A program made the position numbers and the translations under genes. 37,630 bases of DNA from Patescibacteria group bacterium (GTDB lineage: Bacteria; Patescibacteriota; Patescibacteriia; Patescibacteriales; WJLG01), in the NCBI GenBank assembly GCA_028716485.1, contig JAQUPS010000014.1, positions 1-37,630 of the forward strand. Reading direction: 5' to 3'. Numbering within the stretch: the first letter of the stretch is position 1; each line of letters begins with the position of its first letter. Positions 1 to 37,630 of the stretch are shown here, piece after piece. The notes under the pieces are model-generated. The model was given only the letters and a program-made list of their open reading frames with translations, did no database searches and was not told the DNA's origin.

Positions 1-60
1 GATTGTCTTGAGGCATAGGTTTAACTAAAAAATTAGTTATTGCTATACCTTAGGCCAAAC

Positions 61-107
61 TGACTTCGTCCGCAAGAGGAAACCTCGGACGACCGGCTTC
101 GCCGGTG
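61..107. other. tandem strong hairpins at window edge
   Basis: Two adjacent stem-loops are visible. The first pairs TCGTCCG with CGGACGA and has an inner GAGG-AAA-CCTC helix. The second is ACCGGCTTCGCCGGT. A further AT-rich stem (AACTAA / TTAGTT) lies just upstream. No open frame covers this stretch. It could be the end of a structured RNA gene that begins outside the window, or a dispersed palindromic repeat. I could not match it to tmRNA, SRP RNA or RNase P. Confidence 0.4.
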
Positions 108-135
108 GATTTCTTTATTTATTAAAGAGAAAAAC

Positions 136-163
136 AAAACAAAAACCCGCTTTAAGCGGGCTT
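136..163 (-). terminator. rho-independent terminator of the 146-aa membrane protein gene
   Basis: Read on the minus strand, a CCCGCTT / AAGCGGG stem is followed by TTTTTGTTTTG, just after the stop of the gene at 180-620. The plus strand also ends in a short T run, so it may work both ways. Confidence 0.75.
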
Positions 164-179
164 TTATGATAGAAGTCTA

Positions 180-620
180 TTATCTTCTAAAACGTCGTCT
201 TCTCTTAGAATATCTTCTCCCCGGATCCTTCAGATACGGCCAAAACCCAGACAAGTGTAATAGTAATCCAGTCGAAATAAATACTACAAGATGAGCAACG
301 TAAGGCAATATCAAACAATATGCGGTGTCGCCGAAAAATAACTTGAATATCAAAAAAAGCAGAGTCTGAAATCCTAAATAAGCGCCACTGCCCACGAAAC
401 GATTAAAAGTAGGAGAAAAACCATTTTCAGAATTATAGTGCGCCCTTCCATTGCGGGTTATAATCTCCCAAATAACCCATGTAACTATAGCCAGAAAAAT
501 CGGGATCCAATGCCATGGCCATAGAAAAATAATAATTTGCCACAGAAAAGCTGAAACAGATGAAACCGCCGAAACAGAAATTATTAAGCAAACATCACCT
601 AAAGAAAACACGGTATTCAT
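180..620 (-). CDS. small polytopic membrane protein of unknown function (146 aa)
   Basis: I do not recognise a named family. The protein is very hydrophobic, with about four membrane segments: roughly residues 5-30, 35-52, 75-95 and 98-122. It ends in a strongly basic tail (YSKRRRRFRR) expected on the cytoplasmic side. The ATG at 620 has no clear Shine-Dalgarno sequence, and no better start lies downstream. A good terminator follows the stop, which supports a real transcript. It lies at the far end of the minus-strand defence island, separated from the DUF4209 gene by about 130 AT-rich bases, so it may be either the last gene of the island or old chromosomal flank. The function is open; a small membrane effector or a housekeeping membrane protein are both possible. 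Confidence 0.7.
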   Translation of the reverse strand: MNTVFSLGDVCLIISVSAVSSVSAFLWQIIIFLWPWHWIPIFLAIVTWVIWEIITRNGRAHYNSENGFSPTFNRFVGSGAYLGFQTLLFLIFKLFFGDTAYCLILPYVAHLVVFISTGLLLHLSGFWPYLKDPGRRYSKRRRRFRR

Positions 621-753
621 GTCGATCGACTATTTTTACAATTAAATTTAATTATTTTCTCGAACTACTTCTATGGAAATTTTCACTTTAAACCACTGTC
701 ATTTTTTTATTAACAATAAATATTTATTCATATATTCTCAATCCCCGTCACCG

Positions 754-2556
754 TTACTTTGGCTGTTCACTATTTCTTACTAGCGACAAGCAAAACAAAA
801 CATGAACGAGACGATTCGCAACATCTTCACTTTCAAATAACTTAATATTAATGCCGTGGGCAAAGTTATTCCTCAAATTCCAACCGACCCTTTCTGTCAG
901 CAATACCCTAAAATAGTATTCAGCATCTTCTCCAACCGCCTGAAACACTTCCCTTATTAATCCTCTATTCAATAATTTATCTAAATTAACAACGTCATAA
1001 CCATCGTCAACGTTAGGCCTTATATAGGTTTGGTTATTAATTCGATATAAATTTCTAACTGCATCCTCAATAAGGGGGACGCTTAAACAACACGTGGTAA
1101 GATAGTCCTTGTCCCAAAATGATTTTAATAGCTTCAAAATATAATCCTTATCGTCCTCCTCAAAGACCGGGGACAGGAACAAAACATCAAGAATCTTTTC
1201 TGGTATATATAACTCACGTAATTTATCGAATGCGATTCGAAGAAAAAATGCATGGAAATGCAAATTTCGAGAAAAATTCTCCAAAAGATGTTTATCATAA
1301 TCTTCGGTAATTGAACCAAACTTTACGATAGGATACCCATCTTCCGAGGAGATAACATGACTCATTAAATATGTTAAGGGGTGATTTTTAGACAAATCAT
1401 TAAGCTGGTCCGCAACAGTTTTCTTGCGCAAAATAAAATTAACGGCAATCTTTGCTATTATCTTGTCTGGCGAATCAGAATTATCTACTCCAAAAATTGC
1501 GGTCACAAATTTCTCAATATCTGCGTTCTCGACTTTTATTTCAGTAGAAAATTCATGCATTGCAAACTTACCACGGTTACCCAAGCTGCTTAATTCGTTT
1601 ATAATTCTTACTCGAGCATCTTTAGCAAACTGAAAAACTAAATACTCAAGATAAATATCAATGAATTTTTCAAGATAGTTAGTTATCAGCATTCCGTCCG
1701 AATTTGCGTACTTATTTTTTCTAAACGCAGTCTCAAAATCATTAAGCACTCGTTTAAGATTGGCTTCATCGTTATTAATTGAATAGTAAGATGCTAATAA
1801 TCTAATGACACACTCCACGTGCCAAGGATCAGGATCTTCCATTGCCATAAATCGTTTCAATCTCCCTTCGAGATCGTCCAACAGATTTCGGATTTCTTCA
1901 TTAGACAATGCTAAATTTAATTTCTTTTCGAGTACTAACCACTGGAATGCATAGCCCCAAAGACCAGGCTTATTGTCCTCTGCGTATTTTTTCTCTGTTG
2001 CGATTATCACGTCTTTTAACCCACTCATCCTTGTCTCGTCATTAATCTGGACAGCCAAAGATAAGCACCGCTCAAGCTTAAACCTGCAACCCAATCCATC
2101 ATTCAGATTAGTATTACAAATTTCTATGCCAGAATCTATAATTTTTTGTGCCAGCGTAAAATCAATGTTCTTTTTCAAAACTGCGGGTTCAAAATTAAAA
2201 ACTAAATCAGCATATCGATGGACTAGAACAGGGTGTTTGCATTCAACGGCTCTTTTTCTCCAGTAAGCCAATATTTCAGAATCAACCTGCTTAATACTTG
2301 GAAACTCTACAAATTCACCACTTTCATTTTTCCACACAATCTTGGGACCAAAGTAAATTCCCCAACCGCTATCCTTATTGGAATAATGATCCATAAACTG
2401 AAAAGCTATATATTCGGCTAATTCCTCCTTGTCCGAAAGTTTTTCCTGTTTGACGTTCAAAATTTCCCCGATTTTTTCACCAATCGCAAATTCCTCGATC
2501 GACTCGAGCTTATTCTCCAATTCAGCAAAATAATCTTGCAACCCCCTTCTAATCAT
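754..2556 (-). CDS. DUF4209-like protein with HEPN-type C-terminal motif (600 aa)
   Basis: This is a large, mostly helical soluble protein without signal or membrane segment. The last 100 residues, with a gly/asn stretch around YIRPNVDDGYDV followed by LRNNFAHG, look like the C-terminal part of DUF4209-type proteins. The R-N-N-F-A-H string fits the Rx4-6H signature of HEPN ribonucleases, so an RNase or toxin role is possible. This is inference from one motif. It is the last large gene of the minus-strand defence island, 59 bp after the membrane/coiled-coil gene, and probably in the same transcript. No Shine-Dalgarno is visible before the ATG at 2556. If the HEPN reading is right, it would be a natural abortive-infection effector; otherwise it is an accessory protein that happens to travel with the restriction genes. 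Confidence 0.7.
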   Translation of the reverse strand: MIRRGLQDYFAELENKLESIEEFAIGEKIGEILNVKQEKLSDKEELAEYIAFQFMDHYSNKDSGWGIYFGPKIVWKNESGEFVEFPSIKQVDSEILAYWRKRAVECKHPVLVHRYADLVFNFEPAVLKKNIDFTLAQKIIDSGIEICNTNLNDGLGCRFKLERCLSLAVQINDETRMSGLKDVIIATEKKYAEDNKPGLWGYAFQWLVLEKKLNLALSNEEIRNLLDDLEGRLKRFMAMEDPDPWHVECVIRLLASYYSINNDEANLKRVLNDFETAFRKNKYANSDGMLITNYLEKFIDIYLEYLVFQFAKDARVRIINELSSLGNRGKFAMHEFSTEIKVENADIEKFVTAIFGVDNSDSPDKIIAKIAVNFILRKKTVADQLNDLSKNHPLTYLMSHVISSEDGYPIVKFGSITEDYDKHLLENFSRNLHFHAFFLRIAFDKLRELYIPEKILDVLFLSPVFEEDDKDYILKLLKSFWDKDYLTTCCLSVPLIEDAVRNLYRINNQTYIRPNVDDGYDVVNLDKLLNRGLIREVFQAVGEDAEYYFRVLLTERVGWNLRNNFAHGINIKLFESEDVANRLVHVLFCLSLVRNSEQPK

Positions 2557-2615
2557 AATTTATTCATTTTGAAAAATTGCTAACTTAATAACACTCTAAA
2601 AAATATGAATTACTA

Positions 2616-3359
2616 TTAAATCGCATTATTCAACTCTAAATTCAATTTTGCTTCATCATCCATGATTTTGTCCAATTTACCAGAGAGCGCCATCTCCTCC
2701 AATTCTTTATCTTTTTTTTGCAACGCAACCGCAGGTCTTAATAACTGAATTTGAATTATCTTAACTTTATTTTTTAAACAATCTTCTATTCCCAAAATAT
2801 ATTGTCTTTGATCTTCTTGAAAACTTTTTATCGTCTCGTCTTTTGACTTAATATTCACTTTCAAATCTTCAATATTATATTTATATAAAATTCGAGGGGA
2901 TTCCTCGTACATCTCCAGCCAGGAATTAAATTTTTTAGCCGCAGAAACTGCAATATCAATTTGCTGTGAAATAATATGATGAAAATTCTTACTTAAAACA
3001 AACAGTCTTTCTTCGTTAATATATATTTTATTAAATTCCGCCGGAAGAATTACATTTAATTCTGCTGCCCTATTTTTTAGTATCTCCCCAGATTTATTTA
3101 CAAAATTTTTAAGATTGCCAATTGAATCTTGACACTCCCTGGAAGCCCTGAAAAAAATATTCTCGACTTCTTTTTTATCCCCCTTTATCTGACTATTTTT
3201 TTCAAAATGTGTTTTTATATACCACAATCCGATAGATGATATTATAGCCAAAAAAGAACCGACGATCGAGCCAATTAATGTCTGATATTCTTTTATAAAT
3301 TCTGCTAAATTCATACGGCATTTTTCATTTAGACTTTTCTGGGGCGGTGTTATAACCAT
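2616..3359 (-). CDS. membrane-anchored coiled-coil protein (247 aa)
   Basis: One N-terminal membrane segment (residues about 25-48, LIGSIVGSFLAIISSIGLWY) is followed by about 190 charged, helical residues that read as coiled coil. There is no known catalytic motif. Starting at 3359 gives a GAGG ribosome site 6 nt before the ATG but overlaps the nuclease gene by 35 nt. The alternative ATG at 3314 avoids overlap but has no ribosome site, so I prefer 3359 with translational coupling. Position between a PD-(D/E)XK nuclease and a DUF4209/HEPN-like protein suggests an accessory membrane component of the island. Whether it senses, tethers or disrupts the membrane cannot be told from sequence. Confidence 0.75.
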   Translation of the reverse strand: MVITPPQKSLNEKCRMNLAEFIKEYQTLIGSIVGSFLAIISSIGLWYIKTHFEKNSQIKGDKKEVENIFFRASRECQDSIGNLKNFVNKSGEILKNRAAELNVILPAEFNKIYINEERLFVLSKNFHHIISQQIDIAVSAAKKFNSWLEMYEESPRILYKYNIEDLKVNIKSKDETIKSFQEDQRQYILGIEDCLKNKVKIIQIQLLRPAVALQKKDKELEEMALSGKLDKIMDDEAKLNLELNNAI

Positions 3360-4098
3360 TTATTGCCTCAACATAATTACAGTAATCACAATCAGTACTA
3401 GCATCAGGAATTTTTTTGGCGTTGAGACATTTGTGAGCTTCAATGATGGTTTTTTCTACCCAGGAATCATCGCCCTCATAAGGGATTAAGGTAACGTCGA
3501 ATTCAAGCTTAGCATCAAATGCCTTGCGGTCTGTCTGACCGTTACAATAGACAAAATAACCGGTATCAGAAACTTTATAGCCATTTTGTCTCAAAAGCCA
3601 CTGGTAAACCTCCATCTGTCTTTTATAACCAATCTGCCAATCTTTATTTAGTTCTGTAATATCTTCGTCTTTAGAGGTTGCCTTATAATCTACAACGATG
3701 TACTCCCCTTTTGAATTCTGCCAAAGGTCATCAATAGCGCCAAATATCAATAAATTAGTTGGCTTATGCAAATATTGAACCCCGGTGAAATTATGGCGCC
3801 ATTTATCTAAATCCTTATGGGCAATGGGAGTGGCGTCAATGCCGTATTTTTCAATCAAAGGATGTTTAGTCCCCTTTGCGCGATGAATATCAAATTCCAA
3901 CTTTAAAAGATGGTCAACGGCCGAATTCAACGCGAAAGGAAAGCCTGGCGGCCGACCGACGCCAAGTCGACGATCATAATAAAAACATCTTGGACAATTC
4001 AAAAAAAGATCAATTTTTGATCTTGATAATTTAAAAGATTCTGACGATTCCGGATCATACAAGCCCTTAATTCTTTGTGAATTATAGTATTCGGACAT
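3325..4098 (-). CDS. PD-(D/E)XK nuclease, Cas4/RecB-like (257 aa)
   Basis: The N-terminus reads SRSKIDLFLNCPRCFYYD, the typical opening of the RecB/Cas4-like PDDEXK family. The catalytic core is visible as GAIDDLW followed by VVDYKAT (D ... D-x-K), and a downstream Q-x-x-x-Y stretch (QMEVYQW) matches motif III of such nucleases. Two Cys pairs, CPRC near residue 35 and CDYC near residue 243, could hold an iron-sulfur cluster as in Cas4 and AddB. The gene starts 6 nt after the RT stop and overlaps the next gene by 35 nt, so it belongs to the same operon. Related stand-alone proteins occur widely in Patescibacteria. Here its position beside a reverse transcriptase suggests processing of cDNA or attack on foreign DNA, which is inference. 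Confidence 0.85.
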   Translation of the reverse strand: MSEYYNSQRIKGLYDPESSESFKLSRSKIDLFLNCPRCFYYDRRLGVGRPPGFPFALNSAVDHLLKLEFDIHRAKGTKHPLIEKYGIDATPIAHKDLDKWRHNFTGVQYLHKPTNLLIFGAIDDLWQNSKGEYIVVDYKATSKDEDITELNKDWQIGYKRQMEVYQWLLRQNGYKVSDTGYFVYCNGQTDRKAFDAKLEFDVTLIPYEGDDSWVEKTIIEAHKCLNAKKIPDASTDCDYCNYVEAINGYNTAPEKSK

Positions 4099-4104
4099 AA
4101 AATT

Positions 4105-5496
4105 TTAAATTTTTTTTAATTTTTCTATACGCTTCAAAATAAGACGACTATCAATTTTACTTTTCCCGTAAAAATTCAAAAGTTCGTAATGAAAAGCGTT
4201 GTGAATCAATTTTCGTGAAAGAGCATTGAGCTTTTTTATAAATTCCTGCCTGTCGTTTTTGTTGAGCAATTTGTAGATTTTTTCTAAATGAATAGCCCTT
4301 GCATTTTTTAAATATTCATCATCCAGATAACAACTTATTAACTTCGTTTTTTTAGAAAAATCTATGCTTTTCAAAGCCGAGCAAAACAAAGCCTTGTTTA
4401 ACAATGGAGCTCCATTATCTTTTATATTTATTAAACCTGACTTATCCAATAAATCAAAATAATAATCAACAAATTGCTCAACTTTCTTTTTATCTTTTCT
4501 GTCTTTATCTTCTTTCAGCAAATCAAAAATCTTGAAAGACCGATTATTGATTAAATCTTCTGTCGTCCTCACTTTAACCTTTTTCTGATTGACCGATAAA
4601 CCAAGTGAATTTAGTTTTTTGGATACCTTAAAAATCAAGATGTGAAGTTTATTTTTATCTTCCGCAAAAAGAAACTGATCGTCGGCATATCTCAAATACT
4701 TACATTTATTTTGCTTGCATAATTCATAAACAATTTTGTCATATGGTTGTAAATAAAAATTGGCAAGAATACGCGAGCAGTCGCCCATTGCGTCTTGTGG
4801 TATGCCGACCGTTTGCTTATTGTATAAATTTGTATTTCTATTCCAATAGTTCAAAAAATGAAATAACAAACTGACAATATCCGCGTGTTCTTCGTTGACA
4901 ATCTCCCTGATACGCATTTCTAAAATATCCAAACGGATTGAGTCGTAGTAATTGGCTATGTCTAACTCGGCAACATATTTAAAATTCCTTGCTTTTGCAG
5001 AAGCGTATAATTTCGCGTTCAAATCGCCATACGCCCTAGCCCAAGCCGCCGGATTGAAAGAATATTCGCTAACTGATATGCCGTGAAGTTCGGCGATAAA
5101 ATCTTCGCGGCGATTAAAATTCTTTCGTCTTTTTTCCATTTCATCATCTTCGCCCTTTCTCATCAAACCGCCCAATGTCCAGCCGCCAAAGGTATTTTCT
5201 ACGCGGTTATAAGCGATTTTGTCCTCAATTTTTTTGATGCAGTAATAATAAACGCAGTAATCTTTCAAAGTAAAAACCGGCACAATTCTAGTAACGCCAT
5301 TACCTTTATCTCGGTCAATATAACAACGAGGAACGGACGGATAATATGTTCGTTCCTCAATTTCCTTATATAATTTTTCTACAAAAGAATCTTTATCGGT
5401 TTTATTTTTTGGTATATCAAAAAAGGACTGCTTGTCCTGAAAAGCTCGCCAAAAATCACGATTGAAATATTGTTTGAATTTTTTAAGATCATCCAT
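4105..5496 (-). CDS. defence-type reverse transcriptase, Abi/UG-like (463 aa)
   Basis: The RT palm is clear. Motif A is AELDIANYYDSI (D179), motif C is LRYADDQFLF (D272, D273), and motif B is GIPQDAMGDCSRILANFYL at about 231-249. The usual PQG of motif B is PQD here. An N-terminal extension (residues 1-170) precedes the palm, and a helical tail of about 170 residues without endonuclease or maturase motifs follows, as in Abi/UG defence RTs. The ATG lies inside the end of the HsdM/S gene (8-nt overlap), so the two are translationally coupled. There is no room for a retron-type ncRNA next to the gene within the coding block. It is not a DGR RT, which has a different motif B and YMDD-type motif C. 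Exact class needs a phylogeny. Confidence 0.9.
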   Translation of the reverse strand: MDDLKKFKQYFNRDFWRAFQDKQSFFDIPKNKTDKDSFVEKLYKEIEERTYYPSVPRCYIDRDKGNGVTRIVPVFTLKDYCVYYYCIKKIEDKIAYNRVENTFGGWTLGGLMRKGEDDEMEKRRKNFNRREDFIAELHGISVSEYSFNPAAWARAYGDLNAKLYASAKARNFKYVAELDIANYYDSIRLDILEMRIREIVNEEHADIVSLLFHFLNYWNRNTNLYNKQTVGIPQDAMGDCSRILANFYLQPYDKIVYELCKQNKCKYLRYADDQFLFAEDKNKLHILIFKVSKKLNSLGLSVNQKKVKVRTTEDLINNRSFKIFDLLKEDKDRKDKKKVEQFVDYYFDLLDKSGLINIKDNGAPLLNKALFCSALKSIDFSKKTKLISCYLDDEYLKNARAIHLEKIYKLLNKNDRQEFIKKLNALSRKLIHNAFHYELLNFYGKSKIDSRLILKRIEKLKKI

Positions 5497-7411
5497 AGAT
5501 TGACTTTATGATTGCCCCTATCTTTCCTTTGTTTTTTGCTATCTTCTCTGTATATTCTCTATTTTCTCGGTTATATCTTTCAATATCATTCATTATCTTT
5601 TGTTGATCTTTAATAGACGGCAACGGAATTATGATATTCCCAACATCAGAGGTTTTTAATGAGGGGTAATCTTGATCATTAGTTAAGCTGCGAGCATCAA
5701 TACTAAGCAATATATGAAATAAGAAACTCGGAATAATTTTAGCTTCATCCGGAATTATCGTTGCGAGATGGCTTGATACATATCCAGACACACCCAACAT
5801 GGCTCTATGATTTAGAAATGTTGAAGCACCGCTTTTCGGAAAAAGAATTGTATTTTTTGGGAATAATTTTAAACCTTTTATGCCCGCTTCATTTAAATTA
5901 TCCCGGGAAGAAATTAAATTATCAGAGATATGAACAGCACCAACATCTGATGTTCTAAAAAATGGAAATTTACCATTTTCAAATAATTTTTTTTCTTGGG
6001 GCGCAGAATTACCTGAGCCAATTTCAGCGACCTCATTAACCCTAACTAATTGCCATTTTTTGTTAGTCCTCTTAATCGTGCGGTAAGTACTACCGGTCAA
6101 GTTTAGAGATTTGTTATTAACAATATCGGCTCTCGCCAAAGTGAAATAAGAAATTTCGTTAAATGTTTTTTGTTTTCCATTTTGTAATTCCGATCTATAA
6201 GACTTCAGTATTTCAATAGTGTTTGGAATGTCGTTCTCTTTAACTGGGCTTGGATTTGTTGTAAGAGAAAATCCGTGATTTTTAATCTCATAAAATAGAA
6301 TATTTTCTGGCTTTAATGTTTTATCTAAAAATATGATATTCGTTTTTTTACCAGAATATGGGTTAAAAACTCCAGATGGTAATGAAACAACGCACCAAAG
6401 ACCATTATCTAAAAATAATTTGCGGATTGCTTGATGTCCTTTGCTTCCGTCAAAAATTATTCCTTCCGGCACAATTACGCCCATTCGTCCGTTGAAATTG
6501 AGATGATGAACCATATACTCGCAAAACAATACTTCAGTTTTGTTTGAAGTAATCGCGAAACGAGAATGTCGGCGCGCGCCGCCTTTCGGTGTAATAAACG
6601 GCGGATTGGCGACAATAATATCAAAAGTGTGTTGCCAAAGATTTTCATTGAGAAGCGTGTCGTTTTCAGAAACATTCGGCACTTTCAATCCGTGTAGATA
6701 AAGGTTAGCGAGAGAAAACTTGACCATTAACGGCTCCATATCCCAACCGAAAATAGTTTCGTTGTAGAGCTTTTTTGTTTGTTCCGGATTGAGTTTTAAC
6801 CTGCCTTTTTCATCTGTGTATTTTCCTTTGAGATAATTAAAAGCGGCGACTAAAAATCCAGCCGTTCCGCAAGCCGGATCGGCAATTTTTTCGCCGATGT
6901 TCGGATCAACGACACGAACAATAAAATCAATAATATGTCGTGGTGTGCGAAATTGTCCCAGCTCGTTTTGCGTTCCTAAAATTGGCAATAAGCTTTCATA
7001 AAAATCGCCTAAATCCAAACCATCGGAAAATTTGTCATTCAAGTATTGCAGAAATGAGCTTAAAACTTTTGGCTCAAGGATTTTCAAATATGAACGCTCA
7101 AAAACTTTGCGGACAGTCGGATCTATATGGGGATTTTTGTAAAGCGATTCAACGGCTTCGCGACATTCTTTGACTAATTCTTCGCCACTATGACGCATTA
7201 AAACATCGAAGTGATAACGTTCCCATGCGCCGGTAAAAATCAATTCTTTTGAGCCAATCCGAACAAGATCATCATGCTTTCTAGATAATTGCTTCAAAAA
7301 CAGAAACAAAGTTATTTGCTCTATTTGATCAGTCGGCATTGCCACCTTGCCAACAATGATTTGGCGCAAGTCGGCAATGACTTTATTTAATTCTTGTGGT
7401 TTAGTTGACAT
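5489..7411 (-). CDS. hsdM: type I restriction-modification methylase fused to a half specificity subunit
   Basis: Residues 1-440 are an HsdM-type N6-adenine methylase: a helical N-domain, motif I DPACGTAGF (178-186) and motif IV NPPF (269-272). From about residue 450 a single HsdS-type target recognition domain begins (WQLVRVNEVAEIGSGNS), with the typical SLKTSDVGNIIIPLPSIKDQQKI close at about 585-606 and then a helical spacer to residue 640. A normal HsdS has two recognition domains; one fused half would be expected to dimerise and read a palindromic, interrupted site. The gene overlaps hsdR by 11 nt and the RT by 8 nt. No separate hsdS exists in the window. It protects host DNA and gives HsdR its target. 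Confidence 0.93.
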   Translation of the reverse strand: MSTKPQELNKVIADLRQIIVGKVAMPTDQIEQITLFLFLKQLSRKHDDLVRIGSKELIFTGAWERYHFDVLMRHSGEELVKECREAVESLYKNPHIDPTVRKVFERSYLKILEPKVLSSFLQYLNDKFSDGLDLGDFYESLLPILGTQNELGQFRTPRHIIDFIVRVVDPNIGEKIADPACGTAGFLVAAFNYLKGKYTDEKGRLKLNPEQTKKLYNETIFGWDMEPLMVKFSLANLYLHGLKVPNVSENDTLLNENLWQHTFDIIVANPPFITPKGGARRHSRFAITSNKTEVLFCEYMVHHLNFNGRMGVIVPEGIIFDGSKGHQAIRKLFLDNGLWCVVSLPSGVFNPYSGKKTNIIFLDKTLKPENILFYEIKNHGFSLTTNPSPVKENDIPNTIEILKSYRSELQNGKQKTFNEISYFTLARADIVNNKSLNLTGSTYRTIKRTNKKWQLVRVNEVAEIGSGNSAPQEKKLFENGKFPFFRTSDVGAVHISDNLISSRDNLNEAGIKGLKLFPKNTILFPKSGASTFLNHRAMLGVSGYVSSHLATIIPDEAKIIPSFLFHILLSIDARSLTNDQDYPSLKTSDVGNIIIPLPSIKDQQKIMNDIERYNRENREYTEKIAKNKGKIGAIIKSIYG

Positions 7412-9902
7412 AGGCGATATTAGATTCCTTTATATAACTCACTACTTTTTCCACTTCGTCACGCTTTATTCTGCCAACTGGGACAATTCCACCGAAAGTT
7501 TGATCATCAAGCACGCCCAAATTCCCTTTTTCCAGCGCGTGGCGATAATCTGGGTTGGTAAGGTAGCATTGATAAATATTTTCAAAATAATTCAGTTTTT
7601 CGTAAGGCGTGTCGGAATAGACAAGTTTAAATTCTTCAAAGCCCTTATTCATGCGGTCGTATTTATCCGGCAATCGCTCAATAACACCAGCGGCTTTGCG
7701 TAGAAAATCAGCGAGGCCGTTTGAGGTTTGGTATGCCTTGCGCAACGATTCCAAGGAAAAATAATATTTTGGTTTTTCAAGTAATTTTTCTTTAGCAATG
7801 CGCTCGGTTTCATCCACATCGTTATTTTCAAGAGCAGATTCAAAATCTTTGTCTGTTCCCATTAAATCTTTAACAGATTGCTCAAAATGATTTCGATATG
7901 CTTCGCGATCAACTTTCATGCAATCCTCGCCGATTTGGATTTGGTTATCGCGCACCAAAAAATCCGTACCAATATAAATAAACTTGCCGTGAGAGACGGC
8001 TATTGGCATTTCCATTTGAACGCCCAGAGTTTCTTGAGATTTCATGGATTCATATTGAGCCGTTCGTTCTTTTATAATCAACTCGTATTTATCTTGCTGT
8101 TTTTGTTCTTCGGTTTTACCAGCTAAAAATAGCGGTTCGGAATAATCATATCTTTCTTCAAAATATTCACAAACGCCAAAAAAATCTATTAGATGATAAA
8201 AATCTTTTTCAACGACTTGGCCGGTAAGTTCATTTTTAAAAGCATGTCTTCTTGTTCCTCTACCTTTGATTTGAACGAAATCGCTAACCGAAAAGATCGG
8301 TTTCATTAAAACAACATTCAACAGGTCAGTGCAGTCATAACCAGTTGTCATCATATTGACGGTAACGGCTATACGAGTATTGCCCAATTGATTATTACGG
8401 TATTTTTTCGTAAGTTCCTGACTGCCAACAACATTGCTCGTAATTTGACGAGCAAAAACTCCGCTGTGTCCAGAATATTTTCCGGGCCAGTTTTTGTCGG
8501 CCGCTTCGTTCAAAATGCGAGCAATTTTTGAGGCGTGGTTTTGTGATATACAGTAAATAATTGATTTGCCGATTTCTCCGGTGATCGGATCTTTCTTTGC
8601 AGTTTTCAAAAACTCATCAACGATCAAATGATTCAAACTATCGGAAAATACCTTGCGTTCAAGCTGGCGAATTTTGAAAGTTTCTTCCGCTTGCTCGCCG
8701 GTTGTTTCGTCAATAAATGCGTCCTGCCAGCCTTCCTCTGACTGCATTTGATTAGTTTTATCGCTTCGCTTATCGTAAATAACTGGATTAACAAGATACG
8801 GCGGCTTATGCGTGACTGCTTCTTTCAAATCAAAACGAAAAGTCGGTTCACCTGATTCACAACCAAAAGTTTTATAGGTATCTTGCAAAACTCTCTTTTC
8901 CAATTTGCGGGGGTCGGTTTCAACAAGCTTCTTTTCATCAATTCCTTTGAGATAATCTTTTGGCGTGGCGGTAAGGCCGATTTTCGCGCCTTGAAAATAC
9001 TCAAAAATTGCCCGATTATTTCCGTAAATACTGCGGTGGGCTTCATCGGAAATAAGCAAATTAAAATCAAACTGACCAAAGTATTTCAAAAAGTTTTGGT
9101 TGTAAGACAAACTTTGAATTGTCGCAATAACTACTTGATTTTGAAGCGCTTGCTCTTTGTTTTCCTTGAAAATAGCGATGTTGTATTCCTTGAGATAGGA
9201 GCTGATATTTTGACTGGCTTGGTCGGCAAGCTCTATACGGTCAACGAGGAATAAAATTCTGTTCGCATTGCCGGTTTTTAAAAATAGCTTGATAAGCGCG
9301 GCCGCCAGCAAGGTTTTTCCGGTTCCAGTTGCCATTTCCAAAAGGAAACGACGGTTGCCGTCATCGAACTTACTTGAAATGGTATTGATAGCGTCAAGTT
9401 GGTAATCTCTCAAAAATTTTCTATCTACTTCGGCAACAGCGCCCTGACTTTGCACAATCCAATCATCTTTTATATCAATGCCGGACAAAGACATTGCGGT
9501 TGTTGCGGTTAGCAACTTCGTTAAATCTTTCTGTGTTGGGAATTTTAAAATTATTTTTTCGGCATTTTGATTCAAATCCCAAAAATAATGTGTATCACCG
9601 TTGCTCAAAATAACAAAACGACATCTTTTTGCTTTGGCGTAATCCTCGGCTTGTTTTTTTCCGACAACAGGATCCTTGCTTCCTGATTTTGCCTCCAAAA
9701 CGGCAAGAGGAAATCCTTTTGTATCTAGAAGTAAATAATCAATAAAACCTTTACCATGCTCAAAATCATCGCCCAAACTTTCTAAATTAACATTGCCCTC
9801 AACTTCAATATTTCGAGCGCCAATTTTGTCGTCAAAAAATCTCCAGCCAGATTCTTGGAGTAGATTGTTTATTTTTAATCTTGCCTTAGCTTCTTTTTGC
9901 AT
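7401..9902 (-). CDS. hsdR: type I restriction endonuclease motor subunit
   Basis: I start at the ATG (9902), giving 833 aa; the ORF track starts 16 codons earlier at a TTG with no support. The N-terminal nuclease core is GFIDYLLLD...AVLEAKSG (D55, E70-x-K72). A superfamily 2 helicase follows, with RDYQLDAI as Q-motif, Walker A ATGTGKT (near 192), DEAH (286-289) and QIKGRGTRR as motif VI, then a helical C-terminus. The length matches the shorter EcoEI-like HsdR proteins. It is the first gene of the operon. Together with the fused HsdM/S it should translocate and cut unmodified DNA. No disabling change is seen in the motifs. Confidence 0.95.
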   Translation of the reverse strand: MQKEAKARLKINNLLQESGWRFFDDKIGARNIEVEGNVNLESLGDDFEHGKGFIDYLLLDTKGFPLAVLEAKSGSKDPVVGKKQAEDYAKAKRCRFVILSNGDTHYFWDLNQNAEKIILKFPTQKDLTKLLTATTAMSLSGIDIKDDWIVQSQGAVAEVDRKFLRDYQLDAINTISSKFDDGNRRFLLEMATGTGKTLLAAALIKLFLKTGNANRILFLVDRIELADQASQNISSYLKEYNIAIFKENKEQALQNQVVIATIQSLSYNQNFLKYFGQFDFNLLISDEAHRSIYGNNRAIFEYFQGAKIGLTATPKDYLKGIDEKKLVETDPRKLEKRVLQDTYKTFGCESGEPTFRFDLKEAVTHKPPYLVNPVIYDKRSDKTNQMQSEEGWQDAFIDETTGEQAEETFKIRQLERKVFSDSLNHLIVDEFLKTAKKDPITGEIGKSIIYCISQNHASKIARILNEAADKNWPGKYSGHSGVFARQITSNVVGSQELTKKYRNNQLGNTRIAVTVNMMTTGYDCTDLLNVVLMKPIFSVSDFVQIKGRGTRRHAFKNELTGQVVEKDFYHLIDFFGVCEYFEERYDYSEPLFLAGKTEEQKQQDKYELIIKERTAQYESMKSQETLGVQMEMPIAVSHGKFIYIGTDFLVRDNQIQIGEDCMKVDREAYRNHFEQSVKDLMGTDKDFESALENNDVDETERIAKEKLLEKPKYYFSLESLRKAYQTSNGLADFLRKAAGVIERLPDKYDRMNKGFEEFKLVYSDTPYEKLNYFENIYQCYLTNPDYRHALEKGNLGVLDDQTFGGIVPVGRIKRDEVEKVVSYIKESNIAYVN

Positions 9903-9980
9903 ACATTGAAATATTATTTTCCCACTTTCTAAAACAAAAGTCAATCCCAATTTTGCCTTATTTTACTATCTTTATCAAAC

Positions 9981-10008
9981 AAAAAATCACCCTGATAAGG
10001 CGATTTTA
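9981..10008 (-). terminator. terminator-like hairpin upstream of hsdR
   Basis: On the minus strand, AAAATCGCC-TTATCAG-GGTGATTTT is followed by a T run. It sits about 80 nt upstream of the hsdR start and 90 nt from the divergent recombinase start. It could attenuate the restriction operon or shield it from outside transcription. Confidence 0.5.
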
Positions 10009-10095
10009 GAGACTTTTTATGGTATATGGGACGCTCTGGACTCCTTCAAGCCGCTGCGTCATCAATGTTGTTGTAACTAAGTAACCAATAACCTT

Positions 10096-11445
10096 ATGCA
10101 ACAACAAGCAACAAACACGGTGGTATTATCCGCAAGCCTAGGGCGAAATTTGAGGTCAAATTCAGTCCCATTGGCGACTCCGGTGAAATACTGCCTCTAC
10201 GCGAGAAAATCAAGCGAATCCGAGGAAAGACAGGTTCTGTCGATTGATAGCCAAATCAAAGAGATGCTTCAGCTGGCAGAACGTGAAAATTTAGAAGTTG
10301 TAACTATGAAGCAGGAATCTCATTCAGCCAAGGAAACAGGTCAAAGACCGATTTTCAATGAGATTATCGAAGAGTTAAAATTGGGGAAATTTAATGGCAT
10401 TCTAACTTGGGCGCCGGATCGTATTTCCAGAAATGCCGGGGACTTAGGCAGAATCGTGGATTTGATGGACTCGGGGGCGTTAAAAGAAATACGAACTTTC
10501 GGACAAAGTTTTAGCAATAACCCAAATGAAAAGTTTTTATTAATGATTTTAGGATCACAAGCAAAACTGGAAAACGACAATCGTGGAGTGAACGTAAAAC
10601 GCGGATTACGAGCTAGGGTTGAGATGGGACTCTGGCCCGGCATGGCACCAGTCGGTTATTTAAATCAAAAAATGATGGATAAAAAATGCCAGATTATCCA
10701 GGATCCGGCGCGAGCGCCAATCGTGAAGCAAATGTTTGAAAAAGCGGCTTTTGAAAAATGGTCGGTAAGAAAAATTTATAACTGGTTAAAATTTGAGTTG
10801 AATTTCAAAACTGTTGGCAATCATAATATGTCAGCCGGCGGTATTCATCGGATGCTGGTCAATCCACTGTATTACGGTGTCTTCGAATATCCTAAAAATT
10901 CCAGCAACTGGTATCAAGGAAAACATGAACCAATTATCAGCAAAGAATTATACGATCAAGCAGTCCAGCAACTTAAACGAGATAATATTCAACGACAAAG
11001 TCATGAGTTCGCCTATACCAAATTAATGGTCTGCGGCCTCTGCGGATCTAGCATCTCGGCTGAAGAAAAATACAAACTGCTGAAAGACGGAACAACGGCC
11101 AAATATATTTATTACGGCTGCGGCCGATCAAAAGACAGGAACTGCAAAAGTCATTATCTGCGAGAGAATGAACTGGTTGAACAATTAATCAAACTATTTA
11201 ATCAAATCGAAATAAACGACTTTGGCATCAAAATTAAATTCGAAGAAGAATTGAAAAAATTCAATAAATTCCAGAAAGGCGTACTTGGCATATCAAATCC
11301 GGAAACAAAACATCGGGATATTGATATGAAAACTTACGCCAGTTACACCCTAAAAAATGGAACTAATGAAGAAAAACGAGAGCTAATGGGATGCTTTAAG
11401 TCAAAAATAAAAATCACCAAAGGAGTAGTGACAATTGAAAAATAA
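10096..11445 (+). CDS. large serine recombinase / integrase (449 aa)
   Basis: The resolvase-type catalytic domain starts near residue 31 with KYCLYARKSSESEERQ; Ser39 in the R-x-S string is the likely nucleophile. TWAPDRISRNAGDLG is the conserved helix that follows. A recombinase domain (GLWPGMAPVGYLNQ, WSVRKIYNWL) comes next, then a zinc-ribbon (CGLCGSS ... YYGCG ... C) and a helical end. At 449 aa it is on the short side for large serine integrases but common for Patescibacteria. It reads away from the restriction operon, about 190 nt from hsdR, and points at tRNA-Ser. It is the obvious candidate for moving the defence island, although no attL/attR pair was found by eye. No clear ribosome site precedes the ATG. 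Confidence 0.92.
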   Translation: MQQQATNTVVLSASLGRNLRSNSVPLATPVKYCLYARKSSESEERQVLSIDSQIKEMLQLAERENLEVVTMKQESHSAKETGQRPIFNEIIEELKLGKFNGILTWAPDRISRNAGDLGRIVDLMDSGALKEIRTFGQSFSNNPNEKFLLMILGSQAKLENDNRGVNVKRGLRARVEMGLWPGMAPVGYLNQKMMDKKCQIIQDPARAPIVKQMFEKAAFEKWSVRKIYNWLKFELNFKTVGNHNMSAGGIHRMLVNPLYYGVFEYPKNSSNWYQGKHEPIISKELYDQAVQQLKRDNIQRQSHEFAYTKLMVCGLCGSSISAEEKYKLLKDGTTAKYIYYGCGRSKDRNCKSHYLRENELVEQLIKLFNQIEINDFGIKIKFEEELKKFNKFQKGVLGISNPETKHRDIDMKTYASYTLKNGTNEEKRELMGCFKSKIKITKGVVTIEK

Positions 11446-11452
11446 CACCCTA

Positions 11453-11499
11453 AAAAGCAAAAAGTTCGAATCCCACGTGGGTTCGAACTTTTTGCTTTT
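11453..11499. repeat. 47-nt near-perfect palindrome (terminator / possible att-related site)
   Basis: Eight bases after the recombinase stop lies a hairpin of 18 bp plus an inner CCCAC/GTGGG, with one bulged T. The outer arms are AAAAGCAAAAAG / CTTTTTGCTTTT, so on the plus strand it ends in T-rich sequence and can terminate the recombinase transcript. The inner part holds GTTCGAATCCCA, which is identical to 12 nt of the T-arm of the adjacent tRNA-Ser. A second small hairpin (AGTGCC / GGCACT, 11514-11535) follows. Confidence 0.85.
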
Positions 11500-11563
11500 A
11501 TCGACTCCCAGAAAGTGCCGTAAAATCAAGGCACTCGGGTCATCCGATAAAAAATAGTCCCTG

Positions 11564-11650
11564 CGGAGAGGATGGGATTCGAACCCATGAACCCATTGCT
11601 GGGTTAACACATTAGCAGTGTGCTGCTTTCAGCCACTCAGCCACCTCTCC
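11564..11650 (-). tRNA. tRNA-Ser (anticodon GCU)
   Basis: It reads on the minus strand from GGAGAGG to CCTCTCC plus discriminator G, with a long class II variable arm and T-loop GGTTCGAATCC. The anticodon loop is CTGCTAA, giving GCU for AGC/AGU. No CCA is encoded. Its 3' end faces the recombinase and the defence island, the usual orientation for islands that use a tRNA as target. Confidence 0.95.
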
Positions 11651-11655
11651 ATTCT

Positions 11656-11686
11656 CGGATATCAGATATCGGATATCGGATATCGG
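11656..11686. repeat. tandem gatatcgg words
   Basis: An 8-nt word containing the palindrome GATATC is repeated about four times between tRNA-Ser and the next promoter. Similar words recur at 12569-12605 after the broken tRNA-Arg copy. Confidence 0.7.
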
Positions 11687-11692
11687 CTCTAT

Positions 11693-11721
11693 TTTACGCA
11701 TACTTTAAAATATGATATAAT
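11693..11721 (+). promoter_or_regulatory. sigma70-type promoter for the 187-aa gene
   Basis: TTTACG and a perfect TATAAT are separated by 17 bp, about 35 nt before the ATG at 11757. Confidence 0.6.
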
Positions 11722-11756
11722 CATAATATAAGATAAAAAATTGACTGTCAAACAAT

Positions 11757-12320
11757 ATGGCGCAAACCGAGGATATTAAATCAGAGGATGATGTCATCAG
11801 CTGGCAAATACCCGAATACCGGGGCGAGGAAAAAACCAAACTCTGGTATGCCGTCTATTCGCTCATCGCCATCGCGCTGCTGACTTACGCGATTTTTACG
11901 CAGAATTTTATTTTTGCCATTATCATTATTTTTGCGGCAGTTTTGATCGTGATTTTTGACGGCGGCCATCCGGGAATGCTGGACGTGGCCATCAGCGACC
12001 GCGGCGTGATGGTCGGCAAGGAATTTTATAATTATGATCAGATTGCCGATTTTTTCATAATCTACGAACCTGACGCCGGAGTAAAAAATCTTTATCTGGA
12101 ATTCAAGAGATTTGCCAAACCGGCTTTGCCGGAAAACGAACCGAATCGCTATAGCTGGCTTTTTTGGATAGTTAACTTCGCTCGCACCCGTTTTTCCATC
12201 CCTTTGCAGGACATGAACCCGATAATCATCAGAAGGAATTTATTAAAATACGTGAAAGAAAATTTGGAAAGAACGACCATTCCCCTTTCCGAACAGTTGA
12301 CAAAACTATTCAAGTTATAA
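11757..12320 (+). CDS. conserved-type membrane protein, two TM segments (187 aa)
   Basis: I do not recognise a named family. A short acidic N-terminus is followed by two close membrane segments (about residues 30-47 and 50-67) and then a soluble domain of about 115 residues with a mixed strand pattern (VMVGKEFYNYDQIADFFIIYE, YLEFKRFAKPALP), resembling a PH-like or bPH-type domain behind a membrane hairpin. That last comparison is weak. A consensus promoter lies just upstream and a strong terminator just downstream, so it is its own transcription unit between tRNA genes. It looks like core chromosome rather than island. Confidence 0.8.
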   Translation: MAQTEDIKSEDDVISWQIPEYRGEEKTKLWYAVYSLIAIALLTYAIFTQNFIFAIIIIFAAVLIVIFDGGHPGMLDVAISDRGVMVGKEFYNYDQIADFFIIYEPDAGVKNLYLEFKRFAKPALPENEPNRYSWLFWIVNFARTRFSIPLQDMNPIIIRRNLLKYVKENLERTTIPLSEQLTKLFKL

Positions 12321-12346
12321 CAATATAGATAATACATCGGCTTTGG

Positions 12347-12386
12347 CCTTGGCCATATTCACGCTTTTGGCCAAGGATTTATTTTT
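12347..12386 (+). terminator. terminator after the 187-aa gene
   Basis: CCTTGGCCA / TGGCCAAGG form a 9-bp stem followed by ATTTATTTTT, ending directly at the first base of tRNA-Arg. Confidence 0.75.
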
Positions 12387-12458
12387 GCTCTCGTCGTTCA
12401 ATGGATAGGACGCAAGCTTGCGGAGCTTGTGATGCAGGTTCGATTCCTGCCGAGAGCA
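12387..12458 (+). tRNA. tRNA-Arg (anticodon GCG)
   Basis: Acceptor GCTCTCG / CGAGAGC, D-arm GTTC/GGAC, anticodon stem CAAGC/GCTTG with loop TTGCGGA, and T-arm GCAGG-TTCGATT-CCTGC all pair. The anticodon reads GCG. Most bacteria read CGU/CGC with an ACG (inosine) tRNA, so GCG is uncommon. No CCA is encoded. Confidence 0.9.
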
Positions 12459-12467
12459 CTTACACAA

Positions 12468-12563
12468 GTCGTTTCACCCAGAGGGTGACCACCCACTGGG
12501 TGGCAACGGATAGGACGCAAGCTTGCGGAGCTTGTGATGCAGGTTCGATTCCTGCCGAGAGCA
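12468..12563 (+). pseudogene. broken tRNA-Arg copy with 30-nt hairpin insertion
   Basis: Positions 12504-12563 repeat 60 nt of the tRNA-Arg(GCG) gene with one mismatch. The 5' acceptor strand is missing. GTCGTT at 12468-12473, matching the tRNA 5' part, is split from CAACGG by a 30-nt insert (12474-12503) made of two small hairpins, CACCC-AGA-GGGTG and CCACCCACTGGGTGG. Without the acceptor strand it cannot fold as a tRNA. Confidence 0.8.
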
Positions 12564-12568
12564 CAATT

Positions 12569-12606
12569 TCAGATATCGGATATCGAATTTCAGATGTCCG
12601 ATATTT
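12569..12606. repeat. degenerate gatatcgg / gatatcgaa words
   Basis: Short palindromic words related to those at 11656-11686 follow the broken tRNA copy. A weaker echo (AATATCCGACTTCCGG) precedes the CCG tRNA. Confidence 0.55.
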
Positions 12607-12693
12607 TATAACGCTCGCTTACTCGCTTAATCATTAAGAATTTTTGATTGAACATCCAGAGTATCGGCAATCAAATATCCGACTTCCGGTATC

Positions 12694-12765
12694 GCTCTCG
12701 TCGTTCAACGGATAGGACGCAGGCCTCCGAAGCTTGCGATACAGGTTCGATTCCTGTCGAGAGCA
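12694..12765 (+). tRNA. tRNA-Arg (anticodon CCG)
   Basis: The acceptor and D-arm are nearly identical to the first tRNA-Arg. The anticodon stem CAGGC/GCTTG (one G-U pair) carries loop CTCCGAA, so the anticodon is CCG. The T-arm is ACAGG-TTCGATT-CCTGT. No CCA is encoded. Confidence 0.93.
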
Positions 12766-12827
12766 CAAACCGATTTCCGAATTGCGATTTACGATTTTCG
12801 AATTGACAAAAGCTTGACATCAACCGG

Positions 12828-12866
12828 ACTTTTTATTTTTCCTTTTTATTTTTCCTTTTTATTTTT
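12828..12866. repeat. three tandem 13-bp T-rich units
   Basis: The unit cctttttattttt occurs three times in a row (the first starts with A instead of C), upstream of the 150-aa gene's promoter. The top strand is almost pure pyrimidine plus A. Confidence 0.8.
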
Positions 12867-12877
12867 TTATTTTTCCC

Positions 12878-12906
12878 TTGCCTTTTTGTTTTGTTTGTGT
12901 TAATAT
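12878..12906 (+). promoter_or_regulatory. promoter of the 150-aa gene
   Basis: TTGCCT and TAATAT are separated by 17 bp, directly after the T-rich tandem repeat and about 55 nt before the start codon. Confidence 0.45.
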
Positions 12907-12961
12907 ATCTTATCAATCTGGGTAGAGTAAATTTGCACCTTACAACAAAAAAGGATATTTT

Positions 12962-13414
12962 ATGGAGACAAAAACTCCTGAATTCGGAATGATGGGTAAT
13001 CCCATTTGGTTTCACCATCACGGCAGTAAAATGCGATTAACACTTTTTCATCGGGAGGGAGAACATATAGCGATCGACGGAAGCGCGACGCACCTAAGAA
13101 TATCAATGGGATTAAAGTATTACGAAGTAACATGGTCAATCAAGCATAGTCCGGATGAATATGCGCGCGGGCGCACGCTAATGGACAAAAAAACATTGGC
13201 CAACGCTTTCGGCTTAGCTAACGACACCCCCAACTGTTACAGCCACTGGCTCATTGAACGTTACGGCGGCGACAATGCTGAGCAATTCAAATTCATTCGT
13301 TATCGTAACTACTTAAATATCCCCTGCCCGGGCACTGGGAATGACGGCGACCCGAATATTTCTATCGAACTTGATGACGAAATAAAGCAGGCCGTCACTA
13401 AATTACTTTCTTAA
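12962..13414 (+). CDS. unknown soluble protein (150 aa)
   Basis: I do not recognise this protein. It has no signal or membrane segment. The N-terminal half is rich in His and short strands (WFHHHGSKMRLTLFHREGEH), and the C-terminus is acidic and helical (ELDDEIKQAVTKLLS). The gene itself is well supported: an AAAGGA ribosome site lies 6 nt before the ATG, a promoter lies upstream, and a good terminator follows at 13434. It stands alone between the tRNA genes and recG. Confidence 0.8.
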   Translation: METKTPEFGMMGNPIWFHHHGSKMRLTLFHREGEHIAIDGSATHLRISMGLKYYEVTWSIKHSPDEYARGRTLMDKKTLANAFGLANDTPNCYSHWLIERYGGDNAEQFKFIRYRNYLNIPCPGTGNDGDPNISIELDDEIKQAVTKLLS

Positions 13415-13433
13415 AACTGAACATTTTCAAGGG

Positions 13434-13459
13434 AAAGCGGAAAAAATTCCGCTTTTTTT
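13434..13459 (+). terminator. terminator of the 150-aa gene
   Basis: AAAGCGGAA / TTCCGCTTT stem followed by a run of seven T. Confidence 0.85.
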
Positions 13460-13496
13460 ATTTGAAAAATTGGTGAAAAAGCGATAAGATTGATTT

Positions 13497-15605
13497 ATGA
13501 TCAGCTTACAAACAACGATAACTGAGCTTAAAAGCGTGGGCGCGAGCATCGGCAAGCGCTTGGCGCAAATCGGCCTTAATAATATTGAAGGCCTGCTTTT
13601 TTATTTTCCTTTTCGCTATGAAGATTTTACTCGCACTACCAAGATAAAAGATTTACAGCCGAATATGACGGCCAACGTTGTCGGTCAGATTGAACTGATC
13701 GAAAACCGCCGCGCTCATCACCGGCGGATGTATATTACTGAAGCGCTGATCAATGACGGTACGGAAACACTGAAAGTGATTTGGTTCAACCAGCCGTTTA
13801 TTGCCAAGACCTTAAAAATCGGCGACACGGTTTCATTAGCCGGCGTTGCCGAAGACCAGGGAGTTTTGACTTTTGTGTCGCCGGTTTACGAAAAAATTTA
13901 TTCCGGCGGCTTGATCCATACGGCCGGTTTGGTGCCCAATTATCATTTGACCGAAAAAATCACCCAAAAGCAATTACGTTATTTAATCAGCCAAGTTGTC
14001 GAAACGGCCGCGCAAATTTCTGATCCCTTGCCGGAGGAAATCAGAAAAAAATTAAATTTACTTTCATTAAGCGATGCCGTAAAAAAAATTCATTTTCCCA
14101 AAAAATGGTCGGATATCGATGAAGCCCGCCGCCGGCTGGCGTTTGATGAATTATTCTTGCTGCAATTAAAATCGCAGCTGGTAAAAAAAGATCATGATTC
14201 GGCGCGCGCGGAAATAATCGAATTCAAGGAAAAAGACACTAAGGAATTCGTTGCCGGATTGCCTTTCAAGCTGACCGAAGACCAGCGCCAGGCCGCCTGG
14301 ACGATTCTTGGCGATTTGGGCAAGACGCGGCCGATGGCGCGATTATTAAACGGCGATGTCGGATCGGGAAAAACTTTGGTCGCGGTCATCGCTTTGCTGA
14401 ATGTTGCTTTGAATAATAAGCAGGGCGTGCTGATGGCGCCGACGGAAATTCTGGCGCAGCAGCATTTTAATACGGTTTCAAAATTGCTGGAAAATTTTCC
14501 ACTAAGGATTGCTTTGTTAACGAATAATTATCGTTTATTAAATAATGATACCCTCCCCGCCTCGCCGGACTCGGCACCCCTCCCGCGGAGGGGACTTAAT
14601 CGAGCGGAAATTTTGAAGATGATTAAAGCTGGCGAAGTTGATATTATCATCGGCACGCACGCCTTATTGCAAGAAGATGTTCAGTTTAAAAATCTGGCGC
14701 TGGCGATTATCGATGAACAGCACCGCTTCGGCGTTGAGCAGAGAAAAGAATTGATGAAAAAATCCGGGCATCCGGCGCTGACACCGCATTTACTATCAAT
14801 GACGGCCACGCCAATTCCGCGCTCGTTAGCTTTAGCGCTGTTCGGCGATTTGGATATCTCGGTGATCAAGCAGATGCCTATCGGCCGCAAACCGATTATG
14901 ACTAAAATAGTTCCGGAAGAAAAACGCGCCGCCGCTTACAATTTTGTCCGGGAGCAGATCAAAACCGGCCGGCAGGCCTTTGTCATCTGCCCTTTGATTG
15001 AAGAATCTGATCTGTTCGGCGTAAAATCAGTCAAAGAAGAATTTACCAAATTAGATCGAGGCGTTTTTCCGGAAATAAAAATGGCGGCTCTGCACGGACG
15101 GTTGAAAGCCAAAGAGAAAGAGGAGATTATGCGCGGCTTTCTCGCCAATGATTATAAAATTATGGTTTCCACCTCGGTTATCGAAGTCGGCGTGGATGTT
15201 CCCAATGCCACGATTATGATGATTGAAGGCGCTGATCGTTTTGGTCTGGCGCAGCTGCACCAATTCCGCGGCCGCGTCGGCCGGGGCGCGGAACAATCAT
15301 ATTGCTTTCTCTTCCCTGCCTCGAATGATGAAAAAACCAGGCGACGGCTGGAAGCGATGGAAAAAATTTCCGACGGTTTCGCGCTGGCCAAAATGGATTT
15401 GAAATTACGAGGTTCGGGTGAAATATTCGGTACGGCGCAATCCGGCTTTCCCGAATTGAAAATCGCCACGCTTTGGGATTATGAATTAATGCAAACGGCG
15501 CAGGCCGAAGCCGCCTTATTGATGCAAACAGATCCTGAACTGGAAAAAAATCCGCTGCTGCGTGAAAAAATAAATATCTTCGAGGATAAAATACATTTGG
15601 AATAA
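13497..15605 (+). CDS. recG: ATP-dependent DNA helicase RecG
   Basis: This is a full-length RecG (702 aa; E. coli about 693). It has an N-terminal wedge/OB domain (residues about 50-140), Walker A GDVGSGKT (286-293), the family-specific DEQHRFGV (406-413) and MTATPIPRSLAL. It remodels stalled replication forks and Holliday junctions. Between motif Ia and DEQH the chain carries about 20 extra residues (about 344-366, including TLPASPDSAPLPRRG) where RecG proteins normally have a short loop. The extra DNA is a copy of a dispersed repeat also present at 37302 and, diverged, at 18430. The reading frame is preserved and the helicase motifs are intact, so the protein is probably active. Confidence 0.97.
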   Translation: MISLQTTITELKSVGASIGKRLAQIGLNNIEGLLFYFPFRYEDFTRTTKIKDLQPNMTANVVGQIELIENRRAHHRRMYITEALINDGTETLKVIWFNQPFIAKTLKIGDTVSLAGVAEDQGVLTFVSPVYEKIYSGGLIHTAGLVPNYHLTEKITQKQLRYLISQVVETAAQISDPLPEEIRKKLNLLSLSDAVKKIHFPKKWSDIDEARRRLAFDELFLLQLKSQLVKKDHDSARAEIIEFKEKDTKEFVAGLPFKLTEDQRQAAWTILGDLGKTRPMARLLNGDVGSGKTLVAVIALLNVALNNKQGVLMAPTEILAQQHFNTVSKLLENFPLRIALLTNNYRLLNNDTLPASPDSAPLPRRGLNRAEILKMIKAGEVDIIIGTHALLQEDVQFKNLALAIIDEQHRFGVEQRKELMKKSGHPALTPHLLSMTATPIPRSLALALFGDLDISVIKQMPIGRKPIMTKIVPEEKRAAAYNFVREQIKTGRQAFVICPLIEESDLFGVKSVKEEFTKLDRGVFPEIKMAALHGRLKAKEKEEIMRGFLANDYKIMVSTSVIEVGVDVPNATIMMIEGADRFGLAQLHQFRGRVGRGAEQSYCFLFPASNDEKTRRRLEAMEKISDGFALAKMDLKLRGSGEIFGTAQSGFPELKIATLWDYELMQTAQAEAALLMQTDPELEKNPLLREKINIFEDKIHLE
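14548..14594 (+). repeat. dispersed GC-rich palindromic repeat inserted in-frame in recG
   Basis: This 47-nt segment matches 37302-37348 with three mismatches and ends in the hairpin CCCCTCCCGCGGAGGGG. A diverged third copy is at 18430-18476. It is much more GC-rich than the surrounding recG sequence. It encodes TLPASPDSAPLPRRG. Confidence 0.85.
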
Positions 15606-15607
15606 TT

Positions 15608-15676
15608 AGTAGGAACGCAATATTTTGCGTTCTAAATTTCGTGAAAATAATTGGAACGCAAGATATTGCGTTCCTA
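15608..15676. repeat. inverted pair of 22-nt palindromes (ggaacgcaatat...)
   Basis: GTAGGAACGCAATATTTTGC... and its near-exact reverse complement are separated by about 20 nt just after recG. Each half is itself a palindrome (GGAACGCAA / TTGCGTTCC). A related copy occurs at 28281-28360. Confidence 0.8.
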
Positions 15677-15678
15677 CG

Positions 15679-15718
15679 AAAAAAAATTAGCCCGACTTGC
15701 CTAAGCAAATCGAGCTAA
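15679..15718 (-). terminator. terminator of the 72-aa gene
   Basis: The stem runs over 15687-15718. The mismatched positions become G-U pairs only if the minus strand is the RNA, and the minus strand then ends in eight T. This fixes the direction. Confidence 0.8.
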
Positions 15719-15725
15719 AAAAATT

Positions 15726-15944
15726 TTAGATGAATACCCTGGAAAGAAAATCCAGGGCCGCGGCAATCGGCGCCAACCAGCCGGCTAAAAGCTTGGCATC
15801 ACCCCAGACCCACAATATCGCGGTTCCGGCGATGTAGGGCATGGCTACGCATATGACAAAAAAAACTAAAAAATTACTAAACCTTTGCATCGCCACTTCA
15901 TAGTCAACCTGACTATGATAGGCACTGTATTCTCTCGTCGTCAT
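15726..15944 (-). CDS. small two-TM membrane protein (72 aa)
   Basis: No named family is recognised. Residues about 24-47 (FLVFFVICVAMPYIAGTAILWVW) form one clear membrane segment; a second amphipathic or membrane helix runs over about 52-72. A strong AGGAGG sits 4 nt before the ATG, a TTGACT-17-TATGAT promoter lies upstream and a directional terminator downstream, so expression is well supported. It is divergently transcribed from the 85-aa gene through overlapping control sequence. Confidence 0.8.
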   Translation of the reverse strand: MTTREYSAYHSQVDYEVAMQRFSNFLVFFVICVAMPYIAGTAILWVWGDAKLLAGWLAPIAAALDFLSRVFI

Positions 15945-16007
15945 ATACCCTCCTATGTTGAAATTTTTATATAAAAGGTTCGATATTTCTATTTTATTAA
16001 TACTTTA

Positions 16008-16036
16008 ATCATACCATATTTATAATAAAAAGTCAA
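16008..16036 (-). promoter_or_regulatory. promoter of the 72-aa gene
   Basis: TTGACT (16036-16031) and TATGAT (16013-16008) on the minus strand, 17-bp spacer. Its -35 box lies 4 bp from the -35 box of the divergent promoter. Confidence 0.7.
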
Positions 16037-16039
16037 TAG

Positions 16040-16068
16040 TTGATTTTTGGGCTTATATTTGCTATGAT
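16040..16068 (+). promoter_or_regulatory. promoter of the 85-aa gene
   Basis: TTGATT and TATGAT with a 17-bp spacer, back-to-back with the minus-strand promoter, so both could be controlled by one protein binding between them. Confidence 0.7.
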
Positions 16069-16116
16069 TATTATTCGGAAAACATCGCGCGCCAGAAACT
16101 TCAAAGGAGGTTTACG

Positions 16117-16374
16117 GTGGTAAAAAATAGCAAAAGCGTGGAGACGATTTTGGGCAAAGAGATGGTCTGTGAACTTACCGGAAGATTAATGAGTCCGGAG
16201 GAAAAAATTTATGTCCTGCCTAAGTTAAAAAAAATCATTATCATGACGATCGTCTCTCCTGTCGGCCCGCTCTTTATCCGTCTAACCTACGTCCCTTTTA
16301 TTCCCAGCAGAGACTGGGAGCTATACACCAAAAAAAAGAAGGCGATGGGCCTTCTAACAAACATCCGATTTTAA
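16117..16374 (+). CDS. unknown small basic protein (85 aa)
   Basis: I do not recognise this protein. It starts at GTG, chosen because AAAGGAGG sits 6 nt upstream. It is basic, with a hydrophobic stretch IIIMTIVSPVGPLFIRLTYVPFI (about residues 40-62) that could be a membrane segment or a buried strand pair. Promoter, ribosome site and terminator are all good. It converges with radA. Confidence 0.8.
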   Translation: MVKNSKSVETILGKEMVCELTGRLMSPEEKIYVLPKLKKIIIMTIVSPVGPLFIRLTYVPFIPSRDWELYTKKKKAMGLLTNIRF

Positions 16375-16384
16375 GTCATCTCAA

Positions 16385-16416
16385 CCGGCACCGCATAATG
16401 TGATGCCGGATTTTTT
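16385..16416 (+). terminator. terminator of the 85-aa gene
   Basis: CCGGCA / TGCCGG stem followed by A and six T; it overlaps the radA stop codon. Confidence 0.8.
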
Positions 16417-17764
16417 ATACGCCGATGAGTTCAGAAACATTTTTGATCTTGGTGATTTTCATTTTGCCGGCGGAAACTTTGGCGTCGGGAATGATGGCTC
16501 GGGTAAAGCCGAGCTTTTCCGCTTCTTTCAAGCGATCGGCTAATTTGGGCACGGCTCGCACTTCCCCGCCCAAACCGACTTCGCCCAGAACAATCGTTTT
16601 ATTATCAATCACTTTATTCAATAAGGAAGAAATAATCGCCAGGCTTACCGCCAAGTCCATCGCCGGATCATTCAATTTCAGGCCGCCGACAATATTTAAA
16701 ACCACATCCTCGGCGGTCAGATTTATTTTGGCTTTTTTGGTGAGCACGGCGACTAAAACCTGCAAGCGATTCAGATCAAAACCGGAAGCCCGGCGCTGAG
16801 GATAACCGAAAGAAGTTTTGGTGGCGAGCGCCTGGACATTGACAATGAACGGCCGGGTGCCTTCCATTACCGCGCTTAAAACCGAACCGGAAATATTTTC
16901 CAAACCGCTTTCCACGAACACCAGCGACGGATTGACGATTTCCTTAAAGCCCGAGCCGGTCATCTCGAAAATTCCCAGCTCGTTTACCGAGCCGAAACGA
17001 TTTTTCATCGCCCGCAAAACGCGGTAATCATTGGTTGTGTCGGCTTCCAAATATATCACCGTGTCGACGATATGTTCCAATGATTTTGGTCCGGCAATCT
17101 GGCCGTCTTTAGTAATATGACCTATTAACAGCACGGCCACGCCATCCTGCTTGGCGACTTCCAAAAATTTTACCGCCGCCCCGCGAATTTGATTCAAGCT
17201 GCCGGCTTCGGACTGGATTTCCGGACAATAAACCGTCTGGATGGAATCAATGATCGCCAGCGCCGGTTTTAATTTTTTCAAAGCCGAACAGATTTTATCG
17301 GCGTCGGTTTCGCTGATGAATTTGATATTATCCAGCCCGCAATTCAAACGGTCAAGGCGGGATTTCACCTGCGCCGCCGACTCTTCGCCGGAAACATAAA
17401 AGACATCGCCTTTGCCGCTTTGCCCGATCTTGTCAGCCACTTGCGCCACGATCGTTGATTTGCCGATACCCGGCTCGCCGGATAAAAGCAGTAAAGATCC
17501 GGGCACGATGCCGCTGCCGACCACGCGGTCGAATTCACCGATGCCGGTGGCCAAACGGTTCAAACTTATCTCTTTTATTTTATTCAAATCAATGATTTCC
17601 GCCGGCGCCGATTCCGGCGTTCCCGCGCCTTTCATTTCGTCTTCGCCGACAGTTTTCAATTGCAAAGTCCCCCAGCCGCCACATTCCAAACAACGCCCGC
17701 TCCATTTGATGGATTGGGCGCCGCAATTCGAGCAGACATAAATATTTTTTAGCTTAGCAGACAT
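16415..17764 (-). CDS. radA: DNA repair protein RadA
   Basis: The start is set at the ATG (17764; 449 aa); the track start is a GTG seven codons earlier that overlaps the preceding gene. Domains in order are a CxxC...CxxC zinc finger (CSNCGAQ...CLECGG), a RecA-like ATPase with Walker A GEPGIGKST, the RadA-specific KNRFG motif, and a Lon-protease-like C-terminal domain. Length and motifs are typical. RadA drives branch migration in recombination and, with competence systems, homologous integration of imported DNA. It is the last gene of the T4SS-like operon, directly behind the VirB8-like gene, which may hint at DNA uptake; that link is inference. Confidence 0.96.
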   Translation of the reverse strand: MSAKLKNIYVCSNCGAQSIKWSGRCLECGGWGTLQLKTVGEDEMKGAGTPESAPAEIIDLNKIKEISLNRLATGIGEFDRVVGSGIVPGSLLLLSGEPGIGKSTIVAQVADKIGQSGKGDVFYVSGEESAAQVKSRLDRLNCGLDNIKFISETDADKICSALKKLKPALAIIDSIQTVYCPEIQSEAGSLNQIRGAAVKFLEVAKQDGVAVLLIGHITKDGQIAGPKSLEHIVDTVIYLEADTTNDYRVLRAMKNRFGSVNELGIFEMTGSGFKEIVNPSLVFVESGLENISGSVLSAVMEGTRPFIVNVQALATKTSFGYPQRRASGFDLNRLQVLVAVLTKKAKINLTAEDVVLNIVGGLKLNDPAMDLAVSLAIISSLLNKVIDNKTIVLGEVGLGGEVRAVPKLADRLKEAEKLGFTRAIIPDAKVSAGKMKITKIKNVSELIGV

Positions 17765-17772
17765 AATTCTAT

Positions 17773-18387
17773 TTATTTTTTCCACACCGCATTATCAACT
17801 AACCAATTATTATTTTGTTTGACGAAGGTGATAGTGATGTCTTGCTGAGTCGTAACCGGACTGCTTGTGCCATTAACGGAAACTTTTTGCGTGTGGACTA
17901 TAATATCAGCCCGCCCCTTGGCATTATCGAAATTGGCAATCTCCGCGGAAATCGCTTGCGTAGTCACCCCCTGATAAATGCCGGAATACGCCGCCTTCTG
18001 ATTGGCGGCAATATATTTATCAGCCCAAGATTGCATCGAAGCCGTCATATATAATTTCAGCTCTTTAATATTGTCGAAATTAGCCTGATTGGAATAACTG
18101 CCCAAACGAGCCGCGAATGATTCGGCGATTTTTACCAGATTATTCTGCGTAATAGTATCGCTGGAGGCCGGCGGAGCGCTGGGATTTTTTGCCGGCGTTG
18201 CCGGCGCGGCCGCTGGCGGCGCGGAATTTTGCAGATTATTGTTAGTTGATGTCACTACCGGCGTCTTAACCGGCTGCGGAATCACCGCTCCGGGAAATTT
18301 AAACATAAAAAGAAAATAAGCAACGATAAGAAGCAAAATTATTATTCCCAAGATGATGAGAATGTTGCGGAAGGTTCGATTGTTCAT
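17773..18387 (-). CDS. VirB8-like single-pass membrane protein (204 aa)
   Basis: A short cytoplasmic N-terminus is followed by one membrane helix (about residues 9-30, ILIILGIIILLLIVAYFLFMF), a Pro/Ala-rich linker (about 45-75) and a soluble domain of about 125 residues. That domain ends in a strand DITITFVKQNNNWLVDNAVWKK, the usual close of NTF2-like folds. VirB8/TrbF/TcpC proteins have this layout, and the gene follows virB4. Sequence alone does not prove VirB8. It would act outside the membrane as a scaffold of the secretion channel. Confidence 0.75.
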   Translation of the reverse strand: MNNRTFRNILIILGIIILLLIVAYFLFMFKFPGAVIPQPVKTPVVTSTNNNLQNSAPPAAAPATPAKNPSAPPASSDTITQNNLVKIAESFAARLGSYSNQANFDNIKELKLYMTASMQSWADKYIAANQKAAYSGIYQGVTTQAISAEIANFDNAKGRADIIVHTQKVSVNGTSSPVTTQQDITITFVKQNNNWLVDNAVWKK

Positions 18388-18429
18388 AAAATGATATGCG
18401 AATTAATTATGTCTCTGATAACCCGGCAA

Positions 18430-18476
18430 ACCCACCCCGTCTCGCGCGGCGCGATCCACCCCTCCCGCGGAGGGGA
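18430..18476. repeat. diverged copy of the recG repeat
   Basis: It holds ACCCACCCCG, a variable middle, and the identical hairpin ending ACCCCTCCCGCGGAGGGG, in the 97-nt gap between virB4 and the VirB8-like gene. Confidence 0.75.
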
Positions 18477-18484
18477 ATTCATTA

Positions 18485-20407
18485 TCAAATTTCCATCTCC
18501 GGCAAAGCAGGGGTTGCGGCCGGCTGGGCAGGAGCTTGCTCGCCCATCGAGGCGGCGAATTCTTTTTTCGCTTCTTCGATTTCCAATAATTGCCGCGGGT
18601 CGGAAGTGATCAGCTGATCTTCACTGTAAGAGGCGACAATTTTGATGGCGGCGTGCTTGTTGCCGGCAAAAATTATCCCCTCACCCACGCCCGATTCCAG
18701 CAATAAATATTTCTCGCCTTCAGTCAGAGCGAAAGTTTTTTGGATCAGATCGATAGCGGCCGGCGACTGCTTCAATAATAATTGCAAAGACGAGTTGGTA
18801 ACGATCGCTTGTCCATAGGGCGAGCGTAAAAAATCATTGACGTCCTGCGTAATAGTGGTCACACCCAGATAATATTTGCGGCAGCGCTTTACCAAGGCGT
18901 AAATGAATTTGGCGCTGTCTTCATTCTGCATCAGCCACCAGGCCTCATCAATCACCAGAATTCTTTTTTTCAACTCCGAACGGACAATATTCCAGATGTA
19001 GTTGATGATGGTATAAATCGCCAGCGGCCGCAATTCATCTTCCAGGTCGCGCACGGAAAAACAAACCAATTGATTATCTAATTTCACGTTGGTGGGATTA
19101 TTCAAAATTCCGGCAAAAGTTCCCTCGGTGAATTTGCGCAAGCGCATCGATAAATCCGCGCCGCCCTCGATGCCTTCCAAAACTTCCTGGAAATCCTGCA
19201 TCACTGGCGCCTCCACGGTTGCCAAATCAGCGTCAGGAGTAATATCTTTCTTGGCGTAAGTTTCCAAGAGCGCCCGGTCAACGATGGAGTCTTCAGTGTG
19301 GTTCAAATCGCCGAGCATCAATCTGACCAAGCCTTTTACGGTGATGACCGCGCCGCGGATGATATCGGCCGGCTTGGATTCGCCGCCGATGGAGCGGGGC
19401 AGATCGAACGGATTGATTTTTTCTTCGCTCGCTAACGATATATTAATGTATGTCCCGCCGACTGATTCGGCCAGATGCTTATATTCATATTCGGGATCGA
19501 TGATGATTACGTCCGTGCCCATCATCAAGGAGCGCAAAATTTCCAGCTTAATCGCGTAGCTTTTGCCCGCGCCGGAAGTGGCGAAGACGACATTGTTGGC
19601 ATTCTGCAGACTGAATCGGTCAAAAAGAATCAAACTATTGTTATGACGGTTGATGCCGTATAAAATTCCGTGATCAGAAGTCAAGTCGCTGGAAATAAAG
19701 GGAAACGAAGAAGCGGCCGGCGAAGAATTCATATTGAAAGTGATATATAATTCGTCATTGCAGAGCGGCACGGTGGAATTAAAACCCTGTTCGGATTGGA
19801 AAAAAACTTTTTTGGAATAGACTAGGCGCGAACCGAAAATATCCTCGACTTGATTGGATAATTTGTCCAAATCTTCTTTATTATTAGCATAAATAGTAAC
19901 GTAAAGGGAAAACTGGAAAAATTTCTCAATCCCCTGCGTCAGAGCATCGCGTAAATATTCAATATCTTTCAAGGCGGTTTCGCGCAAGGGATCGCGAGCC
20001 GCGCCCTTTTCCGCGTCGGAAATTATCTGCGCTTCAAGCGAGCCGACTTTTTTCTTTAATTGTTTGAGGATGATGGCCGTATTGACCGGATAGAAAAACA
20101 TCGCCACGTCAAAAACTTCATTCAAATTGATAACCGGCGCGAACCAGCCGACGCTGATATAGCGCGGATAGCCGATAATGAAAATCGTGCGCGCGAATTT
20201 ATCGCCTAGCCGGAGATGGTCGGGAAACATCTGCATCGCTGCCGGCGAAATCAAATCCAGCACGGATAAAACGCCGCGGCGGAAAGCTTTTTCCTCCGAG
20301 ATCAGCTCCTCGACAACCTCGACGTTCTCATTGCCGGCCAAACCGGCCGACTCTTCCTCGGTCAGCGGCTTCTTTTCTTCTAAATTGGATTTTCTAATAT
20401 CAATCAT
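18485..20407 (-). CDS. virB4: VirB4/TraC-family secretion ATPase (640 aa)
   Basis: Walker A is TSGAGKS (277-283), preceded by the usual VirB4 region that contacts the target nucleotide-binding core; Walker B is RILVIDEAWWLM near residue 465. An ATTITQD-type string (GVTTITQDVNDFL) and a C-terminal RQLLEIEEAKKEF follow. It lacks the full N-terminal domain of classic VirB4 (about 800 aa); a separate 228-aa protein encoded just upstream carries the TraC-type N-domain. It powers a type IV secretion-like machine at the inner face of the membrane. No VirD4 coupling protein or relaxase is in the window. Confidence 0.93.
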   Translation of the reverse strand: MIDIRKSNLEEKKPLTEEESAGLAGNENVEVVEELISEEKAFRRGVLSVLDLISPAAMQMFPDHLRLGDKFARTIFIIGYPRYISVGWFAPVINLNEVFDVAMFFYPVNTAIILKQLKKKVGSLEAQIISDAEKGAARDPLRETALKDIEYLRDALTQGIEKFFQFSLYVTIYANNKEDLDKLSNQVEDIFGSRLVYSKKVFFQSEQGFNSTVPLCNDELYITFNMNSSPAASSFPFISSDLTSDHGILYGINRHNNSLILFDRFSLQNANNVVFATSGAGKSYAIKLEILRSLMMGTDVIIIDPEYEYKHLAESVGGTYINISLASEEKINPFDLPRSIGGESKPADIIRGAVITVKGLVRLMLGDLNHTEDSIVDRALLETYAKKDITPDADLATVEAPVMQDFQEVLEGIEGGADLSMRLRKFTEGTFAGILNNPTNVKLDNQLVCFSVRDLEDELRPLAIYTIINYIWNIVRSELKKRILVIDEAWWLMQNEDSAKFIYALVKRCRKYYLGVTTITQDVNDFLRSPYGQAIVTNSSLQLLLKQSPAAIDLIQKTFALTEGEKYLLLESGVGEGIIFAGNKHAAIKIVASYSEDQLITSDPRQLLEIEEAKKEFAASMGEQAPAQPAATPALPEMEI

Positions 20408-20409
20408 AG

Positions 20410-20566
20410 TCTTGGTATTTCGTATTTCGTATTTTTTATAAACCCGACGGTTATCTTATAAAAATTAATCTCAAAATCATACGCTTCTCTATAAAAATTT
20501 ATATCAGCAAATAACTTTATTTTAAACATATACGAAATACCAAATACGAGATACGAAATACGAATC
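20410..20566. repeat. degenerate tacgaaatac word repeats in both orientations
   Basis: The 159-nt gap between virB4 and the TraC-N gene starts with GTATTTCGTATTTCGTATT and ends with ATACGAAATACCAAATACG. These are inverted copies of the same word around an AT-rich centre. Confidence 0.75.
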
Positions 20567-21253
20567 TCATTCTGTTATCTGCAAATTTTTCATCGCGGTT
20601 AATTTTTCATTTTCCGAAGTGACCGGATTATAAGTATTATAGTACAGCTCAATCAATCCTTGGGTGTCCAGCTGGACGGTTTTCAGTCCGGCCGAAGCCA
20701 GACCCGAGGCGATGCTTTCCAGGCGGCGCATCAGTTCGACTTTATAGCGGTCAAATCTTTTTCCTTTCATCCGCACCAGCGTCGCTGGCTTGAAAACTTC
20801 GTTGACCGAAGAAAAAAAGCCTTTGTGCTTGTCGGATAAAGGATTGTACGGCACCACCAGATAAAAACTTTTGCTCATAATATCGCCAAGCGACACCAAT
20901 TCCTGAATGTATTGGATGTATTCCTGCGTCTGGATTTTCAACAGTTCGTTCAGCTGTTCTTTTTCTTTCTGCTTCAATTCGGCGAGGTAAGCTTCGATAT
21001 TCAACTTGCGCGACTGGATGACGATCTGCACGGGAAAATTTATATTATTCAAAAATCCGACGTAAGAGGAAACGATCGCTTCCTGTTCCTCTTCGCTTTT
21101 CAGGGCGAAATTGATGCTGGACACCAAAAGCACGGCCCGCAAAGTGCCGTCGCGCATCACCACCACGTCATCCTTGATTTCCGCAATATCCAGATATTGC
21201 TGGGTGGAAACGGAAATTTTTCCTCTGGCTAATTGATTTGGTTTATCGGCCAT
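20567..21253 (-). CDS. TraC/VirB4 N-terminal-domain protein (228 aa)
   Basis: The sequence opens with STQQYLDIAEIKDDVVVMRDGTLRAVLLVSSINF, the alpha/beta N-domain found at the start of TraC/VirB4 ATPases, but it has no Walker motifs. Here it is a stand-alone gene immediately upstream of the ATPase gene, a split arrangement seen in Patescibacteria. A middle helical stretch (AYLAELKQKEKEQLNELLKIQ) reads as coiled coil. It probably docks the VirB4 ATPase to the membrane complex. Repeat-rich gaps lie on both sides. Confidence 0.82.
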   Translation of the reverse strand: MADKPNQLARGKISVSTQQYLDIAEIKDDVVVMRDGTLRAVLLVSSINFALKSEEEQEAIVSSYVGFLNNINFPVQIVIQSRKLNIEAYLAELKQKEKEQLNELLKIQTQEYIQYIQELVSLGDIMSKSFYLVVPYNPLSDKHKGFFSSVNEVFKPATLVRMKGKRFDRYKVELMRRLESIASGLASAGLKTVQLDTQGLIELYYNTYNPVTSENEKLTAMKNLQITE

Positions 21254-21292
21254 ATATTAGTATTTGGTATTTAGTATCAAGTATTTAGTATT
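21254..21292. repeat. left flank repeat of the 23S-IVP gene
   Basis: TAGTATTTGGTATTTAGTAT and related words overlap the 3' end of the four-helix-bundle gene. The reverse complement lies at 21649-21676 at its 5' end. Confidence 0.75.
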
Positions 21293-21650
21293 TTATCTTC
21301 TTAATAAGACCGTTAATTAATTTATGGACTATAATTGTTTTATTGGCGGCTGAATCGAAATTTTTTTGATCCAAATAACCAATATCTCTGGCGGCTAATA
21401 ACTGATTTTGAATTTCCACTAACGATGTTCTAGCTATTATATAAAAATGGCATTTATCTTTATTTGTTTCTCTGCCGAAGCCTTCGGCGATATTTGAGGA
21501 AATGGAAATGACCGCTCTCCGCATTTGGTTGGTTAATCCGAAAATTTCCGCCTTGGGAAAAACATTGGTTATCCGATAAATAATAATCACTAGACGATGA
21601 GCTTCCTGCCAGGCAACCAAATCAGCAAATGACTTTATTTTTCCCTCCAT
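21285..21650 (-). CDS. four-helix-bundle protein, 23S rRNA IVP family (121 aa)
   Basis: The family signature is clear: FADLVAWQEAHRLVIIIYRITNVFPKAE, then FGLTNQMRRAVISISSNIAEGFGR and ARTSLVEIQNQLLAARDIGY. Length is typical. These proteins were named from intervening sequences in 23S rRNA genes, but in Patescibacteria they are scattered singly through genomes and their role is unclear; the fold is related to the Avd protein of diversity-generating retroelements. The gene interrupts the T4SS-like operon between prgI and the TraC-N gene and is bracketed by inverted copies of a tagtatttggtat repeat that reach right to its start codon. It looks like a mobile unit. Confidence 0.93.
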   Translation of the reverse strand: MEGKIKSFADLVAWQEAHRLVIIIYRITNVFPKAEIFGLTNQMRRAVISISSNIAEGFGRETNKDKCHFYIIARTSLVEIQNQLLAARDIGYLDQKNFDSAANKTIIVHKLINGLIKKIKY

Positions 21651-21676
21651 ATACCAAATACTAAATACTTAATACC
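21649..21676. repeat. right flank repeat of the 23S-IVP gene
   Basis: ATACCAAATACTAAATACTT is the inverted counterpart of 21254-21292. Confidence 0.75.
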
Positions 21677-21678
21677 AA

Positions 21679-22131
21679 TTAAACTATTTCTTCCCCTTCT
21701 TCTCCTTTGTAAACTCCTTTGGTATCGACAATCAGCGCTAATTCTTTCAAGTGAGAACTGACCGGGCGTTCTCTCTTTGCCACTGTCTTAGGCACGGCAT
21801 GCATTTCTTCGGCGGCGGCCTCCTCGGCTGACAACAAATCTTTCAAGGGATTCTTGTGATTCCAAATCCGCAGATTGGGTTTCTTGAAAGTCTGGATAAT
21901 ATTCAAAACAAAATAATGAAATGGCCGGCCGTTTATTTTCACGAAAGCGAACGCGCCGATAATTATAAAATCGAGCAAAGCTACTAAAATAAACCAGATC
22001 AAATCAAGCAATTTCCAGGCGGGCACCAGAAAACCCAGGCCGACCAGGCAGATGATGAACTGTCTGGCGGTAATCGGCCCGATAATTTTATCCTCAACAT
22101 CGATGAATTGAGGAACGGTGAACATCTGCAT
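21679..22131 (-). CDS. PrgI-family membrane protein of a T4SS-like machine (150 aa)
   Basis: The start MQMFTVPQFIDVEDKIIGPITARQF is the PrgI signature. Two membrane helices follow (about residues 27-45 and 48-68), then GRPFHYFVLNIIQTFKKPNLRIW, also typical, and a variable acidic tail. PrgI corresponds in position to VirB3 and sits next to the VirB4 ATPase in Gram-positive-type secretion systems. Here the inserted 23S-IVP gene separates it from the TraC-N gene. Confidence 0.92.
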   Translation of the reverse strand: MQMFTVPQFIDVEDKIIGPITARQFIICLVGLGFLVPAWKLLDLIWFILVALLDFIIIGAFAFVKINGRPFHYFVLNIIQTFKKPNLRIWNHKNPLKDLLSAEEAAAEEMHAVPKTVAKRERPVSSHLKELALIVDTKGVYKGEEGEEIV

Positions 22132-22270
22132 CGGAAATTTTTAATTTCTAATTTTTAATTTTTTAAATAATTTTTAAATGCTTAATTTTTAAATAATCAG
22201 CCTTGATGTCAAATTTAAAAATTAAAAATTTGGATTTATTTTAAAAATTTAAAAATTAAAAATTTTGTAT
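22132..22270. repeat. A/T word-repeat spacer (aaatttttaaat)
   Basis: The 144-nt gap upstream of prgI consists mostly of TTTAAAAATT-type words in both orientations. No gene or terminator is seen. Confidence 0.65.
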
Positions 22271-22275
22271 TTATC

Positions 22276-23862
22276 TCAAAACCGAAGGTTATTATTCAAA
22301 TCCATCACCGCCTCGAATTCGTCTTTGGACAAATAATTCAGCCCCTGATCCTTGCGCTCTTTCATTATAACATCAATTGTTTTGCCTGAGCTAATGCTTT
22401 CCTGCCCCATGGCCAAATAAGTCTTATTGACCGGGTTCAACCGCCAAACTCTGATGCCTTCAATCTTCTTATCAATTCCCTCTTTTTCTAAAAGGGCGAT
22501 TTTTTCCTCGATTTTAGCGACGCGGCGCGAAGGCACCGGATCAAGGCGGCGAAAATTAACCAAGTCCATATAAGCCAGTTCGTCAATCGGACTCATTGTT
22601 CGCGGCGCTGGCTTGATATCTTCCATCCTTTTTTTATTTCCCACCACCGCGGCTGTCCGCTTTGTTTCATTGTCCGCCGATTTTAACGGCTGCGGAATTT
22701 CGACTTTCGGCGCCGCGGCCGGAATCACCGGCGGCTTGGGCGCTTCCGTTATTTTTAGCGCGCCGGATGGAATATTTTTTGCCAGGGATTGAGGCAAAAT
22801 TTCGCCGGTCAGCGAAACCGCTCCGATATCGGATTCCGCGGCTGGCTTGTCCTCGGCGACAGCTGAACGTTTTCTTAACGCTGTCAGATCATAATCAACA
22901 TCGCGAGCCGCGGACGCTTTCAAATCAATCGGCTTGCCGGTCATAGCTTGGGCGGAGGCGGGCTTGCTTTTCGGCGGCACAGTCCGCTGAGCGATAGCCT
23001 GTTTTATCTCCTCCTCGTTAAAAATAAAACTGGTTCCGCCGATATTGCTTCTCGCGCTTACTTTCCCCGGGCTGACGCCGAACTTTTGCTCATCAACTGC
23101 CAATTTTTTCTGCGCGATTCCCAAAATCCGATCCGCGTCCGGCTCGGACATTTTCAAGCCGCCGGAGGCGATATCTTTCAGCAAATTCTCTTTAACATCG
23201 ACCTTGGTGCGCACGCCGCGCAAATAGGTAAGCAATAATTCTTGAAATCTTTTGCGCAAATTTTCACTGGCAAAACTTACCCGGGTTTCGTTCATCACTT
23301 CTCCCAGCATCAGATTGACTTTTTCTTCCGGCACTATTTTTAAAGCCGTGGATAATTTTCCCGCCGCCGCGATATCCGCCTTGTCTTCTTCTAAATAATT
23401 GACCGGCGTTGGCGGGTTTACCGGCTTGTCCTCCGCAGCCTTGGCGAAGGGGGACCTGCCAGTCATAGCCCCGCCCTGCGGAGCGACGACTGGGGCGCGC
23501 CTCACCACCGGACCGCTCGCCGCCGCTTTATTGCCGTAAAATGGCGAGGTTACTTCAGGTTGCGGTGAAGCCTTTTTGGACATCGCGCCGCTCAAATAAT
23601 CCATCGCCGAAACAAAAATTTTATCTTCCAGCTCCTTGGCCAATTTATTGGCGACAACAGGGGCCAGATTATATTCGATGATCAGATTGGCGGTAAGATT
23701 TTTGTAATACAATTCCCCCACCATCACGCGCATCACGAAGTTGGCCAATTCCACGCCATATTCGCTTTCCAATTCTTCCAAGCGCGCCAAAACCGCGCCA
23801 GCAGAAATTTTCTGCTTGACGTCGGCGGGAAGATTATTGAATTTTTCTAAATACTCGAGCAT
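22276..23862 (-). CDS. unknown Ala/Pro-rich protein of the T4SS-like operon (528 aa)
   Basis: No family is recognised. The N-terminal 95 residues form a helical domain (LEELESEYGVELANFVMRVM). Then come a low-complexity linker, a second helical block (about 175-265), a long Ala/Pro/Lys linker, and a C-terminal globular part (about 420-528, with EKIALLEKEGIDKKIEGIRVW). There is no signal or membrane segment, so it is probably cytoplasmic. The first linker holds MTGRSPFAKAAEDKP, read from a GC-rich palindromic repeat of a kind often found inserted in-frame in Patescibacteria proteins. The helical N-domain looks similar in pattern to that of the next gene upstream (335 aa). An AT-rich gap with inverted words lies before its start. 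Confidence 0.8.
   Translation of the reverse strand: MLEYLEKFNNLPADVKQKISAGAVLARLEELESEYGVELANFVMRVMVGELYYKNLTANLIIEYNLAPVVANKLAKELEDKIFVSAMDYLSGAMSKKASPQPEVTSPFYGNKAAASGPVVRRAPVVAPQGGAMTGRSPFAKAAEDKPVNPPTPVNYLEEDKADIAAAGKLSTALKIVPEEKVNLMLGEVMNETRVSFASENLRKRFQELLLTYLRGVRTKVDVKENLLKDIASGGLKMSEPDADRILGIAQKKLAVDEQKFGVSPGKVSARSNIGGTSFIFNEEEIKQAIAQRTVPPKSKPASAQAMTGKPIDLKASAARDVDYDLTALRKRSAVAEDKPAAESDIGAVSLTGEILPQSLAKNIPSGALKITEAPKPPVIPAAAPKVEIPQPLKSADNETKRTAAVVGNKKRMEDIKPAPRTMSPIDELAYMDLVNFRRLDPVPSRRVAKIEEKIALLEKEGIDKKIEGIRVWRLNPVNKTYLAMGQESISSGKTIDVIMKERKDQGLNYLSKDEFEAVMDLNNNLRF
23422..23455 (-). repeat. in-frame repeat encoding SPFAKAAEDKP
   Basis: A GC-rich element with the core GTCCTCCGCAGCCTTGGCG (plus strand) and partial dyad symmetry lies in the linker of the 528-aa protein and keeps the frame. 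Confidence 0.6.
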
Positions 23863-23962
23863 TGCTAAATTGTTATATCGCTATATTGCTAAACTTGGTC
23901 AACTTTGCTACTCAACAATTTAACCGTTTAGCAATTTAACAATCCTTACTTTAAAACTTTTA
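23863..23962. repeat. gctaaattgtta word repeats, inverted
   Basis: ATTGCTAAATTGTTATATCG and TTTAGCAATTTAACAATCC face each other in the 103-nt gap between the 335-aa and 528-aa genes. Confidence 0.65.
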
Positions 23963-23965
23963 ACT

Positions 23966-24973
23966 TTATAACTTTCTGCTTGTCTTCTTAATTTCTTCTT
24001 CCACCGCCTTTCTTTGCAGGCTATTAGGGGGATATTTTTCCATTATTTTATTCAACTGTTCCAGTTTTTCTTTCCTCTCCTCTTCCTCTTTTTCCTCAGC
24101 CAGATGGCGGGCGGAAAATACAACCGCCTGTTTTGACTCTGCCACTTGTTTCGGCAAACTCTCGATTTTTTCTTTGGCTTGCGCTAATTTTTCCTCGGCC
24201 GGAATTTCAAAAGGCAATATCTGCCAGCCTTCGCCGGTATCATCCGGCATGCTTTCGGGAAAAAATTTCAGATTGCGATAAATCGTCAGAATCTCCTTGA
24301 CCTTTTCTTTTTCCGGCTGGCTCAATTTTACCGCGCTCTTTGAGCCGATTAAATAACGGGATAAGGCAACGCTGTCAAAAATCGAACTGCCGTTAACTTC
24401 AATAAAATTTTTCAGCCAATTGCCGATGGCGCCGGATAAAGACTTTCCGCCGGCCAGCACGGTGCCGGAGGTCAAAATTTCCTCATTGGCCAGCAACATC
24501 TTAACCAGTTCGCCGCTAAATTTCAGATCCTTATCCAAAATATAAAAGATCTGATGATTGATGGCGTCTAAAATAATCGGGTGATTTTTCAGTTCGGAGA
24601 GCAAATTTTTCATAAACATTTCGGACAAATAATTCTTCTCCTCCTCGACAGTCATCGTCTTGCCAGGATTAAAATTCAAAAAATCCAACCGTTTTTTCAG
24701 CGGATTGACTACGCTATCGATAAAATCAGCGGTAATTTTCTGCGCCGTGGCCGAAGATGTTTCCAGCCTTTCTTCCAGATAGGGCGCGATTTTATCCATC
24801 GATAAATCATCAGTGGCCAAAAAAATCAGCGCCATGCTCAAAGGCCCGGTTTCAATATTGTTTCTTTGCGCTACCGCTTCAATATTTTTTACGGCCTCGT
24901 CGCCGTCCACAGTTAAAATCACCTCGGGCTCGAGTTCGCTGAATTTGTTCAAGCTGTCTTGGATGTATGGCAT
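23966..24973 (-). CDS. unknown soluble helical protein of the T4SS-like operon (335 aa)
   Basis: No family is recognised. It is helical and charged, with no signal or membrane segment. The N-terminal 100 residues (VKNIEAVAQRNNIETGPLSMALIFLA) resemble in pattern the start of the 528-aa protein, and the last 80 residues are a highly charged coiled coil (HLAEEKEEEERKEKLEQL). The ATG lies 3 nt after the stop of the VirB6-like gene, so both are tightly co-translated. It could be a cytoplasmic partner of the membrane channel. Confidence 0.82.
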   Translation of the reverse strand: MPYIQDSLNKFSELEPEVILTVDGDEAVKNIEAVAQRNNIETGPLSMALIFLATDDLSMDKIAPYLEERLETSSATAQKITADFIDSVVNPLKKRLDFLNFNPGKTMTVEEEKNYLSEMFMKNLLSELKNHPIILDAINHQIFYILDKDLKFSGELVKMLLANEEILTSGTVLAGGKSLSGAIGNWLKNFIEVNGSSIFDSVALSRYLIGSKSAVKLSQPEKEKVKEILTIYRNLKFFPESMPDDTGEGWQILPFEIPAEEKLAQAKEKIESLPKQVAESKQAVVFSARHLAEEKEEEERKEKLEQLNKIMEKYPPNSLQRKAVEEEIKKTSRKL

Positions 24974-24976
24974 AAA

Positions 24977-27550
24977 TTAGGCTTTCTCAATGACTATGTC
25001 CTTAAAATCATCGACTGTCTTATTATCAGGTTCGAAATCCGGTCCATTATTAGGAATTTGATTAGAAACGTTAATAACTTCACTGAACTTGGAAATATCT
25101 CCTCCGCCCTTACTGAGAGCGGCCAAACCTTGCTTAAGATTTTTAACAATTTTGGCTTCTTTAGCGCCAGGTCCGCCGGTTTTCGCCGCGATAATTCTAA
25201 GTTGTTTAACCATATTTTCCAAAGCCTTATCATTGCCCGCGAAACTTTTCAGCCGTTCCTTGCTTTTTTCGCTTTGGCCTTCGGCGTTATAAAAAGAATT
25301 GTCCCCCAGTTCAAGTAAGGTTGAGGCTCCCGCGCCAAACGCATCGGCTAATTTTTTAGCGCCCTCCTGAATTGCGATGGCCTCCTTGGTAGCGTCCATT
25401 GTCACTTTATTGGGATGATACCCCTTAATCATATCACGCAGAGCCGCTGGTAAATTGGCTCCGACGCCGGCCGCCAAATTATTTTCTTTTTCTCCGTAAT
25501 CCTTTTCAACTTTCTCTTTTTGCGTCTTTTTTTCTAGCGGCTTCAGATTCGAGTTAGCGTCAATGGCCGCGAGATCAATAGATTTTTGCGTGCGTAATTT
25601 GCCCAAATCGGTCTGATTGAATTTATTATCATAATCCGTTTCTGCTCGTTTCTTCTTCTCCTCAAATTCAACTTCAATCGGCTTAGTCTTCGCTTTAAAT
25701 TCAACTTCAATCGGATTAATTTTTTTAGTATACCCTTCCTCGGCTTCATTGACTTTTTTCTTATACTCTTTTTCGGCCTCTTCTTTCTTGTTTTTGTAAT
25801 ATTGGTGCTCTTCTTCCCTGCCTTTATAGCTCGGGTCTAAAGTCCGGACGTAATTTTTTGCCTGACCCAAAGAATTATCCATGAATGTTGTCGCGGATTT
25901 TATGGCGATATTCTTTTCCTCTAAGTAAGATTTCTCATCAGCTTGGCGCTTAATATCGTAAGGTTTAATTTTTTCATCGTGCTCCGCTTGTGCGGCGCTG
26001 ATTTTATTGTCCCGGGTATTTTTTAATTTATTATATTCTCCGGCTTTCTTGGCGGCGCGTCCAGTCGCTACATGGCGGCCAAGATGAACTATACCCGGAA
26101 CCGCGGCCAGTAAGCCGGCCGGACCTATAAAGCTCGCTGCGCCAATTCCAGCCAACGCGCCTCCGCCAACGCGCAAGGCGGTTTTTCCGCCCTTGGCCAA
26201 ACGAGTATTAGCAAATTCTTGAATTGCTTTTTGTTGTTCAGGCCCGCCCAAGCCGACCTTCTTCAAAGTCTTTGACCAATCCGCGGCTTTTTCCTTGGCG
26301 ATTCCACCGACTATACCCTTAGCGCCAGAAGTGCCGACTCTGCCCAAAGCCTGTAAACTTTTTCCAGTGCCAAGCCCGGTTCTTGCCTGTATTTTCCCCA
26401 GTCCAAGCGCCGCCCCTCCGGCAATACCCATAGCCGCCGCGCCGCCCATTTTCGCGGTATCCGTAACGGCTCGAGTAGCTTTTTTCTGTAAAAATTTCGC
26501 GCCGCCCTGAAGCTTGGCCATACCCGCGCCGGCGATTTTGCCGACTGCGCCGCCCATTTGCTGAGCGATGATTAATCCGCCCAGCAACATACCGATGGAA
26601 ATAATAAATTTTGTAATATCATCAGTGGTCATTATTTTCGTCAACCCGGCAGGTTGGATTGAAGAATCGGCAACATTAAAACCCAAAATAGAGGATCCGG
26701 AGTTTGCATTGCCCAAAGAAACAAAAGATAGCCAGAGAAAAAAAGCTAAAACCGGGCCGACAATGACATTTTTCGTAAATTCGTCCCACCATTGAGAAAC
26801 ATATTTCTGTCCTTGTGGAAAAGTCGCCAGAAGATAAGCCAAAGGCGAAAGAATAATATATATCCAAAGCATAATTATCCTATAAACCAAAACACACAAA
26901 AGCACGATCAAAACAACCAAAGCGATTATTACATAAACTAAAGCAAAAAGATAAGCGCTAAAAATGCCAGCCGCGTCAGCGGCAGTATTAGCCGAACCAA
27001 CTGCTGTCTGGATGGTAAGCAAGTCATTAAGCCCCAACATTTGTGTCAGTTTTACGCCGCCACTAATATTGAAAGCACTGACAAAGGTATTCATAATCAA
27101 TTGCGCCGCGTCAATGATCAGGCCGCAGATTGTTTTGGAAAAATTTATCAGGATTGCCATGATAATCAGTTTGGGAACCATTTTTTTAATGTCATAACCC
27201 TCAACCCGCAAAATAGTGGCAAAAGCGATTACCAGAAGAATCAAAATAAAAAACATGTTGCATAAATCCCGCACAAGCACCCAGCCATTCGTAACCGCGG
27301 TCGAAGTAATGAATCCGTTATAATCGGCCACCTGAATTAGAATCGCCATTATCATAGTTAATACTTTACCGAGCGCGTTGACAATAGAACCTATTATGCT
27401 GGTGAGCAGATTAACGCCATCGGCGACAAAATCGGCATGGGCGAAATTGCCGGCAACGAATATTCCGAATATCAAAAACAAAACAATGCCGGAAACCATC
27501 CGCTTGTTCGAGGAAAAAAAATTTTTATTTTTTATATTTCTTTCTACCAT
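24977..27550 (-). CDS. VirB6/TrbL-like polytopic membrane protein (857 aa)
   Basis: The N-terminal third has about seven or eight membrane segments: a signal-like helix at about 18-40, then segments to about 330 including FFILILLVIAFATIL and VIIALVVLIVLLCVLVYRIIMLWIYIILSPLAYLLA. A Gly/Ala-rich stretch follows (about 330-520), then a long charged coiled coil (about 520-690) and an acidic tail. This layout fits VirB6/TrbL-type channel proteins of Gram-positive-like T4SS, with an extended soluble tail. It is the second gene of the operon. Its ATG overlaps a perfect TTTCTCGCGAGAAA palindrome. The family call rests on topology and context rather than a sequence motif. Confidence 0.8.
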   Translation of the reverse strand: MVERNIKNKNFFSSNKRMVSGIVLFLIFGIFVAGNFAHADFVADGVNLLTSIIGSIVNALGKVLTMIMAILIQVADYNGFITSTAVTNGWVLVRDLCNMFFILILLVIAFATILRVEGYDIKKMVPKLIIMAILINFSKTICGLIIDAAQLIMNTFVSAFNISGGVKLTQMLGLNDLLTIQTAVGSANTAADAAGIFSAYLFALVYVIIALVVLIVLLCVLVYRIIMLWIYIILSPLAYLLATFPQGQKYVSQWWDEFTKNVIVGPVLAFFLWLSFVSLGNANSGSSILGFNVADSSIQPAGLTKIMTTDDITKFIISIGMLLGGLIIAQQMGGAVGKIAGAGMAKLQGGAKFLQKKATRAVTDTAKMGGAAAMGIAGGAALGLGKIQARTGLGTGKSLQALGRVGTSGAKGIVGGIAKEKAADWSKTLKKVGLGGPEQQKAIQEFANTRLAKGGKTALRVGGGALAGIGAASFIGPAGLLAAVPGIVHLGRHVATGRAAKKAGEYNKLKNTRDNKISAAQAEHDEKIKPYDIKRQADEKSYLEEKNIAIKSATTFMDNSLGQAKNYVRTLDPSYKGREEEHQYYKNKKEEAEKEYKKKVNEAEEGYTKKINPIEVEFKAKTKPIEVEFEEKKKRAETDYDNKFNQTDLGKLRTQKSIDLAAIDANSNLKPLEKKTQKEKVEKDYGEKENNLAAGVGANLPAALRDMIKGYHPNKVTMDATKEAIAIQEGAKKLADAFGAGASTLLELGDNSFYNAEGQSEKSKERLKSFAGNDKALENMVKQLRIIAAKTGGPGAKEAKIVKNLKQGLAALSKGGGDISKFSEVINVSNQIPNNGPDFEPDNKTVDDFKDIVIEKA

Positions 27551-27602
27551 TTCTCGCGAGAAAAATTATTAAAGTCAAGGTTTCATTGTTGAATAAAAAA
27601 TA

Positions 27603-28271
27603 TCAATTGCCTGGCGATCCGGGCGCGTGAAATTGCTGCAACATCGTTTGATCGGCATAGGTTGAATATCCGGGACTCGCTGACAAAGTTTCTAGTCCCG
27701 AATTCACGATTGTTGACGGCGACAAACTCATTATTCCGATAATAATCACTGCCAAAATAAGCGGAACGATAATGGCAATTAAGTCCAAAAAAATCAATCC
27801 AATTTTTTCCAAAAGGCCGATTTTTTTAGCCGCATTCTTAAAAGTTTCTGACCCGGAACCGCTTTGCAAATTATTCGGCAGCCATTCCTCGCCCAAAGAG
27901 CAAAATATTTTTTCACCAAAAACCGAATGGCCAAAAACGTGGAGATTGATATAGGCCAAGGCCAGCGGAATGGCGAAAGGATCAAGCATATTTATCCAGG
28001 CTTGCTTAAGAAATCGGCTGGTGGCGGATGATGCGCCGCCGGAAGATCCTCCGGCAGATGAAGCTTCGGCGCCAGGCTTGCCGGCCTCTTTGGCCATCTT
28101 CGCTATACTTTTTTTCTGTCCCAAAGTATCGCCGGTTTCATTTTCTTCCGCTCCGGCGGTGGCGCTCAATCTTTCCTGCGCGTTATCTTCCCGCAGCTGT
28201 CCGGCAGCGCGAAGCTGTTCACTCTCGGATAAGGTCGGCCGGTTCAATAATGCTTCATCAATATTTGCCAT
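27603..28271 (-). CDS. membrane protein, first gene of the T4SS-like operon (222 aa)
   Basis: I start at the ATG at 28271. The track start is 35 codons upstream, but that extension lies inside a block of palindromic repeats and is unlikely to be protein. The N-terminal 85 residues are polar, Ala/Glu/Ser-rich and low in order. They are followed by a hydrophobic stretch (about 95-115) and a strong membrane helix (IGLIFLDLIAIIVPLILAVIIIGIM, about 150-178), with a Gly/Ser/Pro C-terminus likely outside. No family is recognised. Position directly before the VirB6-like gene suggests a channel or pilus component. Confidence 0.75.
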   Translation of the reverse strand: MANIDEALLNRPTLSESEQLRAAGQLREDNAQERLSATAGAEENETGDTLGQKKSIAKMAKEAGKPGAEASSAGGSSGGASSATSRFLKQAWINMLDPFAIPLALAYINLHVFGHSVFGEKIFCSLGEEWLPNNLQSGSGSETFKNAAKKIGLLEKIGLIFLDLIAIIVPLILAVIIIGIMSLSPSTIVNSGLETLSASPGYSTYADQTMLQQFHAPGSPGN

Positions 28272-28280
28272 ATCATTTTG

Positions 28281-28360
28281 GTAGGCGCGCGATATTTTGC
28301 GCGCTTTTGGACGCGGTATCTCGCGCCCAGCGGATTTGAACGCAAGATATTGCGTTCCGG
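28281..28360. repeat. three-hairpin repeat block in the operon leader
   Basis: GCGCGCGATATTTTGCGCGC, a second imperfect stem (GGACGCG / CGCGCCC), and GAACGCAAGATATTGCGTTCC lie in a row. The last matches the palindrome at 15652-15674; the first keeps the same ATATTTT loop but has both arms changed in a matching way. Confidence 0.8.
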
Positions 28361-28438
28361 CGTATCTCAAAATCACCTAAAAACAACCTGATAAATACCA
28401 AAAAATACGGGAATTTGCTTGCTCGCTGTATTGCTATA

Positions 28439-28467
28439 ATTATAACATAATCAATAAAATTGTTGAA
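28439..28467 (-). promoter_or_regulatory. candidate promoter of the T4SS-like operon
   Basis: A perfect TATAAT on the minus strand (28444-28439) with a weak TTCAAC 17 bp upstream. It lies between a terminator and the operon, giving a leader of about 160 nt that carries the hairpin block. Confidence 0.5.
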
Positions 28468-28480
28468 TAGCCGAGAGGTG

Positions 28481-28514
28481 AAAAAAAATCCCGAAAAAGA
28501 CAAAGAAATTCGGG
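28481..28514 (-). terminator. second terminator behind the M23 gene
   Basis: CCCGAA / TTCGGG stem then eight T on the minus strand, isolating the T4SS-like operon from upstream genes. Confidence 0.7.
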
Positions 28515-28550
28515 TCTAAGCCGCCGCGCCTTTTTTCTTGTTTGACAAAT

Positions 28551-28577
28551 AAAAACCCGCGATTTTAAAATCGCGGG
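28551..28577 (-). terminator. terminator of the M23 peptidase gene
   Basis: The 22-nt palindrome CCCGCGATTTTAAAATCGCGGG is followed on the minus strand by TTTTTATTTG. Confidence 0.88.
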
Positions 28578-28590
28578 ACCGATTAATAAG

Positions 28591-28869
28591 TCACATAATT
28601 CTCAATCGTCTGATTGCGCCGTTGAATTTAAGAATATAAATGCCAATCGGCAAAACAACATTCTGCCGATTTTGGCCAGAGGGATAATATCCGTTGATGG
28701 ATTTTTTCTCCCGTCCGGAAAGATCATAAATTAACAAGGAGATATTTTTCGCGATCCCCAGACCGAAAACGATTTTTCCGTCTTGCCAAAAAACGCAGTC
28801 GCTATTTTCATTTTTTCGGAAAAGACTGCTGATAGCGGTAATGAAGATGGGAACCATCGCCAGTCGCAC
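28591..28869 (-). pseudogene. out-of-frame C-terminal sorting-like tail of the M23 protein
   Basis: From about residue 18 of this frame the sequence reads NENSDCVFWQDG..., then IYDLSGREKK... and VVLPIGIYILKFNG...RLRIM. That resembles the C-terminal sorting or FlgD-like tail of secreted proteins (D-L-x-G-R ... P-x-G-x-Y-x-L-K). It continues the M23 frame after a +1 shift at a run of six A (28811-28816). One A fewer would fuse the two into a single protein of about 263 aa. The first 17 residues of this frame are just the shadow of the M23 sequence. Confidence 0.75.
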
Positions 28870-29377
28870 TTTTAATGCAATAACCGGTGTTGCCGCAGAA
28901 ACCTATTAGCTGACCGCGTGAAAGACTCTGCCCCTCTTTAACTCTTGTTAAATAGTCAACACCGTCTTTGATCTGATTCGCCATATGGCAAAACCTGCCA
29001 TACGTTCCGTCATTGTAAGCGACAACAACGATGTTGCCAAATCCATAATTATCCACACTGGTAGTGCCAGGAATATTTTTTACCCTAACCACGGTGCAAG
29101 GCGCTGGCGAAACGATTTGATCGCCCCAGGCCAGCGCAAAATCAAAAGCATACATCATTGTCTTGAACTTAGGACTGGCATTATGCGTGGCATTATTTAA
29201 CCCGATTTGATCATCTTTACTCGCCCTTGCCAGCGGGTCGTCATAATTTCCTTGAGTGCATGAATAAGTTTTCCCGATCGGGAATGGCAGCATATACCAT
29301 TCCGGCGGATCGACGGTTTGGCCAGACGCAGCCAAACAGCAAATAAAATACATCTGGAATAAAATCTTGCCTTTCAT
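28808..29377 (-). CDS. secreted M23-type peptidase, frameshifted before its tail (189 aa)
   Basis: A signal peptide (MKGKILFQMYFICCLAASGQ) is followed by a LytM/M23-like domain. MYAFDFALAWGDQIVSP is the D-containing strand, GRFCHMANQI the middle His, and GDGSHLHYRYQ the HxH motif. The first metal His is not in the usual place next to MYAFDF; THNASP upstream may supply it. A strong AAGGAG lies 6 nt before the ATG. It would cut peptide cross-links in cell walls outside the cell. The reading frame stops right after HLHYRYQQSFPKK at an A6 run, cutting off a sorting-like tail in the next frame. This could be a real mutation, programmed slippage or an assembly error. Confidence 0.85.
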   Translation of the reverse strand: MKGKILFQMYFICCLAASGQTVDPPEWYMLPFPIGKTYSCTQGNYDDPLARASKDDQIGLNNATHNASPKFKTMMYAFDFALAWGDQIVSPAPCTVVRVKNIPGTTSVDNYGFGNIVVVAYNDGTYGRFCHMANQIKDGVDYLTRVKEGQSLSRGQLIGFCGNTGYCIKSATGDGSHLHYRYQQSFPKK

Positions 29378-29417
29378 TCCAATCTCCTTTTTTAGGTTTT
29401 GAAAGAACGTTTATATT

Positions 29418-30056
29418 TTAATATATTTTGATTGTGGAAATCGTCTTTTTAAAAAATGCTGACTTGTCGCCCCCGTCATTATAACCCATTCTTAGTATGA
29501 GAATGTTCTTGCCATTATTGATTGGGATTAAAAACGAATAGCTATGATCTGAATAGGAATAATCGGGAGTGTTGTAATCATAAAAAAAAGCTTGACCTGT
29601 CTGCCCGCTGGCAACAACAATCTTCTCCATTTTTAGAAGGCTATCCTGCGCTATCGGAGCTTCTTCTTCAAAAAATCCTTTATTAAGGCTTTCAATGGTG
29701 CCAGTGGCTACGATAATGCCTACATCGCCAGTCCCATAAGCTTCTGTGGCTTCCTTAATCGGCACGATATCGCCTTTTAGACTGCTGCTTGCGGAAACCA
29801 TGAGACTGAATTTATATCGGTTATCGGTTATAATTTTTTTCTGACCTTCATATTTAACCGTAATATCATAGCCAGAAAGGTCATACTGTTGAGTTTCGCC
29901 AGCCGTGCTCGAAGCCTTATTTTCCGCGGAGCTTGAAGCGGTTACAGAAATCGGCACGGTTTGAGTTGCTTGATTAGCTGGCTTTACGGTTTGATAAGCG
30001 CAGCCGGTTAAAGTGATCGATAACGCAATAGTTAAAATTAAAATTTTGTTTTGCAT
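29418..30056 (-). CDS. lipoprotein of unknown function (212 aa)
   Basis: A typical lipoprotein signal (ILILTIALSITLTGCAYQ, Cys at about 19) is followed by a Ser/Thr/Ala-rich linker (about 30-55). The globular domain of about 155 residues is strand-rich (YKFSLMVSASSS, FLIPINNGKNILILRMGY) and ends KKTISTIKIY, a pattern common in small lipoproteins that resemble PsbP-like or DUF-type surface domains. No catalytic motif is seen. It is anchored on the outer face of the membrane. No clear ribosome site is visible. It lies 40 nt upstream of the M23 gene and may be co-transcribed with it. Confidence 0.85.
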   Translation of the reverse strand: MQNKILILTIALSITLTGCAYQTVKPANQATQTVPISVTASSSAENKASSTAGETQQYDLSGYDITVKYEGQKKIITDNRYKFSLMVSASSSLKGDIVPIKEATEAYGTGDVGIIVATGTIESLNKGFFEEEAPIAQDSLLKMEKIVVASGQTGQAFFYDYNTPDYSYSDHSYSFLIPINNGKNILILRMGYNDGGDKSAFFKKTISTIKIY

Positions 30057-30228
30057 ATTTTTATGTTGATATTAAATTATGCCTTATTTTTACCAAAAAT
30101 TCATTATTCTGTCAAATTAGCTCGTGTAAAAAATTCGAGTAAGCGCCGCTATATAATAATGTGTATATTTTTTAAGTTAATCTTACGGCGAATATGGCGT
30201 TTCCACCAACCATTTTTAACCATTAAAC

Positions 30229-30271
30229 CCCTAAAAAAGAAAAAGACTCGCAACCGTAGTGTTACGAGTCT
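30229..30271 (-). terminator. terminator of RiPP locus 1
   Basis: AGACTCGTAAC / GTTGCGAGTCT, with a G-U pair only in minus-strand RNA, followed by TTTTTCTTTTTT. It ends the radical SAM gene's transcript. Confidence 0.88.
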
Positions 30272-30287
30272 TTAAAGCGCAGAGCGA

Positions 30288-31589
30288 CTAACTAATGCTA
30301 ACAAATTCCTTTCTAATCACTGCTTCAAATATCCTTATAAAGGACTTTATCGCGGAATCACCCGCAATATTTTTCGTTAATTCTTTGATAGTTAACGGTA
30401 GAGATTTTTCCATCCAGCATATGAAACGAAACATTTCTTCGTTGACAACCATTAAATTACCGCCTCCCCTTTTCGATGTAACGGAATAATACCCGTCGAA
30501 TTCATTGCGCCAGCGAAGTTTTCCTCTGAAATTCACGATGGAATTTTCGTTAAAAATAACATTTCTCCGCTTTTTTTCAAAAAAATTAACTGGGCCAATA
30601 GTTAATCGATCCGGTTCATCCAATCGTCCCGTAACCGCCATAGCGTTCGTGCGACAAGCGCCGCGACAAGATTCAACGGCCGCGCAACTCTTACAAATGC
30701 CGGGAACCGTACCATTGTTTCTGTAAACGGCCATCTTATCCCAAATCGACTCCATTGATTCTTTAAATAAGTTGCCGTAAACAATGGGATTGTGAGGACA
30801 AGGACGGACATCTCCAATATTGGAAATATTAACAGTCATTCGGCCAGCCTGACAAGTTCGGTACTTAAGCAAGGGACTACTCCTCTCCCACCACCAAACC
30901 GGAAAAAAACATTTAGGCAGCGCGACCAGAGTGTCAACTTCCAAACCAAGGACATCGGCGCACCAACGTAAATCTTCCAATAAAACAATAGTCTGTTTTT
31001 TACTGAGCAAACCATCTAAGTCAGGATGCTCAACATTCAAACAAGCCGGCGTAACAGAGAAACGTTTAACGCCCATTTTTTTCAAATCTCTCGCGGTACT
31101 TCTGATAAGCGGAAAATTTGTTTGCGTCACAACCATGTTAACGAGACATGAAAAATTGGCATCCAACAACATCCTTAACTTTTGGGTAAACTTGTCGTAA
31201 TCGCCAAGGCGCGTAATCTCTCTGTAAATATCCGGCTCGCTTGCCGGGCACGATACCAAAAAACTATCAATATCCGATTCTTTCAATGCCGAAATAATCT
31301 GAGGGGTAAGAAGTAATAGATTAGTATTGACTGATACATACATTCCGGCCGTTTTTGCCAACTCCGCCGCCCTGATTAAAGTTTTTGGACGCGCCAATGG
31401 CTCTCCGCCGGTGATAACAAGCGAGTAAATCCGGTTATCTATCATTTTCCGTATCACCTGAAGAACTGCGTCATCGCTCAAATCATTGGACGCCGGCATA
31501 TTGTCAGTGTCAAAATGGTAACAATGTTTGCAACGCAAATTGCACACATCGGTGATCTCAACCTGTGCCTGAAATGGCAGCCTTAACAT
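30288..31589 (-). CDS. radical SAM/SPASM peptide maturase 1 with RRE-like tail (433 aa)
   Basis: The radical SAM motif is CNLRCKHCY (C16, C20, C23), followed by GGEPL (61-65). The SPASM region begins at TCQAGRMTVNISNIGDVRPCPHNP and ends with CKSCAAVESCRGAC, enough Cys for two auxiliary clusters. After SPASM, about 80 residues (MVVNEEMFRFICWMEKSLPLTIKELTKNIAG) look like a small winged-helix domain of the PqqD/RRE type that binds leader peptides. AAAGGAG lies 6 nt before the ATG. It is the third gene of locus 1, behind the precursor and a peptidase. It probably installs thioether or C-C cross-links on the Cys-rich precursor. The RRE call is by pattern only. Confidence 0.92.
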   Translation of the reverse strand: MLRLPFQAQVEITDVCNLRCKHCYHFDTDNMPASNDLSDDAVLQVIRKMIDNRIYSLVITGGEPLARPKTLIRAAELAKTAGMYVSVNTNLLLLTPQIISALKESDIDSFLVSCPASEPDIYREITRLGDYDKFTQKLRMLLDANFSCLVNMVVTQTNFPLIRSTARDLKKMGVKRFSVTPACLNVEHPDLDGLLSKKQTIVLLEDLRWCADVLGLEVDTLVALPKCFFPVWWWERSSPLLKYRTCQAGRMTVNISNIGDVRPCPHNPIVYGNLFKESMESIWDKMAVYRNNGTVPGICKSCAAVESCRGACRTNAMAVTGRLDEPDRLTIGPVNFFEKKRRNVIFNENSIVNFRGKLRWRNEFDGYYSVTSKRGGGNLMVVNEEMFRFICWMEKSLPLTIKELTKNIAGDSAIKSFIRIFEAVIRKEFVSIS

Positions 31590-31651
31590 AAAATTCTCCT
31601 TTTTTTGGTATGAATATTATTTTTTAAAGTGCGGGAAATATTTATAAATCC

Positions 31652-32269
31652 TTATTCTATGAATTTAGAAAAATAATCCTTGCTAAACTTAAAACCGTAT
31701 ATTTTGTAAAATTTAGCGGCAAATTGATGTTTGTTGGAAATACACTCCATGCTGTTTATTAATTCTGTAAATTTTTTCTTACCGAATTTTTTCAATAAAA
31801 ATTCAACCCAATATTGGCCAACCATGTATATATCGGAATTTGTCTTCTCAAAATAAGAAAAAACATCTAAAAGTTTGTCTTTATACCCCCTCGACAATAC
31901 TAATTTTTTACCCGAGATATAACAAGCCAGCCCTTCATTTAACCATGAAGGATAATGGCTCTTGGTTATTCGGGTATAAAACGCATGACAGTATTCATGT
32001 TTTAAGATGCGCCGGAACTCATCTTCTTTATGGCTGGATTCTTTTTCGAAAACCATAGGATTTAAAAGATAAATATTGCCATGTTTAAAAGCTCCGACAA
32101 ACCAATTTTCTGTTTTTTTATCAAAAATAAAATCCAAATCCTTTCGGTGGTCAACTAAAAATAACAATGGCTCATCGGCCTTAAGATTAAAAAAGACGCT
32201 CAATTCTTTGTTGATTATTTTGAGAAATTTTTCCAGCCCCTTGTTAAAATTGGCCGATTTTACTTTCAA
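31652..32269 (-). CDS. HExxH metallopeptidase, MA-clan type (205 aa)
   Basis: LKHEYCHAFYTRI gives the zinc motif HExxH and WLNEGLACYISG, about 20 residues on, the third zinc ligand Glu. Together they mark a gluzincin of the peptidase MA-like type. There is no signal peptide, so it probably acts in the cytoplasm. The start is a TTG with no clear ribosome site; an in-frame stop lies upstream and the next ATG is too late. It sits between the precursor (with a strong hairpin in the 90-nt gap) and the radical SAM enzyme. Removing the leader from the modified precursor is the obvious role, which is inference from context. Confidence 0.88.
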   Translation of the reverse strand: MKVKSANFNKGLEKFLKIINKELSVFFNLKADEPLLFLVDHRKDLDFIFDKKTENWFVGAFKHGNIYLLNPMVFEKESSHKEDEFRRILKHEYCHAFYTRITKSHYPSWLNEGLACYISGKKLVLSRGYKDKLLDVFSYFEKTNSDIYMVGQYWVEFLLKKFGKKKFTELINSMECISNKHQFAAKFYKIYGFKFSKDYFSKFIE

Positions 32270-32306
32270 ATACTTTTTTATATATTTATGAATTTAATTT
32301 TTAAAG

Positions 32307-32341
32307 AGGTCTTCATGAATTTGCAATTTCCATGAAGACCT
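32307..32341 (-). terminator. partial terminator / attenuator hairpin behind precursor 1
   Basis: AGGTCTTCATG pairs perfectly with CATGAAGACCT (11 bp). Only a weak A/T tail follows on the minus strand, so it may lower but not stop transcription into the peptidase and maturase, or protect the precursor mRNA 3' end. Confidence 0.65.
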
Positions 32342-32358
32342 GGCGCGATTAGCGCGCA

Positions 32359-32472
32359 TTAATCGTTGCTGCCGCTTTCACATTCACACCCAGAACCGCC
32401 ACTCCCGCTGGAATCGCAGTTGCACGCGGCCGAAAAAGTGGCGATTTCCATTTTGTCAAAATCGAACGGCAT
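32359..32472 (-). CDS. RiPP-like precursor peptide 1 (37 aa)
   Basis: It starts at the ATG at 32472, chosen because AAAGGAG sits 7 nt upstream; the track's 62-aa version begins at an unsupported TTG. The peptide has a short leader-like part (MPFDFDKMEIATFSAA) and a core with CNCDSSGSGGSGCECESG: four Cys as two CxC pairs around a Gly/Ser run, with acidic residues. It is followed by an HExxH peptidase and a radical SAM/SPASM enzyme and preceded by a TTGACA promoter. Cys in such cores are usual thioether donors for radical SAM maturases (sactipeptides, ranthipeptides). I know no family with this exact pattern. Confidence 0.82.
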   Translation of the reverse strand: MPFDFDKMEIATFSAACNCDSSGSGGSGCECESGSND

Positions 32473-32606
32473 AATATTACTCCTTTCTTCGCCCATTTCT
32501 TCAAAACAGATTCCTTTGTCGAGATTCTTATGAGCCTCGCTTAGCAAAATGACATGAAATCTGATTAATTATTATGGGGCTTTTATTGAAAAGGTCATGA
32601 GTAGAA

Positions 32607-32633
32607 ATTATCATATCGTCTAATTTCTGTCAA
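32607..32633 (-). promoter_or_regulatory. promoter of RiPP locus 1
   Basis: A perfect TTGACA (32633-32628) with GATAAT 15 bp downstream within TATGATAATTT, and a very A/T-rich stretch upstream. The transcript would have a leader of roughly 120 nt before the precursor. Confidence 0.65.
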
Positions 32634-32663
32634 ATTAAATTTTTCACATGACTAAAAATTTTC

Positions 32664-32702
32664 AAAAAGAAAAAGGCTTGCAACTGGAATGTTGCAAGCC
32701 TT
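32664..32702 (-). terminator. duplicated terminator behind the tail pseudogene
   Basis: AAGGCTTGCAAC / GTTGCAAGCCTT and TTTTTCTTTTTG on the minus strand; identical hairpin to 35810-35848. Confidence 0.85.
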
Positions 32703-32723
32703 AATAAATGAGCAAGCTGAAAT

Positions 32724-32873
32724 TTATCTGACGATAAATTTTTCAGCCTTAACGTTGCCGCTTACCGACCGGGACACCGTAAGGTAAGTTCCGGAAGGAA
32801 GGGAATGAGCGGAGAAGGAATTGGCGGCGATTTTCAGGCCGCGAAGGTCGAAAGCGCCGACGACTAAGGAGTT
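32724..32873 (-). pseudogene. duplicated C-terminal tail of the propeller protein
   Basis: On the minus strand this reads VVGAFDLRGLKIAANSFSAH...LPSGTYLTVSR...KAEKFIVR and then stop, almost the same as the end of the propeller protein at 35870. DNA identity continues through the terminator with only scattered changes and a 3-nt gap. The frame opens after a TAG at 32874 and has no start codon or ribosome site, so it is a remnant of a duplication and not a gene. Confidence 0.85.
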
Positions 32874-32928
32874 CTAATACCGGGAGTAAGGCAATTTTGG
32901 CGAACAGCGGTTGCGCTGTTGCCGAAAA

Positions 32929-33108
32929 TTATTTTGTGGCATTTTTTGTTACACCTGAATCAACCGATGAATTATTATCTCCGGCATGGGTCGATTTGTT
33001 AGTTACTGATTTTGATACTTCTAAATTAACAATAATGCCCAATACGCCAATTAACAAGGTTATCACAACAATGACCAGACCTTGCTTAACATCTTTTAAT
33101 GTAATCAT
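32929..33108 (-). CDS. possible small membrane protein (59 aa)
   Basis: This frame is below the track cutoff. It reads MITLKDVKQGLVIVVITLLI..., with one clear membrane helix at about residues 10-28, then a polar Ser/Thr/Asn-rich tail likely outside the cell. No strong ribosome site is present, which lowers confidence. The opposite-strand frame at 32897-33115 is its shadow. It lies between the tail pseudogene and the HELLH gene. Function is unknown. Confidence 0.5.
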   Translation of the reverse strand: MITLKDVKQGLVIVVITLLIGVLGIIVNLEVSKSVTNKSTHAGDNNSSVDSGVTKNATK

Positions 33109-33177
33109 CTTTTAAAGTGAATAGGGCGCCGCTGGATGCCTGCGCCCCCGACATTTTACATTGTTTAATTTAGGAAA

Positions 33178-33206
33178 TTGCTTTAGTGAAGAATAACTGC
33201 TAAAAT
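33178..33206 (+). promoter_or_regulatory. promoter of the HELLH gene
   Basis: TTGCTT and TAAAAT with a 17-bp spacer, ending about 18 nt before the ATG at 33225; the leader would be very short. Confidence 0.6.
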
Positions 33207-33224
33207 AGGAATATAAACAAGAAG

Positions 33225-33929
33225 ATGAAACGTCTAATATTCAAAAAATACGACACCGAGATAGATACCTCAAATATCAAAGAAAGGTTATTTGGGAAAG
33301 TTAATTTTGGTCAAAAAATTAACAATAACATATACCCTTTCACGTTGGATTTTATAAAAAAATTAAAACTTCAACCCCCAAAAAAACAGGACAAAATTAT
33401 CAGGAAATTTTTAGTTTCAAAACAATTACAAATAATCCTGGAGAACCAAAGGAAGCTGACTAACAAATTGTGGTCTCGAAAACTGGAATCTGAATATTTT
33501 AACTCGACTAAAAAATTTTTAAATATAACTCTTGACGAAAAAGACTGTTTTAAAGCTTATTTTACATACATACTGCTATGCGCCTATTATGTAGATAAAA
33601 AATATTTTTTTATTAGTGCTTGGAATAGTCCATTGTACCATATTAACATAATCGCTCATGAGCTATTGCATCTGCTTTTTATTAAGAATTATAAAAAGTA
33701 TTGCATCAATCAAGGACTGACTGAAAATCAATTTGAAAATTTAAAGGAAGCGTTGACTTTTATTTTAAATGAAAAGGAATATAAAAAGATTGTTATCGTC
33801 AGAGATAATGGTTATCCAGATCATAAAAAGTTTAGGCAATTTCTAAGCAAACAATGGAATAAAAAAAGAAATTTTTCGGAATTACTGGCTTACGGATGCG
33901 AATATTCAAAGAAACACTTCTCTAAATAA
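33225..33929 (+). CDS. HExxH metalloprotease-like protein (234 aa)
   Basis: INIIAHELLHLLF carries a zinc-type HExxH inside a hydrophobic helix; LKEALTFILN about 28 residues later may give the third ligand Glu. The rest is very Lys/Asn/Ile-rich and unlike any family I can name. There is no signal peptide. It has its own promoter and converges on the second radical SAM gene with a shared terminator. A role in leader removal for the neighbouring RiPP is plausible but unproven. Shares the motif with the locus 1 peptidase but no obvious overall similarity. Confidence 0.8.
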   Translation: MKRLIFKKYDTEIDTSNIKERLFGKVNFGQKINNNIYPFTLDFIKKLKLQPPKKQDKIIRKFLVSKQLQIILENQRKLTNKLWSRKLESEYFNSTKKFLNITLDEKDCFKAYFTYILLCAYYVDKKYFFISAWNSPLYHINIIAHELLHLLFIKNYKKYCINQGLTENQFENLKEALTFILNEKEYKKIVIVRDNGYPDHKKFRQFLSKQWNKKRNFSELLAYGCEYSKKHFSK

Positions 33930-33937
33930 TTGAATTT

Positions 33938-33968
33938 AAAAAAGGATGGATTTGGTCCATCCTTTTTA
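33938..33968. terminator. bidirectional terminator between HELLH gene and maturase 2
   Basis: GGATGGA / TCCATCC stem with A run before and T run after, between convergent stops. Confidence 0.88.
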
Positions 33969-33969
33969 T

Positions 33970-35295
33970 TTAAATCTGAGCAATTGCCTCCTCCAGTATT
34001 GCCCGAACCATTTTTCTGGCAAAAATGCAGAAGTGATGATCAGTTTTCCAGATTGTTCCGTATTTTATAAATGAGGTGTATGGACAACCGCCGCCGCATA
34101 ACCCCAGGGCCAGGCATCTTTCGCAAGCCTTTATTGTTAAAGGCGATCTTTTTTGCCACTCTTTAACTGTCGGACTTGCCCAGTAATCAAATTTTTGATC
34201 ATGAACATCCCCGAAGAAAAAATTGTTCATACCCGTGCCTTCGTGACAAAGACCTACTTTTCCCGAAGGCGAAACAACAATTTGTCTTCCAGGAGCGGCG
34301 CAATTATATGGCAGCATTCTCTGGCTTAGGAAAGTTTTGTATCTCTTGAGAAAAGTGTCATTTTGGATGCCGCAATCCTTAGTTAACCTAAAATGGCTGG
34401 CGATATTATTAGAATACCGTTTAACTAATGCAACATCCGACGTCATCGCGTCAGTATCAATTAGACTATTGAAGCCTATTGAATAGATGCCGAACTCATC
34501 GTTCAACCATTTAGAAAACTCGACCATGCTATCAACGTTATGCTCAAGGATGGTGCAGGATATCCCGACGTTTATTTGTGCTTGGCGCAAAGTCTTGATT
34601 GTTTTTAAAACTTTATCGAAAGTTCCTTTACCCCTCCTGTCTTTTCGATAAAGATCGTGTACGTCGCGCCTGCCATCAAGAGAAATCCCTACTTGAATAT
34701 TATGCTTCTTGATACTCTCGATGAGACTATCGTTCATAACAGATCCGTTGGTAATCAAGTTGAGCTGAATTTCCTTGGGAAAATTAGACTTTATTTTTTC
34801 AATATAGTCTAAACTTTCTTGGAACACAAGGTGATTAAGCAAGGGCTCTCCGCCAAAGAAGAAAATGGAATAAGGTTTTTTATCTAAAAACTTATCTCTG
34901 TCATTTCTTGATACGGTTTTTAGAAACAACTCGATTGACATCTTTATAGTTTCCAAATTCATTTCGCTAAATTTATAACTGCCTTTCATCGTATTTCTGA
35001 TAAAACAATAAGAGCAGTCAAAATTACAGCGATCAGTTAGTAGGAGAAATAAGGTGTTTACATATCTGACGTCTACGTACACCCTTCTTACGGAATTGAG
35101 AAATTCAGTATCCTCTCTGCTGGAATCAACGAGCATATTGAACTTTTTTAAGACTTTTATCTGTGCGCTACTAAGACTTAAAAAATCAAAATTACTGCCG
35201 GACTTTTTTAATTTGAAAATTTCAAAAGTCAAAGTATGGAACAAATAGCTCACATTCCTTATTTTCAACACTTTAACAAACCGTGAGAGACGCAT
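33970..35295 (-). CDS. radical SAM/SPASM peptide maturase 2 (441 aa)
   Basis: An N-terminal region of about 85 residues (FEIFKLKKSG...LSSAQIKVLKKFNMLV) has the helix-turn pattern of leader-binding domains that precede many radical SAM RiPP enzymes. The cluster motif is CNFDCSYCF (C90, C94, C97), then FFFGGEPLL, and the C-terminal SPASM reads CAAPGRQIVVSPSGKVGLC ... CERCLALGLCGGGCPY ... C. It resembles anSME-like peptide maturases. GGGAG lies 6 nt before the ATG. It follows precursor 2 by 74 nt with a strong hairpin between. It probably cross-links the Cys of precursor 2. It differs in domain order from maturase 1. Confidence 0.92.
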   Translation of the reverse strand: MRLSRFVKVLKIRNVSYLFHTLTFEIFKLKKSGSNFDFLSLSSAQIKVLKKFNMLVDSSREDTEFLNSVRRVYVDVRYVNTLFLLLTDRCNFDCSYCFIRNTMKGSYKFSEMNLETIKMSIELFLKTVSRNDRDKFLDKKPYSIFFFGGEPLLNHLVFQESLDYIEKIKSNFPKEIQLNLITNGSVMNDSLIESIKKHNIQVGISLDGRRDVHDLYRKDRRGKGTFDKVLKTIKTLRQAQINVGISCTILEHNVDSMVEFSKWLNDEFGIYSIGFNSLIDTDAMTSDVALVKRYSNNIASHFRLTKDCGIQNDTFLKRYKTFLSQRMLPYNCAAPGRQIVVSPSGKVGLCHEGTGMNNFFFGDVHDQKFDYWASPTVKEWQKRSPLTIKACERCLALGLCGGGCPYTSFIKYGTIWKTDHHFCIFARKMVRAILEEAIAQI

Positions 35296-35315
35296 TTTAT
35301 TCTCCCAAATGAAGC

Positions 35316-35341
35316 GGGGAAGGTCATTATTAACCTTCCCC
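35316..35341 (-). other. strong hairpin between precursor 2 and maturase 2
   Basis: GGGGAAGGT pairs with ACCTTCCCC across an AT loop. No T run follows on the minus strand, so it is not a plain terminator; it may stabilise the precursor mRNA or limit read-through translation. Confidence 0.65.
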
Positions 35342-35369
35342 TAAGTTGTTTTTTCCCGCATTTCCCGCA

Positions 35370-35477
35370 TTATTGCGGTCCGCAAGGAAAATTAACGCAG
35401 GCATCACATGAAAGCTGTTTTTTGCCGGTCAGCCGCTTTAAGAGCAGCTTCCGCTGTTTTTTACTCAGCGTTTTCAT
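35370..35477 (-). CDS. RiPP-like precursor peptide 2 (35 aa)
   Basis: This frame is too short for the ORF track. It reads MKTLSKKQRKLLLKRLTGKK followed by QLSCDACVNFPCGPQ: a basic, helical leader and a short C-terminal core with three Cys (C24, C27, C32). GGAGGGGGTGAG precedes the ATG and a TTGCAT-17-TATAGT promoter lies about 60 nt upstream, so expression is likely. The next gene is a radical SAM/SPASM enzyme. The leader/core split and the chemistry are inferred; the size, Cys placement and context are seen. Confidence 0.82.
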   Translation of the reverse strand: MKTLSKKQRKLLLKRLTGKKQLSCDACVNFPCGPQ

Positions 35478-35534
35478 TTTTCTCACCCCCTCCCTTTTGT
35501 TTAGATTAAAACGAACTATCCAATATTTATGCTT

Positions 35535-35563
35535 ACTATAGCAGATTTAGTGCTTTAATGCAA
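35535..35563 (-). promoter_or_regulatory. promoter of RiPP locus 2
   Basis: TTGCAT (35563-35558) and TATAGT (35540-35535) on the minus strand with a 17-bp spacer. Confidence 0.7.
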
Positions 35564-35630
35564 GGCTCACATAAAATTGTTCAAAATCATCTCGTATCTT
35601 TACCTCTTTGACTTAAACAAAAAACATAAC

Positions 35631-35699
35631 CTAATCATGTTCTTTGCCCTTGGCTAAATATAGCCAGCCACGGCAGTTTTTAAAAACGGCGAATTTCAC
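35631..35699 (-). CDS. possible 22-aa peptide
   Basis: A GTG start with AGAGGAGG only 5 nt upstream opens a frame reading MKFAVFKNCRGWLYLAKGKE and two more residues before TAG. The ribosome site is excellent but the promoter upstream is weak. It may be a real short peptide, a leader peptide for locus 2, or the decayed start of a lost gene. Confidence 0.4.
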   Translation of the reverse strand: MKFAVFKNCRGWLYLAKGKEHD

Positions 35700-35760
35700 G
35701 ATATCCTCCTCTTTGGTCTTCTCAAAGAAGAACTAGAATAATCTGCGATATGCATAGATT

Positions 35761-35795
35761 AAATCGGCAATATCATAATATTGCCGATTTTTATT
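35761..35795 (+). terminator. orphan terminator, plus-oriented
   Basis: AAATCGGCAATAT / ATATTGCCGATTT is a perfect 13-bp stem with a 4-nt loop, followed by T-rich sequence only on the plus strand. No plus-strand gene is visible upstream. Apart from the promoter and the 22-aa frame, I see nothing else in 35564-35760. Confidence 0.6.
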
Positions 35796-35809
35796 TCACC
35801 TAACTTATA

Positions 35810-35848
35810 AAAAAGAAAAAGGCTTGCAACTGGAATGTTGCAAGCCTT
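35810..35848 (-). terminator. terminator of the propeller gene
   Basis: AAGGCTTGCAAC / GTTGCAAGCCTT then TTTTTCTTTTTT on the minus strand, right after the stop of the gene at 35870. Confidence 0.9.
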
Positions 35849-35869
35849 AATAAATGAGCAAGCTGAAAT

Positions 35870-37054
35870 TTATCTGACGATAAATTTTTCAGCCTTAGTG
35901 CTGCCGCTTACCGACCGGGATACCGTAAGGTAAGTTCCGGAAGGAAGGGAATGAGCGGAGAAGGAATTGGCATTGGCGATTTTCCGGCCCTTGAGGTCGA
36001 AAATTCCGACAACTTTATAATCGCCGAGGGGAATGCTCTTGGCAATGAGCGGATTGCGGACGGCAGTGGGAGCGATATTTTCCACCCAGGCGTAATGGCC
36101 GGCGAAAATAACCTTGCCCTCATCGGTGATGGACAAAGCGGTCTGATCGCCCGGCGCCCAGGAATATGTTCCGGCAAGGACTCTGTCCTCGGTCATCGTG
36201 GACAAATCAACCTTGCCAAGTCCGCCTTGACTGGCCGAGAACCACAGGACATTATTTTTGTCTATCCTGATGTTCCCAAAAGCTCCGTCACCTGGCTGGC
36301 TCCTGGTAACAAGATGTTCTGTCCAGACCGTGCCGTCGAATTTAGCCAAACCATTATCATGTAAGTCTTTAAGGCCTATCAACATAGAATCTCCCACCAT
36401 TAATGTGTCAAAGACTTGCCGGCCAAAACTTAACCAAAAATTGCCGTCACGATCAACATCCCCGGAAACAGGGTTCCAAAACTGGGAATACTCAACCCAA
36501 TTTCCGGCGGTGAAACGATAAACTTTTTTGTTATTTATCGCCCAAATCTCGCCTTTCACCACCACTATCTGGTGGATGGTAACACTCAAAGCGTTTGTCC
36601 AGGTCGTGGGCTTGCCGTTGGCATCCAGCGCGGAAACGCCGACACCTTTGTCGGTGCCGACGATGATCCGGTTATTAACCGTGTCGGCATAGACAGTCTT
36701 AATGTAATTAGACGGCAGGCCGTCTTTTACAGAATAGACTGACGTGTCCAGCGAACCGAAACGGATAAGACCGCTATCAGTCGCCACCCAAATATCGCCA
36801 GCCTTACCAAAATCCAAATCGTAAGCGAAATAGTTCGCATAAGCACCCCGCAAAAGCGTAGACACAATAACAGTTTCATAAATAGTAACATCAATATCCC
36901 CAATATACACATTGCCATTGTGCTTCGCAACAAGAAACGGCCGATCCTCTGATACTTCCGTTTTCTTCCAAACTTTCGAGTCTGAAAAGTCCAGACCCGC
37001 CGACACGGTCGCGAACGCGACCAATGCTGCTAACATGGCTAAAACGAATTTCAT
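35870..37054 (-). CDS. secreted beta-propeller protein with sorting-like tail (394 aa)
   Basis: I start at 37054, where AAGGAGG lies 6 nt before the ATG; the track start is 19 codons too early. A signal peptide (MKFVLAMLAALVAFATVSAG) leads into propeller repeats of the two-component-regulator type: DIWVATDSGLIRFG, SVKDGLPSNYIKTVYAD, GTDKGVGVSA, and NVLWFSASQGGLGKVD. The last 50 residues (VVGIFDLKGRKI ... LPSGTYLTVSR ... KAEKFIVR) look like a type IX-type or FlgD-like C-terminal sorting tail. It is exported and probably cell-surface bound. The tail and terminator are duplicated at 32664-32873. A type IX system is not expected in a single-membrane Patescibacterium, so the tail may serve another anchoring route. 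Confidence 0.85.
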   Translation of the reverse strand: MKFVLAMLAALVAFATVSAGLDFSDSKVWKKTEVSEDRPFLVAKHNGNVYIGDIDVTIYETVIVSTLLRGAYANYFAYDLDFGKAGDIWVATDSGLIRFGSLDTSVYSVKDGLPSNYIKTVYADTVNNRIIVGTDKGVGVSALDANGKPTTWTNALSVTIHQIVVVKGEIWAINNKKVYRFTAGNWVEYSQFWNPVSGDVDRDGNFWLSFGRQVFDTLMVGDSMLIGLKDLHDNGLAKFDGTVWTEHLVTRSQPGDGAFGNIRIDKNNVLWFSASQGGLGKVDLSTMTEDRVLAGTYSWAPGDQTALSITDEGKVIFAGHYAWVENIAPTAVRNPLIAKSIPLGDYKVVGIFDLKGRKIANANSFSAHSLPSGTYLTVSRSVSGSTKAEKFIVR

Positions 37055-37135
37055 CAGAAACCTCCTTGGTTGTTGTTTTATTCCTTCTCTTTTGTTGTAA
37101 AGAACCCTCAATAAAGGGTAATTAATCTTATTGTA

Positions 37136-37183
37136 ATGATACCATATTTTCGTAAAATGGTCAACGAAAAGACGAAAATATGG
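37136..37183 (-). promoter_or_regulatory. propeller gene promoter with 12-bp inverted repeat
   Basis: TTGACC (37164-37159) and TATCAT (37141-37136) on the minus strand with a 17-bp spacer. CCATATTTTCGT (37142-37153) and ACGAAAATATGG (37172-37183) are perfect inverted repeats flanking the -35 box, an arrangement that could bind a dimeric regulator. Confidence 0.65.
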
Positions 37184-37301
37184 CTAAAAATAAATAAAAA
37201 TCAATCGGGCTGGATTGCTCTCAAACAGAAAGGCTTTACTAAGAAAGGCCGGATAGCTTTGTTTCCGAAACACACCCGTCAGGCCGCGGCAGTGACTATA
37301 G

Positions 37302-37349
37302 ATACCCACCCCGCCTCGCCGAGCTCGGCACCCCTCCCGCGGAGGGGAA
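37302..37349 (+). repeat. dispersed GC-rich palindromic repeat, best copy
   Basis: It matches the recG copy (14548-14594) with three mismatches and ends in CCCCTCCCGCGGAGGGG. A second hairpin CCCCTCTCAAGAGGGG follows at 37357. The plus-strand frame through it reads THPASPSSAPLPRRG, the same phase as in RecG. Otherwise 37184-37374 holds no gene that I can support. Confidence 0.85.
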
Positions 37350-37374
37350 TATTCACCCCTCTCAAGAGGGGATT

Positions 37375-37630
37375 TTATGTGCCGGGCTCGTGAACGATTA
37401 TTTGTCCGGGCGACTCCCACCAGCTATCAGCGCAAATACCGTAGCTTGGGCTTTTCCCGATGCAATCGTTATTCGTTTTACAAGGAAAAGTTAACGTGGC
37501 AGGATTTTTCTCTTTATTTTTATTCACGCAAACGCCGGTCGGACAAGACGCGCCGTCTATCCCTTCCGAGCACCAGCCCCAATTGTCGGTGAGTTTAATG
37601 CGCGGTTTGACATAACAAATATTTCCTCCG
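37375..37630 (-). CDS. C-terminal end of a Cys-rich, probably secreted protein (partial)
   Basis: The frame is open from the window edge to TAA at 37375 and gives 84 residues, so the start is outside the window and it is missing from the track. It has seven Cys in spaced pairs (GGNICYVK, WGWCSEGIDGASCPTGVC, FPCKTNNDCIG, YGICADSW), the look of a disulfide-rich extracellular domain. No family is recognised. The two hairpins at 37332-37372 lie directly after the stop and could act as its terminator. Confidence 0.75.
   Translation of the reverse strand, partial: GGNICYVKPRIKLTDNWGWCSEGIDGASCPTGVCVNKNKEKNPATLTFPCKTNNDCIGKSPSYGICADSWWESPGQIIVHEPGT

Follow-up and report, generated by a model that had tools for sequence, protein, structure and literature searches.

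The window, meaning the whole stretch of 37,630 nucleotides that was analysed, is one contig (G000:C14) of a 1.15-Mb, 99 per cent complete genome of a Patescibacteria group bacterium; two Patescibacteria records (L013 and L014) are its close relatives. The part considered here, locus 2, comprises genes for a short Cys-rich peptide, a radical SAM/SPASM enzyme and an HExxH protein, all three enclosed by a direct repeat:

32656–32825, no strand assigned: left copy of the direct repeat, with the terminator and last codons of a propeller gene; a remnant of that end
33225–33929, plus strand: HExxH...E protein of 234 aa, a putative zincin peptidase, convergent with the maturase gene and without a Pfam or NCBIfam family
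33657–33671, plus strand: HELLH motif (H145–H149) of that protein, with the presumed third ligand E175 at 33747–33749
33970–35295, minus strand: radical SAM/SPASM peptide maturase of 441 aa (Radical_SAM PF04055, 73.9 bits; SPASM PF13186, 28.7 bits, cut-off 21.5)
34027–34302, minus strand: SPASM region with seven Cys (332, 350, 391, 394, 400, 404 and 423), all invariant in a seven-member alignment
35005–35028, minus strand: CNFDCSYC, the CxxxCxxC SAM-cluster motif (C90, C94 and C97), invariant in alignments A1 and A5
35071–35295, minus strand: N-terminal residues 1–75 of the maturase, of RRE-like topology (three strands, then helices) in the secondary structure of the AlphaFold2 model and in the full-length alignment with CteB
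35316–35341, minus strand: 11-bp hairpin between the peptide and enzyme genes, from a scan for terminator-like structures (−19.2 kcal/mol, z = −5.4)
35370–35477, minus strand: precursor peptide gene of 35 aa, translation MKTLSKKQRKLLLKRLTGKKQLSCDACVNFPCGPQ (ATG at 35477–35475; the stop codon ends at 35370)
35478–35499, minus strand: Shine-Dalgarno region, with CAAAAGGGAGGGGGTGAGAAAA ahead of the ATG
35802–35971, no strand assigned: right copy of the direct repeat, at the 3' end of the propeller gene (35870–37111)

A first-pass annotation, made from the sequence alone, had proposed that an untracked frame encodes a basic leader and a Cys-containing core, behind a strong ribosome site and promoter and directly before the radical SAM/SPASM gene. 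Most of this description holds. The peptide has a basic leader (approximately residues 1–22, with Lys or Arg at nine of the first 20 positions) and a Cys-rich tail (residues 23–35, SCDACVNFPCGPQ) that contains all three of its Cys, lacks Thr and has one acidic residue, an Asp immediately after a Cys. The purine-rich stretch GGGAGGGGGTGAG, immediately 5' of the ATG, provides the strong ribosome site, and an in-frame GTG three codons 5' of the ATG is a possible alternative start. The enzyme gene follows after 74 nt. The promoter was not borne out: positions 32200–35900 contain 12 promoter-like sites, as against 11.9 in shuffled sequences, and those on the minus strand ahead of the peptide match at 9 of 12 positions. 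Three features had been overlooked, namely the HExxH gene, the direct repeat and the hairpin at 35316–35341. The hairpin is possibly an attenuator or a processing site; its T-run is weak, which makes transcriptional read-through into the enzyme gene plausible.

The AlphaFold2 model of the maturase (pLDDT 85.5) has as its best PDB match CteB (5why/5wgg; E of approximately 5e-22, full-length, 20–21 per cent identity), whose entry title refers to 'thioether bond formation'; TigE (8vpo) comes next, followed by a sulfatase maturase and ChlB. Judged from their pattern, the seven SPASM Cys would hold two auxiliary [4Fe-4S] clusters, and the modelled N-terminal region may bind the leader. Among NCBIfam families, the best match is FibroRumin (TIGR04136), to which the enzyme is similar over its full length and which all seven enzymes of alignment A1 match. 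The window enzyme scores 209.8 bits, short of the cut-off of 400, whereas its relative in L004 scores 373 bits and the clostridial relative in L015 448 bits. PapB (NF047865) is next, with 163.4 bits against a cut-off of 340, and cyclophane families also score. Given the CteB-like match and these sub-cut-off scores, the maturase resembles these enzymes and probably works as they do, yet is classed in neither the FibroRumin nor the PapB family. Six true relatives, 29–36 per cent identical, were found among 98 genomes of the order; a search of the class added others and a profile search of the phylum four more. In the tree, the window maturase sits on a long branch, with a highest identity of 32 per cent and no supported sister, and we therefore rejected its placement. 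A search of viral contigs for radical SAM enzymes retrieved distant relatives only, none of them beside a member of the HExxH family.

A short Cys-rich peptide gene lies near the enzyme at all 21 family loci with readable flanks (the window counted), mostly upstream; L095, which starts at a contig end and has an unreadable flank, was left out of the tally. Enzyme homologs with no Cys peptide upstream had been named in advance as the finding that would speak against a radical SAM RiPP locus, and the count thus favours that proposal. In L004 and L007 the peptide gene lies downstream of the enzyme; L005 and L097 have it ahead of the HExxH gene, and L098 has it on the opposite strand. Example precursors are ...VAMTLKCGACASCTGGGGGQACKCTG... 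(L003), ...KCPKCCYTQCSRC (L014), ...DCVCYTSCTRCT (L101) and MKVRVASSKKKRRLLAGKISKDEGRNMAYECACSCACRSK (L290), the last being, by eye, the closest look-alike of the window peptide. Because some of these peptides were picked by inspection, and a few (L005, L006 and L291) are weak, without a good start codon or ribosome site, we also report an automatic count. Under a rule of three Cys in 15 aa and a Shine-Dalgarno match within 600 nt upstream on the same strand, a peptide is present at 10 of 16 loci, compared to 1 of 16 on the opposite strand and 0 of 16 within the gene.

The precursors share a leader motif, roughly hydrophobic-P/S-x-x-x-[DEQ]-[RFY]-x-x-[VIL]-[LRK], behind which the Cys-rich core is hypervariable. 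RiPP precursors typically pair a conserved leader with a core that is free to vary. With a leader profile built without the window peptide, the score of that peptide was reached by none of 500 full-length shuffles and by one of 500 leader-only shuffles; an earlier profile, before the peptides from the phylum were added, gave 3 of 2,000 and 28 of 2,000, respectively. No acidic partner or cross-link acceptor is conserved among the relatives' cores. A precursor in G150 (L182:5483–5701) has two tandem YCCEAAG units, and one in G087 (L005:3817–3909, before the HExxH gene) is its single-unit relative. A further conserved precursor family (...LCGVxGCCP..., then a conserved acidic tail) accompanies a related radical SAM clade of the same class (L105–L107, L110, L112, L114, L020 and L154).

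The protein encoded at 33225–33929 has the HExxH and downstream Glu pattern of gluzincin peptidases, and in those enzymes a Glu at this distance, 26 residues past the second His, usually serves as the third zinc ligand. Across 47 members of its family, H145 and E146 never vary, and conservation reaches at least 90 per cent for H149, E175 and Y197. Searches returned no Pfam family and no NCBIfam match at E ≤ 0.1. The AlphaFold2 model is mostly helical (pLDDT 81) and has no significant match in the PDB; selecase, M61 and PprI are among the top hits, all with E > 1. In the window the gene is on the strand opposite to the peptide and enzyme genes, so co-transcription with them is impossible. A second member of the family is encoded elsewhere in this genome (L148:3244–4005, contig G000:C22), with no radical SAM gene nearby.

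A gene of this family is located within 1.5 kb of the enzyme at 14 of 17 family loci (those with a profile score of at least 339 bits), but at none of 20 lower-scoring radical SAM loci (Fisher P-value = 1e-7). In a later draw from other genomes of the phylum, four of four loci had the HExxH gene and four of four a Cys peptide. The three family loci at which it was not found in the range read are L004, L007 and L094. In the other direction, a radical SAM gene lies within 3 kb of 24 of the 46 HExxH relatives examined and is missing near the other 22; since only about half are so placed, the family is not confined to RiPPs. The link between the two genes is strong, though not exclusive. The family also adjoins radical SAM enzymes of the type found at locus 1 (in G157, G226, G249, G263 and G409) and others accompanied by different Cys peptides (...GRPCCGGSCIGGNCK... 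and ...SCDCCDCADCSCDCVN). Among 80 public loci, four have HExxH relatives, all in Patescibacteria-type records.

We propose, with a probability of roughly 75 per cent, that locus 2 is a compact RiPP cassette built around a radical SAM enzyme, whose product is a leader-guided, thioether-bridged and possibly HExxH-trimmed peptide. Because relatives of the trio recur across distant genomes of the phylum, it is very probably a real and previously undescribed peptide-modifying system; what is observed are the three genes and that association, together with the Fe-S motifs, a motif shared by the leaders and a predicted fold like that of CteB. In such a pathway, the basic leader of the 35-aa precursor would be bound by the RRE-like N-terminal domain of the maturase. 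An acceptor residue would lose a hydrogen to the SAM radical and be bridged by the sulfur of a Cys via an auxiliary cluster, the route proposed for CteB-type enzymes. The cross-links would be placed on the Cys-rich C-terminus, most likely as Cys thioethers; alternatively, they could be C-C links, of the kind seen in the cyclophane families among the scoring matches. With no Thr and one acidic residue, the core preserves no Cys-Thr pattern of the SCIFF type and no Cys-Asp pattern of the PapB type, and relatives conserve no acceptor either. The HExxH protein, most likely a zinc peptidase, would then cut off the leader or trim the modified peptide, which would leave the cell through a general export route. 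Pfam scans of ten large proteins neighbouring the relatives' cassettes revealed no dedicated exporter, nor did those of the scanned neighbours in the window, and the genome's one C39 hit falls within an open frame of just 168 aa, located on another contig. For a presumed episymbiont, the product may be a peptide that is secreted, signals or antagonises: in tiny cells of this kind, with few biosynthetic genes, a conserved but patchily distributed cassette suggests that it acts where the cell meets hosts or rivals.

Other readings of the same genes deserve consideration. Most small fermentative Patescibacteria are anaerobic, which would argue against the HExxH step being oxidative, as does the conserved Glu 26 residues past the second His, which fits a gluzincin zinc ligand. 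HEXXH proteins encoded next to radical SAM enzymes in RiPP clusters, once called metallopeptidases, nevertheless turned out to be α-KG-dependent hydroxylases (PMC12636437), and the window protein could be assigned to no peptidase family; an oxygenase-like, α-KG-dependent modifying enzyme in an otherwise identical cassette is therefore conceivable. The lack of any NCBIfam match at E ≤ 0.1 counts against it too, and we regard this variant as unlikely. Less likely still is that the peptide is a small metal-binding or regulatory protein and the enzyme modifies something else. CxxC pairs do occur in metal-binding miniproteins, and the cores differ strongly among genomes, but the persistent pairing with the enzyme, the RRE-like domain and the conservation of the leader in front of a hypervariable core are better explained by a precursor. 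That the frame is a chance ORF can be largely dismissed. It is only 35 codons long, under the usual gene-calling size, but a comparable ORF (any of 24–85 aa that has a Shine-Dalgarno match and holds three Cys in a span of 15 residues) arose in just 19 of 2,000 dinucleotide shuffles of the 600 nt 5' of the enzyme, and the leader resembles precursors at other loci. Compared to the shuffles, conservation of the peptide is the stronger and decisive argument that the frame exceeds chance.

The first-pass annotation had further suggested that locus 2 and its neighbour, locus 1, form a two-peptide system. Locus 1 consists of a peptide gene (32359–32490), a gene for a Peptidase_MA-like HExxH protein (31652–32269) and a radical SAM gene (30288–31589), and is a real, though separate, RiPP-like trio with an acidic Cys peptide and a GeoRSP-like enzyme. 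Its HExxH protein, weakly Peptidase_MA-like, was considered as a member of the same family as the 33225–33929 protein and rejected, as the two show no similarity. The proximity of the loci, within 5.2 kb, speaks for a joint system, as does the finding that relatives of the 33225–33929 protein, which lies between the loci, adjoin both kinds of radical SAM enzyme (other locus-1-type enzymes adjoin either a Peptidase_MA-like or a 33225-type HExxH protein), so that one protease could serve both. However, locus 1 has an HExxH protein of its own, and the two loci carry separate conserved peptide families. The locus-1 trio is conserved alone in G076 (L275), in the same order, with a radical SAM enzyme 55 per cent identical and the peptide MNFNFNDMEVKTVSNLDLNETGCDSDGSESSGCDCDSPN; neither locus 2 nor a relative of the 33225–33929 protein was found in that genome. 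Among 381 genomes sampled from the class, the locus-2-type enzyme (E ≤ 1e-30) occurs in 27 and the locus-1-type enzyme (E ≤ 1e-25) in 13, with both in three (Fisher P-value = 0.056). Those three are G000, G072 and G140, of which the latter two have them on different contigs and G140 has a distant relative as its locus-2 match, so that the window alone unites both on one contig. The repeat around locus 2 also suggests a separate arrival. We consider a two-peptide system improbable.

The two copies of the repeat, 170 nt long and 96 per cent identical, are the only ones in the genome, and their sequence covers a terminator hairpin and the codons for the C-terminus of a propeller protein that looks secreted. 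G001 and G002, the only same-genus and same-family genomes compared, contain no member of the HExxH family, no locus-1 enzyme and no close relative of the locus-2 enzyme. This absence and the repeat fit, and suggest, a separate and recent acquisition of locus 2. G001, the sole other genome of the genus, lacks both cassettes and has only a propeller protein that is 32 per cent identical, so that the comparison yielded no clean empty site.

Known systems resemble the cassette in its parts. CteB, the SCIFF maturase, and ranthipeptide maturases including PapB likewise combine radical SAM and SPASM domains with an RRE, for which the window enzyme has an RRE-like candidate region, and act on a Cys-rich substrate, as is presumed here; they are the closest solved structures. 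The low identity to CteB and the sub-cut-off PapB score set the window enzyme apart, and the cores lack the conserved Cys-X3-Asp of PapB, whose substrates repeat Cys-X3-Asp/Glu (CX3D in PMC9413430). The HExxH neighbour, seen only in Patescibacteria-type records, distinguishes the cassette from FibroRumin. The α-KG-dependent HEXXH enzymes ChlH, BpmH, PflC and PosC are likewise encoded next to the radical SAM enzyme of a RiPP pathway or within a RiPP cluster of another kind (PMC12636437), but the window protein, with its conserved distal Glu, has no NCBIfam match. The locus-1 enzyme has GeoRSP (TIGR04303) as its best NCBIfam match, at 106 bits against a cut-off of 400, and differs in its acidic CxC peptides and HExxH neighbour. 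RiPP clusters of CPR bacteria were reported in 2022 as graspetides, with their function left open (PMC8939145); these rely on ATP-grasp ligases, in contrast to the radical SAM enzyme and different precursors of locus 2. In a literature search that left most subscription journals outside, we found neither a radical SAM Cys-peptide system described for CPR bacteria nor the name 'FibroRumin'. The parts are of known kinds; as far as could be checked, the novelty lies in their repeated association with an HExxH family that has no assignment.

More tentatively, and with slightly less than even confidence, we suggest that a single undescribed HExxH family is paired, across the phylum, with Cys-rich precursors and with radical SAM maturases of several unrelated types (FibroRumin-like, GeoRSP-like and others). 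It would supply either a maturation peptidase common to these systems or a new enzyme that modifies peptides, and would spread in movable cassettes like the repeat-flanked locus 2. Little is known of RiPPs in Candidate Phyla Radiation bacteria, and with three small genes only, the cross-link chemistry and the role of the HExxH protein are open to direct test.

Elsewhere in the window, positions 3325–9950 hold a defence-like operon, in which a UG13b-group reverse transcriptase (465 bits) and a Cas4-like PD-(D/E)XK nuclease are joined to type I restriction-modification genes; beside it are a recombinase-like gene (10096–11445) and a PDC-S39-like gene (754–2556).
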